NCBI GenBank assembly: GCA_944324465.1
Contig: CALUWI010000003.1
Span: 1-64,000 of the forward strand
Direction: 5' to 3'
Length of the DNA: 64,000 nt
DNA from: an uncultured Mucispirillum sp.
Lineage (GTDB): Bacteria; Chrysiogenota; Deferribacteres; Deferribacterales; Mucispirillaceae
A model generated the notes under the pieces. The model worked only from the letters and a program-made list of their open reading frames with translations, did not search any database and had not been told where the DNA came from. Both the position numbers and the translations under genes were made by a program. Each line of letters opens with the position of its first letter. The first letter of the stretch is position 1. Below, in pieces: positions 1 to 64,000 of the stretch.

Positions 1-83
1 AGCTCCTTTCATATCTTTTTAGTATATCATAGAAAACTTAAGTTCGCACTATTTACAGACTTTTTTTCACAGGCTCATAAAAA

Positions 84-120
84 AGCCTGATAATAGTTTA
101 TATTATCAGGCTGAGTTTTT
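84..120 (-). terminator. Rho-independent terminator of the ankyrin lipoprotein gene
   Basis: A perfect 12-bp stem (AGCCTGATAATA / TATTATCAGGCT) with a 5-base loop lies 26 bp past the stop of the leftward gene. On the minus strand the stem is followed directly by a T run; on the plus strand a weaker T run also follows, so it may act in both directions. Confidence 0.85.
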
Positions 121-145
121 AATAGTTTATAGTATCTATTTTGAA

Positions 146-2101
146 TTATTCTTCATCTTCAATAATTAATTCTACATCTGCATTATCATTTTGGCTGTCA
201 TTGTTATTTTCTTCTACAGTGTATGCTTCGCCAGTTTCTGTTGTATTATCTGTTGCAGGTTCATCATTAACAGCATCTACTGGTTCAGCTTCAGCTTCTG
301 CTGTTACAGTATCCCATTCATAAAAGCCCTGCATATTAACTTTTAAAGATTCTGGGTCTTTAAGCATTGTTTTTACTGCTTCGCACTGAGAAACTCTGTC
401 TGCAAAATCATAAGCATCGTATTTTAAATCATTTTCACCAGCTATTCTTATATCTGTATCGGCTTTTGCAAGTGCTAAAAAACGAGCAGTATCTTCAGAA
501 CATGCGATAGCTGCAGCAATTAATGGTGTAGCATCTTTTGGGAATGGGTCTATTTCATACATATAAGTTGCAAATTTAAGCTGGTTATTTAATCCGCCCT
601 GTAAAATTCTTACAACTTGTAAATTAAGGTCTCTTTCCGCATAATTTTTAGCCATAGATAATAAATATCCCCTGACTTCCATATCTTCTACTTTTATGTT
701 ATATTTATTAAGAGCATCATTTACTGCTTTAATATTTTTTGCATATTCTAAAGTTTCTTCATCAAGCATTAAATCATAGTGAGTTTTAGTGTTAGCAGCA
801 CTTGTTAAAAGAAGCCTTACAATAGAAGCCTGATGTTTGCCGTTATATTCTTTTATTGCAACAGCAAGTGGAGTTAAGCCGTTATTATTTTTTATATCAA
901 TATATGCACCAGCTTCTAATAATATTCTTGCTGATGAGAAGCTGCCTGCTCTAACGGCAGTATGAAGTGGAGTATCTCCATTACTGTCCTGCAGATTTAA
1001 AATATTTGTTTTATCATTATAAAAAGCCATAGCTTTTAAAAGTGCATGATAATCCATAGCTGCAGCAATATGAGCCATAGTTGCACCAGCTGGTATTTCT
1101 ATAGTATCAGCAGCTATTGGAGCTTCTAATTTACTAGTTAAATCATCATTTTCAACAAATTTTTTGATTTCTGCAATACCTGGTTTACTTTGTTTGTAGC
1201 CATTTACTAATGATTTGAAAAATGTTTTCACAGGAACATCTGCTTCTTTAATCTGAGCATCCATTGCATTATAGAAAAGATAATCTATTAATGAAACTTT
1301 TACATCATCAAGAGTATACATTTCTGCAAAAAGTGAGCCTGTTCTTTCAAAAAACAGCCTAACAGCTTCATAGTTTTGATATTGTAAAGCTGTAACAATA
1401 GGAAGCAGGTTATCAGGGTTGTGATTTTCATTTTTAAAGAAGTTAATGCCGCCAGCATATTTTAAAATAACAGGTATAGCATCGTTTAATTTATTTTGAA
1501 CTGCATAGTTCATAATAGTCTGAGATGGAATATATTTGCCGCTGTCTGTCATAGTATAAATTATTGAGTTAGCTGCATATAATTCTGATTTATTTTCATA
1601 TACTGCCGCATTATCTCTTTCAAATTTGCGGACTGCTTTCATATAATTTTCAAACATACCAGCCTGTTCTGCTTCGCCGCATTGGATGATAACAGCAGCA
1701 ATTGAGTTACCGTTAACAGTTGTTTTTAAGTCTGCACCTTTTTCAATTAAGTCATTAACAAGTGAAGGTGTGCAGAAAAGGGCAGCAATACCAAGTGGTG
1801 TTGCACCTTTTTGGATAGTGATTTGTTCATCATTAATTAAAAGTCGTTTTGCATGGTTTGGATAAGCTATTGTAACATTATCTTCAAGTTCTGCATTGAT
1901 ACCTTTTTCAATTAATTTGTAAAGTAAGTCATACTGTGGGTTTTGAAATAAAGAAAGTGATTTTTCAAACTGAGTCATATCAGTTTTTTCTACAGCCTGT
2001 TCTGTACTTGCATTATCCTGCTGTTTTTGTGCTTCGTCTTTTTTACATCCAAATGAAAAAAGAGCAACAGCAGCCGCTGCTAAAATAAGAAGTTTTTTCA
2101 T
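146..2101 (-). CDS. Ankyrin-repeat lipoprotein
   Basis: The protein has 651 residues. It starts with a lysine-rich hydrophobic signal ending in the lipobox FSFGC, so Cys19 should be lipidated and the protein held on the periplasmic side of a membrane. Ankyrin-like units are clear at about residues 95-120 (ATPLGIAALFC) and 375-420 (GDTPLHTAVRAGSFSSARILLEAGA, then NGLTPLAVAIKEY), with a weaker one near 545 (TPLIAAAIACSED). The remainder is helical and may hold diverged repeats. The last 50 residues are very acidic (Glu/Asp/Asn). Ankyrin repeats mediate protein-protein contact; the partner cannot be read from the sequence. It stands alone, with its own terminator. A function beyond binding is unknown. 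Confidence 0.85.
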   Translation of the reverse strand: MKKLLILAAAAVALFSFGCKKDEAQKQQDNASTEQAVEKTDMTQFEKSLSLFQNPQYDLLYKLIEKGINAELEDNVTIAYPNHAKRLLINDEQITIQKGATPLGIAALFCTPSLVNDLIEKGADLKTTVNGNSIAAVIIQCGEAEQAGMFENYMKAVRKFERDNAAVYENKSELYAANSIIYTMTDSGKYIPSQTIMNYAVQNKLNDAIPVILKYAGGINFFKNENHNPDNLLPIVTALQYQNYEAVRLFFERTGSLFAEMYTLDDVKVSLIDYLFYNAMDAQIKEADVPVKTFFKSLVNGYKQSKPGIAEIKKFVENDDLTSKLEAPIAADTIEIPAGATMAHIAAAMDYHALLKAMAFYNDKTNILNLQDSNGDTPLHTAVRAGSFSSARILLEAGAYIDIKNNNGLTPLAVAIKEYNGKHQASIVRLLLTSAANTKTHYDLMLDEETLEYAKNIKAVNDALNKYNIKVEDMEVRGYLLSMAKNYAERDLNLQVVRILQGGLNNQLKFATYMYEIDPFPKDATPLIAAAIACSEDTARFLALAKADTDIRIAGENDLKYDAYDFADRVSQCEAVKTMLKDPESLKVNMQGFYEWDTVTAEAEAEPVDAVNDEPATDNTTETGEAYTVEENNNDSQNDNADVELIIEDEE

Positions 2102-2275
2102 AACTCTCTCCGTTACTATTTATTAATGTTTGGTAGTTTATCACATATTTTACATTAAGTCATTAAAAAAGATGAAATCTGTATATTAATTAAAAATGTA
2201 TATGCGAAAATGTAGTATTTAGTATATTATGTATTTTGCTTATTTAGATATAAAAAAGGTATGTTTTATAAATTT

Positions 2276-2699
2276 CTGCTTCACCCCCATTTTTTTATAA
2301 TAATACTAATAACTATATAATAATTAAAATAAAATATTTACTAGAGTTAAAAATAAAGCTTAAAAATTATAATATATTAATATGGCATTATATCCGCTTT
2401 TAAATGATGTTCCCCTGTTATTTTATTACCTTTGCGACTTAATTGTATATGAACAATTTTTTCGGAATGATTTGCTGACAGATTGTTTGAGCGATAGCGA
2501 GTTGCTGCAGCAATGGAGAAAAAATTGAGAATGTTTATACAATTGGAGCATAAGTAATAAAATAACAAAAAATTTGATTTATGAGATTTGCGGCGGTAGA
2601 ATAGTTTAAAATATACTACAAATACATAAATAATAATTACTAAGTTTATTATAAATTAGCATTTTTAATCATAGTTTTTAAAAAATGGGGGTGAAGCAG
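2276..2699. mobile_element. MITE-like non-autonomous element with 20-bp inverted ends and 10-bp target duplication
   Basis: The left end at 2276-2295 is CTGCTTCACCCCCATTTTTT and the right end at 2680-2699 is its exact reverse complement. The 10 bases directly outside each end are identical: TTATAAATTT at 2266-2275 and at 2700-2709. Inverted termini with an abutting direct repeat are the mark of transposition. The 424-bp body encodes no transposase, so it would have to be moved by an enzyme encoded elsewhere. It sits 3 bp from a TTGACA box upstream of rho. Confidence 0.8.
2417..2606 (+). repeat. Interspersed ~190-bp repeat, copy A
   Basis: This copy matches 46321-46510 on the same strand and 46605-46796 on the opposite strand. 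Shared blocks include GACTTAATTGTATATGA, GAGCG..AGCGAGTTGC, AATTGGAGCATAAGTAAT and TTGCGGCGGTA. Reading frames are broken in every copy, so it is either a decayed gene family or a structured non-coding element. This copy lies wholly inside the 424-bp MITE-like element. Confidence 0.75.
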
Positions 2700-2712
2700 T
2701 TATAAATTTCTC

Positions 2713-2741
2713 TTGACAAAGTTTTTAATATATAATAATAA
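2713..2741 (+). promoter_or_regulatory. Candidate sigma-70 promoter of rho
   Basis: A perfect TTGACA box at 2713-2718 is followed by a run of overlapping TATAAT/TAATAA-like hexamers at 2731-2741, so the exact -10 is uncertain. It would leave a leader of about 170 nt before the GTG of rho, long enough for the Rho autoregulation known in other bacteria. Confidence 0.45.
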
Positions 2742-2907
2742 AGAAATATAATTTATTCCATTATTTTCTAAAAGGTTCTGTATATTATCAACCAAATTTT
2801 TTAGTTAAATTTCAGTTACCTTAAATTTTATGTTGCTTTATTCGTATGTTTTTGTGTGAAAATATTTTTAAGTAATATATAAATGTTCATTAAATAGGGG
2901 TATATTT

Positions 2908-4191
2908 GTGAATCTTACAGAGTTAAAAAAGAAATCTATTGAAGATTTAGTAGCTATTGCTACTCAGCTTGAAGTGGAAAATGCTGAAAACTTATTAAAA
3001 CAAGAGCTTGTATTTGAAATTTTAAAATCAACAAGCAAAAATGGTCAAATTTATGGTCAAGGTGTTTTAGAGATTTTACCAGACGGTTTTGGTTTTTTGC
3101 GTTCGCCAGACTATAACTATCTGCCTGGCCCTGATGATATATATGTATCACCTGCACAAATCAGAAAACTGGGACTTAGAAACGGCGATACTGTTGCTGG
3201 TGAAATAAGACCTCCAAAAGATAACGAAAAATACTTTGCACTTTTAAAAGTGGAAACAGTAAACTTTGATGCACCTACAAGACAGAGAAATCTTTTTGAA
3301 AACTTAACTCCTCTGTTCCCAGAAGAAAGACTTGATTTAGAAGCAGACCCTACAAAATATGATACAAGATGTATAAATTTAATTGCTCCAATAGGTAAAG
3401 GACAGCGTGGTTTAATTGTTGCACCACCTAGAACTGGTAAGACTGTTCTTATGAAATCTATTGCAAGCTCTATTGCAAAAAATCATCCAGAAGTATATAT
3501 GATTCTTTTATTAATAGATGAAAGGCCGGAAGAAGTTACAGACTTTAAAAAAACTGTTGCTGCAATGACTGCTGAGGCTATTAATGAAGGCAGAGAGCCT
3601 ATGCAGGTAGAAGTTATTTCATCTACTTTTGATGAGCCAGCATATAGACATGTTCAGGTAGCTGAAATGGTGCTGAATAAGTCAAAACGACTTGTAGAAA
3701 GCGGCAGAGATGTGGTTATTATATTAGACAGTATTACACGACTTGCAAGAGCATATAATGCTGTTGAGCCATCAAGTGGTAAAGTACTTTCTGGTGGTGT
3801 TGATGCTAATGCACTGCATAAACCAAAACGATTTTTTGGTGCTGCAAGAAATATTGAAAACGGCGGCAGCCTTTCTATTATTGCATCTGCTCTTGTAGAT
3901 ACCGGCTCAAGAATGGATGAAGTTATTTTTGAAGAATTTAAAGGAACAGGTAATATGGAGCTTCATCTGGATAGAAGACTTGTTGAACGCAGACTGTTTC
4001 CAGCTATTGATATTAATAAATCTGGTACTCGCCGCGAAGAACTGCTGCATACTCAGGAAGAACAGAATAAAGTATGGATTTTACGCAGATTCTTATCTAA
4101 TATGAACCCAGTTGATGCTATGGAGCTTGTGCTTGATAAAATGCGCGGCACAAAAACAAATGCTGAGTTTTTAAATAATATGAGCAAATAA
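2908..4191 (+). CDS. rho: Transcription termination factor Rho
   Basis: Rho is a hexameric RNA-dependent ATPase that ends transcription and pulls RNA polymerase off untranslated RNA. The 427-residue length is close to the usual 419. In order it shows the N-terminal helical domain (1-45), the cold-shock-like primary RNA site with GFGFLRSP near residue 60, Walker A APPRTGKT near 171-179, Walker [14 protein letters not shown] near 269-281, and the secondary-site region [21 protein letters not shown]. The start is GTG at 2908; no better ATG exists because homology begins at once with [13 protein letters not shown] strong terminator follows 10 bp after the stop. Confidence 0.97.
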
Positions 4192-4201
4192 ATAATTATA
4201 T

Positions 4202-4223
4202 GGGGCATTATGCCCCTTTTTTT
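4202..4223 (+). terminator. Terminator of rho
   Basis: GGGGCAT/ATGCCCC hairpin followed by seven T residues, directly after the rho stop codon. Confidence 0.9.
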
Positions 4224-4234
4224 ATAGGTGATGT

Positions 4235-4951
4235 ATGGCTAAATTTTTGTTTTTTAGTGGTGCAGGTCTTAGTGCAGACAGCGGACTGGGAGTATTTCGT
4301 GGTGGACAAGGTTTATGGGATAAGTATGATATAAATAAAGTCTGCAATATTGCAACATGGAGAGCAAACTATCACATGGTTCATGAGTTCTACTCAAAAA
4401 GAAGATGCCAGTATGCTAATGCAGAACCTAATAAAATGCATAAAGTTATTGCAGACCTGCAGAATAAATATGGGGAAGAAAAAGTAATAGTGATTACCCA
4501 GAATATAGATAATCTGCTTGAAAAAGCAGGCTGCACGAAAGTTATGCATGTTCATGGCCATATAAACTATATTCACTGTACAGAATGTCTTAATGAAGTA
4601 TATATTGAAGGTGAATATAAACCTTTAAAATGTGAAAAATGCGGCGGTACAGAGTTTAAGCCCTCTATTATATTTTTTGGCGAACAGGCACCAAGATATT
4701 ATGATATGTATAATGCTTTTGCACAGCTGCAGCAAGAGGACGGCACAGCAGTTATAGGCACAGAAGGCTCAGTAGTCCCTATTGCACAAATCCTTGGCAC
4801 AAAAACAAATGGTGTAAAAGCTGCAAGGCTTTTATGCAATCTTGATAAATCTCCATATATTAATGACAGACTTTTTGATGAAGTGCTTTATGAAAGAGCA
4901 GAACTTGCTTCTGAAAAAGTAAGAGCATTTGCTGAAAATATTTTAGGATAA
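4235..4951 (+). CDS. cobB: Sirtuin-family NAD-dependent protein deacylase
   Basis: It would remove acetyl or related acyl groups from lysines while consuming NAD+. The 238-residue protein has the NAD-binding signature GAGLSADSGLGVFRG at 9-23, TQNIDNLLEKAG near 88-99, the catalytic His in HVHGH near 106-110, two zinc Cys pairs (CTEC near 115 and CEKC near 132) and KPSIIFFGEQAP after them. The start ATG has the ribosome site AGGTGA just upstream. It is followed after 5 bp by an unrelated-looking membrane protein gene, so the two may be co-transcribed. Whether it prefers acetyl or succinyl groups cannot be read with confidence; the Y/R pair diagnostic of desuccinylases is not evident. Confidence 0.9.
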   Translation: MAKFLFFSGAGLSADSGLGVFRGGQGLWDKYDINKVCNIATWRANYHMVHEFYSKRRCQYANAEPNKMHKVIADLQNKYGEEKVIVITQNIDNLLEKAGCTKVMHVHGHINYIHCTECLNEVYIEGEYKPLKCEKCGGTEFKPSIIFFGEQAPRYYDMYNAFAQLQQEDGTAVIGTEGSVVPIAQILGTKTNGVKAARLLCNLDKSPYINDRLFDEVLYERAELASEKVRAFAENILG

Positions 4952-4956
4952 TCTAA

Positions 4957-6135
4957 ATGTGGATAGATATAAATAAGATTTCACTAAGTTATTCTTTTGC
5001 TATTATATGTGGTTTTGTTACCATGTTTTTAAAAGCAGATTTTTCTGTATGGTCTTTAGCTGTTATCTGTTTACTTTTAATTACTTATTTTATTACAGTA
5101 TATAAATATTTTAAATATAATAAAATATTTTTAGTATCTTACGGAATATTTTTCATTACTTTTCTTTGCCTGTATATATTTACAGGTTTATATATAAAAA
5201 ATATTGCATCTAATATAATATTTGCATGTGGTTATATATTCTTAATTTATACATTATATTTATTAATTGAATATAATAGTTTTGCTAAAATATTAGTAAG
5301 AGATAAGGCTCAGTATATTATAGAAAATAAATTTAAATATAGTTTTTTCCCTGCAGTTTTTTTTATTATTGTTTATGGTCTTTTTTTATATTTATTTGCA
5401 CTTCCTGCAAAAGAATTAGGCATAGTGGCAACATTTATTCTATATTCTCTTTTTTCTTTTATAATTTATTTTTTAATGATATTTAAGCTTTTTAAATATA
5501 AGTATGCATTTAAGCTGCTGTGCTTAATTGATAGTAAAGAAATACATTTTAGCAGTCTTACATTATTGCCATTAGATGATTATGATAAATTTTATCAAAA
5601 AAATATAGAGCCATATATAACAAATATATATATGTATGGTTACAGTATAATTCCAGTTAAAATGGATTTAAATCAAACTGAAACTAAAACAGAAACTAAA
5701 AAAGAGGAAATTAATAAACAAATTTTATCAGATAGTATAATACAGCTTGATGAAATTGTTAAAAAAGCAAAAGAAAATAATATATTAATTTATGATTCAC
5801 TATCCAGTATAAAATCAACACTTGTAAAAATAGATGAAATGTATAAAGATAATGCTCAGCTTACCAGTTATATAGTTGATATACAAACAAAGTATATTCC
5901 TTTTCTTAAACAAGTTACAGAAATATATATTGATAATTTAGATTTACCATTATCATTAACTCTTGATATACAAACAAAAATAGAAAATTCTGTAAAAAGC
6001 ATAAAAACTGCATTTGATGAAATTTTAAAAAGCATGTTTAATATGAAAAAGATAGATATAGAAAGCAGTATTGATGTAATGAATATACAGCTTATGCAGG
6101 ATGGGCTTATTAAGAATTACAAAAAAGGCAGGTAG
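4957..6135 (+). CDS. Membrane protein with C-terminal coiled coil, unknown function
   Basis: I do not recognise a family. The 392-residue protein begins with about six hydrophobic segments within residues 8-180, then a short soluble piece (FKLLCLIDSKEIHFSSLTLLPLDD), then a charged helical C-terminal half (about 225-392) with heptad-like character. The soluble piece after the last membrane helix resembles the C-terminus of the 172-residue membrane protein at 6757-7275 (IYMYGYS against IYMNGIS), so the two are probably paralogous modules. It lies 3 bp upstream of an ABC-type ATPase gene, which suggests a joint transport or membrane-associated role. Codon use is very AT-rich like its neighbours. 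Confidence 0.75.
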   Translation: MWIDINKISLSYSFAIICGFVTMFLKADFSVWSLAVICLLLITYFITVYKYFKYNKIFLVSYGIFFITFLCLYIFTGLYIKNIASNIIFACGYIFLIYTLYLLIEYNSFAKILVRDKAQYIIENKFKYSFFPAVFFIIVYGLFLYLFALPAKELGIVATFILYSLFSFIIYFLMIFKLFKYKYAFKLLCLIDSKEIHFSSLTLLPLDDYDKFYQKNIEPYITNIYMYGYSIIPVKMDLNQTETKTETKKEEINKQILSDSIIQLDEIVKKAKENNILIYDSLSSIKSTLVKIDEMYKDNAQLTSYIVDIQTKYIPFLKQVTEIYIDNLDLPLSLTLDIQTKIENSVKSIKTAFDEILKSMFNMKKIDIESSIDVMNIQLMQDGLIKNYKKGR

Positions 6136-6138
6136 TTT

Positions 6139-6699
6139 TTGGAAAATATCTTATTACAGGCAGAAGATTTAGAAACCCTTGTAAACTCCAAAAAAGTCAA
6201 TTTTTCAGCAGAAAAAGGGGATATTATATGTATCTTTGGTCTTAATGGCAGCGGAAAAAGTGTGCTGCTTAAAACTTTATGCGGAGTGATTAATAAAAAA
6301 CAGGGCAGTATTTCATATAATATTGACAAAAATCAGCTTGGAGTGTGCCTGCAGTTCCCAGAACATTTAATATTTAAGGAAACCGCTTTAGCAGAAGCCA
6401 TGCTTATTATGGATAATGATGAAAATGGTGCAAAAAATTTATTAAAAGAGATTAATGCCAGTGAAGATATGAGCCCATTTTATTTAAGTGATGGTCAAAA
6501 ACGGCTTCTGTTTATATACGGCTATCTTGAAACAAAAGAATTGATTATGCTTGATGAACCTTTTGTTTCTCTTGATGATAACTCTAAAATTAAAGTTGCA
6601 AAAAAAATAAAAAAAGCTGCTGATTCTGGTAAATGCATAATTTATACAGCAAATAGAATTGCAGATAAAGAAATCGCAGGTAAATTTATATATGTATAA
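6139..6699 (+). CDS. EcfA/CbiO-like ABC ATPase, short and lacking the H-loop histidine
   Basis: This 186-residue ATP-binding subunit has Walker A GLNGSGKS near residues 35-42, an EcfA-style Q-loop QFPEHLIFKETA, a modified signature LSDGQKR, and Walker B LIMLDEP. The switch-region histidine that normally follows (TH or SH) is replaced in IIYTANR. Energy-coupling-factor ATPases are typically around 270 residues; this one lacks the C-terminal part. The start is TTG at 6139, 3 bp after the previous stop, with an in-frame ATPase fold from the first residues. No S component or EcfT is recognisable nearby, so the substrate is unknown. It may be a regulatory or degenerate ATPase. Confidence 0.8.
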   Translation: MENILLQAEDLETLVNSKKVNFSAEKGDIICIFGLNGSGKSVLLKTLCGVINKKQGSISYNIDKNQLGVCLQFPEHLIFKETALAEAMLIMDNDENGAKNLLKEINASEDMSPFYLSDGQKRLLFIYGYLETKELIMLDEPFVSLDDNSKIKVAKKIKKAADSGKCIIYTANRIADKEIAGKFIYV

Positions 6700-6756
6700 T
6701 ACATAAATAAAATTTTATATTTATTTCACTGCAAAGAGAAGGGGACATAGCTGTTT

Positions 6757-7275
6757 ATGGCATCAATAGATTACAGTAAAATAAAAATTTATATTCCAAA
6801 AATTACTGCTTCTTTGCTTGTAATTTACGGCAGAAAATACAAAGATTTTATGGAAAAATATAAAAATATAATTAATGCTGAAAAATTCAAGCCATATTTT
6901 TATGCTGTTTTTATTATGCTGCTTTTATATTATTTATTTTTAATAATGTATGAATATTATGCAGTTTATCAATATTTTAAACCAATAAAAAGAGATTCTG
7001 TTTATATACTGCATCTATTTATGCCATTAGTAGTATTTTTCTTTGTTATGATTATCTCTACTGTTATTCTTGTTGAAAGAAGGTATATTTTTGCTTTATG
7101 CTCATTAAACGAATATAAACAAGTGCCTTTATCAGCTGTTACTTTTTTATTTAATAATAGTATAGTAGATGAAGATTATATGAAAAAATGGTTTCATGAT
7201 ACAATAAGTATATATATGAACGGCATATCTTTAGATGCAGAGCATAAAATGATAATTTTTAAAGATATTGCATAA
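6757..7275 (+). CDS. Small membrane protein, paralogue of the 4957-6135 product
   Basis: The 172-residue protein has two strong hydrophobic stretches (near 47-70 and 85-110) followed by a soluble tail. The tail (RYIFALCSLNEYKQVPLSA) aligns by eye with the segment after the last membrane helix of the 392-residue protein upstream. The ribosome site GAAGGGG precedes ATG 6757. It closes a three-gene set with the EcfA-like ATPase. No family is recognised. The shared module on either side of one ATPase suggests that both membrane proteins serve the same complex, which is an inference. Confidence 0.7.
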   Translation: MASIDYSKIKIYIPKITASLLVIYGRKYKDFMEKYKNIINAEKFKPYFYAVFIMLLLYYLFLIMYEYYAVYQYFKPIKRDSVYILHLFMPLVVFFFVMIISTVILVERRYIFALCSLNEYKQVPLSAVTFLFNNSIVDEDYMKKWFHDTISIYMNGISLDAEHKMIIFKDIA

Positions 7276-7451
7276 ATCAAATCAATATTATGATATGGTT
7301 TATACAGTTTAGATAAGGCTTTAGAAAAAATATTTAAATAGTTTATATAAAAGTTGAAAAAGATGTTAAATTATATAAATCATTTCTTGAAAAATTTTGC
7401 ATTATAGTATTTAATATGCCTAATCTTATTTTTAATTAATGGAGAAATAAA

Positions 7452-8717
7452 ATGTCACTTTTTGATGAAGCTAAAAAATATATTCCTGGCGGGGTAAACA
7501 GCCCTGTAAGAGCATTTGGCTCTGTTGGCGGGGAGCCTTACTTTGTTGCTAAAGGTAAAGGCAGCCATATTTGGGATACTGATAATAATGAATATATTGA
7601 TTATGTATGTTCATGGGGTCCTATGATTTTAGGCCACTGCGACAAAGATGTTAATGATGCAGTTATTAAAGCTGTTGAAGATGGCACCAGCTTTGGTGCA
7701 CCAACTAAAAAAGAAACAGAACTGGCAGAAAAAATTGTAGAGCTTATGCCATCTGTAGAAAAAGTTCGTATGGTATCATCAGGCACAGAAGCAGTTATGA
7801 GTGCATTAAGGCTTGCACGAGGTTTCACAAAAAGAGATAAGATTATAAAATTTGAAGGCTGCTATCATGGTCACTCTGATTTTATGCTTGTTAAAGCAGG
7901 CAGTGGTCTTTTAACTTTTGGAGAAACATCTTCTCCAGGTGTTCCGCAGGACGCAGCAAAAAATACTATTATTGCGCAGTATAATGATTTAGACAATGTG
8001 GCAGAAATATTTAAACAGAATAAAAATGAAATTGCATGCTTAATTGTAGAGCCAGTTGCTGCAAATATGGGTGTTGTTCTTCCTAAACCTGGATTTTTAG
8101 AAGGACTTAGAAAATTATGTGATGAAAATGGTGCATTATTAATATTTGATGAAGTTATTACAGGTTTTAGATTATCAGCAGGTGGTGCACAGAAATATTT
8201 CGGAGTAAACCCGGATATTACTACTATGGGTAAAATTATTGGCGGTGGTATGCCCGTTGGTGCATACGGCGGCAGAAGTGATATTATGGATATGGTATCG
8301 CCTGCAGGCCCTGTATATCAGGCAGGTACATTATCTGGCAACCCCCTTGCAATGACAGCAGGTCTTAAAACATTAGAAAAATTATCAGCACCAGATTTTT
8401 ATAAAAAATTAAAAGATAAATCTGATAAATTATGGGCTGGTTTTAGAGAAAATTCTAAAAAATTAGGCTTAAACTATGCTTTTAATACAATAGAATCTCT
8501 TTCCTGCACTTTTTTTACTGAAGGCAAAGTGGAAAGCTATGCAGATGCAGTAAAAAGTGATACTAAAAAATATGCTAAATTTTTCCATAATATGCTTAAC
8601 AAGGGTATCGCATTAGCACCAGCACAGTTTGAAGCAATGTTTGTTTCAAGTGTTCACAGCGATGAAGATATTGAAAAAACAATAAAAGCACATTATGAAT
8701 CATTAAAAGAGTTATAA
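7452..8717 (+). CDS. hemL: Glutamate-1-semialdehyde 2,1-aminomutase
   Basis: This PLP enzyme moves the amino group within glutamate-1-semialdehyde to make 5-aminolevulinate in the C5 route to haem and other tetrapyrroles. The 421-residue length is normal. It opens with the family hallmark [12 protein letters not shown], has the cofactor-contact region [16 protein letters not shown], the Asp of FDEVITGFR, and the Schiff-base lysine in [17 protein letters not shown] near residue 261. ATG 7452 has the ribosome site GGAG. The next gene starts 2 bp after its stop, so it is transcribed into the ATP synthase accessory gene. Confidence 0.97.
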
Positions 8718-8718
8718 A

Positions 8719-9000
8719 ATGGCCTATATTCCTAAAAACAGCGGTGATGAAGAAAAAGATAAGTCTGTATATAAGCAGCTTTTTAATGCTTCCACCGTTG
8801 GAATGGCTTTAGTTTCTGGTATGCTTGTTGGGGGAGCAATAGGCTATTTTTTAGATAAATGGCTTGGCACTTCCCCATGGCTTTTATTCATATTTTTAAT
8901 CTTTGGTGTTATAGCAGGCATAAAAAATGCAATACACTATATGAAAAAAGCAGGTATAGACTTAGAAAATATCATGGATGATAAAGACAAAAAACAATAA
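8719..9000 (+). CDS. AtpZ/AtpI-type ATP synthase accessory membrane protein
   Basis: The 93-residue protein has two membrane helices. The sequence GMLVGGAIGYFLDKWLGTSPWLLFIFLIFGVIAG is typical of the small F0F1-associated protein found upstream of atpB in many bacteria, thought to help assemble the c-ring or act in Mg2+ handling. It starts 2 bp after the hemL stop. A second, larger subunit-I gene and atpB follow. Confidence 0.85.
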   Translation: MAYIPKNSGDEEKDKSVYKQLFNASTVGMALVSGMLVGGAIGYFLDKWLGTSPWLLFIFLIFGVIAGIKNAIHYMKKAGIDLENIMDDKDKKQ

Positions 9001-9003
9001 ATC

Positions 9004-9064
9004 AGTGTTTTATATACACTTGTAAACTAATAAAGAAAAACATAAAAATAGTGTAGAAAACACT
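9004..9064. repeat. Inverted repeat between the two ATP synthase accessory genes
   Basis: AGTGTTTTATATACACT at 9004-9020 is nearly the reverse complement of AGTGTAGAAAACACT at 9050-9064. The paired RNA would form a long hairpin with no T run. It could be a processing or stabilising element, or an operator. Confidence 0.5.
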
Positions 9065-9104
9065 TGCGAAAAAAAAATATATAATATAGTATAATAAGGG
9101 TGTG

Positions 9105-9476
9105 ATGATAAAAAGTTATAAACCTATGCTTATAATCTCTGTTATAATGTTAGTAACTGGTTATACAGCATTTTATTTTCTTTATGATATTATTTATGCA
9201 AATGCTTTTTTTGCAGGTTTTATTATCATACTTATTGATTTACTTTTACTTGCCCGCTATTTAAAAAGAGCAGTGAAGCAGGCGACTGTTACTGGTTTTC
9301 TGCTGCAGAGCTTTACAAGGTGGGTTTTTATTGGCGTTTGTATATACATTTCTCTTGTTACACTTAATTTATACAAATGGTCATTTGCATTGGGTATAAT
9401 ACTTCCTTTTGTGGGAGTTTTTATTACTGGAATATATCAAATCTTTCGGGGGAAAGAAGATGGAACATCCTCTTAA
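9105..9476 (+). CDS. ATP synthase subunit I (AtpI-like)
   Basis: A 123-residue protein with four hydrophobic segments and the cationic loop ARYLKRAVKQATVTGFLLQSFTRW, as in the AtpI family that precedes atpB. ATG 9105 is preferred over the adjacent GTG 9102 because AAGGG at 9096-9100 leaves more spacing. Its 3' end overlaps atpB by 17 bp in another frame, which implies translational coupling. Confidence 0.75.
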   Translation: MIKSYKPMLIISVIMLVTGYTAFYFLYDIIYANAFFAGFIIILIDLLLLARYLKRAVKQATVTGFLLQSFTRWVFIGVCIYISLVTLNLYKWSFALGIILPFVGVFITGIYQIFRGKEDGTSS

Positions 9477-10131
9477 TTTGACATCATTTTTACCAGCAAG
9501 TATTCAGCATCATTATCTTCATGTAATCATGCTTTGTGTTGCTGTATGTATTATTTTCTTTTTAGGTTTATATGTACGTACATTACGCAGCGAGATACCT
9601 TCTAAATCACAAAACTTTTTTGAAGTTTTAGTTGGTGGTATCAGCAATTTAGCTGTAGATGTTATGGGCAAAGAAGGTAAACCTTATCTGCCAGTAGTTT
9701 TTGGTATTGGTCTTTATGTTGCAGTATCAAATCTTATGGCACTTATTCCTGGACTTATTCCACCTACAAGTAACATGAATACAACTGCTGCTCCTGCAAT
9801 ATTTGTATTTTTACTTTATAACTTTATAGGTATAAAAAAACACGGTGCATCTTACATTAAGCACTTTTTAGGGCCTTTACCTGCACTTGCACCATTTATG
9901 TTAATAATAGAATTTATCAGCCACTTAGCAAGGCCGCTTTCTCTTACAATGAGGCTTTTTGGTAATATTGCTGGTGAAGATTTAGTAGTGGTAATATTAT
10001 TTATGCTTGTGCCATTTTTATTACCAATACCAATGTTCTTCTTAATGATATTTACAAGCATCCTGCAAGCGTTTGTATTTATGATGCTGACTATGGTATA
10101 TATAGCTGGAGCTTTAGAAGAAGCCCACTAA
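9460..10131 (+). CDS. atpB: ATP synthase F0 subunit a
   Basis: Subunit a forms the two ion half-channels against the rotating c-ring in the inner membrane. The protein has 223-224 residues from ATG 9460, which has the ribosome site GGGGGAAAG; an upstream in-frame ATG at 9409 lies inside atpI and is less likely. The essential arginine is present in SLTMRLFGNIAGED near residue 165, and the last helix ends YIAGALEEAH as in other a subunits. F1 genes and b subunits are not in this window, so the F0 a/c genes are separated from the rest of the operon. Confidence 0.96.
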   Translation: MEHPLNLTSFLPASIQHHYLHVIMLCVAVCIIFFLGLYVRTLRSEIPSKSQNFFEVLVGGISNLAVDVMGKEGKPYLPVVFGIGLYVAVSNLMALIPGLIPPTSNMNTTAAPAIFVFLLYNFIGIKKHGASYIKHFLGPLPALAPFMLIIEFISHLARPLSLTMRLFGNIAGEDLVVVILFMLVPFLLPIPMFFLMIFTSILQAFVFMMLTMVYIAGALEEAH

Positions 10132-10167
10132 AATTAGCTATCTTTTAATTTTATACGGTGTTGGATT

Positions 10168-10218
10168 GATAAAAAGCTAAGTCATTTACTAGTATGTAAA
10201 CTCCTGTCGCTTTTTATC
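10168..10218 (+). repeat. Inverted repeat in the atpB-atpE spacer
   Basis: GATAAAAAGC at 10168-10177 pairs exactly with GCTTTTTATC at 10209-10218 across a 31-base loop. No T run follows. The 246-bp spacer is otherwise featureless AT-rich DNA. The hairpin may set different expression of atpB and the abundant c subunit, which is an inference. Confidence 0.5.
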
Positions 10219-10377
10219 ACTCCGCCTAGACTAAACTAAAAATCTTAATTAAATTTTATTTGATTTAATTAAGTAAATATGTAAATATATCATCTAATAA
10301 GATGTATATATAAATTAGAAAAATAGCGTTCTTATTTTACGCTTAAAATATTTTTTATTTTTTTGGAGGACTTTTCA

Positions 10378-10677
10378 ATGAAAAAAGTTATCTTAGCTAC
10401 AATGATGGCATTAATCGCAGTGCCAGCTTTCGCACAAACAGGTGCAGATTCTAGTGCTTGGGCACTTTACTTAGGTGCAGGTCTTGCAATCGGTCTTGCA
10501 GGTCTTGGTGCTGGTGTTGGTATGGGTAGTGCTATTAGAGGCGGTCTTGAAGGTATTTCTCGTAACCCTGGCGTTGCTGGTAAAATCTTCACTTACTTAC
10601 TCGTAGGTGTTGCTCTTATCGAGTCTATCGCTATTTATGGTTTAGTTGTATCTCTTATCCTTCTTTTCGTTAAATAA
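10378..10677 (+). CDS. atpE: ATP synthase F0 subunit c with N-terminal signal-like leader
   Basis: The product has 99 residues from ATG 10378, placed just after a strong GGAGG site; an in-frame ATG 15 bases upstream overlaps that site. Residues 1-20 (MKKVILATMMALIAVPAFAQ) look like a cleavable signal peptide before the usual two-helix hairpin. The ion-binding carboxylate is Glu82 in ALIESIAIY, and the polar loop is GISRNPG. The first helix has GVGMG where Na+-dependent rings carry Gln (GVGQG), and Thr after Glu-Ser is Ile, so H+ coupling is more likely. A strong terminator follows. Confidence 0.96.
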   Translation: MKKVILATMMALIAVPAFAQTGADSSAWALYLGAGLAIGLAGLGAGVGMGSAIRGGLEGISRNPGVAGKIFTYLLVGVALIESIAIYGLVVSLILLFVK

Positions 10678-10706
10678 TAAGATTAATAAGAAATCAACAT
10701 ATATAA

Positions 10707-10737
10707 GGGCAGGGTATAAACACTCTGCCCTTTTTTT
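10707..10737 (+). terminator. Terminator of atpE
   Basis: GGGCAG/CTGCCC stem extended by three further pairs, loop ATAAAC, then seven T residues. Confidence 0.9.
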
Positions 10738-10756
10738 ATAATAAAAGGTAGGTAAA

Positions 10757-11383
10757 ATGAAAGTAATATTAATAAACGGCAGTCCAAATAAAGAAGGCTG
10801 CACATATACTGCATTAAAAGAAGTATCAGACACTCTTAATAAACATAACATAGATACAGAAATATTTTATATTGGTAAAATGGCAGTATCTGGCTGTATT
10901 GCATGTAATTACTGCAGAGAGCATTTTAAATGCAGCATAAATGATAAAGTAAATGAATTAGCTGCAAAGCTCCCTGAAATAGATGGTGTAGTAGTAGGCA
11001 CACCGGTACATTATGCTTCAGCATCAGGTATGGTTACATCATTTTTAGACCGTGCCTTTCGTGTAGGCTTTTTAAATAATGCCTGGGCAAATAAACTTGG
11101 TGCAGTAGTAGTATCTTGCAGGCGAGGTGGAGCAACAGCAGCTTTTGACCAGATTAATAAATATTTTACTATGAATAATATGCCTGTAGTATCTTCTCAA
11201 TACTGGAATCAGGTGCATGGCTCAACTCCAGAAGAAGTAAAAAAAGATATAGAAGGTATGCAGACTATGCGGACTCTTGCAAACAATATGGCATGGCTTT
11301 TAAAATGTATAGAAGCAGGTAAAAAAGCAGGTATTCCGTTTCCAGAATTAGAGCCAAGAGTATTTACTAACTTTATCAGATAA
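10757..11383 (+). CDS. NAD(P)H-dependent flavin oxidoreductase, flavodoxin fold
   Basis: The 208-residue protein opens with the FMN phosphate loop ILINGSPNKEGCT and continues with GTPVHYASASGMVTSFLDRA, both typical of the NADPH-dependent FMN reductase / iron-sulfur flavoprotein family. A cysteine cluster CIACNYCREHFKC near residues 46-58 resembles the one used in related proteins for redox or metal binding. It likely reduces flavin, quinone or another small acceptor in the cytoplasm. ATG 10757 follows an AGGTAGG site. It stands alone between atpE and fic. Confidence 0.85.
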   Translation: MKVILINGSPNKEGCTYTALKEVSDTLNKHNIDTEIFYIGKMAVSGCIACNYCREHFKCSINDKVNELAAKLPEIDGVVVGTPVHYASASGMVTSFLDRAFRVGFLNNAWANKLGAVVVSCRRGGATAAFDQINKYFTMNNMPVVSSQYWNQVHGSTPEEVKKDIEGMQTMRTLANNMAWLLKCIEAGKKAGIPFPELEPRVFTNFIR

Positions 11384-11504
11384 AAGTATATAGAGCAGTA
11401 TATAATCTGCTCTATAGAATATTACAGCAGTAGAAATATATAAAAAACTATACATATATAAGTATATATGCTATATTATATTATATTATTTATCTTGAGG
11501 CACT

Positions 11505-12221
11505 ATGACACTTCTTAAAATATTAAAAAGAGAAAAAGATACTGGATATACTAATGGTATATATAATCGAGTACAGGTGTTATTTACACATAATTCTAAT
11601 AGAATAGAGGGTAATCAGTTAACATTAGAACAGACAAGAAGTATTTTTGAGTATAACACAATAGATATATCATCTAATATATTAAATATTAATGATATTA
11701 TAGAAACATCTAACCATTTCCAATGTATAGATTATATTATTGATGCAGCCAATAGAAAGCTGACAGAAAGTATTATCAAAAAACTTCATAAAATATTATA
11801 TACTGCTATAAACTTAAAAAACAGAGAATGGTTTAAAATAGGTGAATATAAGAAACTGCCAAATACTATATCTGATATTGAAACTACAACTCCAGAAGAT
11901 ACTGAAGAAGCTGTTAAAAATTTACTTTTACAGTATAACAAGAAAAAAAATATATCCATAAATGATATTATTGATTTTCATGTAAGCTTTGAAAGAATAC
12001 ACCCTTTCCAAGACGGGAATGGAAGAGTAGGTAGATTAATAATGTTTAAAGAATGTTTAAAACATAATATTGTACCATTTATTATAGAAGATGAATTTAA
12101 ACAGTATTATTATCGCGGATTAAGAGAATATAAAAAAGAAAAAGGATATTTAGTAGAAACATGTCTTGCAGCTCAAGATAAATTTAAAAAACATTTAGAT
12201 TATTTTAAAATTTCATATTAG
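11505..12221 (+). CDS. Fic-domain protein (putative AMP transferase) with N-terminal inhibitory motif
   Basis: Fic enzymes usually move AMP from ATP to Ser, Thr or Tyr of a target protein. The full catalytic motif HPFQDGNGRVGR is at about residues 166-177, including the His, Asp and both Arg. Residues 31-37 (SNRIEGN) fit the inhibitory (S/T)xxxE(G/N) helix, placed before the Fic core as in class II, so the enzyme should be autoinhibited by Glu35. No antitoxin gene is next to it. The start ATG 11505 has a GAGG site. The target is unknown. Confidence 0.9.
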   Translation: MTLLKILKREKDTGYTNGIYNRVQVLFTHNSNRIEGNQLTLEQTRSIFEYNTIDISSNILNINDIIETSNHFQCIDYIIDAANRKLTESIIKKLHKILYTAINLKNREWFKIGEYKKLPNTISDIETTTPEDTEEAVKNLLLQYNKKKNISINDIIDFHVSFERIHPFQDGNGRVGRLIMFKECLKHNIVPFIIEDEFKQYYYRGLREYKKEKGYLVETCLAAQDKFKKHLDYFKISY

Positions 12222-12223
12222 AA

Positions 12224-12278
12224 TATTAGTATATCATTAATTTTTGTATATATATGTCTAATTAGTGATATACTAATA
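12224..12278. repeat. Long imperfect hairpin downstream of fic
   Basis: TATTAGTATATCATTAATT at 12224-12242 pairs with AATTAGTGATATACTAATA at 12260-12278 with one G-T mismatch. It lies between convergent genes and could stop transcription from both sides, though no T run follows. Confidence 0.5.
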
Positions 12279-12330
12279 TAAAAAGGCAGTATTTATAAGT
12301 ATTATAAGAATATATATTAAAAAATATAGT

Positions 12331-12540
12331 TTAATACTGATTTTCTTTGTAAAATAGATTTTTTCTTTCAGTTACCTTTCCACAGGCACTGCATACATAC
12401 ACTTTATAGCCAGGTCTTACTTCCATATTTTTATTTCTGTTTATATACCTTGACTGGCAGTGTGGGCATCTGTGAACTGTAAAAACTCTTAAAAATATAT
12501 ATGTACCTGCAATAATAAAAACTAAAACAGCAATTTCCAT
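12331..12540 (-). CDS. Small membrane-anchored zinc-ribbon protein
   Basis: The start at 12540 is preferred because GGAGA stands 7 bases before it; seven further codons upstream have no such site. The 69-residue product has one N-terminal membrane helix (IAVLVFIIAGTYIFL) and then a zinc ribbon formed by CPHC and CSAC. Similar one-helix zinc-ribbon proteins are common and mostly uncharacterised. Function unknown. Confidence 0.7.
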   Translation of the reverse strand: MEIAVLVFIIAGTYIFLRVFTVHRCPHCQSRYINRNKNMEVRPGYKVYVCSACGKVTERKNLFYKENQY

Positions 12541-13055
12541 GAAATATTCTCCAAATCTCAAAACAGTAAAGTCACCATATCAAATATATAAAATAAAATA
12601 TTTAATTAATGCAATAAAAATATAAAGAAAAATCAGTTTTTTTGAAAAATAAGATAATCTTTACAGGTAAAATAATATTTAATCTATATGACATTTTGAA
12701 AGAGTCATAACTTTACCAATAAATAATTTTAATATTAAGAACCATTTACAGTGTTTTTGAATAATAAGTATTTTCCTAAATTTATCAGATATTTATTAGC
12801 AAAATTAAAGAATATAAAAATACATAATTCTAATTATATAACAAGAAAACAGATACAGGAACATTCTTAAAAAAAGCAAAGAACTATAAAATACTTTCTA
12901 TACAACATTAAAAAATATTTCCGAGTAATGCAGATTAGGAAAGTGCAGAAAAATACTGGCAACCCATACAAGACTATTTATATATTTTGTACTGATATGT
13001 ATTTTTATTATTTAAAAGGGTTAATCTCAACAACAAAAAAGCATAAAAATGGTAA

Positions 13056-13166
13056 AAGCTGCTAACTAACAACACTAAAAACCTTACCCGTAAATCAAAA
13101 TACGGTACAGGAAATACAGTAAAAATTTTTATTCTTCCAAATGGTCAGACTTGGAAAATAAAATAG
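13056..13166 (+). pseudogene. Possible 3' remnant of a decayed gene
   Basis: A 36-codon open stretch without a start ends in TAG at 13164-13166. Its translation finishes YGTGNTVKIFILPNGQTWKIK, which reads like the beta-rich C-terminus of a real small protein rather than random AT-rich DNA. Stops interrupt the frame upstream. The parent family is not recognised. Confidence 0.25.
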
Positions 13167-13307
13167 GGGTTGCAACGCAAATACACAATCAACACTAATT
13201 AATATAATAATTAATGTGATTAATATCAATAGTAGATATATTTTTTAACAATTTTTGCCCTAAAAACTGCTAAAAAGTAAGCCAGATTTAGTATAAAAAA
13301 CAGGATG

Positions 13308-13730
13308 TTTTTTTAATAGAAGTTTAATATGTCCTGTTTGCTCTGCCCAGCCAATATTTCTTATTCCTCGTTACTCACTCGGGAAATATTGTCCTCGCAA
13401 AAAGCACTCGCCTCCCTATTCGGTCGGTCAGGCTTTAGGATAAAGCCCTTTAGTAAGCATTAAGGGTTTCCCGCAGATGCGTTGTTTAAAAAATGCAAGG
13501 ATGGATTTTTTAATAAAAGTTTAATATGTACTGTTTGCTCTGCCCAGCCAATATTTCTTATTCCTCGTTACTCACTCGGGAAATATTGTCCTCGCAAAAA
13601 GCACTCGCCTCCCTATTCGGTCGGTCAGGCTTTAGGATAAAGCCCTTTAGTAAGCATTAAGGGGTTTCTCCGCAGATGCGTTGTTTAAAAAATCCACGGA
13701 TAGATTTTTTAATAAAAGTTTAATATGTCC
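13308..13730 (+). repeat. Tandem repeat of about 198 bp, two full copies and a third start
   Basis: Copies begin at 13308 and 13506 and a 26-base start of a third is at 13705. The two full copies differ only at scattered bases and one-base indels. Each carries a hairpin AATATTTC...GAAATATT (13353-13390 and 13550-13587) around CCTCGTTACTCACTCGG, followed by GTCCTCGC. The same design, with different stem sequence, occurs near 19.6-19.75 kb. Confidence 0.85.
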
Positions 13731-13760
13731 TTCAAGTCCCCAGTATATTGCTTTAAAACA

Positions 13761-13787
13761 AAAAAGCTGGCTCGTGCCAGCTTTTTT
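13761..13787 (-). terminator. Terminator of tRNA-Leu
   Basis: AAAAAGCTGGC / GCCAGCTTTTT stem with a TCGT loop just downstream of the tRNA on the minus strand, T run on both sides. Confidence 0.85.
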
Positions 13788-13793
13788 ATTTTA

Positions 13794-13875
13794 TACCGAA
13801 GAGGGGACTTGAACCCCTACGATTAGAAACCGGCGGATTTTGAGTCCGCTGCGTCTACCATTCCGCCACTTCGGC
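13794..13875 (-). tRNA. tRNA-Leu (anticodon CAA)
   Basis: The 82-nt sequence folds as a class II tRNA: acceptor GCCGAAG/CTTCGGT, anticodon stem GCGGA/TCCGC with loop CTCAAAA (anticodon CAA), a long variable arm, T-arm AGGGG-TTCAAGT-CCCCT and discriminator A. CCA is not encoded. The first acceptor pair is a G-T wobble. Confidence 0.95.
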
Positions 13876-13939
13876 ATGTATATTATATTTTGATAAATGA
13901 TTAAACATAAATTATGTTCATTTGTCAATACTTTTAACT

Positions 13940-14539
13940 TTATTCCTGTTCATCTGTAAGATTAATGGCTTCTTTTGCGAGCTTATCTGCCATATCATTA
14001 TATCTATCTCCAGAATGACCTTTTACTTTTACAAATGAAATATTTATCTTTTCTGATATATCATCAATAAATTTTTTATAATTTATTGTGCCTTCCTGTT
14101 TCCTTTTCCATTCACCTTTTGCCCAGTGTGCGATACCTGAATAGTCATGATGCAGTGTTATATTTTTATATCCATTTTCTACTGCCCATTTTATAGATAC
14201 AGCTGCTGCAAAAAGTTCCCCTGCCACATTACGCATATCTATATATTTCTTACTGCTGCCTTTTATTGTATGTATTATTTCTCCATCAAATAAAATAACA
14301 GCACCATAGCCTGCTTCCTGCTGTTTAGTAGAAAAGCTGCCGTCAATATAAGCATGCAGACCGCTTAAATTATCATTTATTTCACTATTTAAGCTGTCAG
14401 TAGATAAATATTGTTCTGCCTGATTTAGTTCTTTAAATTTTTTAAATTCTGCACCAGAAAAACCAGTGATATGTTTTTGACATTCTGCCCAGCTTTCAAA
14501 TATACCAGTTTCTTTGCCTTTTTTTACTGCATAATACAT
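13940..14539 (-). CDS. rnhA: Ribonuclease H1 with N-terminal hybrid-binding domain
   Basis: It cuts RNA in RNA-DNA hybrids. The 199-residue protein has a viroplasmin-like hybrid-binding domain at 1-50 (YYAVKKGKETGIFESWAEC...GAEFKKF) and an RNase H fold. The four catalytic acidic residues are visible: Asp66 in YIDGS, Glu108 in AGELF, Asp132 in HHDYSG and Asp185 in NDMADKLA, with the supporting His175 in KGHSGD. It is a single gene downstream of tRNA-Leu in the opposite sense of its right-hand neighbours. Confidence 0.95.
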   Translation of the reverse strand: MYYAVKKGKETGIFESWAECQKHITGFSGAEFKKFKELNQAEQYLSTDSLNSEINDNLSGLHAYIDGSFSTKQQEAGYGAVILFDGEIIHTIKGSSKKYIDMRNVAGELFAAAVSIKWAVENGYKNITLHHDYSGIAHWAKGEWKRKQEGTINYKKFIDDISEKINISFVKVKGHSGDRYNDMADKLAKEAINLTDEQE

Positions 14540-14589
14540 TTTTTCAATAAACCAATAATAAATAATTTAGTCTATATAAATTACACAGC

Positions 14590-14937
14590 TTAATAAGAGC
14601 CGGTAAAATATGCTATAAGTAAAACAGCAAATACAGCTACAGCTAAAAAAATCATAAATGTGCGTGTATAGCTGATATTAGTTGTAGAGTTTCCAAAAAT
14701 AGGGTTGTTAGTTTTATTTCTGCTTATCTGGTATGGATAATTGTTTTTTCTATTACTTTTCCAGCCAGAAGCCATTGGAGTGTTATCCTGCCTGCTGCCT
14801 TGAATAACTACATCATCATTATTCTGATTTTGCTTTTTATTTTTTGATTTAAATGCAGAATAAAGTGTTATACCACCAAATATTGCAGCATATATAAGCA
14901 GTTCTATAAAATCACCTGCATTAGATAATAATTCCAT
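14590..14937 (-). CDS. Small two-helix membrane protein, unknown
   Basis: The 115-residue protein has a hydrophobic segment near residues 10-26 and a second near 93-112, with a polar Asn/Lys/Ser-rich middle. Both ends are therefore membrane-embedded and the middle is a loop. No family is recognised. It is 50 bp from rnhA on the same strand and may be co-transcribed with it. Confidence 0.6.
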   Translation of the reverse strand: MELLSNAGDFIELLIYAAIFGGITLYSAFKSKNKKQNQNNDDVVIQGSRQDNTPMASGWKSNRKNNYPYQISRNKTNNPIFGNSTTNISYTRTFMIFLAVAVFAVLLIAYFTGSY

Positions 14938-15060
14938 AATACCCTCTTTAAAAATAATACTATAATTTATATAATTATAAAATCTTTTTCAAGCATTAAA
15001 TTTATTGATAAAAAATACGATATGTATTATATTATCTACAAACCATATTTGGAGGGCTTG

Positions 15061-15969
15061 ATGCATAAGTATCTTGGTGTGTTATTAATAGTTATATCTA
15101 TGGTTATAACTGGCTGTGGAGAAAGTATATATTCTGGTGCAGAAAATACCAGTTCTAAAGAAGCTGTAATAGATGACTTTGATTTTAGTTTTTTAAAAAA
15201 TGAATGTGGAGCTATTATTGAGCGTTATGATGAATATCTTCATTCTGGAGTAACACTTAACGAAGATGATTTATATAGATATGTTAGTGCAGTGCTTGCC
15301 TGCAGTGGTTTTGATATAGTAAAAGGACTTGACAGCATACTGCAGACTGGAGGTAAAGATATTTATGAAACTGCAGCTGCAGTTATTGGTCATAATGTGA
15401 TTGATATAAATACAGCGATGTATCTTCAGACTCAGTATTCAAAAGCTATTAATATATGTATTGATTATAAATCTGAGCTTGCAAAAGATAATATTACATT
15501 AAATAATACCAACCTTACACTATGCGGTCTTGCAGGCACTATGGGAACAATAGTAAATCTTAGCTCTATGCTGTTGAATGCAAGCGGCGGCGGAGCTAAT
15601 GTTATAGAGCTTACAGAAGCAGGTCTTACGGAGTTTGGCACTCAGGTAAACCCAACATTAGTAGGGCAGAGTTTAGCATCATTTTTAAAACAGTATAACT
15701 TATTTCTAGCTAATCTAGACAGTGGACTTCTGCTTTCAGAAGATGCTGCAAAAGTACTTGGTGATTTACTGGGGCAGGATAGTTTCAGCAGTGTTTTAGG
15801 CGAGCTTGCTGCAAGCCTTAGAGACCCTGTAACAAATGCAATTACAGAAGACAGCCTTATAAAATATATTTCAGATTCTCTTGGCATAGAAATACCAGAA
15901 AACATATTCCCAGAAATTCCAGATGTGCCAGAAATTCCCGATATTCCAGAAATACCAGTTCAGCCATAA
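15061..15969 (+). CDS. Lipoprotein with Pro-Glu-Ile repeat tail, unknown
   Basis: ATG 15061 is chosen because GGAGGG stands directly upstream and it gives a clean signal peptide; an in-frame upstream ATG lacks both. The 302-residue product has a lipobox VITGC with Cys19. The body is alpha-helical, without known motifs, containing a Gly-rich stretch (NASGGGANV). The C-terminus is a short repeat of the form PEIPDVPEIPDIPEIP. Function unknown; probably exported and anchored in the outer membrane. Confidence 0.75.
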   Translation: MHKYLGVLLIVISMVITGCGESIYSGAENTSSKEAVIDDFDFSFLKNECGAIIERYDEYLHSGVTLNEDDLYRYVSAVLACSGFDIVKGLDSILQTGGKDIYETAAAVIGHNVIDINTAMYLQTQYSKAINICIDYKSELAKDNITLNNTNLTLCGLAGTMGTIVNLSSMLLNASGGGANVIELTEAGLTEFGTQVNPTLVGQSLASFLKQYNLFLANLDSGLLLSEDAAKVLGDLLGQDSFSSVLGELAASLRDPVTNAITEDSLIKYISDSLGIEIPENIFPEIPDVPEIPDIPEIPVQP

Positions 15970-16011
15970 AAAAGATAATTTATAAAAATAAAAAATAAAG
16001 ATATGAAAAAG

Positions 16012-16043
16012 AAGCCTTTCTGCAGCAGCAGAAAGGCTTTTGA
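16012..16043. terminator. Shared terminator between convergent genes
   Basis: Perfect 12-bp stem AAGCCTTTCTGC / GCAGAAAGGCTT with loop AGCA, T-rich on the plus side and A-rich before it, so it can serve both the lipoprotein gene and the mutase gene. Confidence 0.85.
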
Positions 16044-16045
16044 TT

Positions 16046-17686
16046 TTATAATACGATGTTTTCTTGATATTCGCCAAATACTTCTTTTAAAGCATTGATA
16101 GTTTCGCCAAGAGTAGCATAAGTTTTAACTGCATTTAAGATTTTTGGCATTAAGTTTTCGTTTGTTTTTGCAGCTGCTGTTAATTCAGCAAGAGCTCTTT
16201 TAACTGCATCATTATCACGAGTTTCTCTTAATTTTTTAAGTTTTGCTTTTTGGCTTACTTCAACAGAAGAATCAATTTTTAAAAGACCTGTAGGTGGTTC
16301 TTCATCTATATGGTATTTATTAACACCAACAATGATTAAGTCTTCTTTTTCTATAGCTTTTTGATATTCATAAGCACTGTTTTGGATTTCTCTTTGTGGG
16401 AAACCTTGTTCAATAGCACGCATCATACCGCCAAGGTCATCTATTTTTTGGATATATTCAAATGCGCGTTTTTCTATATCATCAGTCATAGCTTCTACCA
16501 TATAAGCACCAGCAAGTGGGTCAATAGTATCTGCAGCACCAGATTCGTTTGCAACGATTTGCTGAGTTCTTAATGCTATACGAACAGATTCTTCTGTAGG
16601 CAGAGCAAGTGCTTCATCATAAGAGTTAGTGTGCAGAGATTGTGTACCGCCCATACATGCTGCTAATGTTTGCAGAGCAACACGCACAATATTATTTTGC
16701 GGCTGCTGAGCTGTTAATGTAGAGCCAGCAGTTTGAGTGTGGAAACGAAGCATAGTAGATTTTGGTTTTTTAGCTTTAAAGCGTTCTGTCATAATTTTTG
16801 CCCACATTCTTCTAGCTGCTCTGAATTTTGCAACTTCTTCAATAAAGTTATTATGGCAGTTAAAGAAGAAAGAAAGTCTGCCTGCAAAATCATCAACATC
16901 AAGTCCTGCTTTAATAGCTGCATCAACATAAGCAATACCGTCTGCAAGAGTAAATGCCACTTCCTGAACAGCATCACTTCCTGCTTCCCTAATATGATAG
17001 CCACTGATACTGATAGTATTCCATAAAGGAACATTATCTTTACAGAAAGAGAAAATATCAGTAATTAATCTCATAGACTGAGTAGGTGGGAAACGGTATG
17101 TTCCACGAGCCATATATTCTTTTAATATATCGTTTTGGATAGTTCCTGCTAATTTATCAGAAGAAACACCTTGTTTTTCACCCACTGCAATATAGCATGA
17201 TAAAAGATATGATGCTGTTGCATTAATAGTCATAGATGTAGAAACTTTATCAAGTGGAATACCGTTGAATAATATTTCCATATCAGCAAGAGAGTCAATA
17301 GCAACACCAACTTTACCAACTTCCCCTGCAGCCATATGGTCATCAGAATCGTAACCTATTTGTGTTGGCAGGTCAAAAGCTACTGAAAGCCCTGTAGTTC
17401 CCTGGTCAAGCAGATATCTGTATCTTTTATTAGATTCTTCTGCTGTTGCAAAGCCTGCATACTGGCGCATTGTCCAGAAACGGCCACGATACATAGTAGG
17501 CTGCACACCTCTTGTAAGAGGGTAAATACCTGGATAACCAAGTTTCTTTTCGTAATCAAAATCAGGAATATCTGCTGGTGTGTAGAAAGGTTTTACCTCA
17601 TAGCCTGAAGTAGTTTTAAAAACTTTTTTACGTTCAGGAAACCTGCTGATTGTTTTTTCATACTGTTCTTTCCATTTTTCGTACAT
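16046..17686 (-). CDS. Methylmalonyl-CoA mutase, large (catalytic) subunit
   Basis: It interconverts (R)-methylmalonyl-CoA and succinyl-CoA with adenosylcobalamin. The start at 17686 follows a GAGG site and gives the usual [10 protein letters not shown] opening, 546 residues. The substrate-barrel signature [35 protein letters not shown] and the stretch [26 protein letters not shown] are complete. The cobalamin-binding C-terminal domain is absent, as expected for the split form, whose small subunit must be encoded elsewhere. Need for B12 links it to the B12 uptake locus in this window, although no riboswitch is seen before this gene. Confidence 0.95.
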
Positions 17687-17795
17687 AGCTGACCTCGCTA
17701 AAAAAATTATAATGTTTTGAAACAATATTTAATATTAACATATTTTTTTAAAAACTGATAGTGTAAAAAAGATAATTTCTATATTTTTTAAAAAA

Positions 17796-17828
17796 TAAAA
17801 AAGGCAGTAGATATATTTCTACTGCCCT
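17796..17828 (-). terminator. Terminator of the dicarboxylate symporter gene
   Basis: GGCAGTAGA / TCTACTGCC stem with a 6-base loop; on the minus strand it is followed by six T residues. Confidence 0.85.
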
Positions 17829-17853
17829 TTGTGATTTGTATTACTACCTATTA

Positions 17854-19251
17854 TTATATATCATTAAATTTATCAGGATTATCAAGAGCATAGCGGAATT
17901 TTTCCATATCAACTCTTTTATCCCATATACTGATTACAACACATGCAATTGCATTACCGCATAAGTTACCAACACTTCTCATTTCACTTAAAAATTTATC
18001 AATACCTAAAACTGCCGCCACAGTAACAGCTGGTATTAAATGGCTTCCATCAGGTAAAGTTAATGCTGAGAGCGTTCCTGCAAGTACAATAAAGCCACTG
18101 CCTGTTACTCCCACTGCACCTTTTGATGATACCATTAAAATAATTAAAAGTGTAATAACTTGTTCTATTGTAACTGGTATATTAAATGCTTGCGCTAAAA
18201 AGATAACTACAAGACTTAAATATATATTTGTTGCATCAAGATTAAAACTATACCCTGTTGGCATAATAAGCCCAACTGCTGCCTTATCTATACCTGCCTT
18301 TTCAAGCTTTCGCATAAGAGGGGCAAGTGCTGTTTCACTACTTGAAGTAGCAAATACTATTAAAATTTCTTTGTAAATAAACCGCATAAGTTTAAATATA
18401 TTAACTTTTGCAACAGCTGCAATAGCACCAAGCACCACAAATATAAATACAAGCACAGTAACTGCCATAGCAATCAACAGCATAATCATACCTGTAATAG
18501 AGCTAAATCCAAATTTAGCAATAAGATAAGCCATAGCACCAAAAGTAGCAAGTGGGCTGTACCATATTAATACAGATAATATTTTAAAGAAAGTTTCCTG
18601 CATTGTTTCAAAATGATTAAGTACATATTCTTTAAATTTTGGTCTGCTAAAAGAAAGGACAAGAGCAATAATGATTGCTAAAACAAGAACTTGTAATGTT
18701 TTTCCTTCAACAAAAGGCGTAATAGGGTCATGAGGTATTGCACCTTTTAATATATGAATAAGCTCATCACCTGCTGTCATAGGCTGAGATGCACCTTTTT
18801 CAATATAGCCTGCTACACTTTTTTCATCAAGGCTTGATACATCTAAATTCATACCAACACCCGGCTGTATAAGATAGCCAAATAATACACCTAATATTAA
18901 TGCGATAGTGCTTATAACTTCAAAGTATATAAGTGTTTTTACCCCAAGAGTGCCAAGTGTTTTAATATCTTCAAGTCTAACTATCCCCACAATAACTGTT
19001 AAGAAAATTATTGGCCCCATTAATAATTTTAAGCCTTTAATAAAAGGGTCAATAGTATATTCTTTTGCAACAACAGAAAAATCATAAAAGAATTTAAGAA
19101 CAGCATTTGATTCTTCTGCATTAGGCTTGTGAAAACTGCCTATTGTACCAACAATAATACCAAGACATAAACCAACAAGTACCCAGAATACAAGACTTTT
19201 ATAAAACTTCTTTTTTTTAGCTTCTTTATCGTCAAAATTTTGTTCCAGCAT
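17854..19251 (-). CDS. Dicarboxylate/amino acid:cation symporter (DAACS family, DctA/GltP-like)
   Basis: An inner-membrane carrier that brings in glutamate, aspartate or C4-dicarboxylates with Na+ or H+. The start at 19251 has GGAGGTG just upstream; 465 residues. The serine-rich re-entrant loop ATSSSETALAPLMRKLEKAG is near residue 300 and PTGYSFNLDATNIYLSL near residue 330, both family landmarks. The substrate cannot be fixed by eye. An insert of about 25 residues near residues 50-75 before the PFIKGLKLLMGP segment is not unusual. It is a single-gene unit. Confidence 0.92.
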   Translation of the reverse strand: MLEQNFDDKEAKKKKFYKSLVFWVLVGLCLGIIVGTIGSFHKPNAEESNAVLKFFYDFSVVAKEYTIDPFIKGLKLLMGPIIFLTVIVGIVRLEDIKTLGTLGVKTLIYFEVISTIALILGVLFGYLIQPGVGMNLDVSSLDEKSVAGYIEKGASQPMTAGDELIHILKGAIPHDPITPFVEGKTLQVLVLAIIIALVLSFSRPKFKEYVLNHFETMQETFFKILSVLIWYSPLATFGAMAYLIAKFGFSSITGMIMLLIAMAVTVLVFIFVVLGAIAAVAKVNIFKLMRFIYKEILIVFATSSSETALAPLMRKLEKAGIDKAAVGLIMPTGYSFNLDATNIYLSLVVIFLAQAFNIPVTIEQVITLLIILMVSSKGAVGVTGSGFIVLAGTLSALTLPDGSHLIPAVTVAAVLGIDKFLSEMRSVGNLCGNAIACVVISIWDKRVDMEKFRYALDNPDKFNDI

Positions 19252-19392
19252 AAACACCTCCAAAAGTATATCATTCTATACTACTATACTGACTTAATCA
19301 ACATATAATATTAATTTAAAAAAGGCAATAAAAAAATAAGAAACGGTAAAAATAAAATAGAGTTATATAATAATAAGTGTTGAATACTATAT

Positions 19393-19804
19393 TCTGGTGG
19401 TATTTCATTATTTTGTTTAAAATGCTTTAACTACTTTATAATATATGTAAAAATATAAATAATAGCAATAAGTGTCATTCAGAGCGACAGCGAAGAATCT
19501 TATTAAACTTTTATTTTCAAATTCGTCCTTGAATTTGAAAAACCACGCAACTACAGAAATAAATTCTTTGTTGCTCTCGCAAGCAACGGTGCGGTCCAGC
19601 TACGGACTTCTTTTTCCTGCCTATTCGTCGGGAAGTCCTTGCGTCGCAAAAAACGCTCCCCTGCACCTATATAGACTCTTCGCTCCGTTTGCTAGCCTGT
19701 GCGATTTCTGACTCCTCGCTACTCGCTCGGGAAATCGGCAGTCCTCGCATAAATCGCTCGTCTGAGTGACATAAGGTGTTGTGAAAAAATGGGGTACCAC
19801 CAGA
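19393..19804. mobile_element. MITE-like element, 10-bp inverted ends and 8-bp target duplication
   Basis: TCTGGTGGTA at 19393-19402 is exactly inverted at 19795-19804, and the eight bases TACTATAT directly outside match on both sides (19385-19392 and 19805-19812). The 412-bp body holds one short palindromic repeat (19472-19500) and at least three hairpins: GTTGCT/AGCAAC near 19570, GGACTTC/GAAGTCC at 19604-19638 and CGATTTC/GAAATCG at 19702-19737. It encodes no protein. Termini and duplication length differ from the 2.3-kb element, so it is a different family. Confidence 0.75.
19472..19500 (+). repeat. Short palindromic repeat of the GCGAAGAATCT family
   Basis: GTCATTCAGAGCGACAGCG followed by AAGAATCT. 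The same unit, in either orientation, occurs at least eight more times in the prophage region and partially at 46234. Confidence 0.8.
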
Positions 19805-19871
19805 TACTATATTTTCTTGATTTTTATATATGAAAAATATATACTATAAATAAAGTTTAATGGGGAAGTGT

Positions 19872-20681
19872 ATGAAAAAAATTCATCTTTTAATAATAGA
19901 CCCACAAAATGATTTCTGTGCTCCAGATGGTGCTTTATATGTTCAAGGTGCAGAGCATGATATGCAAAGGCTTGCTGATTTTATAGATAAATACAGGTCA
20001 AAAATAAGCGGAATAACAGTTACATTTGATTCCCACAAAAGTTTTCATATTGCAAGCCCTGTATTTTGGATAGATGCTGAAACAGGCACTCACCCAGAAG
20101 TTTTTACAGTTATTAAAAAACAGGAAGTGCTGTCTGGCAGATATTATGCAGCTGTTCCAGCTTATCAGAAATTAGCAGAATATTATGTCTGGGAGCTTGA
20201 AAATAACGGCAGATATGAGCTGTGTATCTGGCCGCCTCACTGTCTTATTGGCTCAAGTGGTGCAAATATATATAAGCCTCTTTTTGATGCTATTGAAAGG
20301 TATAATTCTGAAATATATAATGCTACAGAATATATTTATAAAAGTGCAAATTCATTTACAGAGCAGTATTCTGTATTAAGGGCAGATGTAAGCATGGGGG
20401 AAAAAGATAATATATATGCAAGTTCCCGCATAGCTCATACTGTTGCTGCAAATGATATAATCTTAGTGGCAGGGGAAGCATTAAGCCATTGTGTTGCAAA
20501 CTCGCTGCTTGATATTGCTAAATATGTATCTAAAGATTTACGAAAATTTGTATTATTAGAAGATGCAGTATCATCAGTAAGCGGGTTTGAATATTTATCA
20601 GAAATATTTTTAGACAGGGCATCTGATTTAGGTATGAGAACTATGAAAATAGATGATATTGAGAGTATTTTTAATGAATAA
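19872..20681 (+). CDS. Nicotinamidase-like cysteine hydrolase (isochorismatase fold)
   Basis: ATG 19872 is chosen over the in-frame ATG 12 bases upstream because GGGGAAG lies before it; 269 residues. The opening LLIIDPQNDFCAPDGALYV carries the catalytic Asp, WPPHCLIGSSGANIY is the metal-site/His region of nicotinamidases, and GEALSHCVANSLLDI places the nucleophilic Cys. It is longer than standard PncA (about 210). It overlaps pncB by 8 bp, so deamidation of nicotinamide to nicotinate is the natural reading, feeding the next enzyme. The exact substrate is inferred from context. Confidence 0.85.
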   Translation: MKKIHLLIIDPQNDFCAPDGALYVQGAEHDMQRLADFIDKYRSKISGITVTFDSHKSFHIASPVFWIDAETGTHPEVFTVIKKQEVLSGRYYAAVPAYQKLAEYYVWELENNGRYELCIWPPHCLIGSSGANIYKPLFDAIERYNSEIYNATEYIYKSANSFTEQYSVLRADVSMGEKDNIYASSRIAHTVAANDIILVAGEALSHCVANSLLDIAKYVSKDLRKFVLLEDAVSSVSGFEYLSEIFLDRASDLGMRTMKIDDIESIFNE

Positions 20682-22224
20682 TTTTGAAAATAAACTTTTA
20701 AACACACCTCTTAAAGATATATTTTTAAAAACTAAACTGTTTGATGAGCTGCTGCCTTTTGATGAATATCATCTTGTTATGGCTCAGACTGATGTGCTTT
20801 TAAATATTCATAATAAAAAGGCAGTTAAATCATATTTTTACAGAATAGCACCTTTTGGCAGTTCATATATTATTACAGCAGGACTTACTGCATTTTTATC
20901 AAAAGTAGAAAATTTTTCATATAAGCAGATAATTTCCTATCTGGAAAATAAAGGCTATAAAAAAGAGTATATAGACTATCTTAAAACAAGAGACAAAATA
21001 GCAGTAAAAATATATGCTCTGCCGGAAAATACTGTAGCATTTCCTAATGAGCCTATTATTGTATTAGAAACTAACCTGCATGATGCAAGAATATTAGAAG
21101 GTATTTTGCTTTCTGAAATGAATTTTGCAAGTTTAGTGGCTACAAAATGGCACAGAATAAGAAATGCAGCATGTGTTTGTCCTATTATGGAGTTTGGCAG
21201 ACGCAGAGCTCAAAACAGTTTGAAAGCATCACTTTATTCTTATATAGCAGGTATTAACGGCACAAGTAACTGTGAAGTAAATAATATTTTTGGGATACCC
21301 TCTTCCGGCACTATGGGTCATGAATTTATTCAGTCATTTAATTCTGAATATGAAGCATTTGATAAGTGGCTTGAAATTAACCCAGATAAGCCTGTATTAT
21401 TAATAGATACCATAAATACTCTTGAAAGCGGGTTGAAAAATGCCATAAAAGCATTTTTAAAACATAAAAATCACATGGTATCTTCTAATAACTGGGGAAA
21501 AATAGGTGTCCGTATTGACAGCGGCGATTTAGCATATCTTGCAGTGCAGGCCTATGAACAGTTATCAGAACAGCTTGAAACTGATAATGTTACAGTAGTA
21601 TTAAGCAATGATTTAGAAGAAAACAGCATACAGGATATTTTTACACAGTTTAATCAGGCAGGTAAAAGCCATATAATTAAGCATATATCATTTGGAATAG
21701 GCACAAAAGGTGCAACAGCCTGGGGCGACCCTGCATTAGGCGGAGTATGTAAAATATCTGAACTTGAAAATAACTACATATTAAAAATATCCAACCATAA
21801 TGAAAAAACAACAATCCCTGGCAACTTAAGAAGTGCATTTGTGAAAGATAAAAATGGGGAATATGTAACATCACTTATTTATTTTCATGATGAAGACTAT
21901 AAAAATACAGGCAGATTCCTGCATATTTTTGATGACAGTAAATATATGGTAAACGGCTCATCTTATGTAATCGGCGAGCCTAGGCAGTCCCTTGTTTATG
22001 TAAGTGAGGGCAGTATAAGTTCATTTGAAGGCAGATACAGCAGCCAGTCTCTGCTTGAAATAAGGCAGAATTCTAAACATGAATTAGACTGTCTTGACTG
22101 GTCATATAAAAGGATAGTGAAACCTCACAGAGCAAAGGTAAGTTTATCTGAAAAAGTATTTAATGTTAAAAAATATATGACACGAAATATGCTTCTGCAA
22201 ATGGATAAGGACAGGGAAGTTTAA
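20674..22224 (+). CDS. pncB: Nicotinate phosphoribosyltransferase
   Basis: It joins nicotinate and PRPP, with ATP, to nicotinate mononucleotide in NAD salvage. The 516-residue protein starts at ATG 20674, inside the end of the upstream hydrolase gene. Visible landmarks are MAQTDVLLN, the region FGRRRAQN near residue 173, GTSNCEVNNIFGIPSSGTMGHEFIQSF with the active-site His near 214, LLIDTINTLESGL and IRIDSGDLAYL-like VRIDSGDLAYLA. All are typical of PncB-type enzymes. It forms a two-gene operon with the hydrolase. Confidence 0.92.
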   Translation: MNNFENKLLNTPLKDIFLKTKLFDELLPFDEYHLVMAQTDVLLNIHNKKAVKSYFYRIAPFGSSYIITAGLTAFLSKVENFSYKQIISYLENKGYKKEYIDYLKTRDKIAVKIYALPENTVAFPNEPIIVLETNLHDARILEGILLSEMNFASLVATKWHRIRNAACVCPIMEFGRRRAQNSLKASLYSYIAGINGTSNCEVNNIFGIPSSGTMGHEFIQSFNSEYEAFDKWLEINPDKPVLLIDTINTLESGLKNAIKAFLKHKNHMVSSNNWGKIGVRIDSGDLAYLAVQAYEQLSEQLETDNVTVVLSNDLEENSIQDIFTQFNQAGKSHIIKHISFGIGTKGATAWGDPALGGVCKISELENNYILKISNHNEKTTIPGNLRSAFVKDKNGEYVTSLIYFHDEDYKNTGRFLHIFDDSKYMVNGSSYVIGEPRQSLVYVSEGSISSFEGRYSSQSLLEIRQNSKHELDCLDWSYKRIVKPHRAKVSLSEKVFNVKKYMTRNMLLQMDKDREV

Positions 22225-22285
22225 TTTAAATAAGGCACGATTTTTGCAAAAAAATTATAAAATAATATATATTTAGGGTAATAGT

Positions 22286-22846
22286 ATGGAAAAATTTAAA
22301 AAATTTCTTAAAGAAATGCGGTTTGAGTATAAAGTATTAAGTATTTTTATAATAATACTTCTTCTTTCAGTGCCTTATAATATTATTAAAAAGAAATTTT
22401 TTCCTGCAAATAATATTGTTACAGTATCAAGTGTTGATTATAGTGCTGGTAATGGCGGAGCAGGTGTTACAGGAAACAGTTTATCAGATATGCAGCAAAG
22501 TCCTGCACCACAGGGTAATACATCTAAACAGGCTTCATCTATCAGTGAAGCCGTAAGTGCTGAAAGACCATTAATTTTAAATGATACAGCACTGCATAAT
22601 GAAAATTTTAAGCAGATAATGATAGAAATTCCAGAAATCAAATATATAGAGCTGGCTACTCAGGTAGAAAACCCTACTGTGTGGATATACAGCTTAAATG
22701 ACGGGTTAAGAAAAGATGAAGCGGCTGCAGAATACTGCTCTGTTTTACACAGCAGGGGTATTATGGCATCTAATGTTACCATATATGATGAAAGGGAAAG
22801 ACGCAATGGCAGACTGGTAGAACTTGGTGCTGCAAAATGTATGTAA
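22286..22846 (+). CDS. Single-helix membrane protein, unknown
   Basis: The 186-residue protein has a basic N-terminus, one membrane helix (VLSIFIIILLLSVPYNII, about 17-34), a low-complexity Gly/Ser/Gln linker and a C-terminal domain of about 85 residues (IYSLNDGLRKDEAAAEYCSVLHSRGIMASNVTIYDERERRNGRLVELG). It resembles small inner-membrane proteins with a periplasmic domain. No family is recognised. It precedes the Sel1 protein gene by 7 bp, so these two probably share a transcript. Confidence 0.65.
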   Translation: MEKFKKFLKEMRFEYKVLSIFIIILLLSVPYNIIKKKFFPANNIVTVSSVDYSAGNGGAGVTGNSLSDMQQSPAPQGNTSKQASSISEAVSAERPLILNDTALHNENFKQIMIEIPEIKYIELATQVENPTVWIYSLNDGLRKDEAAAEYCSVLHSRGIMASNVTIYDERERRNGRLVELGAAKCM

Positions 22847-22853
22847 TACTTCT

Positions 22854-23525
22854 ATGATTAAGTTTTTAAAAAAATTATTTAAACGCAAACCAAAATATAC
22901 TCTTTACGAGCTTGGCTCTATGGCAGCAGACAGGAATGATTTTGCTGCTGCTTTTAAGTGCTTTGTAACTGATGCGAAAAAAAATAATAATCCACAGTCA
23001 CAGTTTCTAACAGGCTTTTTTCTATATCATGGCACAGGTGTTAAGAAAAATTATGAATATGCACTGCAGTGGTTTGAGCTTGCTGCAGAGCAGGGTAATG
23101 CTGATGCTATGTTTTATATTGGAGAAATATATAAAAACGGCAAAGGTGTTCTGAAAGATATAAATAAAGCTGCTTCATGGTATTTAAAGGCAGCAGAGCT
23201 TGACCATACAGAAGCTCAGTTTAATATAGGATTTTGCTATAAAAACGGCAAAGGTGTGCCAAAAAATGATATAGAAGCATTAAGATGGCTTGAGCCTGCT
23301 GCAGAAAAAGGTAATATGAAAGCCCAGTATAATATGGGTATTATGTGTGCAGGGGGCAGAGGTATGCCTAGAGATGATGAGGCAGCCGTTGAATGGTACA
23401 GAAAAGCTGCAATGCAGGGATATACTATAGCTATGTATAACTTAGGCTTTATGTATCAAAGCGGCAGGGGCGTCAAAAGAGATTATAAAGAAGCCGTTAA
23501 ATGGTTTAAAAAATCAGGAGAGTAG
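22854..23525 (+). CDS. Sel1-like repeat protein
   Basis: ATG 22854 is chosen; an in-frame TTG start at 22824 would overlap the upstream gene. The 223-residue product has a basic start (MIKFLKKLFKRKPKY) and then five Sel1/TPR-like units of about 36 residues, for example AQFNIGFCYKNGKGVPKNDIEALRWLEPAAEKG and AMYNLGFMYQSGRGVKRDYKEAVKWFKK. Such solenoids bind other proteins. There is no signal peptide, so it is probably cytoplasmic. Its partner is unknown. Confidence 0.85.
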   Translation: MIKFLKKLFKRKPKYTLYELGSMAADRNDFAAAFKCFVTDAKKNNNPQSQFLTGFFLYHGTGVKKNYEYALQWFELAAEQGNADAMFYIGEIYKNGKGVLKDINKAASWYLKAAELDHTEAQFNIGFCYKNGKGVPKNDIEALRWLEPAAEKGNMKAQYNMGIMCAGGRGMPRDDEAAVEWYRKAAMQGYTIAMYNLGFMYQSGRGVKRDYKEAVKWFKKSGE

Positions 23526-23528
23526 TAT

Positions 23529-24362
23529 ATGGATTTTCTACATCTTCATACCTATGGTTATTTATTTGTATGGTTTATTATATACAGCTTTTTTGGCTGG
23601 GTATATGAAAGTCTTTGGTCAAGTTTTAATGAAAGGCAGTGGGTAAACAGAGGGTTTTTATCTGGTCCTGTAATACCAATATATGGCTTTGGTGCAGTAT
23701 TTTTTGTGCTGCTGCTTAGTGATATTAATAACCCTGTATATATTTTTATACTTGGTATGGTGATTGCATCTGTACTTGAATATTTTACATCCTGGGCAAT
23801 GGAAAAACTTTTTCATGCACGCTGGTGGGATTATAACCATTATCCTTTTAATTTAAACGGCAGAATATGCTTATATGGAGCTCTGCTTTTTGGCTTTTTT
23901 GCTGTTGTTATAATAAAAGTAGTGCAGCCTTATGTAGCAAAATTTACAGCAGGTTTTTCAGATTCTGCATTGTATAGTTTATCTGTTGTTTTAATGATTT
24001 TATTCATAACAGATACTATTTTAACTGTCCGCAAAGTTCTGCATTTAAAAGAGCGTATGCAGGAGCTGCAAAAAGCTATTATTTTATACAGAAACCAGGC
24101 AGAAGAGCATATTGCTGAATATAAAAAATACCGCCACGAGCAAAGGCAGCAGCTGCTTTTAAATATGAAATCTGAGTTTGAAGACAGCAAACTTTATGCC
24201 GTATTAAAAGAAAAATTTGGTGATTTAGACAGCCATGAAAGAAGACTTTTAAAAGCATTCCCTAATCTTCGCTCTCAGGAATTTGATGATGCTGTAATTA
24301 GAATTAAAAATAAACTGTCAGAATATAAAAACAGGAGAGAGAAAAAAGATGAAGTCTTATAG
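23529..24362 (+). CDS. CmpB-type putative ABC transporter permease family membrane protein
   Basis: The 277-residue protein has five or six membrane helices at 1-165 and a C-terminal coiled coil at 170-277. The pattern [29 protein letters not shown] and [31 protein letters not shown] is characteristic of the family annotated as putative ABC transporter permease (ABC_trans_CmpB), best known from Firmicutes. No ATPase or binding protein is adjacent, so transport is not shown. It overlaps the next gene by 14 bp. Confidence 0.85.
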
Positions 24363-24765
24363 AAAAGAATTAACTATCAGATACCCTAAACGCAGAGGAT
24401 ATGTAAATATTACCCCGCAGGTAGAAGATGCATTAAGGGAAAGTGGTATAAATGAAGGGCTTGTGCTTGTTAATTCTATGCATATAACATCAAGTGTTTT
24501 TATAAATGATGATGAAAGTGGACTGCTTTCTGATTTTGAAGTATGGCTTGAAAAATTAGCACCAGAAAAACCACACAGCCAGTATAAGCATAACGGCTAT
24601 GAAGATAATGCAGATGCTCACTTAAAAAGGCAGGTAATGGGCAGAGAAGTAGTTGTGGCAGTAACTTGCGGCAAACTTGACTTTGGCACATGGGAGCAGA
24701 TTTTTTATGGCGAATATGATGGTATGCGGGATAAAAGGCTTTTAATTAAAATTATTGGTGAATAA
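24349..24765 (+). CDS. YjbQ/UPF0047 family protein (secondary thiamine-phosphate synthase type)
   Basis: The 138-residue protein has the family core: [32 protein letters not shown] with a metal-type His, [39 protein letters not shown], and the ending RLLIKIIGE. Members can weakly replace ThiE, but their natural reaction is not settled. ATG 24349 lies inside the end of the upstream membrane-protein gene, so the two are translationally coupled. Confidence 0.9.
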
Positions 24766-24771
24766 TATTTT

Positions 24772-26121
24772 ATGAAAAAGTATATAATCTTTATGCTGTT
24801 TTTTTTAATATGTCATAAGTCTTATGGTTATGAGCAGATATATTATCCAGAAGAAGAATATTCTCCACGGTATATGATTAAAGATTACAGTTATATAAAA
24901 AATTATAACCAGCTTTGGCAGCAGGTTTCTGCTCAAATGGATATATTATCTTATGATGAATTTATATATAAAGATTATGGCACTTATACATCACGCAAAT
25001 CAAGAGATGAAGTAATAAACTATATTAAAAACTACAAAATACAGACAGGTGAGCTTTTAAGTGAAGATATGGTATACCCTGCCTTAAACTGTCTTATAAT
25101 CCAGAATAAAGCACTTTTAAAAGCAAGGCAGGTTTTAGATAATGTGCCGGGACATGATAAAACAAGCCTTGTATATCTTGCAGCAGGTCTTTCATATATA
25201 TACAGTGACGGGCTTTATGAACTTGATAAATTAAGAAAAATTTTTAAAGAATGGCTTCGTCTTGGTGGCGAAGATTTTCCAGAAATAAAAGGGGAGGAAC
25301 GGCAGAAAAGATACAACCTTTTTTCATATATTGCAAATATGCCTGATAACCCGTTAATTACTGATGAATTTATTAAAATATTAAAAAACGGCTATTATGA
25401 TAAGCTTGTTTTTAAAAACGGTCTTTTTGATATATTTAATGCAGATTTTTATACAATTATAAGCAGCAGAGAGCTTTATGCAGGCAATAATATTACAAAA
25501 TATTTTGTAGATTACATTAATGCAGAGTATATGGATATTATAACTAATAAACATTTCAGGCTTGATATGAATGGCACAAAAGTAAACCATTACTGGACAG
25601 TGTGGGATTATGAAAAGGGCAGGAAAACAAGGAAAGATAATTTTTATATACTTCCTTTTGATAAACAGACTTTTACATTAAGTGTGCAGAAATATGAAGA
25701 TAAATATATTTTGCAGATAAATTACTATAATCCAGAATATATTGATACGCCATATTATGCTGAAATTTCTGTCAGCATAAAAGATATGAAGTTTACTGGA
25801 AAAACAGTATGGCCCTATACTCTTGTAAGAAATAAAGTTATTAACAGCCTTGTATCTTCCCCATCTTTTCAATGCCGTGATGATATTACACCGCAGCATC
25901 AGATAATATGCGAAAGTTTTTCACTTAGAATGTATGATAAAATCAGCAGCAGGAAATATTTTTTAGTTTACAGCAGTATAAGGAAGAAATCTAAAAAAAT
26001 TAAACAGCTTGAAAGTATAAAGCAAAACTTTAAAGAAAGATTAGATGCATGTTATATAGATAGAAAATGTTTGCAGAATGAATATAAATCGTATATAGAA
26101 AGCCTTATAAAATTTAAATAA
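24772..26121 (+). CDS. Exported protein of unknown function
   Basis: The 449-residue protein begins with a clear signal peptide (MKKYIIFMLFFLICHKSYGYEQ) with no lipobox, so it should be periplasmic or outer-membrane associated. It is Tyr- and Lys-rich, with helical N-terminal and mixed C-terminal regions, and its last 60 residues contain two Cys (ACYIDRKCLQNEY) in the manner of lysozyme-inhibitor-like C-termini. No domain is recognised. It follows the YjbQ gene by 6 bp and closes this five-gene run. It is convergent with the B12 operon, with only 4 bp between stops. Confidence 0.7.
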   Translation: MKKYIIFMLFFLICHKSYGYEQIYYPEEEYSPRYMIKDYSYIKNYNQLWQQVSAQMDILSYDEFIYKDYGTYTSRKSRDEVINYIKNYKIQTGELLSEDMVYPALNCLIIQNKALLKARQVLDNVPGHDKTSLVYLAAGLSYIYSDGLYELDKLRKIFKEWLRLGGEDFPEIKGEERQKRYNLFSYIANMPDNPLITDEFIKILKNGYYDKLVFKNGLFDIFNADFYTIISSRELYAGNNITKYFVDYINAEYMDIITNKHFRLDMNGTKVNHYWTVWDYEKGRKTRKDNFYILPFDKQTFTLSVQKYEDKYILQINYYNPEYIDTPYYAEISVSIKDMKFTGKTVWPYTLVRNKVINSLVSSPSFQCRDDITPQHQIICESFSLRMYDKISSRKYFLVYSSIRKKSKKIKQLESIKQNFKERLDACYIDRKCLQNEYKSYIESLIKFK

Positions 26122-26125
26122 TTTT

Positions 26126-27103
26126 TTATAATTTATTAGTTTTCATTATTAAAAATATAAAAAACGGCGCTCCTATAAGTGAAGTAACAACAGAAACAGG
26201 TAGTTCTGCTGGAGCGATAATCACTCTTGATACTGTATCGCAGAAAACAAGGAAAGCTCCGCCAAAAATAAATGATACAGGTATTAATATTTTATTTTTA
26301 AATGAAACATACATTCTAATAATATGTGGAATTATCATACCAACAAACCCTATTGGTCCTGTGGCAGAAACTACTGCAGCAATTGATAAAGATACTGTAA
26401 AATAAAGTATAGTTATAGATGAAGTAATATTTACGCCTCTACTTTTTGCAATATACTCACCCATAGAAATAATATCAAGCTCTTTATGGTATGAATAAAT
26501 TATAATAAAGGCAGCAAGGCTTAAAGGAGTAAGGAATAAAATATTATTAAGCGATACAGCAGCCAGCGAGCCTGTAATATATCTTGTTATAATGTAAGAT
26601 TTTTGAATATCAGCAAAATACTGTATAAACATAATTAATGAAGAAGTGAAAAAATTAACTGCCACCCCTGCTAAAAGAAGCGTAACATTATTTAGCCTGC
26701 CTTTTATAAAAGCAAAGCTGTAAACTATAAGTATTGTGATTACTGCGCCTATTAATGCAGCAATAGTCTGCCCAAAAACTGCCATAAGGCTTATAGACTG
26801 AGCAAATAATATATATATGGCAGCACCAAGTGAAGCACCACCTGCAACACCTAATGTGAAAGGGGTTGCAATAGGGTTTTTAAATATAGATTGAAAAACA
26901 AGACCGCTTACAGCTAATATACCCCCTGTTATAAAGCCAGTTATTACTCTTTGAAGGCGGGTATTAAAAAATATATAGTTATCAATAGATTCACTGTTAA
27001 ATATATTATATATATTTATACTGTGTGAGCCAATAAATAAAGATATGACAGTAATTAATATGCTTAAAAAAGTGATTATAAATATTTTTATATTTGTATT
27101 CAT
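26126..27103 (-). CDS. btuC: B12/iron-siderophore type ABC transporter permease
   Basis: A FecCD/BtuC-family inner-membrane permease of 325 residues with about ten helices. Family landmarks are FKNPIATPFTLGVAGGASLGA, LLLAGVAVNFF and GPIGFVGMIIPHIIRMYV. Its start overlaps the end of the ATPase gene by 4 bp (ATGA). It is the last gene of the operon headed by a cobalamin riboswitch, which favours vitamin B12 over siderophores. Confidence 0.9.
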   Translation of the reverse strand: MNTNIKIFIITFLSILITVISLFIGSHSINIYNIFNSESIDNYIFFNTRLQRVITGFITGGILAVSGLVFQSIFKNPIATPFTLGVAGGASLGAAIYILFAQSISLMAVFGQTIAALIGAVITILIVYSFAFIKGRLNNVTLLLAGVAVNFFTSSLIMFIQYFADIQKSYIITRYITGSLAAVSLNNILFLTPLSLAAFIIIYSYHKELDIISMGEYIAKSRGVNITSSITILYFTVSLSIAAVVSATGPIGFVGMIIPHIIRMYVSFKNKILIPVSFIFGGAFLVFCDTVSRVIIAPAELPVSVVTSLIGAPFFIFLIMKTNKL

Positions 27104-27864
27104 TTTGGCACAATAACCGTCCTTTGATTTTCTTTTAAATATATAAATTCCATATCAAATAAAGAAGAAAATATATTTTTTTCAACCATTTCATTACTTT
27201 CTGCACAGGAAAAGAGTTTACCATTTTTTATGCATATAAACGATGAATTTACTGCTAATGCATAGTTTAAGTCGTGGGTAATAAGTATTATGCTGTATTT
27301 ATTTTTCTGATTTAATTTTACAAGCAGATTATTTATTTCATATTTTGCTTTTGGGTCTAAAAATGAAGATATTTCATCAAGCAGTATAAATTCTGCTTCC
27401 TGAGCAAGAGCAGCAGCAATATTTACTTTCTGTCTTTCCCCGCCGCTTAATGTGGATATATGCCTTTCTTTTAAGTTATATATATTTGTAAGGCTCATAT
27501 AGTAGTGTATTTTATCTAAATGTTCTTTTGTAATTGTTCCAAAATAATCAAGATATGGGTATCTGCCTGCTGCAACAAAATCTTCCACAGTAAAATCAGC
27601 AACAGAATAGTTTACCTGCTGTGGCACATAACTTATTAACTTTGCTTTTTCTTTTTTATTAATCTTTAAAATATTTTTATCATATATTGTAACATTTCCA
27701 TTATCAGGCTTTATAATTCCAGTGATAATATTTGCAAGGGTTGATTTTCCTGCTCCGTTTGGACCAATAATGGAAACCATCTGCCCCTGTTTAATATTCA
27801 GGCTTATATTACTTATTATATCATTATTTTTTATTCTGTATGAAATATTATTAACTTTAATCAT
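27100..27864 (-). CDS. btuD: ABC transporter ATPase for B12 uptake
   Basis: The 254-residue FecE/BtuD-type ATPase has Walker A GPNGAGKST near 33-41, Q-loop YVPQQ, signature LSGGERQK, Walker B FILLDEISSFLDP and switch His in LITHDLNYA. It powers import through the permease encoded next to it. It overlaps the binding-protein gene by 8 bp and the permease gene by 4 bp, a tight operon. Confidence 0.93.
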   Translation of the reverse strand: MIKVNNISYRIKNNDIISNISLNIKQGQMVSIIGPNGAGKSTLANIITGIIKPDNGNVTIYDKNILKINKKEKAKLISYVPQQVNYSVADFTVEDFVAAGRYPYLDYFGTITKEHLDKIHYYMSLTNIYNLKERHISTLSGGERQKVNIAAALAQEAEFILLDEISSFLDPKAKYEINNLLVKLNQKNKYSIILITHDLNYALAVNSSFICIKNGKLFSCAESNEMVEKNIFSSLFDMEFIYLKENQRTVIVPK

Positions 27865-28744
27865 TTAACTTACTTATATATTCATGTGCAAATTTTTCTA
27901 TTATTAAATCAATTCTAGGACCTGGCAGACTGAGATAATTTTCATAAAGAATAATTACATCATTATTTTTAACAGCTTTTAATGGCATATCTGCCCAGTC
28001 TTTTTGTGCATCTTTATAATTATTACCGTGATACATATCAAATATAAAAGCAGGATTGATTTTTAAAATACTTTCCTTAGAAATTTCTGTATATGGTGGA
28101 AAGTTTTTTAATTGGTTATCTATATTTAATATTTCTAAAATATCATTATAAAGGTTATTTCCACCTGCTGCTGTAAAAGTTGATATTTCAGAGCCGTAAT
28201 TTCTAAAAATAGAAATAACCGCAGAATTTTCTTTTTTATTTTTAGGAAGTGATTTTTTAATATTTTCTATTTTTTCCTGTATCTGATTTTTTCTTTTATC
28301 TGTAATATTTTTTATATTAAATTCATTTCCTAAAATATCGTAAGCATTTAATATATCATTAATAGTATTATTATTAATTTCAATAACTTTTATGCCCATA
28401 CTTTCAAGCTTTTCTTTTTGAGCCTGCATATTCTGCTGAATAATTGCTGTATTAATTTTTAATTTTGCAATCTGCTCATAATTTACATCATTAAAAGAGC
28501 CTATTTTTTCTTTATGTTTTGCATCTTCTGGATAATTGCAGTAGGTAGTATCTGCAATTAAATACTTATCAAGCCCTGTATCGTAAATATATTCTGTAAT
28601 ACTTGGGGAAAGGCTTGCAAGTCGTATAATGCTTTTATCTATGTTATTATTTTTTTGCAGTAAAAAATAAGCAAATAAAATAAATATAATAATAAATAAA
28701 AGTATGGTTATAAAAAATAAGTAGTTTTCTTTAAATTTATTCAT
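27857..28744 (-). CDS. btuF: Periplasmic cobalamin-binding protein
   Basis: The 295-residue protein has an N-terminal hydrophobic segment (LFFITILLFIIIFILFAYFLL) that may be an uncleaved anchor rather than a signal peptide, then a class III solute-binding fold. The opening IRLASLSPSITEYIYDTG and especially DTTYCNYPEDAKHKEKIGSF are typical of BtuF-like proteins. C-terminal PGPRIDLIIEKFAHEY is also a family motif. It delivers B12 to the BtuCD-type transporter. Confidence 0.9.
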   Translation of the reverse strand: MNKFKENYLFFITILLFIIIFILFAYFLLQKNNNIDKSIIRLASLSPSITEYIYDTGLDKYLIADTTYCNYPEDAKHKEKIGSFNDVNYEQIAKLKINTAIIQQNMQAQKEKLESMGIKVIEINNNTINDILNAYDILGNEFNIKNITDKRKNQIQEKIENIKKSLPKNKKENSAVISIFRNYGSEISTFTAAGGNNLYNDILEILNIDNQLKNFPPYTEISKESILKINPAFIFDMYHGNNYKDAQKDWADMPLKAVKNNDVIILYENYLSLPGPRIDLIIEKFAHEYISKLND

Positions 28745-28748
28745 ATAT

Positions 28749-29354
28749 TTAACTTCCCTGCAGAGTAAAAGTAATTTTTAAGTCAAAGTTTGAGCTTACA
28801 GGCTCTCCGTTTTTTAAAGCAGGCTGAAATTTAGCAGTTTTAATTGATTTTTCAGCTTCCTTATCAAGCCTTTTATATCCGCTTGACTGAACCATTTTAT
28901 AAGCTGTCATATTTCCTTTATTATCAACTTCAATATTAAAAATAATGCTGCCTTCCTCTTTATTTCTCCTGGATATTAAAGGGTATTTTGGTTCAGGCAC
29001 ATAGCTTGCATATCCATTAATAAAAGATGATGTTTTTTCATATCCTTCATTTCCTTTTTTAGCAGTTTTAAGCTCTGATTTTTTTTCTTGTTTTTTAATA
29101 TTTTTGCTTTTTCCATTAAGGCTTTTATCTATTTCTTTTTTAATATTATTATCTGCCTTTTTTTGTGAAACATTATTTACACCGCTTATATCTTCTGCCT
29201 GTTTTACCCCTTGAGATAAATGCATTATTTCTACACTTACATAAGATTTTGCAGATGATATACTTTTACTGTTATTATTTTTATTATTATAATTAAATAA
29301 CAGGGCAGCATGAATAAAAAGTGATAAAATAAGACTGAATATTAATGTTTTCAT
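28749..29354 (-). CDS. tonB: TonB energy-transducing protein
   Basis: The 201-residue protein has an N-terminal membrane helix (LIFSLILSLFIHAALLFNY, with the conserved Ser and His), a Lys-rich linker with a short Pro stretch (YVPEPKYPLISRR) and a C-terminal TonB domain: GSIIFNIEVDNKGNMTAYKMVQSSGYKRLDKEAEKSI. It passes proton-motive energy to the outer-membrane receptor encoded just upstream. exbB and exbD are not in the operon, so those partners must be encoded elsewhere. Gaps to neighbours are 1 and 4 bp. Confidence 0.9.
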   Translation of the reverse strand: MKTLIFSLILSLFIHAALLFNYNNKNNNSKSISSAKSYVSVEIMHLSQGVKQAEDISGVNNVSQKKADNNIKKEIDKSLNGKSKNIKKQEKKSELKTAKKGNEGYEKTSSFINGYASYVPEPKYPLISRRNKEEGSIIFNIEVDNKGNMTAYKMVQSSGYKRLDKEAEKSIKTAKFQPALKNGEPVSSNFDLKITFTLQGS

Positions 29355-29355
29355 A

Positions 29356-31239
29356 TTATATTTTTGCCTTTAACCCTAGAAATATTTCTATACCTTTTGT
29401 GCCATAGCCGTATATTTCTTCATATTCTGTATTAGTTAAGTTTGTACCTTTTAAATATACTTCTATATTATCATTAATTTTATATGATATATTTGCATTT
29501 AATAAAAAGTAGTCATCATTTAGTCCTGCTGTTTCATATATTGTAGCAACACTTTCACCGTTATATATTAACCCTATATTAATTTTTAATTTTTCTATTG
29601 GTATAATATTTATATAAGCTGATACCTGATGTTCAGGACGTCTTGCAAGTGGGTTGCCGTTTACATTAAAAGTCTGCATCCATGTATATGTAGAGCCAAA
29701 ATTAATATATTTTATTGGATTTACATTGATTTCTGCCTCTATTCCTCTTGTATGGGTGCTTGTTTCATTATAAAATCCTGTTTTTATGGAATTATTTTCA
29801 TCAATATAAGAGCCGTATGCAATCATATTATTATAGTAATTATCAAACCATGAAAGCCCGTATACTATTATTTTATTAAAGAGTTCATTTGTAAAACCAA
29901 CTTCATAAGCAAAACTTTCCTGCAATTTTAAATTACTGTTACCAAAAACTGGGTCATAAAGCTGGTAAAGTGAGGGAGACATAGCACCGTTACCTGCTGC
30001 CGCTTTTATCTGTAAATCAATAGATTTAATATTATACACAGAGGATATTCTATAAAGTGGTATAAATTTTATATCATCTACCTTTAAACCTCTAAAGGCA
30101 ATAACTGTATTCCAGCTGTCAAAAAGGTTGATTGTGCCTTGAAGATATCCTGCATAACTATTTTTAGATTTATTATTTTCCAGCACACCTGTTCGTGAAT
30201 ATATCTGATTATATTCATAATTAACACCTGCTGTTAAAGTAAATTCATCAATGATGTAAATATTATTTTGAAAATCTGCACTTAATGTATGTCCATCAAA
30301 TATATCATTATTGTTATCTTTTATTTGAGAAGATGAGCCGTATATTCTGTCCTGATAAGTGTAGTTTATATTAAGTGAAGGCTCCCATATATCATTATAA
30401 AGATAGCTTGTTTTAAATGCAGTAGAAACTCGTTTTGTCTGCTGCATATAATCAGGGTTATCATTATTTGCACCGCCACCGTTATCTAAATCGCTTGTTC
30501 TGTCTGTATAATCTATATAAAATGATGTTTTTGATTCATCAACTGGGGCAGCACCAATATATGCGGAAAAATGCCCCATAGCATCTGGGTCGTTTTCAGT
30601 GTTGCCATATTTATAAGCAGCAGAAGATACATTTTCATCATATAAATAAGCTGCATTAATTCTATAATCTATTCTATTTTTAGAACCGTATAGTGAGGCA
30701 TTTCCAGTAAAATACTGGCTTAAAATAGAGCTTTGAAGCTGGGCAGCTGCCTGCACAGGTTTATCTCCTCCTTTTTTAGTAATAATATTTATAGCACCAT
30801 TCATAGCAGCAGCTCCAAGAGATGCACTAAGCGGACCTTTGACTACCTCTATTTTTTCTATATTATCAACAGGTATTGATGATAAATCTATATCATTATT
30901 TATTCCAGCAGCATCAGTTAACGGTATGCCATCAACCATAATCATAGTAGAGCCGCTGTTGCCACCGCGGATACTTAAAGAGGTCAGCTTTCCTGCTGCA
31001 TTCTGCCTTATAACAAGCCCCGGAACATAGCGAAGTATTTCATCAAAAGTTGATGGGTTAACTGCCTGAATCTGCTCTTGTGTAATTGTTGTTATTCCTA
31101 TGCCGGCTTTTGAAACAGCTGTAGGCACAGTAAGACCTGTTACAAATATTTCCTGCGAAAAACTGCTTTGCTGAGCATATAAAGAATTAGAAAAAAAGAA
31201 AATAGAAAATAATAAAAAAATAGATTTATATTGCTTCAT
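29356..31239 (-). CDS. btuB: BtuB-like TonB-dependent outer-membrane receptor
   Basis: The start at 31239 follows GGAGG; 627 residues. A signal peptide ends near SLYAQ. The plug domain includes GITTITQEQIQAV, IRGGNSGSTMIMVDGIPL and IEKIEVVKGPLSASLGAAAMNGAINIITKKG, and a 22-strand barrel follows, ending in a short aromatic-poor terminus GLKAKI. The cobalamin riboswitch in its leader and the downstream btuF identify vitamin B12 or another corrinoid as cargo. It heads the five-gene operon. Confidence 0.94.
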   Translation of the reverse strand: MKQYKSIFLLFSIFFFSNSLYAQQSSFSQEIFVTGLTVPTAVSKAGIGITTITQEQIQAVNPSTFDEILRYVPGLVIRQNAAGKLTSLSIRGGNSGSTMIMVDGIPLTDAAGINNDIDLSSIPVDNIEKIEVVKGPLSASLGAAAMNGAINIITKKGGDKPVQAAAQLQSSILSQYFTGNASLYGSKNRIDYRINAAYLYDENVSSAAYKYGNTENDPDAMGHFSAYIGAAPVDESKTSFYIDYTDRTSDLDNGGGANNDNPDYMQQTKRVSTAFKTSYLYNDIWEPSLNINYTYQDRIYGSSSQIKDNNNDIFDGHTLSADFQNNIYIIDEFTLTAGVNYEYNQIYSRTGVLENNKSKNSYAGYLQGTINLFDSWNTVIAFRGLKVDDIKFIPLYRISSVYNIKSIDLQIKAAAGNGAMSPSLYQLYDPVFGNSNLKLQESFAYEVGFTNELFNKIIVYGLSWFDNYYNNMIAYGSYIDENNSIKTGFYNETSTHTRGIEAEINVNPIKYINFGSTYTWMQTFNVNGNPLARRPEHQVSAYINIIPIEKLKINIGLIYNGESVATIYETAGLNDDYFLLNANISYKINDNIEVYLKGTNLTNTEYEEIYGYGTKGIEIFLGLKAKI

Positions 31240-31278
31240 ACCTTCCTCCATAACTCAAGTGGATACTTGGCTTAATAT

Positions 31279-31414
31279 GTTTGCAGGTCTCCTGACTTAC
31301 TTTCAACTTAAAACACGCCTTCCCAGATATTACTACCCAGTGGCATAATGTGTTTTAATCCAGATTACAGTCGCTTGAGCGGTTAGAGCATTTCACTCTA
31401 TTCCCTTTTCAAAC
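31279..31414 (-). promoter_or_regulatory. Cobalamin riboswitch controlling the btuB operon
   Basis: On the minus strand the RNA shows the closing stem GTTTG/CAAAC, GGGAA...GTGAAAT, AACCGC, AGCGACTGTAA, GCCACTGG, TGGGAAGGCG and AGTCAGGAGACCTGC in the order of the B12-element consensus. It ends 40 nt before the btuB start codon, so it can mask the ribosome site when B12 is bound. Confidence 0.95.
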
Positions 31415-31423
31415 ATGGAAAGA

Positions 31424-31452
31424 AATATAAAATATAATCAAATATAAATCAA
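31424..31452 (-). promoter_or_regulatory. Promoter of the btuB operon
   Basis: TTGATT at 31447-31452 and TATATT at 31424-31429 on the minus strand with a 17-bp spacer. Transcription would begin about 10 bases upstream of or at the first base of the riboswitch. Confidence 0.6.
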
Positions 31453-31467
31453 GTAAAAATATTTTGC

Positions 31468-31495
31468 TTGACAAAAATTAAAAAAATTATACCAT
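31468..31495 (+). promoter_or_regulatory. Promoter of the second cobalamin riboswitch transcript
   Basis: Perfect TTGACA at 31468-31473 and TACCAT at 31490-31495 with a 16-bp spacer. The start site would fall at the first base of the plus-strand riboswitch near 31502. Confidence 0.55.
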
Positions 31496-31501
31496 TTAAA
31501 G

Positions 31502-31650
31502 CAGGTATACAAACGGAAGTGTGGTGTGATTCCACCGCTGCCCCCCGCAACTGTAATATCTGACGAGTTCATATTTATCCACCTGAGAGTTAAGCTTAAT
31601 GGGAAGGAATGAATTAGGTTGAAGATTAAGCCAGGAGACGCTGTATTCTG
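31502..31650 (+). promoter_or_regulatory. Second cobalamin riboswitch, controlling the RCC1 lipoprotein
   Basis: In order: AACGGAAGTGTGGTGTGATTC, CCGCAACTGTAA, CCACCTGAGAG, ATGGGAAGGAATGAATTAGG and AAGCCAGGAGACGC, matching the B12-element consensus. An outer stem forms from CAG..ATAC and GTAT..CTG. It points away from the btuB operon toward the lipoprotein gene. Confidence 0.93.
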
Positions 31651-31677
31651 AAAAAAATATTCTTCGGGAGGAAGGCT

Positions 31678-31737
31678 ATGAAATCTTTTACTTATCATTT
31701 TTCAAATGTAAGATTTTGCTTCAATTTCTTTATTTAA
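31678..31737 (+). CDS. Possible 19-residue leader peptide after the riboswitch
   Basis: ATG 31678 follows an excellent ribosome site, GGGAGGAAGGCT, placed 27 nt after the riboswitch core. The frame encodes a 19-residue peptide, aromatic and Phe-rich (MKSFTYHFSNVRFCFNFFI), and stops at 31737, 39 bp before the lipoprotein gene. The riboswitch could control this site first. It is either a coupling leader or the vestige of a lost gene. Confidence 0.4.
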   Translation: MKSFTYHFSNVRFCFNFFI

Positions 31738-31776
31738 TCACTTTTAATTTTTACAATTTATTTTAAGGAGTTTTTT

Positions 31777-33459
31777 ATGAAATCAAGTCGTAATATTATA
31801 CTGCCTTTATGTGCAGCATTAGTATTATTATCTTCTTGTGCAGAAGAAACAAATACAAATAGTAAACAACCTATACCACCTGTTGTAAGTGAAGGTTTAG
31901 CTGATAATGCTATACTTCATGACAGTCCAAAAATAGGCATAGTATCTTTTAAACCAGCCAGCCATATAAGTGGCACTTCTTATAGCTGGTCTATTGATGG
32001 TATTAATCTTGAAAATGCTAATAATAGAGAAGTTACTGCTGATTTTACAAAAGCAGGTACTTATCTTGTTACTTTAAATGTGGATGGTATAGAATATAAA
32101 GGAAATATTATTATACCAGAAACATCATCTTATGAAATAGATATGGGCGAAAATCATACTATTATTTCAGATATATCTCAAAAAAGATTATTTGTTTATG
32201 GCAGTAATAATAAAGGTCAGCTTTGCATAGAAAAATCAATCATATCATTAAAAGAGCCTAGGATTTTAAAATCATATACACATGAAATACCATCTGTTGC
32301 AGCAGGTAGAAATCATACTCTTTTTACTGATAACAGCAATATATATGCCTGTGGAGATAACAGTTATGGCCAGCTTGGAACAGGTTCTAATGAAGAAATT
32401 GAAAATGTGGCAGCAGTTACTACAATAAAGGCACCAGAAGGCTTATCATACCGCAGAATATTTGTTTCAGCAGGCGGGGATATGTCTGTTGCTGGAACAG
32501 AATTTTTAGACGGCAGTGCACCAAAAATTTCAATTTATCACTGGGGATATAATGATAATATGACAGATAAAATACAAAGTTCTGCAAATTTATTAATAAC
32601 ATCAAATTCTCGTGATGATATATTATTTGCAACAGGAAATAATTTTTCTATTGTAAGAGCAACAAGCAGTTATAATGTATTTTCTTTTGGTGTAAATGAC
32701 AAATGGCAGTTAGGAAGAATACAGGGGGCAGGAGCAGGTTATGATGCTGCTGCTGTAAATCCAGATACTCATCTAGATGGCAGTAAAACAGATATGGCAT
32801 CAGGTTTTGTATTCACTCCATATGGGGAAGAGAAATTAGCTGGTGATTATTCAGACCGCTCATATTACCAAAATAATTATTTTGCAAAACTTGCAGCAGG
32901 TGATGATTTTGTTGTATCCATTAAAAAGGAAACATCAGCAGATTCTGCATGGACTAAGCAGGATAAATATGCTGTATATGTATGGGGCAGTAATGCAAAT
33001 AATGTATTAGGTTTTCAAAACTTAGATGGAAATGCAGCAGTTCGCAGGGGGACAGCTTTATTTAATGCTGTTGAGCAGGAAGCAATGGCAGCAGACCCAA
33101 ACCAAGTTGTGCCTATTTTTAAAGAAATTATTGAAGTTGCAGCAGGCAGAGCAGCAGGTTATGCTATATCAAATGACGGAATTCTTTACGGCTGGGGTGA
33201 TGAAAGTAAAAATCAGCTGACAAATAATAAAACAGCAAATGCTGTAAATAATAATGTTTATGAAATAGCAAACCCAAATGGAGTAACAGCAGGCTATAAA
33301 AAAGTATGGGCAGGTGGTGATAGAGTTATTGCATTAGCGGGGGATAATAACTTATACACTTGGGGAGATAACCATAACGGTATATTAGGCACTGGAAACT
33401 CGCTGGAAGTTGTGGCTTCACCTGAAAAAATTTATTTTAGTTTAGCACCAGTCCAGTAA
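31777..33459 (+). CDS. Seven-bladed RCC1-type beta-propeller lipoprotein under B12 control
   Basis: The 560-residue protein has a lipobox LLSSC with Cys21, a short Ser/Pro/Thr linker, a PKD/Ig-like domain at about 50-113 (SYSWSIDGINLENANN...AGTYLVTLNVDG), and then seven RCC1-style blades. The blade cores are YGSNNKGQL, CGDNSYGQLG, WGYNDNMTDK, FGVNDKWQLG, WGSNANNVLG, WGDESKNQLT and WGDNHNGILG, several preceded by VAAG or LAAG. RCC1 propellers are binding platforms. Its cobalamin riboswitch and position back to back with btuB imply a role in capturing corrinoids at the cell surface, as the seven-bladed lipoprotein BtuG does in Bacteroides. That role is an inference. ATG 31777 has AAGGAG upstream. 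Confidence 0.9.
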   Translation: MKSSRNIILPLCAALVLLSSCAEETNTNSKQPIPPVVSEGLADNAILHDSPKIGIVSFKPASHISGTSYSWSIDGINLENANNREVTADFTKAGTYLVTLNVDGIEYKGNIIIPETSSYEIDMGENHTIISDISQKRLFVYGSNNKGQLCIEKSIISLKEPRILKSYTHEIPSVAAGRNHTLFTDNSNIYACGDNSYGQLGTGSNEEIENVAAVTTIKAPEGLSYRRIFVSAGGDMSVAGTEFLDGSAPKISIYHWGYNDNMTDKIQSSANLLITSNSRDDILFATGNNFSIVRATSSYNVFSFGVNDKWQLGRIQGAGAGYDAAAVNPDTHLDGSKTDMASGFVFTPYGEEKLAGDYSDRSYYQNNYFAKLAAGDDFVVSIKKETSADSAWTKQDKYAVYVWGSNANNVLGFQNLDGNAAVRRGTALFNAVEQEAMAADPNQVVPIFKEIIEVAAGRAAGYAISNDGILYGWGDESKNQLTNNKTANAVNNNVYEIANPNGVTAGYKKVWAGGDRVIALAGDNNLYTWGDNHNGILGTGNSLEVVASPEKIYFSLAPVQ

Positions 33460-33465
33460 AAAAAC

Positions 33466-33495
33466 TATCCTGCTGTATTTACTTACAGCAGGATA
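33466..33495. terminator. Terminator between the RCC1 lipoprotein and asparaginase genes
   Basis: Perfect 12-bp stem TATCCTGCTGTA / TACAGCAGGATA with a 6-base loop between two convergent genes. Confidence 0.8.
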
Positions 33496-33497
33496 TA

Positions 33498-34472
33498 TTA
33501 GTTATTTTCAAAATATTCTTTTAATTCTTTCATATTCATATTGCTGCCTAAACCAAGCATAAGTTTTGCAAGAGTTTTTTCAAGAGTAATATTTTTGCAG
33601 GATATTGCACCGTACTTTTCTGCCATTATACCCATAGGGTATTTATCAAGATGCACACCGTCATATAAGCACTGAGTCGCACAGACTATTGCAACATCTT
33701 GTTTTATGGCTTTTTGTATTGCAGGTATAAAGTTATTTTCACATTCTTCTGTAGGCACACCACCTGCACCGTAGCCTTCTATAATAATAGCACGGTAACC
33801 CATATTTATAAGTACATCAATAATCTCTGGTTTTAATGATGGTATCATTTTTAAAACAAATACTTTTTCAGATATTTTTTTATTAAAAGAAATACTGCCA
33901 TTTTTCTTTTTATTTATAGTTTTCCATATAATTTTTGTATTATCAGAAGTGCCAGCTACTTCTTGATTAATAGATAAAAAGCCAGTAAAATTTTCACTGT
34001 AAACTTTTTTAACGCTGTCCCCGTAATGAATATCTCCGTTAAATGCAAGGAAAACGCCATATACATTATCACTTGCAGCTAAAAATGCATCATACAGATT
34101 TCTATAAGCATCAGTGGCTTTTGCCTTTAATGGAAGCTGTGAGCCGGTAAATACTACTGGTTTGCTAAGGTTCTCTATGGCACAAGCCAGCATAGACGAA
34201 GAATAAGCCATTGTATCTGTGCCGTGGGTTATAACAAAGCCGTCATAATTATCATAATTTTTTTCAAGAGTATCAAGCATTAAAATATAATGTTTTTTGG
34301 AAATATTGGAGCTGTCAATATTTAAAAGTTCAAGTGTATCAATAGTGCAGATATTTTTTAATTCAGGCATAAGAGATATTATATCTTTGCCTGATATTTT
34401 AGGTATAAGCCCGTTATTTGATGGAATAGATGCTATTGTGCCGCCTGTTGTAATCATTAATATTTTTTTCAT
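33498..34472 (-). CDS. ansA: L-asparaginase, type I-like
   Basis: It splits asparagine to aspartate and ammonia. The 324-residue protein has both active-site threonine motifs, TTGGTIAS at 8-15 and GFVITHGTDTMAYS near 82-95, plus FTGSQLPLKAKATDAYRN with the catalytic Lys region. There is no signal peptide, which fits the cytoplasmic form. A terminator for the upstream malic enzyme lies between the two genes, so this gene has its own promoter. Confidence 0.93.
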   Translation of the reverse strand: MKKILMITTGGTIASIPSNNGLIPKISGKDIISLMPELKNICTIDTLELLNIDSSNISKKHYILMLDTLEKNYDNYDGFVITHGTDTMAYSSSMLACAIENLSKPVVFTGSQLPLKAKATDAYRNLYDAFLAASDNVYGVFLAFNGDIHYGDSVKKVYSENFTGFLSINQEVAGTSDNTKIIWKTINKKKNGSISFNKKISEKVFVLKMIPSLKPEIIDVLINMGYRAIIIEGYGAGGVPTEECENNFIPAIQKAIKQDVAIVCATQCLYDGVHLDKYPMGIMAEKYGAISCKNITLEKTLAKLMLGLGSNMNMKELKEYFENN

Positions 34473-34503
34473 TTAAGTTTACCATGTCTTTAAAAATATA
34501 ATA

Positions 34504-34537
34504 AAAAGCCCTTTTTACTTAAATAAAAAGGGCTTTA
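34504..34537 (-). terminator. Terminator of the malic enzyme gene
   Basis: AAAGCCCTTTTTA / TAAAAAGGGCTTT stem with a short loop; T-rich on the minus strand after the stem. Confidence 0.85.
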
Positions 34538-34565
34538 TTTATTCAGTATAAATATAGTTTATATA

Positions 34566-36815
34566 TTAAATATTTGCAGCTGCAATAACTGCTAAATTAA
34601 ATATATCATCAGCAGAAGCTTCAGGCTCTGCAACCTGTATTGGTGCAGAAAAGCCTTGAATAACTTTTGCACATATTTTAAAGCCACCGAATAATGTTAA
34701 TGATTTAATTGCAGCATCAGCTGCCTGAGCATTGCTGAATACCAGCACATTTGCATTACCGTCTGCATTAGAAAATGGGTATGCTTTTGCAAGGGCAGGG
34801 TTTAATGCTGTTTCTAAATCTAAATCACCTTCTACTTTAAGTTTAGGGTTTGTTTGTTTTGCAAGCTCTATTGCTTCCATAATTTCTTCGCTGTCAATAG
34901 ATTTGCCAAAGCTGCCGTTAGATATTACTGCAATATTTGGCTCAATATCTAACACTTTGCATATATCTGCAGTCTGGAGAATTATTTCAGATAAAGATTC
35001 TTCATCCTGTTCTGTATAAAGAGTAGGGTCTGCAATAATAAATGATTTATGTTTATTAGCAAGCAGCACAGCAGATGAGGCAGTATAGTAATCTTCACTT
35101 AAATCAATAGTATCTGCAACAGCTGATAAAGTTGTTTCTAAATCTTTTAAGGCATAGCCAATAAAAGTATCTATATCACCATTATTTAAAACAGCACCTG
35201 CAAATCTGTTATAATGGCCATGTTTAATTTCTTGAGCTGCCTGCTGCTGAGTAAGTCCAGACCTCCAGTATTTTTCATAATGTTTACGGATAATTTTATC
35301 AGTATCTTTATATGTTTCTGGGTCAATAATAACCATATTTGTAAGGCTTATGTTTAATTCTTCAGCTGTTTTTTGTATTTTTTTAGTATTACCTATAAGG
35401 CAGGCAGTACCTAATTTAAGTTCTTGAAATTTAGCAGCAGCAGATAAAACAGATGCTTTATCTGCAAATGCAAATCCTACTTTGCCTTTATTTTTTTTCG
35501 CCTGTTTATAAGCAGATACAAGCATTTTTTTAGCGGGGTTCATTCTTGCTTCAAGTATTAATCTGTATTCATCAAAATCTTTTATTGGTTTTTCCGCAAC
35601 ACCTGTATCCATTGCAGCACGAGCAACAGCTATACTTACAGCAGTTAAAAGTCTTGGGTCAAAAGGTGTAGGAAGAATATATTCCCTGCCAAAAGTAAAT
35701 TTTTTGCCATTATATGCTTTGCTTACCACATCAGGCACGGCAGAGTGAGCAAGCTCAGCAATAGCATAAGCTGCAGCCATTTTCATTTCTTCATTAATAA
35801 TAGTTGTGCGAACATCTAATGCACCTCTGAAAAGGAATGGGAAGCACATAACATTATTAATTTGGTTAGGATAATCGCTTCTGCCTGTAGCCATAATAGC
35901 ATCATTTCTTATTTTGCTTACTTCTTCAGGAGTGATTTCTGGGTCTGGGTTAGCCATAGCAAATATAATAGGGTTTTTTGCCATGCTTTTAATCATTTCA
36001 TCAGAAAAAGCTCCTTTTTTAGAAAGTCCGTATAATACATCAGCATCTTTAACTGCTTCGGCAAGAGTTCTGCATGAGCTGTCAGTTGCAAACTTTTCTT
36101 TATATTTGTTCATGCCTTTTTCTCTGCCTTTATATATTACGCCATTTGTATCACATAATATAAGGTTTTCTTTTTTAACACCAAGGTTTACTATTAATGA
36201 AGCAATTGCAAGGCCTGATGCACCAGCACCATTCATAACAACCTTAACTTCTTCAATTTTTTTACTAGCAACCTTTAAAGCATTTAATAATGCAGCACCG
36301 CCAACAATAGCTGTTCCATGCTGGTCATCATGGAAAACTGGTATTTTCATTGTGCGTTTAAGTTCTTCTTCTATAATAAAACATTCTGGTGCTTTAATAT
36401 CTTCTAAGTTAATACCGCCAAAAGTAGGCTCTAACATTTGGCATGCTTTTATTATTTCATCAGTATTTTCAGAATTTAATTCTATATCAAAAACATCAAT
36501 ATCTGCAAATTTTTTAAAAAGAATACCTTTTCCTTCCATAACAGGTTTTCCTGCCATTGCACCAATATTGCCAAGACCTAAAACTGCTGTACCGTTAGAA
36601 ATAACAGCTACAAGGTTACCTTTTGCTGTGTATTTATAAGCATTTTCAGGCTGTTCTTTGATTTCAAGGCATGGCACAGCAACACCGGGTGTGTAAGCAA
36701 GTGATAATTCATCTTGAGTTTCGCATGGTTTTGTTGAAATAACTTCTATTTTTCCAGCAACTGGACTGCTGTGGTAATTTAAAGCGTTTTCTACTAAGTC
36801 AGTTTTTTTATTCAC
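34566..36815 (-). CDS. maeB: Malic enzyme with C-terminal phosphotransacetylase-like domain
   Basis: It converts malate to pyruvate and CO2 with NAD(P)+. The 749-residue protein has a malic domain (AYTPGVAVPCLEI, FADIDVFDIELN, HDDQHGTAIVGGAALLNAL), a Rossmann motif GAGASGLAIA near 197-206, and a C-terminal domain from about 430 similar to phosphotransacetylase, the arrangement of the MaeB type. The start is GTG at 36815 with GGAGG 5 bases upstream. With the dicarboxylate symporter and methylmalonyl-CoA mutase it fits a C4-dicarboxylate metabolism. The C-terminal domain is usually regulatory (acetyl-CoA binding). Confidence 0.95.
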   Translation of the reverse strand: MNKKTDLVENALNYHSSPVAGKIEVISTKPCETQDELSLAYTPGVAVPCLEIKEQPENAYKYTAKGNLVAVISNGTAVLGLGNIGAMAGKPVMEGKGILFKKFADIDVFDIELNSENTDEIIKACQMLEPTFGGINLEDIKAPECFIIEEELKRTMKIPVFHDDQHGTAIVGGAALLNALKVASKKIEEVKVVMNGAGASGLAIASLIVNLGVKKENLILCDTNGVIYKGREKGMNKYKEKFATDSSCRTLAEAVKDADVLYGLSKKGAFSDEMIKSMAKNPIIFAMANPDPEITPEEVSKIRNDAIMATGRSDYPNQINNVMCFPFLFRGALDVRTTIINEEMKMAAAYAIAELAHSAVPDVVSKAYNGKKFTFGREYILPTPFDPRLLTAVSIAVARAAMDTGVAEKPIKDFDEYRLILEARMNPAKKMLVSAYKQAKKNKGKVGFAFADKASVLSAAAKFQELKLGTACLIGNTKKIQKTAEELNISLTNMVIIDPETYKDTDKIIRKHYEKYWRSGLTQQQAAQEIKHGHYNRFAGAVLNNGDIDTFIGYALKDLETTLSAVADTIDLSEDYYTASSAVLLANKHKSFIIADPTLYTEQDEESLSEIILQTADICKVLDIEPNIAVISNGSFGKSIDSEEIMEAIELAKQTNPKLKVEGDLDLETALNPALAKAYPFSNADGNANVLVFSNAQAADAAIKSLTLFGGFKICAKVIQGFSAPIQVAEPEASADDIFNLAVIAAANI

Positions 36816-37109
36816 AATGTCCTCCGATTTTGTGATGATTAACCCTAGATATTACCCTAAATAAATAAAAAATCAATATAAAAAAATAAAATAGCATGTA
36901 AATTTTATATAATTCCTATATTTTAATTCACAACATAAACCATTAAAGATAAAAAAATATAAACCGATATAATAAATTAATATAGACAAAAGATATTTTT
37001 AATTGTAGTAATAATAAATTGTTATTGATAATTATAATAATATTTGATAGTATAATTAAGTATGACTTTTTTTACATCTAAATATAATATATAAATGGGT
37101 TGAGTGAAG

Positions 37110-37874
37110 ATGGATATAGGAAGTATTGTAGGTTTACTTATTGCATGGGGGTTAGTGCTTTGGTCGTTAGTTGTTGGTGCAGGTATAGGGCCATATATTG
37201 ACTTTCCATCATTTCTTATTACTGTTGGAGGTTCTATTGGGGTTGTAATGTCAGCTTTTCCAATTAATAAGCTGATAATAGGCTTAAAAGCTATATCAAA
37301 AGCTTTTATATATATACCACAGTCAGAACAGAATCTTATTTCTCAACTTGTTGATTTTGCTGTTAAAGCCCGCCGTGATGGTATCTTATCTCTTGAATCT
37401 GAAGAAGAAAATATGAAAGATGAATTTTTAAAAAAAGGTATTCGTCTTGCGGTTGATGGCACTGAACCTGAGGTTATTCGCACAGTTTTAGAAATGGATT
37501 TTGAAAATATGGTGCAACGTCATGAAGCTAATATTAGTGTAATGACTTATTTTGCAGATATTGGTCCTGCAATGGGTATGATTGGAACTTTGATTGGGCT
37601 TGTTGCCATGCTTTTAAATATGAGCGACCCGGCAGCTATTGGTCCTGCAATGGCAGTTGCCTTAATCACTACATTTTATGGTTCATTAATTGCAAATATG
37701 ATTGCAAACCCTATTGCTACTAAAATGAAAATCCGCTCAATTGAAGAGCAGCATTTAAGAGAAATTATGCTGGCAGGTATTATGGCTATTCAGTCTGGAG
37801 ATAACCCTCGTATTGTTGAACAGAAATTAAATGCATATTTACCGCCGTCTCAGCGTAAATCTCAATTTGATTAA
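37110..37874 (+). CDS. motA: Flagellar stator protein MotA
   Basis: MotA and MotB form the ion-driven stator of the flagellar motor. The protein has 254 residues from ATG 37110; a GTG two codons upstream is possible. Four helices are visible, including MTYFADIGPAMGMIGTLIGLVAML and PAMAVALITTFYGSLIANMI with the conserved prolines, and the charged cytoplasmic loop FEN...QRHEAN. The form is the shorter PomA-like type. It heads an operon motA-motB-fliL-fliN-fliO-fliP-fliQ. Confidence 0.96.
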   Translation: MDIGSIVGLLIAWGLVLWSLVVGAGIGPYIDFPSFLITVGGSIGVVMSAFPINKLIIGLKAISKAFIYIPQSEQNLISQLVDFAVKARRDGILSLESEEENMKDEFLKKGIRLAVDGTEPEVIRTVLEMDFENMVQRHEANISVMTYFADIGPAMGMIGTLIGLVAMLLNMSDPAAIGPAMAVALITTFYGSLIANMIANPIATKMKIRSIEEQHLREIMLAGIMAIQSGDNPRIVEQKLNAYLPPSQRKSQFD

Positions 37875-37888
37875 TAAAGAGGTAAGTT

Positions 37889-38602
37889 GTGGCTAAGAAA
37901 AAATGCCCAGAATGTCCAAAAGGGGCACCAATGTGGATGACAACATTTTCTGATATGACTACCTTGCTTTTAACATTTTTCGTTTTACTTTTATCTATGG
38001 CGAATTTTGATAAAGTGAAAATGGAGCAGTCTTTTGGTATATTAGCAGGTTCATCAGGTATAATGACAAACCCTAGTGTTACACCACTCAGCCAAATGAA
38101 TATTGTAGCTAAACGTTCTATAAAAGATACAGTTTCAAAAACTGAGGAGCAGATAGAAAGTCAGGTAAAATCTATGATGCAGGCTCAGAATATGGATAAT
38201 ATGGTATCAGTAGTAAAAACTGATAAAGGTTTATCTGTCCGTATATTAGATTCTGCACTTTTTAGGTCTGGAAGTTCTGAACTTCTGCCACAGGCAGGTC
38301 CAATACTGGATAGAATAATAAATATAGTAAAAGATTCTTCTTATTACATAAACATAGAAGGCCATACAGACGATACAGGCAACCCTGATTTTAACTGGAA
38401 ATTATCAACAGAGCGGGCATTATCTGTTATAGATTATTTTGTAAAAGCTGATTTTAATCCTGTTCGTCTTTCTGCTTCAGGTTATGGGCAGTATCACCCA
38501 ATACTTCCTAATATTACAGCGCAGAATAGAAGTATGAACAGGCGTGTTGAAATAAATATGGTTACACCTGAATTTGCAGAATCAGGTAAAAGTTCTTTTT
38601 AA
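37889..38602 (+). CDS. motB: Flagellar stator protein MotB
   Basis: The start is GTG at 37889 with AGAGGT upstream; 237 residues. The plug/membrane helix MWMTTFSDMTTLLLTFFVLLLSM carries the ion-binding Asp22, and the C-terminal OmpA-like peptidoglycan domain has NIEGHTDDTG and NRSMNRRVEI. The short Cys-containing N-terminus (KKCPECPKGAP) is typical of one MotB branch. It anchors the stator to the cell wall. Confidence 0.96.
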   Translation: MAKKKCPECPKGAPMWMTTFSDMTTLLLTFFVLLLSMANFDKVKMEQSFGILAGSSGIMTNPSVTPLSQMNIVAKRSIKDTVSKTEEQIESQVKSMMQAQNMDNMVSVVKTDKGLSVRILDSALFRSGSSELLPQAGPILDRIINIVKDSSYYINIEGHTDDTGNPDFNWKLSTERALSVIDYFVKADFNPVRLSASGYGQYHPILPNITAQNRSMNRRVEINMVTPEFAESGKSSF

Positions 38603-38630
38603 TATATAGTATTTATTTTTGGAGGATATT

Positions 38631-39227
38631 ATGCCAGAAGATAATGAAAATACAGAACAGCAGGCAGGTAAAAAATCATCTAAATTAAAGTTTATTATAA
38701 TAGGCTTAATAATAATACTGCTGCTTGTTGTTATATTAGTAGTTGTATATATGCTTGTGTTAGCACCTAAAGGTGAAACAGCAGACCAGACTGCACAGCA
38801 AAATCCAGCAGTTCAAGCAGCTCCTGCACCAGCACCAGCACCTGCAGTTCAGCCGGCAACTCCAGCACCAGCTATGGGTGGAGTAATGGATATGAGTGTA
38901 TCTAATGCAGAAATGGGGCAGATTTATCCTATTCCAACACTAACTGTTAATTTAGCAGACCCTACAGGAATTACATATCTTGCAATTACACTTGCATTAG
39001 AATTTGACCCTAAAAATTCAGACCTTTTTGCAGAAGTGGAAGCTAAAATGCCTAGAATTAATGATATGATTATTACTACTCTTTCTTCAAAAGCATATGA
39101 AGAAATATCTACTTCTCAAGGCAAAGTAAACCTTAAAAACGAATTTTTAAGAAGAATAAATGCTATGCTTGCAAAGGGTAGATTATATAATGTGTATATT
39201 ACAAGCTTTACTGTTCAAAGAGGATAA
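38631..39227 (+). CDS. fliL: Flagellar basal body protein FliL
   Basis: ATG 38631 follows GGAGG; 198 residues. It has one membrane helix (FIIIGLIIILLLVVILVVVYMLVLAP, about 25-50), a Pro/Ala linker (APAPAPAPAVQPATPAP) and a periplasmic FliL domain (PTLTVNLADPTGITYLAITLALEFD). FliL rings surround and support stators. It lies between motB and fliN with short gaps, in the same operon. Confidence 0.93.
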   Translation: MPEDNENTEQQAGKKSSKLKFIIIGLIIILLLVVILVVVYMLVLAPKGETADQTAQQNPAVQAAPAPAPAPAVQPATPAPAMGGVMDMSVSNAEMGQIYPIPTLTVNLADPTGITYLAITLALEFDPKNSDLFAEVEAKMPRINDMIITTLSSKAYEEISTSQGKVNLKNEFLRRINAMLAKGRLYNVYITSFTVQRG

Positions 39228-39232
39228 AAAGT

Positions 39233-39517
39233 ATGACCAGAGAAGAAATAAAAGAGATTTTTGGCGAAGTTCTTTTTAATGTTAGTGTTGAGCTTGGCAG
39301 GAAAAAAGTCACTATTGGCGAAATGCTTAGATGGGAAAGTGGCACAATTATCCGCATGAATAAAACATCTGGTGAGCCGGTTGATTTTCTTGTTAATGAA
39401 AAACCTCTTGCTTATGGGGAGGTGATGGTACTAGATGAAAAATTTGGTATCCGTATAAGTGAAATATTAACAAAAGAACAGCTTGTTGAAAAATTTAAAG
39501 ATGGGCTGTATGGCTAA
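39233..39517 (+). CDS. fliN: Flagellar switch protein FliN
   Basis: The 94-residue protein consists of the SpoA-type C-ring domain: VLFNVSVELGRKKVTIGEMLRWESGTIIRMNKTSGEPVDFLVNEKPLAYGEVMVLDEKFGIRI. It forms the base of the C-ring and binds the export apparatus. It is a short FliN without an N-terminal extension. It overlaps fliO by 8 bp. fliM and fliG are not in the window. Confidence 0.94.
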   Translation: MTREEIKEIFGEVLFNVSVELGRKKVTIGEMLRWESGTIIRMNKTSGEPVDFLVNEKPLAYGEVMVLDEKFGIRISEILTKEQLVEKFKDGLYG

Positions 39518-40346
39518 AAAACTTTTATTTATTATACTTTTTACAGTCTTTGCATTTCAAAGCTACTCAGCAGAATTAAAAGCTAATGTAGATGAAAAAA
39601 GGGCAGAATATATTTTTACATTTCAAAAAGGATATTCTGCCTTTGAACAGCTTTTAGATGAAACAAGTAATACTCTTATATTCACATTTGATACTTCTGA
39701 AAATATTATATTTGAAAGGCAGAATTATTTTGACATGCCAATAAAAAGTGCTTATCTTACTTCAAAAGATAAAAAACGCTTTTTTATAGAATTTAAAAAT
39801 ACACCAATAGAACCTATAGTTAATAAAACTAACAGGCAGATTTCTATTGTATTTCCACTGCCTGAAAAAACGCCTGAAATAAGCAGGGCTGCTGCTGCAC
39901 CTGTGCCTGCAGCAAACCCTTCTATGCCTACTACATCAAGCTATGTGAAAATGATTTCTGGTCTTGTATTTGTTCTTATATTAATATTTTTATTATTTTT
40001 TGTATTAAAAATATTTTTTAAAAAGCAGCTTTTTTCAGATATTCCAGGCAGCGGCAGACTTTTAGGCAAGGTAGATTTAGATTTGAGAAAATCACTTTAT
40101 TTCTATGAGATAGGTGATATAATATATATCATTGGTATAACTGATAATGGTATGAATGTAATTGATAAAATCAGTGATGAGGCTGAAGCTGCAAAAATTC
40201 GTGCAGGCTTTATTAAAAAACATGATTTTAAAGGGTATATGTCATTTTTTAAAAGAAAAGCTCATCTTGATGAAGATTTAACATCAAGCAATGCAATAGT
40301 AGAAGAAAAACTTAACTCTATTAGAAACAGGAAAAAGCAGTCCTAG
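39510..40346 (+). CDS. fliO: Flagellar export protein FliO, long form with periplasmic N-terminal domain
   Basis: ATG 39510, inside the end of fliN, gives a clean signal peptide (MAKKLLFIILFTVFAFQSYSAE) and 278 residues. Residues 23-120 form a beta-rich exported domain (FERQNYFDMPIKSAYLTSKDKKRFFIEF) like an AMIN domain. A Pro/Ala linker, one membrane helix (ISGLVFVLILIFLLFFVLKIF) and the cytoplasmic FliO core (GKVDLDLRKSLYFYEIGDIIYIIGITDNGMNVIDKI) follow. Typical FliO is about 100-150 residues, so the exported domain is an addition. FliO helps assemble the FliP pore. Confidence 0.88.
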   Translation: MAKKLLFIILFTVFAFQSYSAELKANVDEKRAEYIFTFQKGYSAFEQLLDETSNTLIFTFDTSENIIFERQNYFDMPIKSAYLTSKDKKRFFIEFKNTPIEPIVNKTNRQISIVFPLPEKTPEISRAAAAPVPAANPSMPTTSSYVKMISGLVFVLILIFLLFFVLKIFFKKQLFSDIPGSGRLLGKVDLDLRKSLYFYEIGDIIYIIGITDNGMNVIDKISDEAEAAKIRAGFIKKHDFKGYMSFFKRKAHLDEDLTSSNAIVEEKLNSIRNRKKQS

Positions 40347-40354
40347 AGGATATT

Positions 40355-41146
40355 GTGGCAAAATTTATAAAAAAGAAAACAATTAAAAAATCTTTACTAT
40401 TTGGCTTATTTTTAGGCATAGCTTTTTTAGGCTTTGCAGGAGTAAGCTATGCTCAAAATCAGACAATACCTATACCTACATTCCGCTTTGGAGTAGAGGG
40501 GGCAGAAACACCGCAGGATGTGGCTTTTTCTCTGCAGGTAGTATTTATATTTACTATCCTTGCTCTTGCACCATCTATTATTATGGTTATGACAAGCTTT
40601 ACCCGCATTATTATTGTTTTTTCTTTCCTGCGGACAGCTATGGGAACAGCAACTATGCCGCCAAACCAAATATTAACAGGTATGGCATTACTTCTTACAT
40701 TTTATATAATGACTCCAGTTTTATCTGAAATAAATAAAAATTCATTTGCACCTTATGTTCAGGAAGAAATAACTTTTAAACAGGCAGTAGAAGAAGCAAG
40801 AAAACCAATGAGGCAGTTTCTGCTTTCTAACACAAGGGAAAAAGATTTAATATTATTTATAGACCTTTCCCGCACAGAAAGACCTAAAACTGTAGATGAA
40901 ATACCAGATTTAGTGCTTGTGGCAGCATTTGTAATGAGTGAAGTGCAGGTTGCTTTCCAGATAGGCTTTTTACTGTTTTTACCATTTTTAATAATAGACT
41001 TTGTAATATCCAGTGTGCTTTTGGCAATGGGTATGATGATGCTGCCGCCTGTAATGATTTCTGTGCCGTTTAAAATACTGCTTTTTATATTAGTTGACGG
41101 CTGGTCGCTTTTAATTACAGGACTTGTAAAAAGTTATGTAGTATAA
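40355..41146 (+). CDS. fliP: Flagellar type III export protein FliP
   Basis: The start is GTG at 40355 with AGAGGA upstream; 263 residues. A signal peptide ends at SYAQ. The core has IMVMTSFTRIIIVFSFLRTAMGTATMPPNQILTGMALLLTF, AFVMSEVQVAFQIGFLLFLPFLIIDFVISSVLLAMGMMMLPPVMISVPFKILLFILVDGW, the hallmark of FliP. It forms the main pore of the export gate with FliQ and FliR. Confidence 0.97.
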   Translation: MAKFIKKKTIKKSLLFGLFLGIAFLGFAGVSYAQNQTIPIPTFRFGVEGAETPQDVAFSLQVVFIFTILALAPSIIMVMTSFTRIIIVFSFLRTAMGTATMPPNQILTGMALLLTFYIMTPVLSEINKNSFAPYVQEEITFKQAVEEARKPMRQFLLSNTREKDLILFIDLSRTERPKTVDEIPDLVLVAAFVMSEVQVAFQIGFLLFLPFLIIDFVISSVLLAMGMMMLPPVMISVPFKILLFILVDGWSLLITGLVKSYVV

Positions 41147-41157
41147 GGGAGGTTATT

Positions 41158-41430
41158 ATGAACCCTGATATTGCTGTATCACTTGTTTCAAAAGGTTTAG
41201 AGCTTGCATTAATTATATCTGCTCCTACATTAGTTGCAGGGCTTGCAGTTGGTCTTTTAGTAAGTATTTTTCAGGCAGTAACACAAATTCAAGAAATGAC
41301 TCTCTCTTTTATTCCAAAAATTATAGTAATGGTAGTTTTAATTGGTGTTACTTTTCCTTGGATGCTTTCCACATTAATGGAATATACTGTTGCATTAATT
41401 CAAAATATGAATACTTATGTAGGTAAATAA
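41158..41430 (+). CDS. fliQ: Flagellar type III export protein FliQ
   Basis: The 90-residue two-helix protein reads ISAPTLVAGLAVGLLVSIFQAVTQIQEMTLSFIPKIIVM, as in FliQ. ATG 41158 follows GGGAGGT. It is the last gene of this flagellar set in the window; fliR does not follow, so the rest of the export gate is elsewhere. Confidence 0.96.
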   Translation: MNPDIAVSLVSKGLELALIISAPTLVAGLAVGLLVSIFQAVTQIQEMTLSFIPKIIVMVVLIGVTFPWMLSTLMEYTVALIQNMNTYVGK

Positions 41431-41829
41431 TTAATAAACTGTAATTTTTTATATAATTTTTATTGTATAATTATGTAGAATTGTTTTTAATTTCATAATC
41501 AAAGGTACTATTTTATTAATATTTTCATTATATATAATCATTAAATTTCAGTATATTTTTTAAAATATTAAAAAATTCATTTATTTGTATGCTTATTTTA
41601 TAAAATAATGTGGTAAATATTTAACATTATTTTTAAGTTTGTAAAATATTTTGAACTTCTTATTATTTTATAATGTCTTTTATTACAAATAGATTATGAT
41701 AAATATAATGAACATTGTTATTAAATGTGTCCAAATTGATAATAATTTCTATTGTCCAAATAAGAAAAATATGTTTTAAATATACACTTGTATTTATAAG
41801 CATAAAGATTAATTGTATTGGAGAATATT
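41431..41829. other. Intergenic region before the RND efflux operon
   Basis: This is AT-rich DNA with no gene and no clear terminator for the flagellar operon. The only structure I see is a 9-bp direct repeat TGTCCAAAT at 41728-41736 and 41753-41761, spaced 25 bp, which could bind a regulator of the efflux genes. Confidence 0.5.
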
Positions 41830-43002
41830 ATGCACAAAAACCGTATTGCAAAAGTGATACCATTAGTTATTTTTTCGCTTATTCTTTTTGCAGGATGTAA
41901 AAAAGAAGTTCAGCAGGCTCAAAAACAGGAAATTCCTGCTATTGTTGAGTTAATGACTGTTGAACAAAAAGATACACCTTTTGTTGTAGAATATGTAGGT
42001 ATTACAGAAGGTTCTAAATCTGTTGAAGTGAAAGCTCAGGTTGGTGGTATTTTAAGAGAACGTTTATATCAGGAAGGTCAGTATGTAAATGCAGGCGATG
42101 TGCTTTTTACTATTGAACCAGATACTTATGAAGCCGCATTAAAAGCAGCTCAAGGTAATCTTGATATGGCTAAAGCTCAGCTTATTCAAGCAAAACTTGA
42201 CTATGACAGGTTTTCAAATCTTTATAAAACAAACTCTATTAGTAAAAAAGATTATGATGCAGCAGTTGCTACTTATGAATCAGCCAAAGCTCAGGTGGAA
42301 GCTGCTCAAGGTAATTTAAGCGACTCTAAAATCCGCTTAGGTTATACAAATGTTATTGCACCAGTTTCAGGTTATACAAGTAAAGCAAACTTTACTGAAG
42401 GCAACCTTATTTCTGCAAGTACAACAACACCTCTTACATATATTAATCAGGTAAACCCAATATATGTAAACTTTTCTATCCCTGCAACAACTATGACTCA
42501 GCTTAGAATTTTAGCTAATGAAGGCAAAGTTACTGCAGCAGAAGAATTATCATCTACTGTATATACTGGCGATGATACAAAATATCCAGAAACTGGTAAA
42601 GTTATATTTTTTGATAAAGTAATTACTTCTGCTACAGGTGATATTAAAATTAAAGCAGAATTTCCAAATCCATATATGGCACTTTTACCAGGACAGTATG
42701 TAAGAGCAACATTAGATGGCTATACTCTTACTAATGCTATAGTTATTCCGCAGAAAGCTATTATGCAGCGTCAAGGCAAACAAGTTGTTTTAGTGGTAGA
42801 TGAGCAGAATAGAGCTCATTTTACACCTGTAACATTAGGTATGAATATGGGCAACTATTTTATGGTGCTTGATGGTTTAAAAGCAGGCGATAAAATTGTT
42901 GTTGAAGGTGCTAATAAAATTATGCGTGATAATGCATTAGTTATGGATGTAAAAGCTATGCAGTCAAAAGCAGGACAGGCTCCACAACAGCAGGCTAAAT
43001 AA
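41830..43002 (+). CDS. RND efflux periplasmic adaptor lipoprotein (AcrA family)
   Basis: ATG 41830 has GGAGA upstream and is preferred to TTG 41818; 390 residues. A lipobox LFAGC gives Cys23. The order is typical of adaptors: beta-barrel/lipoyl halves (VEVKAQVGGILRERLYQEGQYVNAGDVLFTIEP), an alpha hairpin (KAAQGNLDMAKAQLIQAKLDYDRFSNLYKTNSISKKDYDAAVATYESAKAQVEAAQGNL) and LGYTNVIAPVSGYTSKANFTEGNLIS. It couples the pump to an outer-membrane channel. That channel gene (TolC type) is not adjacent. Confidence 0.94.
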   Translation: MHKNRIAKVIPLVIFSLILFAGCKKEVQQAQKQEIPAIVELMTVEQKDTPFVVEYVGITEGSKSVEVKAQVGGILRERLYQEGQYVNAGDVLFTIEPDTYEAALKAAQGNLDMAKAQLIQAKLDYDRFSNLYKTNSISKKDYDAAVATYESAKAQVEAAQGNLSDSKIRLGYTNVIAPVSGYTSKANFTEGNLISASTTTPLTYINQVNPIYVNFSIPATTMTQLRILANEGKVTAAEELSSTVYTGDDTKYPETGKVIFFDKVITSATGDIKIKAEFPNPYMALLPGQYVRATLDGYTLTNAIVIPQKAIMQRQGKQVVLVVDEQNRAHFTPVTLGMNMGNYFMVLDGLKAGDKIVVEGANKIMRDNALVMDVKAMQSKAGQAPQQQAK

Positions 43003-43016
43003 TACAGGTATTTAAT

Positions 43017-46000
43017 ATGGAAAATAAAGAAATACAACCAGGTTTTTTTATTCAAAGGCCTATTTTTGCAACAGTTATATCTATTATTATAACATTAGTA
43101 GGCTTAATTTGTATACAAATACTGCCTATTGAACGTTATCCAAACTTAACACCGCCGCAGGTTTCAGTAAGTGCCAACTATAATGGTGCCGATGCAGAGA
43201 CTATTGCCCAGAATGTTGCTTCAATATTAGAAAGTGCAATTTTCGGTGTTGATGATATGATATATATGAACTCTGTTTCATCAAGTGCAGGTTATGTAAA
43301 TGTTACAGTAACTTTTGCTATTGGAACAGACCCAGACTTGGCAACTATTAATGTAAACAACAAAGTGCAGACCGCTCTTGCTCAGCTTCCAACAGAAGTT
43401 CAGCAGCTTGGTATTACAGTTACAAAAAGAAACCCATCTATGCTTATGATTGTTGCTTTATCATCACCTGATAACAGTTACAGTAAAGCATATCTTGCAA
43501 ACTATGCTTCTCTTAATGTTGTAGATGAATTAAAACAGATAGATGGTGTTGGTGAAGTTAGCTTATTTGGTAAAGATTCTTACTCTATCCGTGTATGGCT
43601 TGACCCTAATAAATTAGCATATTACGGCTTAATACCAGATGATGTATCTAATGTTATCCGCTCACAGAATGCTCAGTTTGCAGCAGGTTCTTTAGGTGCA
43701 GCACCAATGGATGGCAAAGCAGATGTTTACTGGCAGGTGCTCCCTCCACTTAGATACAGCACACCAGAAGAATTTGGTGAAATAATTATTAGAGCAAATT
43801 CTGATGGCAGTATGCTTAGATTAAAAGATGTGGCACGCTTAGAGCTTGGTGCAGAAACTTATGGTGTTGAAAGCCGTTATAATGGGGCAATGGCTACAGC
43901 AATGGGAATATATCTTTCCCCTGATGCAAATGCTCTTGCAACAGCAAATGCTGTAAAAGCAAAAGTTCAGCAGCTTTCAGAAAACTTTCCTGATGGAATA
44001 GAATATCACTTTATTTTTGATAATACAAAATTTATTGTAATCTCTATTGAAGAAGTTGTTAAAACATTAGTAGAAGCATTAATTCTTGTTATTATCATTG
44101 TTTATGTATTCCTGCAAAGCTGGAGAGCCACATTGATTCCATCACTTGCAGTGCCTGTATCTATTATTGGTACTTTTGCAGGTATGTATGCATTAGGCTT
44201 TTCTATTAACATATTAACAATGTTTGCAATGGTATTAGCTATTGGTATGGTTGTTGATGATGCGATTATTGTTGTAGAAAATGTTGAGCGTCTTATGGCA
44301 ACAGGCTTAAGTGTTAAAAAGGCAACAGCTCAGGCAATGCATGAAGTTACACGCCCAGTTATTGCAGTTGTGCTTGTTTTATCTGCGGTATTTATTCCTG
44401 TAGCATTTATGGGTGGTATGGCAGGTGTAATGTATAAACAGTTTGCCATAACTATTGTTATATCAGTTATTATTTCTGGTATTGTTGCATTAACATTTAC
44501 ACCAGCTCTTTGTATGCTTTTATTAAAACACGGCAAGGAAGAAAAACATCTTCTTCACCGCGGATTTAACAAAGGTTTTGATTTTATGACAAGGGGTTAT
44601 CTCCACGGCGTAAAATTTATTTTAAGAAATAATATTATTGCTATATTAATATATGGTGCAACTATTGGCGGTATTGCATATCTGTTTACTCATATACCAA
44701 CAGGGCTTGTTCCTGAAGAAGACCAGGGTGTTGTATTATCTGTTGTTCAGCTTCCAGATGGTACATCAATAGACAGAACTGCTAAATATATGGAAGAATA
44801 TGCACGAAAATTACAAAATGACCCATCAGTAGAGGGATTTATGAGTTTAGCAGGCTTTGATATGCTGGCAAGTTCTGTCCGTCCGAATATGGGTGCCGCT
44901 TTTATTGACCTTAAACATTGGGATAACAGGACTACTGATAATCTTTCATCATTTTCATTAGTTCGTAGAATATATGGTATGGGTGCAGTAACACCAGAAG
45001 GTGTCAGTTTTGCATTTAACCCATCTCCAATTCCTGGTATGAGTGCTACTGGCGGTTTTGAAATGTGGATACAAAACAGGGCTGGGGACTCTACAGAAAA
45101 ACTTTATCAGTACGCTATGCAGATTGTAGCAGCAGCTAACCAAAGACCAGAAATTAGTGGTGCAAGAACAACTATGAGTATTACAGCACCACAGCTTCAG
45201 TTAGAAGTAGATAGAGAAAAAGCTCTTGCAATGGGTGTTGCTATTTCAGATATTTTCTCTGTTTTATCATCTACATTTGGTCAGTCTTATGTTAATGACT
45301 TTAACTTATTTGGCAGGTCATATAAAGTATATGCTCAGGCAGATGCGGAATATCGTTCTACACCTAGCGATTTAAGTAAATTATATGTTCGCAGCTCAAA
45401 TGGTGATATGGTACCGATATCTACAATGGTAACATACTCCCAAAAAGGCGGTGCGTATGTTATAGAAAGGTATAATAACTTCCCAGCTACAAAAATATTA
45501 GGTAATACTGGAGCTGGATACAGCTCTGGTGAAACTATGGCAGCTATTGAAGAAGTGGCAAAAAGTATTCTTCCGCAGGATTATACTATAGGCTGGTCTG
45601 GTCAGTCATATCAAGAAAGAGCATCATCAGGCAGTACTGTTATAGTGTTTGGTCTTGCAATGATTATGGTATTCTTAATATTAGCTGCTCAGTATGAAAG
45701 CTGGTCATTACCATTTGCAGTTGTTATATCTATTCCATTTGCTGCTCTTGGTGCAGGGCTTGCTACATACTTAAAAAACTACAGCAACGATATTTACTTC
45801 CAAGTTGCTCTTGTAACCCTTGTAGGTCTTGCAGCTAAAAATGCAATCTTAATTGTAGAGTTTGCGGTAGAAAAATACAGGGCAGGTGGCTGCACATTAG
45901 AAGAAGCAGCATTTACAGGTGCTCAGCTTAGGTTTAGACCTATTATTATGACATCTCTTGCCTTTATTTTTGGAACAATTCCATTAGCATTAAGTACAGG

Positions 46001-46157
46001 TGCAGGTGCTGCCAGCCGTAATGTATTAGGATATGCGGTTGTTGGTGGTATGGTGTTTGCAACTATCCTGCTGCCGCTTTTTGTACCATTCTTCTTTAAA
46101 TGGATTATGTGGATATCTATAAAACTCTTTCCACCCAAAAAAGATGAATTTGAATAA
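43017..46157 (+). CDS. RND efflux pump inner-membrane transporter (AcrB/HAE1 family)
   Basis: A proton-driven multidrug pump of 1046 residues, normal for HAE1. The proton-relay residues are present: Asp414/Asp415 in GMVVDDAIIVVENVE and Lys941 in GLAAKNAILIVEFA. The N-terminus FFIQRPIFATVISIIITLVGLICI and two large periplasmic loops complete the fold. It starts 14 bp after the adaptor gene. A hairpin terminator follows, so the operon has two genes. Confidence 0.96.
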   Translation: MENKEIQPGFFIQRPIFATVISIIITLVGLICIQILPIERYPNLTPPQVSVSANYNGADAETIAQNVASILESAIFGVDDMIYMNSVSSSAGYVNVTVTFAIGTDPDLATINVNNKVQTALAQLPTEVQQLGITVTKRNPSMLMIVALSSPDNSYSKAYLANYASLNVVDELKQIDGVGEVSLFGKDSYSIRVWLDPNKLAYYGLIPDDVSNVIRSQNAQFAAGSLGAAPMDGKADVYWQVLPPLRYSTPEEFGEIIIRANSDGSMLRLKDVARLELGAETYGVESRYNGAMATAMGIYLSPDANALATANAVKAKVQQLSENFPDGIEYHFIFDNTKFIVISIEEVVKTLVEALILVIIIVYVFLQSWRATLIPSLAVPVSIIGTFAGMYALGFSINILTMFAMVLAIGMVVDDAIIVVENVERLMATGLSVKKATAQAMHEVTRPVIAVVLVLSAVFIPVAFMGGMAGVMYKQFAITIVISVIISGIVALTFTPALCMLLLKHGKEEKHLLHRGFNKGFDFMTRGYLHGVKFILRNNIIAILIYGATIGGIAYLFTHIPTGLVPEEDQGVVLSVVQLPDGTSIDRTAKYMEEYARKLQNDPSVEGFMSLAGFDMLASSVRPNMGAAFIDLKHWDNRTTDNLSSFSLVRRIYGMGAVTPEGVSFAFNPSPIPGMSATGGFEMWIQNRAGDSTEKLYQYAMQIVAAANQRPEISGARTTMSITAPQLQLEVDREKALAMGVAISDIFSVLSSTFGQSYVNDFNLFGRSYKVYAQADAEYRSTPSDLSKLYVRSSNGDMVPISTMVTYSQKGGAYVIERYNNFPATKILGNTGAGYSSGETMAAIEEVAKSILPQDYTIGWSGQSYQERASSGSTVIVFGLAMIMVFLILAAQYESWSLPFAVVISIPFAALGAGLATYLKNYSNDIYFQVALVTLVGLAAKNAILIVEFAVEKYRAGGCTLEEAAFTGAQLRFRPIIMTSLAFIFGTIPLALSTGAGAASRNVLGYAVVGGMVFATILLPLFVPFFFKWIMWISIKLFPPKKDEFE

Positions 46158-46170
46158 AATATATAATTAT

Positions 46171-46193
46171 CCCCTGCACTGCAGGGGTTTTTG
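46171..46193 (+). terminator. Terminator of the RND operon
   Basis: CCCCTG / CAGGGG stem with loop CACTG and five T residues, 14 bp after the stop codon. Confidence 0.85.
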
Positions 46194-46320
46194 TTTGTAT
46201 GAAAAATAATTTAAATACTGCTGCCTATTTAATGCTAAGCAAAGCGAAGAATTTATAATGTTTTTTTATTCATTAATATGTTTTTAGTTTTAAATATCCA
46301 TATTTTCAGTAGATACCCTA

Positions 46321-46510
46321 TGTTATTTTATTATCTTTGCGACTTAATTGTATATGAGCAGTTTTTTCGTAATGATTTGCTTATCAGAAAGTCTTGAGCG
46401 AAGCGAGTTGCAGTTGCTGTGAAGAAAAAACAGCGAATGTTTAAGGAATTGGAGCATAAGTAATAAAATAACAAAAGATTACTTACTGAACTTTGCGGCG
46501 GTATGACAGT
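46321..46510 (+). repeat. Interspersed ~190-bp repeat, copy B
   Basis: Matches 2417-2606 in the same orientation (TTTGCGACTTAATTGTATA, AATTGGAGCATAAGTAATAA, TTGCGGCGGTA). No MITE-like ends are found around this copy. Confidence 0.75.
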
Positions 46511-46604
46511 ATAAGCAACATTTAAAAAACAGGAATACAAACTATATATTTTAAAATGTAAGGTTAAATAAATATATTAATAAACTTTATCTTTACATCA
46601 CTTT

Positions 46605-46796
46605 AAACTATCTTTCCGCCGCACATCACATATACAAAACTTTTCCTTATTTTATTCCTTTGTTCCAATTGCATAACCATTCCTTGTTTTTTATTTCATT
46701 GCCACTGCAACTCGCTACCGCTCAGACAATCAGCTGGCAAACCATTCCATAAAAAACAACTCATATCGCAATTAAGTATAAGGGGATGAGATAAAA
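46605..46796 (-). repeat. Interspersed ~190-bp repeat, copy C (inverted)
   Basis: On the minus strand it carries TACTTAATTG, TCTGAGCGGTAGCGAGTTGC, GCAATTGGAACAAAGGAATA and GTGCGGCGGAAAGATAGTTT, the same order as copies A and B. It lies 94 bp from copy B in the opposite orientation, so the pair could form a long foldback. Confidence 0.7.
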
Positions 46797-46930
46797 TACA
46801 ATGAAATAACGAGATAAGTATGTTGCAGATGTATGCAGCTACTGTGCAAATACTTGCACTTGAGTAGAAAGTTAAAACTGTTTTAAGATTTTTGGCAAGA
46901 TTGAATATTTAAAAATATGAAAAATAAATT

Positions 46931-46962
46931 GAGGTGGGCTTTCATCAAACCCACCTTTTTTA
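46931..46962. terminator. Hairpin after the Mor-like gene
   Basis: GGTGGG(C)TTT / AAACCCACC stem with loop CATC. The T run is strong on the plus strand and weak on the minus strand, so it would insulate the prophage early operon from host transcription entering from the left. Confidence 0.75.
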
Positions 46963-47277
46963 TTCGCTTTCATCTAAATATTCATTTATAGACATTTGGC
47001 GAAGATAAGCCATAGAACAGATAACTCTAACTTGATTAGAACTTAAATTATAATCTAAACATAATTGTTGAATAGATGCACCATTTTTATAATCTCTTTT
47101 AATAGAATTATCACGAAGCCTTTTTGTAATACTATCTGACTTTGGGGCATAAATAGAATTACCACCAAAGTTTTCACATAACTTATAAGCAGCTTCTACA
47201 CCGATAACCTCAACTACATCTCTAAATCCTTCAGGGAAGTCTTCAACTGTAAGAAGTGATAAATCATATTTTTTCAT
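46960..47277 (-). CDS. Mor-like transcription activator of the Mu family
   Basis: The 105-residue protein reads VVEVIGVEAAYKLCENFGGNSIYAPKSDSI, then SIQQLCLDYNLSSNQVRVICSMAYLR, the dimerisation and helix-turn-helix parts of the Mor/C family. In Mu, Mor switches on the middle genes. Here it is the last gene of the leftward early operon and overlaps gemA by 4 bp. It is the outermost phage gene at this end. Confidence 0.88.
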   Translation of the reverse strand: MKKYDLSLLTVEDFPEGFRDVVEVIGVEAAYKLCENFGGNSIYAPKSDSITKRLRDNSIKRDYKNGASIQQLCLDYNLSSNQVRVICSMAYLRQMSINEYLDESE

Positions 47278-47828
47278 ATTACTTCCTCCCCATGTAGGTT
47301 TAGTTTAATAAGCCTGCCTTTTGAAATATCAAAAAACCATGCCCATCCAAGAGTATTAAACCATTTAGTTTCAGGATTCCACGGGAACGGCAGAGCCTGC
47401 AATTCTATAATTTTAGTAGTAATACCAAGCATACCTTTTAAAGCATTAATTACCTTAAAGGCATCATGTTTTGTTATTACTTTATTAATTTTAAGCCTTT
47501 TTTGAATATATAGTTCATAACCGTTTTCACATTTCCAAGCAATATTATCTTTAAGGACTTCAATTAATTTATGCTGTGCAGGTGTTGCAAGTTCTATTAT
47601 ATTATCAGCTTTTTTTGCTTTTAAAGATTTAGTTTTCTTTTTAAATTTAAAGCCTTTTTCTGATAAAAAGCCAATAAAGTTACTTGCTTGATTATAAGTT
47701 AAATCTTTGGCTGATGTCACATTATATCTATATTCTAGTGTCTCTCTATAAGTTTCATCATCTAAAGCAAGCTGTGTTTTTGCAACATGTATTAATTGAA
47801 TCTGCTTTTTATCTGCCATTTTTTTCAT
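47274..47828 (-). CDS. GemA/gp16-like regulatory protein (DUF1018)
   Basis: The 184-residue protein has the family pattern KKQIQLIHVAKTQLALDDETYRETLEYRYNVTSAKDLTYNQASNFIGFLSEKGFKFK and a C-terminal helical domain. GemA of Mu alters host gene expression and DNA supercoiling. ATG 47828 follows AGGTG. It is followed by the Mor-like gene with a 4-bp overlap. Confidence 0.88.
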   Translation of the reverse strand: MKKMADKKQIQLIHVAKTQLALDDETYRETLEYRYNVTSAKDLTYNQASNFIGFLSEKGFKFKKKTKSLKAKKADNIIELATPAQHKLIEVLKDNIAWKCENGYELYIQKRLKINKVITKHDAFKVINALKGMLGITTKIIELQALPFPWNPETKWFNTLGWAWFFDISKGRLIKLNLHGEEVI

Positions 47829-47839
47829 ATTTACACCTG

Positions 47840-47977
47840 TTAAAAAGTAACGGTTGCAGTTAGTGTGGCAGCTGCAACCCAGTAAATAAAATGCCTGATG
47901 TCACCGTGCCACAGGTAAACTGTGGCAGCACATAAATCTAATATCATAAGCAGCAAAGGAAATAGCTTTACTATCAT
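47840..47977 (-). CDS. Small 45-residue phage membrane protein
   Basis: ATG at 47977 overlaps the stop of the upstream gene in the ATGA arrangement, so it should be translated by coupling. The product begins MIVKLFPLLLMILDLCAATV and continues YLWHGDIRHFIYWVAAATLT, giving two short membrane helices around a charged turn. Proteins of this size and pattern are common in Mu-like early operons, with unknown function. Confidence 0.75.
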   Translation of the reverse strand: MIVKLFPLLLMILDLCAATVYLWHGDIRHFIYWVAAATLTATVTF

Positions 47978-48495
47978 TCTGCTACCTTTGCACTTTCTTT
48001 TATCATTGCTTCTATTAATTTTTGCACTTCATCATCAGTTAATTTAATAAAAGCTTCTAATGAGTTACTTGTAATACTGATGCCTAATTTTTGCAAAATA
48101 TCTGCTGGAAGTTTGTCTATAGCTTTTTTAACTACAGATACTTTGGTGTTAAGATAAGCATCTGCTGCTTCGCCATACATTTCTTTAATTTTTTCAATAG
48201 TATATTCTTCTTTAGGTATTTCTATTTTACCTGTTTTTTTGCGATAGCCAAATTTAACCCCTGCAATCGTCATACTTTGTTTATCTTTAAACAGGTCTGA
48301 TGCATCATTAATAAGAGTTAAAAGCATTTGATAGCTTTCTCCAGCTTCAATAGATGCTGCTTTAATATCTTCTAAATATTTAGATTTAATAGCATCTACT
48401 TCGCTGTTTAATTGCTCGTGATAGTTTCTTAATGTTTTGCTTTTTGCTGAAAAATCTCTTGCCGCTTTTTCTATATCTGATAATCTTACATACAT
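47974..48495 (-). CDS. Gam-like phage protein (host-nuclease inhibitor type), tentative
   Basis: The 173-residue protein has an N-terminal coiled coil and then SMTIAGVKFGYRKKTGKIEIPKEE, NTKVSVVKKAIDKLPADILQKLGISITSNSLEAFIKL. This parallels the C-terminal part of Mu Gam, which binds DNA ends and shields them from exonucleases. Its place between MuB and gemA agrees. The identity is moderate by eye. ATG 48495 has GGAGGTG upstream. Confidence 0.65.
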   Translation of the reverse strand: MYVRLSDIEKAARDFSAKSKTLRNYHEQLNSEVDAIKSKYLEDIKAASIEAGESYQMLLTLINDASDLFKDKQSMTIAGVKFGYRKKTGKIEIPKEEYTIEKIKEMYGEAADAYLNTKVSVVKKAIDKLPADILQKLGISITSNSLEAFIKLTDDEVQKLIEAMIKESAKVAE

Positions 48496-48505
48496 AAGAC
48501 ACCTC

Positions 48506-49582
48506 CTATAAATTTATACTTTCAACTAATTCTTTTGTAATAAGTTCTTCGCCGCTCATAACACATTTATTCATAAGCAGTTTCATAATATTGCCAGTTT
48601 CAAGTGGATATGCTACCTGCTGCACTTTATTATTTCTATCTGCAAGTGTGAGTTTTTCACTTAAATAAGCAACTGCATCATCAGTAATAATGCTTGATAT
48701 ATTGCCGCCTGCCTGCTTAATTTTATGTGTTAAATATGCTTTTAACTCATTATTAATAGGTTCTAATCTTGCATGTGTTGTGCGGGCTGTTACTTCTCTA
48801 ACTTCTGCATTATTTTGACCATAAAGCCTTGTTTCAAGCTCTGGCTGACCTATTAACACTATACCTATTAAAGAAGTAAGCCCATTTCTCATTTCCCATA
48901 ATCTTTTTAAATATTTTAAAGTAGCAGTATGCAAATCTTGGGCTTCATCTATGATTAACACACATTTTTCACCTGCTGCCTGCCTTTGTTTCAGCAGTTT
49001 TTTAACCTGCCTTGATAGTGCTTCCATACTTCTTTTTGGCTTTTCTTCTGATAACTCATAAATAATTGTAGCCATTATTTCTTTTGCAGTTAAAAAACCT
49101 GCATCTTTTGTTTCTGGTATTATTGCTATAAAGCGGGAGCCTTGTTTATTTTCTTCTAAAAACTTATCACGGACAGTTGTTTTGCCACTTCCAACTTCAC
49201 CAGTGATAACTGCAAAAAGCCCTGCTTGAGCAGATGTTTTCATAATTTCATCTGCATAATAATGGCTTTGCAGCATTATAATATCTGATAATTTTGTCAG
49301 ATATGGTGCAAATGGGTCGCTTTTTAATTTAAAATGCTGCTTTGCATCAAGTGATAAATAAACTGAATTAATCATAGTTCTTCCTCCTGAACTTTTTATT
49401 TTTTTTAAAATATCTTCTAATTTTTCATATAAATTATTTATTTTTTTAGGCTCTATGCCTTTATTTAAAAATAAACTCAATGCGGATTTGCTTATATTCT
49501 GCCTATATTCCTCACTAAATTTTTTAACAATTTCAGATAATGAAATATTATTTTTTACAATTTCTTCTTTTAAATTAAGCAT
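48506..49582 (-). CDS. MuB-like transposition ATPase
   Basis: An AAA+ ATPase that coats target DNA and stimulates the transposase. The 358-residue protein has an N-terminal HTH (ISLSEIVKKFSEEYRQNISKSALSLFLNKG, about 13-42), Walker A GEVGSGKTT at 128-136, Walker B CVLIIDEAQ near 207-215 and a C-terminal helical domain. The start follows GGAGGT and overlaps the end of the transposase gene by 8 bp. Confidence 0.93.
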   Translation of the reverse strand: MLNLKEEIVKNNISLSEIVKKFSEEYRQNISKSALSLFLNKGIEPKKINNLYEKLEDILKKIKSSGGRTMINSVYLSLDAKQHFKLKSDPFAPYLTKLSDIIMLQSHYYADEIMKTSAQAGLFAVITGEVGSGKTTVRDKFLEENKQGSRFIAIIPETKDAGFLTAKEIMATIIYELSEEKPKRSMEALSRQVKKLLKQRQAAGEKCVLIIDEAQDLHTATLKYLKRLWEMRNGLTSLIGIVLIGQPELETRLYGQNNAEVREVTARTTHARLEPINNELKAYLTHKIKQAGGNISSIITDDAVAYLSEKLTLADRNNKVQQVAYPLETGNIMKLLMNKCVMSGEELITKELVESINL

Positions 49583-51386
49583 GTTTTACCTCCACCACAG
49601 AATGTTTATTAATAGTATTATAAATATCTGTTGCCGTAAGTTCTGCTGGCACACCATGTGGATATAATGCTTTTAAGTTTTTATTCATAACAGGTGTAAT
49701 TTTGCCATATTCTGACAACACCAAATCTATTGCCTGATGGAGCGGAATAAGAACTGGCTTTTTTAACTCTTCCTTTTTAGACTCTTCGCTATCGCTATTT
49801 AGATTCTTCGCCTGCTGTGCAGGCTCAGAATGACACAGTGTAACAGTAATAGGCTCGCTGCTGTCTTTGACTTCTGCCTGCTTGCCAGCTTTTGGAAGAT
49901 ATGTAATATTATCCTGCTTTATTTCTATTTCAGCTTTTGGGGTATTATCACTAGGCAGTGCGATTTTTTTATCTTTTTTGCCTTTATATTCTATACCCCA
50001 TTTTGCAGATGCATATTGCTCTAACTCTTCTTTTTTGTGCTGTAATTCTGTTTTTTTCAACGCATTAAAACTTCCAAAGGTCGCCATATTAGGAAGTATT
50101 AAGTTATTATATTCATCTACTTCAAGCGGTTCAGATTTATATACATAGCCATTAAAATGAATATCTATTGCTGGATATTCAAGAGCATTAACTTTTATAA
50201 GAACAGTTTTGCCATAAGCATTAGTATCTGGGCACTGATACTTTCTGCCTTCAAAATTAATAATACCCTGCACAGTGCATACACGGGTAACTTCTGGTTT
50301 ATGATATAACTTTTTAAACACTTCATAATCAGGGGATAAAATAAGCTCATCTTCTTTTATTTTCCGCCAGAAATCTATTCGGGAAATAGTGCCCCCTCTA
50401 AAAGCTGCCTTTTCATTTCTTTGCAAGCACCAGTTAAGAGCAAAAGCGTTTAAAGCTTCTATTCCTTGAATATTATGAGTTTTTAAATCGCTTTCAAAAT
50501 CATAACCTATTATCCGCATTAAACCTTCAACTGCACCTTTTGCTCGTGGGTTGCCTGCTTCATGGGTTTGCACTTCTACTCCAAGACAAGCCATCATATT
50601 AAGCATTGCTTTATTTTTTAAAATAGAGCCTTTATCTGAATATAAAAGCTTTGGCAAACCTTGAAACTGATATTTACCATTATAATCAGATATACCTAAT
50701 GTATTTTTTATAAGTTCTTTTTTATCTCCCCAAGCACGGCTAAAAAAATCTAAACCGTCGCTTGCTTTTTCGCCTGATGTATAATAATACCAAAAGAAAA
50801 ATGCTCCACTTTTATGGTCTATCAAAACAAACCTTAAAAGTTCTTGTTTGATTTTTTTAGCTTCTTTTACCACTTTATTTTGATAAAATATTTTTTCTAC
50901 ATCTCTCTCACTTAAACCGCCTTTATTTTTAAAATGCCACTGCAGGCAGTTTGTAACATCAAAAAGATGCACATGGTTAGGGTGCAGGCTGAAAAGTTTG
51001 AGTGCAGGGGTTGGAAGATTAAGGCTTTCTTTATCAAGCCCTCGCTGTCTTAATATTGCACATACCCGCTCATATCCTGCTTCTATTTTGCCATGTTCTT
51101 TTTCATAATCTTCATAGGCTTTTTTTACAGAGTTAGTAAACTGCTTATTTCTTCGCCTTGATATTAATACCCTTGAAGCAATATAATTTATTACATCTTC
51201 GCTTATTACAGTTTTATTTTTATCTGAACGCTCTTTACGAACACGAAAGCCTGCTTTATTAGCTTTTCGCCAGATAGATGCAACTGATAGATTAAGCTCA
51301 TGTGATAACTCTTTTACTGTTTCTGTAATAAGCTCATCAGGGGTATTATTTAATTTATCAATAATTAAAGCTGTATCTTTATCCAT
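49575..51386 (-). CDS. MuA-like DDE transposase
   Basis: It cuts and joins the phage ends for transpositional replication. The 603-residue protein has an N-terminal HTH region (LSVASIWRKANKAGF), then an integrase-type core with Asp143 (LFDVTN), Asp251 (LLYSDKGSILKNK) and Glu287 (GNPRAKGAVEG), all intact, then a beta-barrel domain. Residues of about 516-537 (CHSEPAQQAKNLN...SEESKK) are the translation of a palindromic repeat inserted in frame in the C-terminal linker. The last 60 residues (HQAIDLVLSEYG...) resemble the MuB-contact tail. ATG 51386 has AAGGAT upstream. Confidence 0.95.
   Translation of the reverse strand: MDKDTALIIDKLNNTPDELITETVKELSHELNLSVASIWRKANKAGFRVRKERSDKNKTVISEDVINYIASRVLISRRRNKQFTNSVKKAYEDYEKEHGKIEAGYERVCAILRQRGLDKESLNLPTPALKLFSLHPNHVHLFDVTNCLQWHFKNKGGLSERDVEKIFYQNKVVKEAKKIKQELLRFVLIDHKSGAFFFWYYYTSGEKASDGLDFFSRAWGDKKELIKNTLGISDYNGKYQFQGLPKLLYSDKGSILKNKAMLNMMACLGVEVQTHEAGNPRAKGAVEGLMRIIGYDFESDLKTHNIQGIEALNAFALNWCLQRNEKAAFRGGTISRIDFWRKIKEDELILSPDYEVFKKLYHKPEVTRVCTVQGIINFEGRKYQCPDTNAYGKTVLIKVNALEYPAIDIHFNGYVYKSEPLEVDEYNNLILPNMATFGSFNALKKTELQHKKEELEQYASAKWGIEYKGKKDKKIALPSDNTPKAEIEIKQDNITYLPKAGKQAEVKDSSEPITVTLCHSEPAQQAKNLNSDSEESKKEELKKPVLIPLHQAIDLVLSEYGKITPVMNKNLKALYPHGVPAELTATDIYNTINKHSVVEVKHA
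49779..49836 (-). repeat. Palindromic repeat inside the MuA-like gene
   Basis: Contains ACTCTTCGCTATCGCT and AGATTCTTCGCCTGC...GCAGGCTCAGAATGACA, a hairpin with GCCTGC/GCAGGC. It keeps the transposase frame open. Confidence 0.85.
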
Positions 51387-51407
51387 TTTTATATCCTTTT
51401 TAGATTC

Positions 51408-51456
51408 TTCGCTGTCGCTCAGAATGACAAAGTGGGGAGTGTAGCGAAGAATGACA
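51408..51456. repeat. Palindromic repeat between MuA and the next early gene
   Basis: AGATTCTTCGCTGTCGCTC joined to AGAATGACA, then a second half-unit AGCGAAGAATGACA. Intergenic copy. Confidence 0.85.
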
Positions 51457-51466
51457 ATGTATAAGT

Positions 51467-52822
51467 TTATTTTTTGTTCTGCATCGCTAGAAAGTCAGAT
51501 GGGCTTATCTGCTCGTTTAACTGTTCTTCATCCATTTCTATACCGTGAAAATAAAATTCAGATTTGCCATTTAGCTGCATTCTAAAATCATCAAGCATAA
51601 GCATCATTTGAGCTACAATACCACCAAGCATTGACTTATTAAAGCTGGATAATTTATCATCATCTGTGGCATTTTTTAGAGCATTAAATAAGTCTCTCCA
51701 TTGCTGTTCTAAATTAAGCAGTTTCTGAAAATCTTTAGTATCAACATCTGATACATTTTTAAAGCTGGGTTTATTATTTTTAAGCTTTTCTAACTCTTTT
51801 TTATATGCAGCTGCTTCTTCTTCAGCTTTATCCATTCTACGAGCAAAACCATCTTTTGTTTCTCTCACAACTTCAAGCTGCATCTCTTTATCTTTTAAAA
51901 GTTTATCCTTTTCTTCCAGCTCTTTATATTTAGATTTTAAAAGGGTATCTAGTGCATCACGAAGTTCGTCTTTATCGTCTAATGGTATTACTTCACCGTC
52001 AATAATAACTTCTGCATCTTTAACTTCTAAATTGCCGGCTTTGATTTCTTTTTTTAGTTGTTTTAAATCTCTGTATCCTAGTCCAAACTGGAAACCTGTT
52101 TCTAGAAATTCAGAACCTAATAAATTTAAACTTTCTAATTGGTCATCAATATGTCTTCTTGTGTAACCTATTGATTTACAATATTCTTCCCAAGTTTTTA
52201 TGTTTGGTAATTCTTTATATATGCCGCTGTCTTTAATTTTTTTCAAAGTCATTAAATGGGAAACTGTTGCCACTTTTGACATAAACCCAAATGCTTCCAC
52301 TCTACCAGTAAGGCGAGAAGCTTCTGCAATAAGTGCTTCTCTATCTTGCTGCTGTTTTGCTTTGATTTCCTGCTGTTCTGCATGGAACTCTGCCATGTTA
52401 GCTTCTACCATAGCAGTAGCTGCTTGATGTTCTGCTTCAAGTTTATAAGTATCAATAGATTCTTCGGTCGCAGGCTCCCTCAGAATGACAGGGGTGGCGG
52501 TGGTGTCACTCTGAGCCATAGGCGAAGAGTCTTTTTTATTTAACTCTGCATGCAATGTTTTAATATCTGTAAGAAAAATAAGTCTATTTTTATCATTTAT
52601 ATCTTTACCAAAAGGTAGTAAATGCCAAAAATGTGTAATACCCATTTCACAAGTATTATAAAAATCTATTAAATTTTCTATTTTTGCAGACTGCTCAAAA
52701 AATTCATTATTTTTTAAATTTTTATAAACAATAGCACCACCTGCATTATTATCTCTATCTTCATAATAGATATGGTAGTTATCTTTTTTTAGTATTTCAA
52801 ATTTATATTTTTCTTTGTTCAT
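51467..52822 (-). CDS. Phage early protein with long coiled coil, unknown
   Basis: The start at 52822 follows GGAGA; 451 residues. The N-terminal 90 residues are globular. A repeat-derived segment sits at about 98-122 (MAQSDTTATPVILREPATEES). A domain at 165-250 includes SRLTGRVEAFGFMSKVATVSHLMTLKKIKDSGIYKELPNIKTWEEYCKSIGYTRRHIDDQLESL, which looks like an HTH-type DNA-binding region. A coiled coil follows at 290-350, then an acidic C-terminal domain. Proteins with this middle region occur in Mu-like early operons near the transposase; function unknown. Confidence 0.75.
   Translation of the reverse strand: MNKEKYKFEILKKDNYHIYYEDRDNNAGGAIVYKNLKNNEFFEQSAKIENLIDFYNTCEMGITHFWHLLPFGKDINDKNRLIFLTDIKTLHAELNKKDSSPMAQSDTTATPVILREPATEESIDTYKLEAEHQAATAMVEANMAEFHAEQQEIKAKQQQDREALIAEASRLTGRVEAFGFMSKVATVSHLMTLKKIKDSGIYKELPNIKTWEEYCKSIGYTRRHIDDQLESLNLLGSEFLETGFQFGLGYRDLKQLKKEIKAGNLEVKDAEVIIDGEVIPLDDKDELRDALDTLLKSKYKELEEKDKLLKDKEMQLEVVRETKDGFARRMDKAEEEAAAYKKELEKLKNNKPSFKNVSDVDTKDFQKLLNLEQQWRDLFNALKNATDDDKLSSFNKSMLGGIVAQMMLMLDDFRMQLNGKSEFYFHGIEMDEEQLNEQISPSDFLAMQNKK
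52457..52530 (-). repeat. Double palindromic repeat inside the 451-residue early gene
   Basis: Two head-to-head units: AGATTCTTCGGTCG...CTCAGAATGACA and GTGTCACTCTGAGCC...GGCGAAGAGTC. It inserts about 25 codons without breaking the frame. Confidence 0.85.
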
Positions 52823-52823
52823 A

Positions 52824-53051
52824 TTATTCTCCAAATACATCATCTGCTGTTTTTAATACATTTTTCACTGTAAAATTAGTGATTTTCTCAATATATTCTT
52901 GCTTACTTTGCCCCCTGTTTTTGTAATTTTGGGCAGTAGATTTAAATAACGCCATGATAATTTCAAACTTAAAGTTGCCACTCATATTTGATAAATTTGT
53001 AGGGTAGCTCATTAAAAATTTGTTATCATAGATAAATTTTACTTCATTCAT
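52824..53051 (-). CDS. Small phage early protein, unknown
   Basis: ATG at 53051 lies after GGGGGTAGCT; 75 residues beginning MNEVKFIYDNKFLMSYPTN. It is helical, basic in the middle, with no recognised motif. It is 1 bp from the next gene, which suggests coupling. Confidence 0.6.
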   Translation of the reverse strand: MNEVKFIYDNKFLMSYPTNLSNMSGNFKFEIIMALFKSTAQNYKNRGQSKQEYIEKITNFTVKNVLKTADDVFGE

Positions 53052-53053
53052 AG

Positions 53054-53134
53054 CTACCCCCAAAGTGTTGCCCAGCAAGCAAATAAAACAAGCACATATA
53101 GAGCAACCATGCTAAATATTTCCTTATTGCTCAT
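53054..53134 (-). CDS. 26-residue phage membrane peptide
   Basis: ATG at 53134 overlaps the upstream stop (ATGA) and the frame ends in TAG at 53054, 2 bp before the next start. The product begins MSNKEIFSMVALYVLVLF and is one membrane helix ending ACWATLWG. Gene-to-gene overlap on both sides supports real translation. Confidence 0.5.
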   Translation of the reverse strand: MSNKEIFSMVALYVLVLFACWATLWG

Positions 53135-53436
53135 TGTGCTCCTCCACGCTCTAATACTTCTATTTCATCAGCCACTTTCTCTTTTTTTCTTTTTAAATAG
53201 CTCATTCTATTACTCCACATGCTTGCCAGCTTAAAGCTGCCAATGTAGCCTGAGCCTTGCTTTTCTATGAACCCTGCATCTTCAAGGGTTATAATGTTAT
53301 TCATAGCTGTAGAGTAAGTAACACCTGCCTGCTCAGCTATATCACGAGCCATAATTGGCACAGGGGAAGAGCCTATTATATTTAAGATTGCAAGCCCTTT
53401 GCTTAATGCATTAATCTTTGTGTAAGTTGAACTCAT
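53131..53436 (-). CDS. IclR-type helix-turn-helix phage regulator
   Basis: The start at 53436 follows AGAGGTAA; 101 residues. The winged-HTH pattern KGLAILNIIGSSPVPIMARDIAEQAGVTYSTAMNNIITLEDAGFIEKQGSGY is that of the IclR N-terminal DNA-binding domain without the effector domain. Stand-alone domains like this are common in Mu-like early operons. Target unknown. Confidence 0.8.
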   Translation of the reverse strand: MSSTYTKINALSKGLAILNIIGSSPVPIMARDIAEQAGVTYSTAMNNIITLEDAGFIEKQGSGYIGSFKLASMWSNRMSYLKRKKEKVADEIEVLERGGAQ

Positions 53437-53490
53437 AATTACCTCTTGCATTTTTTAAAAATTTTAATACAATTATATCTAGGAAGTTTT

Positions 53491-53542
53491 AAGATTCTTC
53501 GCTGTTTAGATTCTTCGCCTGCTCTGCAGGCTCAGAATGACA
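53491..53542. repeat. Palindromic repeat between two early phage genes
   Basis: AGATTCTTCGCTG followed by a full unit AGATTCTTCGCCTGC...GCAGGCTCAGAATGACA with a GCCTGC/GCAGGC hairpin, nearly identical to the copy in the MuA-like gene. Confidence 0.85.
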
Positions 53543-53599
53543 ATGGGGGAAAGATTATTGTCATTTTAAACGGCATAAAGAGTCTAAACCCCTTGCAGA

Positions 53600-53812
53600 T
53601 TAATTGTATTTGGCGGCAAGTCCATTTTGGATTTGTCGCTTTTTTGCTCTATAAGCTCTTACTATCTTATTTGTGAGCTCTACTGGCAGTTTGTTTATAT
53701 AAGTAACTCTATCAAACCATTTACGAGCATTATCAAGCTGTGTTTCATCTTTACAGCTTTTGATGACTTCTATGATTTTGTTAAAATAAATGTGTTGAAA
53801 TTTATTTGGCAT
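53600..53812 (-). CDS. Small phage early protein, unknown
   Basis: 70 residues, basic and helical (KFQHIYFNKIIEVIKSCKDETQLDNARKWFDRV...). ATG 53812 follows GGAAG. It overlaps the start region of its upstream neighbour by 11 bp. No family is recognised. Confidence 0.6.
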   Translation of the reverse strand: MPNKFQHIYFNKIIEVIKSCKDETQLDNARKWFDRVTYINKLPVELTNKIVRAYRAKKRQIQNGLAAKYN

Positions 53813-54059
53813 AACACTTCCTTATAGTATTTATTAATATTGTTAAATCTTTAAAAGAGCTTGCAAGAGTGTAGTCACAGTTCGCACATTCAATATCTAT
53901 TATTGCGTCATCATCTGTATCAAACACATTTGTTTCGGGATAAATTATATTGTTATCAATATAAAATTTAACGGATACTGAACATTCCGTTTTCGCTGTA
54001 AATTGTGTATGACCACATTGCGGGCATATAATAATATTTCTAACCTCCAGACTACCCAT
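53802..54059 (-). CDS. Small phage zinc-ribbon protein
   Basis: 85 residues with two Cys pairs, CPQC near residue 12 and CANC near residue 60, separated by an acidic segment (VFDTDDDAIIDIE). This should be one zinc-binding ribbon. It overlaps the upstream gene by 1 bp. Function unknown. Confidence 0.65.
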   Translation of the reverse strand: MGSLEVRNIIICPQCGHTQFTAKTECSVSVKFYIDNNIIYPETNVFDTDDDAIIDIECANCDYTLASSFKDLTILINTIRKCYAK

Positions 54060-54259
54060 TACTCTTCCTCCATTTGCTCAAAATCATCTAAAAAGTTGCA
54101 ATTTAAAGACACCTGCCAAAGCTCTCCAAGGTCTACCTGCTTCCAAATAAATGCAGGCTCTCTGTAATCTTCATCCTCTGCTTTAATATCTAAAACAGTG
54201 ATAACTAAATCTTTATCCTGTTTATGCCTGTATTTTGTTGTTTCAAATATTAATGCCAT
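54059..54259 (-). CDS. Small phage early protein, unknown
   Basis: 66 residues, mixed fold, acidic C-terminus (LDDFEQMEEE). ATG 54259 follows GGGAG. It lies 1 bp from the upstream gene and overlaps the downstream one, so it belongs to the early operon. No family is recognised. Confidence 0.6.
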   Translation of the reverse strand: MALIFETTKYRHKQDKDLVITVLDIKAEDEDYREPAFIWKQVDLGELWQVSLNCNFLDDFEQMEEE

Positions 54260-54260
54260 G

Positions 54261-54758
54261 TTATGCTCCCAATTCTGCTAAAATATCGTCATTGAAAAAG
54301 TCTGCTTTCTTTTGCAGCACTCGCACATTTATATCACCATATGAGATAAAACCTATCACTTCCATTTGTGGTTTAGATTCTTCGCTTGAAGGCTCAGAAT
54401 GATATACTGTCTCTACTATGTCATTCCGAGGGAGTGCTTGCACGACCGAAGAATCTTTAACTGTTCCAGCTTCACTTTCTTCTAAAAATTCCCTTAATTC
54501 ATCTTCCCAGTGATATAAAAAACCTTCATTAAAAACTATACCAGCGTAAAGTCTGCTTAAAGTCTCATAAGCTATTTTTGCTTTTTCAAGCGGGTTAAAT
54601 GATTTATATGCTTTTACTTTGTAATATAAATCATAATCAATTACATAATCTTCCGCTTTTAGAAAAAATGCTTTATACTGAGTGCGGATAGCTCTTTCCA
54701 TTTTTGGTGTTATTGTTGTTTTTGTTACTATTTTTAAAATCTCTACACTTGTTATCAT
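54261..54758 (-). CDS. Phage early protein carrying an in-frame repeat, unknown
   Basis: 165 residues. The first 95 are helical (TPKMERAIRTQYKAFFLKAEDYVIDYDLYYKVKAYKSF). Residues of about 101-129 (SSVVQALPRNDIVETVYHSEPSSEESK) are the product of a double palindromic repeat, followed by a short natural C-terminus (VIGFISYGDINVRVLQKK). Removing the insert would leave a continuous protein of about 136 residues. Function unknown. Confidence 0.65.
   Translation of the reverse strand: MITSVEILKIVTKTTITPKMERAIRTQYKAFFLKAEDYVIDYDLYYKVKAYKSFNPLEKAKIAYETLSRLYAGIVFNEGFLYHWEDELREFLEESEAGTVKDSSVVQALPRNDIVETVYHSEPSSEESKPQMEVIGFISYGDINVRVLQKKADFFNDDILAELGA
54374..54458 (-). repeat. Double palindromic repeat inside an early phage gene
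   Basis: AGATTCTTCGCTTGAAGGCTC...AGAATGA and, facing it, GTCATTCCGAGGGAGTGC...CGAAGAATCT. Both units are in frame with the host gene. Confidence 0.85.
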
Positions 54759-54769
54759 TATATTACCCC

Positions 54770-55081
54770 TTAATTATTCACAGCTAAACTTCTAGGCACT
54801 CTTTGTGGTGTTGGAAACTGATACCCTGTTACTTCTGTAATAGCTTTTTCTACTCTGTGGCTTCTGCTTTTGCCAGAGATGACTTCCCCTAAAAACTGGG
54901 TAGAAACACCAATATCACTAGCAAGTGCTTTTTGAGTAATGCCTTTTTGAATAAGAGCAGATACTATTTTTGCCTTTTGATTTTCTTTTGTTAGTTGTTT
55001 TAATTTTTTAGATTTTTTAAATATACTTTTTTGTGGGTTATAATAATCTCCCATAAATCTTTGTTCAAAAAATGAATACAT
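54770..55081 (-). CDS. Ner-like HTH regulator, second of a tandem pair
   Basis: 103 residues with KIVSALIQKGITQKALASDIGVSTQFLGEVISGKSRSHRVEKAITEVTGYQFP, an HTH of the Cro/Ner kind. The end of the domain (VEKAIT..TGYQFP) is shared with the 75-residue protein just upstream, so the two arose by duplication. This copy has an extra basic N-terminus. ATG 55081 follows GGGGGTGA. Confidence 0.75.
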   Translation of the reverse strand: MYSFFEQRFMGDYYNPQKSIFKKSKKLKQLTKENQKAKIVSALIQKGITQKALASDIGVSTQFLGEVISGKSRSHRVEKAITEVTGYQFPTPQRVPRSLAVNN

Positions 55082-55308
55082 TATATCACCCCCTGTAACA
55101 TATTTTTTACTTCTTCATCTGATTTAAAAGTTTGTGGGAACTGATAGCCTGTAAGCTGGGTGATAGCTTTTTCCACCTTTGCACTTCTATCTCTGCCAGC
55201 TATTACATTATTGACTATTGTGCAGCTTACATTTAAAGCTTTTGCAATAGACTTTTGAGAGATTGCTTTTTCTTTTAAAAGCTTTTGAATGGTTTCTTTT
55301 TGTGTCAT
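55081..55308 (-). CDS. Ner-like HTH regulator, first gene of the early operon
   Basis: The start at 55308 follows GGAGG; 75 residues. The HTH region is ETIQKLLKEKAISQKSIAKALNVSCTIVNNVIAGRDRSAKVEKAITQLTGYQFP. In Mu, Ner is the first early gene and lowers early and repressor transcription. Position, size and fold fit. Its stop overlaps the next start by 1 bp. Confidence 0.75.
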   Translation of the reverse strand: MTQKETIQKLLKEKAISQKSIAKALNVSCTIVNNVIAGRDRSAKVEKAITQLTGYQFPQTFKSDEEVKNMLQGVI

Positions 55309-55606
55309 ATTTTCCTCCAATTATTTTACTGGAAGGGGGAAATTCCGATTTTCCCCCTTTCCACCTTCCCCCATCGGCAAGGTATCGCTACGAACTTGTG
55401 CGAAAGTTCTTCGCTCCATTTTATTTTATTAAACAGGCAAAAAGCCTTGTTTTTTCTTGCTATTTAGTAAAAAGTTTAGTATAATATTATGTTAATAAAT
55501 ATTTAATAAAATGCTTATAAATAGCTTTTTATTAAACTTGATAATATAAATATACTCAATATTGAGTATAAGTCAAGAAAAAATATTCAATATTGAGTGT
55601 TATTTT
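55309..55606. promoter_or_regulatory. Divergent control region between early operon and repressor
   Basis: Contains a strong hairpin AAGGGGGAAA / TTTCCCCCTT (55333-55359), repeat-type sequence around 55370-55425, a hairpin at 55432-55456 ending in a T run, and the repressor operators. Early leftward and repressor rightward promoters must both lie here. Confidence 0.6.
55551..55602. promoter_or_regulatory. Operator pair upstream of the repressor
   Basis: TATACTCAATATTGAGTATA at 55551-55570 is a perfect 20-bp palindrome. A second copy ATTCAATATTGAGTG lies at about 55585-55599 with one mismatch, 32-33 bp centre to centre (three helical turns). This is the expected layout of repressor binding sites. 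Confidence 0.75.
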
Positions 55607-55957
55607 ATGGATAATAAAATTTTTATTAAAAATATCAAATATTTAAGAGAATATTTAAATTTAACACAGACAGAATTTGGTGAGAAATTAGGTAAAAGAT
55701 ATAATACTATACAAAATTGGGAGCGTGGCAGGTCTGTTCCTGATAACACAACAAAAGAGCATATAAAAAATACATTAAATGTAAATTTAGATTGGCTGTT
55801 TTATGATAATGGTGAAATGTTTTTAAAATCATCTAGTAGATATGACTTTTTATTAAAAATGCTTGATGATTTTTCTGATGAAGAATTAGCTGAAATCATT
55901 AAAACAACACAAGCAATGGTTGATAAAAAAAATAATAAAATAGAAAATGTAGGGTAA
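55607..55957 (+). CDS. Phage repressor, XRE-type HTH
   Basis: ATG 55607 gives 116 residues; an in-frame ATG 45 bases upstream would run through the operators and is rejected. The HTH (NIKYLREYLNLTQTEFGEKLGKRYNTIQNWERGRSVPD) is at about 9-46, followed by LNVNLDWLFYDNGEMF and a helical tail. It lacks the LexA-like protease domain, so induction would not be by RecA cleavage. Divergent from the Ner-like genes, it is the candidate lysogeny repressor. Confidence 0.85.
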   Translation: MDNKIFIKNIKYLREYLNLTQTEFGEKLGKRYNTIQNWERGRSVPDNTTKEHIKNTLNVNLDWLFYDNGEMFLKSSSRYDFLLKMLDDFSDEELAEIIKTTQAMVDKKNNKIENVG

Positions 55958-55969
55958 AGGGGGTTCGTT

Positions 55970-56407
55970 ATGGATGAACTTGAATATTTTAGTAAAGAAG
56001 ATAAAATTGAATATGGCATATTAGTATTTACTATTCATAATATTACACAAGATGCCTTATTGTGGAATGAATTGCATAACAATATGATATGTGAGTTTGA
56101 TGGAATTAAATTTACAAAAGAACCACCAAAAGAGCTTGGCGAATTATATCTTACACAGGATAATATGATATATATTGAATATAATGCTAAATATACAAGT
56201 AAAAGTTTATTTGGATTTTATATAGAGAGTGTTATTAATGATACTTTTCATAATTGTTCGCTTGATATTGTAAAATATGATTCAAAAACTAAAATAGATA
56301 TAACTATATGTGTGCATGGAGAAATACTTAATTTTACTATTAATTTTAAAAGAGGGGATATTCCTTGGAAATTACCTGTAGATAATCCCGAATATTTAAA
56401 ATTTTAA
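55970..56407 (+). CDS. Unknown protein behind the repressor
   Basis: 145 residues, acidic, beta-rich by appearance (EFDGIKFTKEPPKELGELYLTQDNMIYIEYNAKY). ATG 55970 follows GGGGGTT, 12 bp after the repressor stop, so it is expressed in the lysogen. A terminator follows. No family is recognised; position suggests a lysogenic cargo gene. Confidence 0.65.
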   Translation: MDELEYFSKEDKIEYGILVFTIHNITQDALLWNELHNNMICEFDGIKFTKEPPKELGELYLTQDNMIYIEYNAKYTSKSLFGFYIESVINDTFHNCSLDIVKYDSKTKIDITICVHGEILNFTINFKRGDIPWKLPVDNPEYLKF

Positions 56408-56414
56408 CTAACTT

Positions 56415-56436
56415 ATACAGGGCTTTCGCCCTGTAT
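56415..56436 (+). terminator. Terminator of the repressor transcript
   Basis: ATACAGGGC / GCCCTGTAT stem with loop TTTC, 7 bp after the stop codon. Confidence 0.8.
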
Positions 56437-56577
56437 GTTTAAGAGAAATTTAAAATGATGAATAAAAATTTATCATTTTAAAAGTTATATAATAAAGAAA
56501 TATGAATAGCAAGGAATAAATAATCATAAGCAGCACGTGCTTATAAAACTATAAAAAGAAAAAGGAGCGAGAAAAAG

Positions 56578-57402
56578 ATGAGCAAAATAAAAAATGTATA
56601 CTTTGCACATATTACTAATGAAACAGGTGACGAAACAGGTAATATAATAATAGACACAATTAATACAGGGAATATACAAGATAATTTTTTAGAAATTCAA
56701 GGTTCTAGATATTTCTCAAGAATTTATGTTAGAAATAATACTAATTTTATTAAATTTTATAAGTTACGAGATGATGCACCTATGATTTTATATAACGATG
56801 GTGCGGATCATGAGTTAGAAATAAATTCAGGGGATATTGCTGAAATCACTTATTTTTTAATATTTGGTCAATATATAGCTATATTACGAACAGGATATAG
56901 TCCAAATATTTCTAATTTTTTACCATATATAAGACAGTTATATGTAAATAAATATCATACAACTACTTTAGATGAACATTTAAATAATAGTATAGTAGAA
57001 TTATATGATAATGAAGTAATTAACGCCTTACACTCTTTATCTTTAAAAAAATTTAATATTCAGATAGGATTAATACAAGATGTAGTTATTGATGATGAAA
57101 TTGATGCATATTTCAGAGATGATATACGGAGGGCTGTAAATGATGAGATGTTCTCTATAAGTTTTGGTATGGAGGCTTCGAGTAATCTTTCTAACAGCAT
57201 AAAAAATTCTATTATTAGATTAATACCTTTTTTGAGAAAAGGAGAGGTAATTATGCTTGATAATAATGAAAAAATAAAGTATAATCTTATAAATCATAAA
57301 ATCAAATATGAACATAGATTATTAAATAATGAAACTGTTAATCTAAACTATGATGATATACTATTTGCTGCTAAAGAATGGTTCATTGATAACATGGTGT
57401 AA
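56578..57402 (+). CDS. Unknown soluble protein of a two-gene cargo cassette
   Basis: 274 residues, no signal peptide or membrane helix. The N-terminal half is beta-rich (GSRYFSRIYVRNNTNFIKFYKLRDDAP...LEINSGDIAEITYFLIFGQYIAILRTGYSPNISNFLPYIRQL); the C-terminal half is mixed and charged. The pattern recalls phage-associated DUF families but I cannot name one. ATG 56578 follows GGAGCGAG. It lies in the lysogenic cargo position between repressor and lysis genes and is followed after 4 bp by a four-helix membrane protein. Base composition is even more AT-rich than its neighbours. Confidence 0.7.
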   Translation: MSKIKNVYFAHITNETGDETGNIIIDTINTGNIQDNFLEIQGSRYFSRIYVRNNTNFIKFYKLRDDAPMILYNDGADHELEINSGDIAEITYFLIFGQYIAILRTGYSPNISNFLPYIRQLYVNKYHTTTLDEHLNNSIVELYDNEVINALHSLSLKKFNIQIGLIQDVVIDDEIDAYFRDDIRRAVNDEMFSISFGMEASSNLSNSIKNSIIRLIPFLRKGEVIMLDNNEKIKYNLINHKIKYEHRLLNNETVNLNYDDILFAAKEWFIDNMV

Positions 57403-57406
57403 GGAT

Positions 57407-57916
57407 ATGGCAACTGATAATATAAAAACTAATAAAGAAAAAAATAAAACTCATACAATGGTAGTTATGAGATTTGCTGGATATATTTTATCTTCATTGA
57501 TAATAACTGGCTCATTTGTTTATTTGTTTATATTGTTAGAAAGCAATACTAATATCTCGCCTGATTTTGAAGAAATGCGAAAAAATCTTTTTAGTATAGC
57601 TGTTACTTTTTCTGTTGGTATACTAGGTTTTTTAATTACTGCATTAGCAATAATAGTATCATTTTTTGATAATCAAATAATGCAAAAGTTTAATCAAACA
57701 GAAGGACTTGATAATTTAATAACTACTTTTAAGTATGCTTTTGCAAGTCTTTTTTTTACAATTATTATGTTAATTGTATCTACAATTACAGAGAAATATA
57801 CTTATATGTTTGTATCAATAATTTTATTTTGTTTGCTTTTTAACATACAATCTGTTTATAGATGTATAAATGTTATATTTATCATTATTAAAAATACTGC
57901 TAAAATAGCTAAATAG
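57407..57916 (+). CDS. Four-helix membrane protein of the cargo cassette
   Basis: ATG 57407 follows AAGGA; 169 residues. Four membrane helices are clear: VVMRFAGYILSSLIITGSFV, IAVTFSVGILGFLITALAII, YAFASLFFTIIMLIV and MFVSIILFCLLFNIQSV. A charged N-terminus of 22 residues precedes them. Paired with the soluble 274-residue protein it has the look of a superinfection-exclusion or abortive-infection pair. That function is a guess. Confidence 0.7.
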   Translation: MATDNIKTNKEKNKTHTMVVMRFAGYILSSLIITGSFVYLFILLESNTNISPDFEEMRKNLFSIAVTFSVGILGFLITALAIIVSFFDNQIMQKFNQTEGLDNLITTFKYAFASLFFTIIMLIVSTITEKYTYMFVSIILFCLLFNIQSVYRCINVIFIIIKNTAKIAK

Positions 57917-58057
57917 TTTTCTTATTAATTTCTTCAAATAGTTTTGACATTTTTTATTCTATACCCTTTTCTATAATAAATATTAATAATACCCTTTATC
58001 TGTAATTACCAAATCTTAACATATATAATCAACTTATGAATATAAGGAGATATATGT

Positions 58058-58438
58058 ATGCCATTATCAAAAACAAGCAGACAGAAATTAAATACATGCC
58101 ATAGCGATTTAATAAGGTTAATAGAAGCTGTAGCGGAGACTGAGAAATGTGCAGTTATATGCGGCTTCCGTGGCAGGTATGAACAGGAAAAAGCATATTA
58201 TACTGGCAAAAGTAAAGCCAAATGGGGACAATCAAAACATAACTTAAAGCCCAGCCATGCAGTAGATGTTGTTCCAGTACCTTTAAATTGGGAAGATATT
58301 CCAGCTTTTGAAAAACTGGGTGAAAAAATTATGGCAAAAGCAAAAGAGCTGGGAATAAACATACGCTGGGGAAGAGATTTTACAAATTTAAAAGATTATC
58401 CACATTTCGAACTTATGGAGAAAGAAAAAAATGTATAG
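58058..58438 (+). CDS. Phage endolysin, M15 peptidase family
   Basis: The 126-residue protein has SKHNLKPSHAVDVVP with metal ligands His61 and Asp70 and DYPHFEL with His116, the zinc-peptidase pattern of phage L-Ala-D-Glu / VanY-type endolysins. The N-terminal CGFRGRYEQEKAYYTGKSKA is also typical. It cuts the peptide stems of peptidoglycan at lysis. It has no signal peptide, so it needs a holin. ATG 58058 follows AGGAGA. It overlaps the next gene by 8 bp. Confidence 0.92.
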   Translation: MPLSKTSRQKLNTCHSDLIRLIEAVAETEKCAVICGFRGRYEQEKAYYTGKSKAKWGQSKHNLKPSHAVDVVPVPLNWEDIPAFEKLGEKIMAKAKELGINIRWGRDFTNLKDYPHFELMEKEKNV

Positions 58439-58769
58439 AAATTATCAAAGAAAATCGGATGGCAGTTTTGTTGTAGAAAAAAATGGACAACCATATCATA
58501 TACCAAATAACAAGGAATTTGAAGAGGAATATGTGCTTATGGAATCGTTGTATAAAGTTCATCCTGAAAAAGTAGCAGAATATAAAGAACCAGTTATTGA
58601 ACAATCAGTTATTGATGAACGGTTAGTGCGTCTTAATAATCTTGAAAAAGAAAGTAATGAACTTTCTCTAGATATCCTAGCAGGGATTGCTAGTGATGAA
58701 GATAAAGCATACTTCAAGCAGCTACGAGAAGAAATTAAGGTATTAAAAGCAGAAATTGCTGAAGGTTAG
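58431..58769 (+). CDS. Small phage protein in the lysis operon, unknown
   Basis: 112 residues with a C-terminal coiled coil (RLVRLNNLEKESNELSLDILAGIASDEDKAYFKQLREEIKVLKAEI). ATG 58431 lies inside the end of the endolysin gene. The C-terminal region is like the short helical segments of phage tail-fibre-assembly or holin-accessory proteins, but no family can be named. Confidence 0.65.
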   Translation: MYRNYQRKSDGSFVVEKNGQPYHIPNNKEFEEEYVLMESLYKVHPEKVAEYKEPVIEQSVIDERLVRLNNLEKESNELSLDILAGIASDEDKAYFKQLREEIKVLKAEIAEG

Positions 58770-58774
58770 TAATT

Positions 58775-59257
58775 ATGAATATTACACAATTAAGTAAATA
58801 TATAATTATTTTTCTTTTTACAGTTTTAGTTGTGCTTTCTGTGCTGCTTAGCATTTATGCAGCACAAAACAAGCAGCTTATGCAAGAAAATACAAGACTT
58901 ACTGAAATGGTAGAGTTAAGAGATGCTGCTATTACTGAAATAGATAAAAATATTGCAGCATTGCAGCAGCAGGTATTGGAAGCTGAAAGTATATGTAATG
59001 AAAGATTAAAAGCAAGAGAGAATTTACTAACATTTTTAAGTATTGAGCCTGCTTATGATGTTGGTAAAAATGGGACATTTTTCCCACAAACTCCCTCCGA
59101 AATAAATTTGCACAATGGCTCAAAAGCTGGGGCGGAAAACCGCACCGCCCCAGTACAGCCAAGGGTGATAAGTTATGAAAAAAGTAATATTGCTATTAAT
59201 TATATTAATGATTACTGGAGCATGTTCACAGCACAGTCAAGTGATAGTAAAAAATAA
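58775..59257 (+). CDS. Inner-membrane spanin (Rz-like)
   Basis: 160 residues with an N-terminal membrane anchor (YIIIFLFTVLVVLSVLLSIYAAQ) and a periplasmic coiled coil (KQLMQENTRLTEMVELRDAAITEIDKNIAALQQQVLEAE). This is the usual i-spanin shape. Its last 83 bases contain, in another frame, the start of the outer-membrane spanin gene, exactly the overlapped Rz/Rz1 arrangement. It acts in the last step of lysis, joining both membranes. Confidence 0.85.
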   Translation: MNITQLSKYIIIFLFTVLVVLSVLLSIYAAQNKQLMQENTRLTEMVELRDAAITEIDKNIAALQQQVLEAESICNERLKARENLLTFLSIEPAYDVGKNGTFFPQTPSEINLHNGSKAGAENRTAPVQPRVISYEKSNIAINYINDYWSMFTAQSSDSKK

Positions 59258-59441
59258 ACAGTGTGCTGTGCCTGCACGGGTGGAGTTAAAACAACTTGAT
59301 AATAAAAGCCATATTGGCAGTGAAAAAAATACAGCAATATTGATGCTGAATATTGCTGACTTAGTGGGGTATGTGAAGAGTTTAGAAGTAGCTATTAAAT
59401 GTTATACAGATTCTTCGCCTGATAAATCAGGCTCAGAATGA
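59175..59441 (+). CDS. Outer-membrane spanin lipoprotein (Rz1-like)
   Basis: 88 residues with a signal peptide and lipobox MITGAC (Cys17). The start lies inside the i-spanin gene in a different frame. The C-terminal ten residues (DSSPDKSGSE) and the stop codon come from a palindromic repeat at 59408-59443, so the element has replaced or added the end of the protein. The usual proline-rich body is short here. Confidence 0.82.
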   Translation: MKKVILLLIILMITGACSQHSQVIVKNKQCAVPARVELKQLDNKSHIGSEKNTAILMLNIADLVGYVKSLEVAIKCYTDSSPDKSGSE

Positions 59442-59443
59442 CA
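59408..59443 (+). repeat. Palindromic repeat forming the end of the o-spanin gene
   Basis: AGATTCTTCGCCTGATAAATC then AGGCTCAGAATGACA, with hairpin GCCTGAT/ATCAGGC. The TGA within AGAATGACA is the spanin stop codon. Confidence 0.85.
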
Positions 59444-59766
59444 AAGCCACAGGAAGTGGCTCTTTAGTAAGGGCTTAAATGGATTTATTCCATAAGCCCG
59501 CCTAAATAAAAAGTCTAGGACGGACTTTTTATTATTGATAATAAGATTCTTCGCCTGATAAATCAGACTCAGAATGACAAGGATTTTTAATTATAAATAT
59601 ATAAAATTACAATAAAGATAGGTTATAAGATTTTTTGGTTAGACAAGACAGAGGTCAATTTTTATGAAGGAGTTTATAAAATAATAAATGACTGAATAAA
59701 AATTTGCGGATAACGAAGTATAAGCAAAAAAGATATAACCGACTGAACTCGCAGGAGGAATATATT
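59442..59766 (+). other. Repeat and hairpin region between the spanins and the next phage gene
   Basis: No gene above tiny frames. It holds a hairpin GGGCTTA/TAAGCCC at 59471-59499, a terminator-like hairpin AAAAAGTC/GACTTTTT at 59508-59530 and another palindromic repeat at 59544-59579. Confidence 0.6.
59544..59579 (+). repeat. Palindromic repeat, intergenic late copy
   Basis: AGATTCTTCGCCTGATAAATC then AGACTCAGAATGACA, one base different from the copy 100 bp upstream. Confidence 0.85.
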
Positions 59767-59865
59767 ATGGCAACTTGGGGTTGGATGACTTGTTCATTAC
59801 TTTTTGGCTTAATGGTTGGCTGGTTTGGTTGCAAAACAGTAGAATATTTTAAGAACAAAAAATAA
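59767..59865 (+). CDS. 32-residue phage membrane protein (holin-like size)
   Basis: ATG 59767 follows a strong GGAGG site. The product begins MATWGWMTCSLLFGLMVGWF and ends GCKTVEYFKNKK: one membrane helix with a basic tail. A terminator hairpin follows at once. It sits among lysis genes, so a holin or pinholin role is possible but not shown. Confidence 0.6.
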   Translation: MATWGWMTCSLLFGLMVGWFGCKTVEYFKNKK

Positions 59866-59890
59866 AAAATACGTCCTTGTATTTTTTATT
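59861..59890 (+). terminator. Terminator after the 32-residue gene
   Basis: Perfect 12-bp AT-rich stem AATAAAAAATAC / GTATTTTTTATT with loop GTCCTT. Confidence 0.7.
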
Positions 59891-59971
59891 TGACGTTTGG
59901 TCGCAGTGAATGCTCCCGCACTTACTAAAGGCGGAGCATCCTGCACCTTCCAAAAAATAAGAACAAGTAAG

Positions 59972-59996
59972 AAATGGGGGTAATGCCCCATTTTTT
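59972..59996 (+). terminator. Hairpin with T run before the head-gene operon
   Basis: AAATGGGG / CCCCATTT stem followed by a T run, 29 bp before ATG 60025. It may end upstream transcription or act as an attenuator. Confidence 0.65.
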
Positions 59997-60024
59997 AAAA
60001 TAGTTTTAAGTTAAGGAGAAAAAG

Positions 60025-60372
60025 ATGGAAACAGAAATTGTGAATGCTGTAGTTAATTCACCAAACACAATAGAAATATTATTAAGAGCATCAGGACCAC
60101 TGTTTGGGCTTTTGGTGCTTATAGGTGTATTTTTGATAGCACATAAATATATACCACAGCTGATAAGCTCATTTAATGGCTTAACAAGTGAAGTGAAATT
60201 AATGCGTGAAACGCTAAGTAATATGAGCCAGCGAGTAGATGAAAGTGAAGAAAATGCGGTAACAATAACAAAAAGATTAGATGCTATTGAAATGACATTA
60301 AAAAAAATAAATGAAGATATAACAGAAATCAGAATAGAAAATAAAATAAAAGGAAATAAAAATGCTGAATAA
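60025..60372 (+). CDS. Phage membrane protein with coiled coil
   Basis: 115 residues with one membrane helix (GPLFGLLVLIGVFLIAHKYI) and a long helical tail (GLTSEVKLMRETLSNMSQRVDESEENAVTITKRLDAIEMTLKKINEDI). ATG 60025 follows AAGGAG. Such proteins precede the terminase genes in Mu-like phages and are sometimes called holin-like, without proof. It overlaps the next gene by 11 bp. Confidence 0.7.
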   Translation: METEIVNAVVNSPNTIEILLRASGPLFGLLVLIGVFLIAHKYIPQLISSFNGLTSEVKLMRETLSNMSQRVDESEENAVTITKRLDAIEMTLKKINEDITEIRIENKIKGNKNAE

Positions 60373-60658
60373 AGATGTAATAGAAAATATTGAAAATAAC
60401 CGCAGGCGTGGGCTTATATTAGAAAATTTAAAACAAAAATACCCTGATGGAGTTGACTTTGTAGTGCTGCAAAAAGCATTAGAGATACAAGGGCATAGTT
60501 TATCAAAAAGAGAGCTTGCAAGTTTAATTGAGTATTTAAAAGACGGCGAGTATGTGAAAGTTACATACTTTAAAAATTATATACTTGTGATAACTCTTTC
60601 TAAAAAAGGTATAGATTTACTGGAAGGCTCTATCAGAGACATTGGAGTAATAATATAA
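60362..60658 (+). CDS. Phage winged-helix protein of the Mu late region
   Basis: 98 residues: NRRRGLILENLKQKYPDGVDFVVLQKALEIQGHSLSKRELASLIEYLKDGEYVKVTYFKNYILVITLSKKGIDLLEG. This reads as one winged-helix domain, like the small protein encoded just before the small terminase in Mu-like phages. ATG 60362 lies in the upstream gene end. Probable DNA-binding or packaging role. Confidence 0.75.
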   Translation: MLNKDVIENIENNRRRGLILENLKQKYPDGVDFVVLQKALEIQGHSLSKRELASLIEYLKDGEYVKVTYFKNYILVITLSKKGIDLLEGSIRDIGVII

Positions 60659-60659
60659 A

Positions 60660-61109
60660 ATGTCAAAAACAGTATATTCTAACGAGATACGGGAACAGGC
60701 ATTTTTGTTTTGGTATGATACAAGGAATGACAGTGAAGTTGTGCGTCTTTTGAAAAATCGTGGCTATAATATCACACGCACGACTATAGCAACATGGCGA
60801 GTTAAGCTTGATTGGAATACCAGGGCATCTAACATTGATGCAAAAAAGCAAGCTGCACAAGATACAACAATATCTTTTGAAGAAACATTATTGCAGGATT
60901 TGCAGAAACAAAAAGAAAGATATGATGTATATTTTGATAACCTGCCAGCAGGCAAAGTGGATAACCAGGCAATGTATGTATATAACCAGTTGTGCGAAAA
61001 ATTAATAAACCTAAGAAATAAAATAAATCCAAAAGATAAAAAGAAAAATACAGGGTTAAAACATGAAAATATTGATGAAATTAGAAAAGAAATATTAGGG
61101 CTAGATTAA
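60660..61109 (+). CDS. Small terminase-like protein (Mu gp27/DUF1804 type)
   Basis: 149 residues with an N-terminal HTH (DSEVVRLLKNRGYNITRTTIATWRVKLDWNTRASNID) and a helical C-terminal part, as in the DUF1804 family encoded before the large terminase of Mu-like phages. It should recognise phage DNA for packaging. Its stop and the start of the large subunit share one base (TAATG). Confidence 0.85.
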   Translation: MSKTVYSNEIREQAFLFWYDTRNDSEVVRLLKNRGYNITRTTIATWRVKLDWNTRASNIDAKKQAAQDTTISFEETLLQDLQKQKERYDVYFDNLPAGKVDNQAMYVYNQLCEKLINLRNKINPKDKKKNTGLKHENIDEIRKEILGLD

Positions 61110-62545
61110 TGAAAATAGATAGTGTTCTTTTGCCATATCAGAAAAAATGGGTATCAGATACAGCTTCTGTAAAGTTTTATGAAAAAAGCCGGCGTATTGG
61201 TGTTACCTGGGCAGAGGCACTTGATAATGTGCTTACTGCTTGCAGTAACAAGGGAATGGATGTTTGGTACATCGGTTATAATAAAGATATGGCAAAAGAA
61301 TATATTGATACTTGTGCAGACTGGGCAAAAAAGCTAAATCAAGCTGTATCAAAAATATATGATAATGAAATAATAGATGAAGACAAAAAGATATTATCAT
61401 ATTCAATTACATTTCATTCAGGTTATAAAATAACTGCCCTTTCAGGACGCCCTTCAAACCTTCGTGGTAAGCAAGGGAAAGCAGTAATAGATGAAGCAGC
61501 GTTCCATGACGATTTAAAAGAAACTATGAAAGCTGCTCTTGCCTTTTTAATCTGGGGCGGCAAAGTAGCAGTTATAAGCACCCATTTTGGTGAAGATAAT
61601 ATTTTTAATGAATATATAGAAGATATTAGAAAAGGCAGACTTAACTACTCATTACATAGAACTACTTTTGATGATGCTATTAATGATGGTCTTTATGAAA
61701 GAGTCAGAGAAATAACAAAAATGAAGACTGCAAAAGATGAATGGATAGCCTCAATATATGCAGACTATGGCGAAAGCTCTGATGAAGAGTTACGCTGCAT
61801 ACCATCAAAAAGTGGTGGTGCTTATTTTACATCATTCTTAGTTGAAAGCTGCATGGAGGCAGATATACCAATAGTGAGATTAAACTTACCTGATGAGTTT
61901 ATGCAGAAATCAGAATACACAAAAGCATCTTATATTGATGACTTTCTGCATGATGAAATAGAGCCGTTAATGCATAAGTTAAATAAAAACAACAGGCATT
62001 TCATTGGTGAAGACTTTGCAAGAAGTGCTGACCTTTCTGTGTTTTGGATACTATCTGAAAATAAGGATTTAACATTATCTACACCTTTTATTGTAGAACT
62101 TAGAAATGCACCACACAAGGTGCAGGAGCAGATAGCCCATTATATAATAGACCGCCTGCCCCGCTTTAATGGAGGCGGATTTGATGCCCGTGGCAATGGT
62201 GAGTATTTAGCTGAAAGCTGCACAGAAAGGTATGGCGAAGATTTGATAATATCAGTTAAAGCAAGTGAAAGTTTTTATTTAAATGCTTTTCCAAAATTAA
62301 AAGCAGCATTAGAAGATAAAACTATAACTCTTCCAAAATCAGCAGATATTTTGGCAGATTTTAGAAGTGTAAAGGTCGTGAAAGGTGTGCCAAAAATAGT
62401 TGAGAGAGTAAACGAAAAAGACAGCCATTTAAAAAGACATGGGGACAGTGTGATTGCATGTTTGCTGGGAGTATATGCGAGAGCAGAGCTAGGTAACTAC
62501 GAGCAGGTAGATTATGAGAAAGTAGTTGATGCTTGGAAGTTGTAG
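61109..62545 (+). CDS. Terminase large subunit (Mu gp28 type)
   Basis: The packaging motor and nuclease. The 478-residue protein has a Walker A-like SRRIGVTWAEA near 27-37, the segment LSGRPSNLRGKQGKAVIDEAAFHDD with Walker B near 124-130, coupling motif STHFGEDN, and a C-terminal RNase H-type nuclease with FIGEDFARSADLSVFW and GGGFDARGNGEYLAE. Size and order match Mu-like terminases. Confidence 0.93.
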   Translation: MKIDSVLLPYQKKWVSDTASVKFYEKSRRIGVTWAEALDNVLTACSNKGMDVWYIGYNKDMAKEYIDTCADWAKKLNQAVSKIYDNEIIDEDKKILSYSITFHSGYKITALSGRPSNLRGKQGKAVIDEAAFHDDLKETMKAALAFLIWGGKVAVISTHFGEDNIFNEYIEDIRKGRLNYSLHRTTFDDAINDGLYERVREITKMKTAKDEWIASIYADYGESSDEELRCIPSKSGGAYFTSFLVESCMEADIPIVRLNLPDEFMQKSEYTKASYIDDFLHDEIEPLMHKLNKNNRHFIGEDFARSADLSVFWILSENKDLTLSTPFIVELRNAPHKVQEQIAHYIIDRLPRFNGGGFDARGNGEYLAESCTERYGEDLIISVKASESFYLNAFPKLKAALEDKTITLPKSADILADFRSVKVVKGVPKIVERVNEKDSHLKRHGDSVIACLLGVYARAELGNYEQVDYEKVVDAWKL

Positions 62546-62607
62546 ATATGTAAAAGGACTTTGTCCTTTAATTGATTATCTATTCCCGCCCAGCCACCCC
62601 TTAATGT

Positions 62608-62627
62608 CAAAGGGGAGTTCCCCTTTG
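62608..62627. repeat. Perfect palindrome between terminase and portal genes
   Basis: CAAAGGGGAGTTCCCCTTTG: 9-bp stem with a two-base loop centre, in the 140-bp spacer together with AAAGGAC/GTCCTTT at about 62554-62572. No T run. Confidence 0.6.
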
Positions 62628-62685
62628 GCTAAAACCCCCTAATAAGCAGATAAAGGGATTATTAATATATGAAAGGAGTATAAAG

Positions 62686-64000
62686 TTGAGCATATTAGAC
62701 ATATTTAAATCAAAAAAAGTTTTAGATTCTTCGGCTTCGCCTCAGAATGACACGGGTGTGGGTGGTGTTAATTATGTTGATAGTTCTGCTTATGAAAGCA
62801 GGAATATTAATTTATCAGAAATAGCACCGATTAGGACTTTTGATAATATGCCTGCTGAATTATCTAATATTGCTTATAGAAATTTTTCAAGCTGGCAGAA
62901 TTATGCTGCATCCGTTGGTATGAATAATTCACTGCAGCAATACTCACATCATATATTAAATAGATTAAGCTATCAGGAATGTGCAAACCTTGCAACAGAT
63001 AGTATGATTAGTAAAGCAATAGATGTTATTGTAAGAGAAATATTTAAAAGTGGTGGCAAATGGGAAGCTGCTCATCTTGATATAGATAATTTTGAAATGG
63101 TTTTAAATTCTCTTCACTTTTATGAAAAAATAGCTTTAGCAGTGCAAAGAGCTTTAGAATACGGCGGAGCATTTATTTATATCAATACTGATGATACTAA
63201 TTTAAGCCTGCCCCTGTATTTAAATGAAAAAACAGCAAGCACAAATAAAATAACAGGCTTAACAGTTATAGAGCCATGGCAGGCAGCTCCAGTGCAGGTA
63301 AACAGCTTTAACCCTTTAAAAGAAAATTATATGGAGCCAGATTTGTGGTGGGTGTTAGGTGCTTCAAGCACAGTGCACAAAACAAGGCTTATACCAATAG
63401 TATTTTATTCGGTGCCTGATTTAATAAAGCCACTTTACAATTATTTAGGCTTGCCCCTTTCATTTTATATGAAGAACTATGTATCTAATGCTGATACTGT
63501 AAGGCAGAGTATAAGTGATTTAGTATTAAGATTTAGAACAAAAATAATAAAAACCACTGCCCAAAAAATAGCGGACCCACAGACACAGGCAAGAGTTAAA
63601 TATATGAATGCAACAAGTAATAACCTTGCTACTCTGCTTTTGGCTAAAGATGAAGAATGGATTGAAACAGTAACAAGCCTTTCTGGCATGGATAACCTGC
63701 TGTCACAAATGTATGAACTTATGACAGCATCTACTCGTGGCATACCTGTTACAAAGTTATTAGGGCTTTCTCCACGTGGTTTTAACGCTACTGGTGAATA
63801 TGATGAAAATAATTTTTATGATGTTATAGATGGGTATGCAAGCAGCGTAGTAATACCAGCGATGGAGAAAGTAGCAGAATATATATTATGCTTTAAAGCA
63901 GGCGTATTAGATGAACCAAAATATATATTTAATCCTAGAAAACAAATAAAACAAAAAGAGCAGGCAGAGATAAACAACTTAAAAGCTGATTATATTTCAA
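62686..64000 (+). CDS. Phage portal protein, DUF1073 type (partial, runs off the window)
   Basis: The start is TTG at 62686 with AGGAG 7 bases upstream, and the frame is open to the end of the window (438 codons). The stretch STRGIPVTKLLGLSPRGFNATGEYDENNFYDVIDGYASSVVIPAMEKV is the hallmark of DUF1073 phage portal-type proteins, some of which are annotated as anti-CBASS Acb1 family. The portal forms the ring through which DNA is packed. Residues of about 13-22 (LDSSASPQND) derive from an in-frame palindromic repeat close to the start. Confidence 0.88.
   Translation, partial: MSILDIFKSKKVLDSSASPQNDTGVGGVNYVDSSAYESRNINLSEIAPIRTFDNMPAELSNIAYRNFSSWQNYAASVGMNNSLQQYSHHILNRLSYQECANLATDSMISKAIDVIVREIFKSGGKWEAAHLDIDNFEMVLNSLHFYEKIALAVQRALEYGGAFIYINTDDTNLSLPLYLNEKTASTNKITGLTVIEPWQAAPVQVNSFNPLKENYMEPDLWWVLGASSTVHKTRLIPIVFYSVPDLIKPLYNYLGLPLSFYMKNYVSNADTVRQSISDLVLRFRTKIIKTTAQKIADPQTQARVKYMNATSNNLATLLLAKDEEWIETVTSLSGMDNLLSQMYELMTASTRGIPVTKLLGLSPRGFNATGEYDENNFYDVIDGYASSVVIPAMEKVAEYILCFKAGVLDEPKYIFNPRKQIKQKEQAEINNLKADYIS
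62723..62751 (+). repeat. Palindromic repeat inside the portal gene start
   Basis: AGATTCTTCGGCTTCGCCTC followed by AGAATGACA, in frame, adding about ten residues to the N-terminus of the portal protein. Confidence 0.85.

Follow-up and report, generated by a model that had tools for sequence, protein, structure and literature searches.

A riboswitch-controlled RCC1-propeller lipoprotein beside btuB in Mucispirillum: a candidate BtuG-like component of vitamin B12 uptake

Introduction

Can a propeller of the RCC1 type do in Mucispirillum what BtuG does in Bacteroides, where this lid-like propeller lipoprotein catches B12 and passes it to BtuB (PMC6143338, PMC10404256)? The question is raised by a locus in the window analysed here (the whole stretch of 64,000 nucleotides), which belongs to contig C3 of a 2.4-Mb draft genome (G000) of Mucispirillum (Deferribacterota), and in which a lipoprotein gene with RCC1 repeats adjoins a btuB operon. 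Among named organisms, those nearest to this genome are Mucispirillum metagenome bins, Candidatus M. faecigallinarum being one of them. The gene btuG has been found only in Bacteroidetes (PMC6143338), to which lipoprotein-capped TonB-dependent transport is seemingly exclusive (PMC10404256); further riboswitch-controlled lipoproteins of Bacteroides bind B12 via other folds (PMC12751083, PMC13398666).

Results

Organisation of the locus

Two matches to the cobalamin riboswitch family RF00174 (gathering cut-off 31.5 bits) lie back to back in the window. The plus-strand aptamer (31470-31659, 67 bits, E 2e-14) belongs to the lipoprotein gene, and bears out the riboswitch proposed in an initial annotation of the window, whose start at 31502 falls within it. 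The minus-strand aptamer (31265-31448, 91.3 bits) leads to an operon identified with Pfam, PDB and NCBIfam as btuB-tonB-btuF-btuD-btuC, so that the divergent stance described in the same annotation also held. The first gene of this operon, btuB (minus strand, 29356-31251), encodes a TonB-dependent receptor closest to the B12 receptors, its best PDB match being E. coli BtuB (E 8e-30) and its best NCBIfam family TonB-B12 (E 3e-56, although at 191 bits against a cut-off of 600); since the mechanically assigned start at 31251 overlaps the Shine-Dalgarno sequence, the ATG at 31239, just after GGAGGAAGGT, is the more likely start. It is followed on the same strand by genes for a tonB-like protein (28749-29354; Pfam TonB_C, E 8e-21), a btuF-like periplasmic binding protein (27857-28744; Pfam Peripla_BP_2, best NCBIfam family BtuF at E 6e-24, below cut-off), a btuD-like ATPase (27100-27864; Pfam ABC_tran) and a btuC-like permease (26126-27103; Pfam FecCD, E 2e-85, best NCBIfam family BtuC, below cut-off). 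A bidirectional terminator-like hairpin, recognised by consensus match only, lies 3' of the lipoprotein gene at 33466-33495.

Cobalamin riboswitches were also observed on other contigs of the same draft genome. One stands before genes for the small and large subunits of a ribonucleotide reductase (L099, G000:C20, 2471-6200), which suggests that low B12 turns on a reductase that does not depend on B12. Another precedes a long cluster resembling cobalt uptake and cobalamin synthesis, its genes named by eye (L101, G000:C7, 8857-17324), and the organism may accordingly both make and scavenge B12.

The RCC1-propeller lipoprotein

The plus-strand open reading frame at 31777-33459 encodes a protein of 560 residues and about 60 kDa. 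Its N-terminus, MKSSRNIILPLCAALVLLSSC21, ends in the lipobox LLSSC21, in agreement with the previously proposed lipid attachment at Cys21, and a signal peptide with a lipobox-like Cys is present in all family members. The acidic pI of 4.9 was considered as a BtuG-like sign and rejected, because the genome's other RCC1 lipoprotein is equally acidic and the value therefore says nothing. Both the Pfam RCC1-like domain PF25390 (E 8e-46, 157 bits, cut-off 150) and the RCC1 repeats PF00415 (E 1.5e-24, 86.7 bits, cut-off 21.7) are matched above their cut-offs and the fold is that of RCC1, placing the protein among the RCC1 repeat propellers. The seven blade cores counted initially were all recovered as GxNxxGQLG-like motifs, at residues 142, 193, 257, 305, 404, 474 and 530, the third of them degenerate.

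An AlphaFold2 model computed with 13 sequences (pTM 0.83, mean pLDDT 78) places a seven-bladed propeller at approximately residues 118-556, with a variable, low-confidence insert at 314-366, behind an Ig/PKD-like domain at approximately 46-113. For this N-terminal domain the earlier assignment stood only in part: the PKD match falls below the Pfam cut-off (18.2 vs 23.5 bits), whilst the model does show an Ig-like beta domain at 46-113. The nearest solved folds are those of seven-bladed UVR8 (E 1e-21), RPGR and RCC1, with target TM values up to 0.78. A second AlphaFold2 model, of a homologue from the sister genus, reached a mean pLDDT of only 61 and was taken merely to hint that a pair of Ig-like domains precedes the propeller there. 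No known corrinoid-binding motif was found in the lipoprotein.

Distribution and genomic context of the family

Relatives were sought in 51 genomes of the phylum and, with the profile of alignment A1, over 385 genomes with at most three candidates scored per genome; full-length relatives occur in only two genera of one family, and a contig scan for relatives beyond that family returned only Mucispirillum and one weak match in Erysipelotrichaceae. The 13 copies comprise eight Mucispirillum orthologues (the seven others being 71-79% identical to the window lipoprotein in alignment A1), a diverged second copy in genome G043 (about 41%), and four copies from the sister genus (G035-G038; 32-34%, one of them cut by a contig end). 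A search of other Deferribacterota for RCC1 lipoproteins at B12 riboswitches or btuB, suggested in the initial annotation, came out in favour of its proposal, with RF00174 directly upstream in 13/13 copies and three arrangements among them: divergent from btuB (eight copies), in one riboswitch-RCC1-btuB-tonB operon (one copy), and apart from btuB under a riboswitch of its own (four copies). Since these copies descend from a common ancestor and do not represent 13 separate events, the evidence is better counted as three arrangements. Nine of the 13 copies were counted as lying beside btuB. This number includes the G040 copy, whose contig, in a broken assembly, stops immediately beyond the btuB riboswitch, so that the btuB gene is found on a separate contig.

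The operon arrangement is that of the second G043 copy (G043:C40, L087), in which 54 nt separate the RCC1 gene from btuB and a second riboswitch is absent; RCC1 and btuB have thus been duplicated together. The sister genus has the RCC1 gene with its own riboswitch (L095-L098) and the btuB operon (L104, L112-L114) on separate contigs. Homologues regularly found away from B12 genes had been named beforehand as an outcome that would speak against the proposal, and when this was checked, the sister-genus copies proved to stand apart from btuB but to have retained the riboswitch. Just upstream of the riboswitch-RCC1 unit in the sister genus we also observed a large protein (L096, 3045-6812; L098, 6956-10741; L095, 13798-15849). 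Of its copies, L096 and L095 were searched and both contain Kelch repeats, whilst L096 and L098 begin like lipoproteins.

No cobalamin riboswitch lies in the 2 kb upstream of any of 24 other RCC1-domain loci of the phylum, these loci having been compared by eye and counted as contigs, with some at contig ends and one search more strictly filtered. When the N-terminal domain was made into a profile, using the Mucispirillum orthologues only, it matched solely riboswitch-linked proteins among all the open reading frames collected, including the second G043 copy at E 3e-15 and the sister-genus proteins at E 4e-9 to 1e-6. One further candidate, from a distant genome of the phylum (G001), was left out of the count because an opposite-strand gene separates it from the nearby btu operon. 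This giant secreted protein (L115/L116, G001:C22:392001-415889) has at least 5,366 residues, with numerous RCC1 repeats as well as Flg_new repeats and Laminin_G domains, and starts 2.2 kb past the riboswitch-led btu operon, the gene in between encoding a DUF1538 protein.

Two genomes bear on how far the lipoprotein and the btuB operon travel together. The one-contig Mucispirillum genome G041 is without the RCC1 gene and without btuB-tonB-btuF-btuD-btuC; there (L110) the asparaginase gene directly adjoins the homologue of the window gene at 24772, so that the whole unit is gone between conserved flanks, and the other two riboswitches are kept. In a third genus (G039), a riboswitch-led btuB operon occurs with no RCC1 partner, indicating the lipoprotein to be dispensable and accessory to the btuB operon.

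A leader open reading frame between riboswitch and lipoprotein gene

The initial annotation had the riboswitch leading directly to the lipoprotein gene, which proved incorrect: a leader open reading frame of 19 codons (MKSFTYHFSNVRFCFNFFI*, plus strand, 31678-31737, Shine-Dalgarno spacing 6) sits between the two. The Shine-Dalgarno sequence borne by the riboswitch (GGAGG, 31667-31671), held in the expression-platform hairpin UCUUC-GGGAG-GAAGG (P13/L13, plus strand, 31661-31675), serves this leader, and the lipoprotein gene has a Shine-Dalgarno sequence of its own. GGAGG and a leader of 7-19 codons lie directly 3' of the riboswitch at all 13 loci, the leader having 18-19 codons in the Mucispirillum orthologues, 13 in the second G043 copy and seven in the sister genus (loci L087-L098). 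The lipoprotein start follows the leader stop by 39-57 nt in the eight orthologues, whereas in the remaining five copies the gap widens to 268-305 nt, which is too long for simple re-initiation.

In all eight orthologues a CGGG of the hairpin around the Shine-Dalgarno sequence can pair with CCCG of the aptamer loop L5; on the btuB side, likewise in 8/8, L5 CUCAAG can pair with CUUGAG 3' of the aptamer, the Shine-Dalgarno sequence concerned there being btuB's own. Short expression-platform segments folded alone gave the predicted hairpin, yet no better than shuffled sequences did. Because the Shine-Dalgarno hairpin can pair with L5, B12 should shut off translation of the leader first, and expression of the lipoprotein should then follow, via coupling or via termination of the untranslated RNA. 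Translation of the leader is a prediction from sequence, and its coupling to the lipoprotein gene a presumed further step, for which the ppe2 B12 riboswitch of M. tuberculosis offers a parallel: there too a short open reading frame comes between a B12 riboswitch and the main gene, and its translation is needed for the downstream gene (PMC11260477), whereas translation of the Mucispirillum leader is predicted.

Mosaic evolution of the propeller gene and btuB

When aligned by codon, the RCC1 genes are patchworks. Those of G000 and G047 share 59-82% identity over the first 320 codons, followed by 100% and 97% in the next two 40-codon blocks, and those of G045 and G040 pass from 65-85% to 88-100% at the same point. 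Of 25 allele-diagnostic residues that split G045, G040 and G044 from the rest, 24 fall within residues 322-433, in and around the loop inserts after two neighbouring blade cores. The two alleles of this segment, A and B (codons 322-433, plus strand, 32740-33075, delimited by diagnostic residues and sliding identity), cut across species relationships; the segment is, as far as the aligned sequences indicate, a case of interspecies recombination inside the propeller gene.

In our own implementation of a pairwise-homoplasy test, the RCC1 gene scored 0.299 where shuffles gave 0.483 (sd 0.004), and BtuB, which is thus also mosaic, scored 0.229 where shuffles gave 0.374. BtuF, BtuD and BtuC gave no signal, values as low being reached by 454, 177 and 481 of 1000 shuffles, respectively. 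The RCC1 and BtuB results were unchanged when limited to the same six species as these three; a weaker signal was seen in the flanking genes for asparaginase and malic enzyme. Mosaic RCC1 and BtuB genes together with non-mosaic BtuF, BtuD and BtuC fit two cell-surface proteins under diversifying pressure, from which we infer that the two outer-membrane proteins share a pressure that the inner parts of the system do not. Co-typing of the A/B segment with BtuB residues was tried as proof of contact and rejected: no BtuB site follows the split, and the A/B face is therefore probably not in contact with BtuB.

Comparison with known B12-binding lipoproteins and RCC1 proteins

Like BtuG, the Mucispirillum protein is a seven-bladed propeller lipoprotein of a gut organism, controlled by a cobalamin riboswitch (13/13), encoded beside btuB (9/13) and duplicated with it. 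It differs in having a propeller of the RCC1 type with an N-terminal Ig/PKD-like domain, in the divergence of its gene from btuB in most genomes, and in its host, which belongs to Deferribacterota rather than Bacteroidetes. Sequence homology to BtuG1-3 was not found, the A1 profile recovering RCC1-type chains and a few unrelated weak matches, with no BtuG chain, from the PDB at E values up to 0.1; nor does BtuG have a place among the 50 best fold matches of the predicted structure. With BtuG absent from both, the blade count is common to the two proteins but the family is not.

The lipoproteins DUF4465, BtuH and BtuJ resemble the Mucispirillum protein in being riboswitch-controlled lipoproteins of B12 uptake loci (PMC8941943, PMC12751083, PMC13398666); BtuJ and DUF4465, however, have a beta-jelly-roll fold, and DUF4465 (PF14717) had no match in 15 genomes of the family or among the Pfam matches of the lipoprotein. 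RCC1, RPGR, UVR8 and bacterial BLIP-II share the RCC1 repeat propeller but act in nuclear transport, cilia, light sensing and beta-lactamase inhibition. In a literature search with most subscription journals outside its scope, no paper joined RCC1 with BtuG, or with btuB in B12 uptake, and none tied propellers of the RCC1/RPGR/UVR8/BLIP-II type to B12 or an outer-membrane transporter; two Leptospira papers in which RCC1 and cobalamin riboswitches are both mentioned were set aside as concerning unrelated genes.

Discussion

Taken across the genomes compared, the riboswitch in 13/13 copies and three arrangements, the co-duplication with btuB (L087) and the joint absence in G041 argue that the lipoprotein in all likelihood serves B12 uptake, and it is very probably an outer-membrane part of the system. 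Riboswitch control, linkage and co-inheritance with btuB, the lipobox and the propeller fold appear well established by this comparison. Of the earlier proposal of a BtuG-like part built on a different propeller, the role in B12 uptake is supported in this way and the difference between the propeller families by sequence, whilst corrinoid binding, a surface location and contact with BtuB would be ascribed to the protein by analogy with BtuG. The chance that the lipoprotein itself binds a corrinoid at the cell surface before delivering it to BtuB is, on this analogy, about even. The best explanation overall, to which we give a probability of about 0.52, would be a BtuB-accessory lipoprotein whose expression is coupled to the leader and which captures corrinoids in the manner of BtuG. 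The absence of DUF4465 from the 15 family genomes also speaks in its favour; against it count the G039 btuB operon without an RCC1 partner, the separation from btuB in the sister genus, the A/B segment that no BtuB residue follows, and the failure to find a known corrinoid-binding motif in a propeller type whose known partners are mostly proteins.

The main rival is a lipoprotein of the B12 system that partners BtuB but binds no corrinoid itself, e.g. as a gate, a scaffold, a vesicle-related factor or a periplasm-facing docking protein. The genomic evidence is the same for both readings, BtuL of B. theta is a precedent, being riboswitch-controlled although B12 binding by it was not seen (PMC12751083), and those RCC1 propellers that have been solved serve as platforms for binding proteins (RCC1-Ran, UVR8-COP1, BLIP-II/beta-lactamase). 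One large conserved propeller lipoprotein per BtuB is, however, the organisation of BtuG and not of BtuL, and we regard a partner of this kind as rather unlikely. The capacity of RCC1 propellers to bind proteins would also suit a piracy receptor, i.e. a lipoprotein that grips a host B12 carrier (intrinsic factor, haptocorrin) or the corrinoid-binding protein of another cell and strips it of B12. Mucispirillum is known from the gut, and the dimorphic, exchanged loops at 322-433 are as expected of a contact surface facing host or competitor; against this, no host-protein motif was found, and such a receptor seems improbable.

In enterobacteria, phages and colicins use BtuB as a receptor, and mosaic alleles in RCC1 and BtuB alike could reflect a lipoprotein that is co-regulated with BtuB because it guards this receptor against the phages or bacteriocins that exploit it, an explanation made very improbable by the sister-genus gene being unlinked from btuB and by the failure of the A/B alleles to track BtuB residues. 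Scarcely credible, finally, is an unrelated adhesin-like surface lipoprotein that landed by chance beside a duplicated riboswitch: RCC1 lipoproteins of other kinds do occur in the same genome (e.g. G000:C20), but the riboswitch has been kept in every copy across two genera and all three arrangements by proteins only about 33% identical, the gene is co-duplicated and co-absent with btuB, and the other RCC1 proteins never have the riboswitch or the N-terminal domain.

Under BtuG-like capture, low B12 would lead the riboswitch to free the Shine-Dalgarno sequence of the short leader, and translation of the leader would permit expression of the downstream lipoprotein gene, so that the product would be made only when B12 is scarce, together with BtuB. 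The RCC1 propeller would be exported and lipid-anchored in the outer membrane, where it and BtuB would catch corrinoids outside the cell for passage through TonB-driven BtuB to BtuFCD. More tentatively, and with the odds against it, this may be an independently evolved RCC1-capped BtuB outside Bacteroidota in which exchangeable loop alleles of two blades tune the corrinoid or B12 carrier captured.

If the BtuG-like reading is true, an RCC1 propeller doing the job of BtuG in Deferribacterota would be a convergent solution and, as far as the literature found extends, the first B12-related function of a bacterial RCC1 lipoprotein; it would also suggest that competition for B12 in the gut drove the same design more than once.
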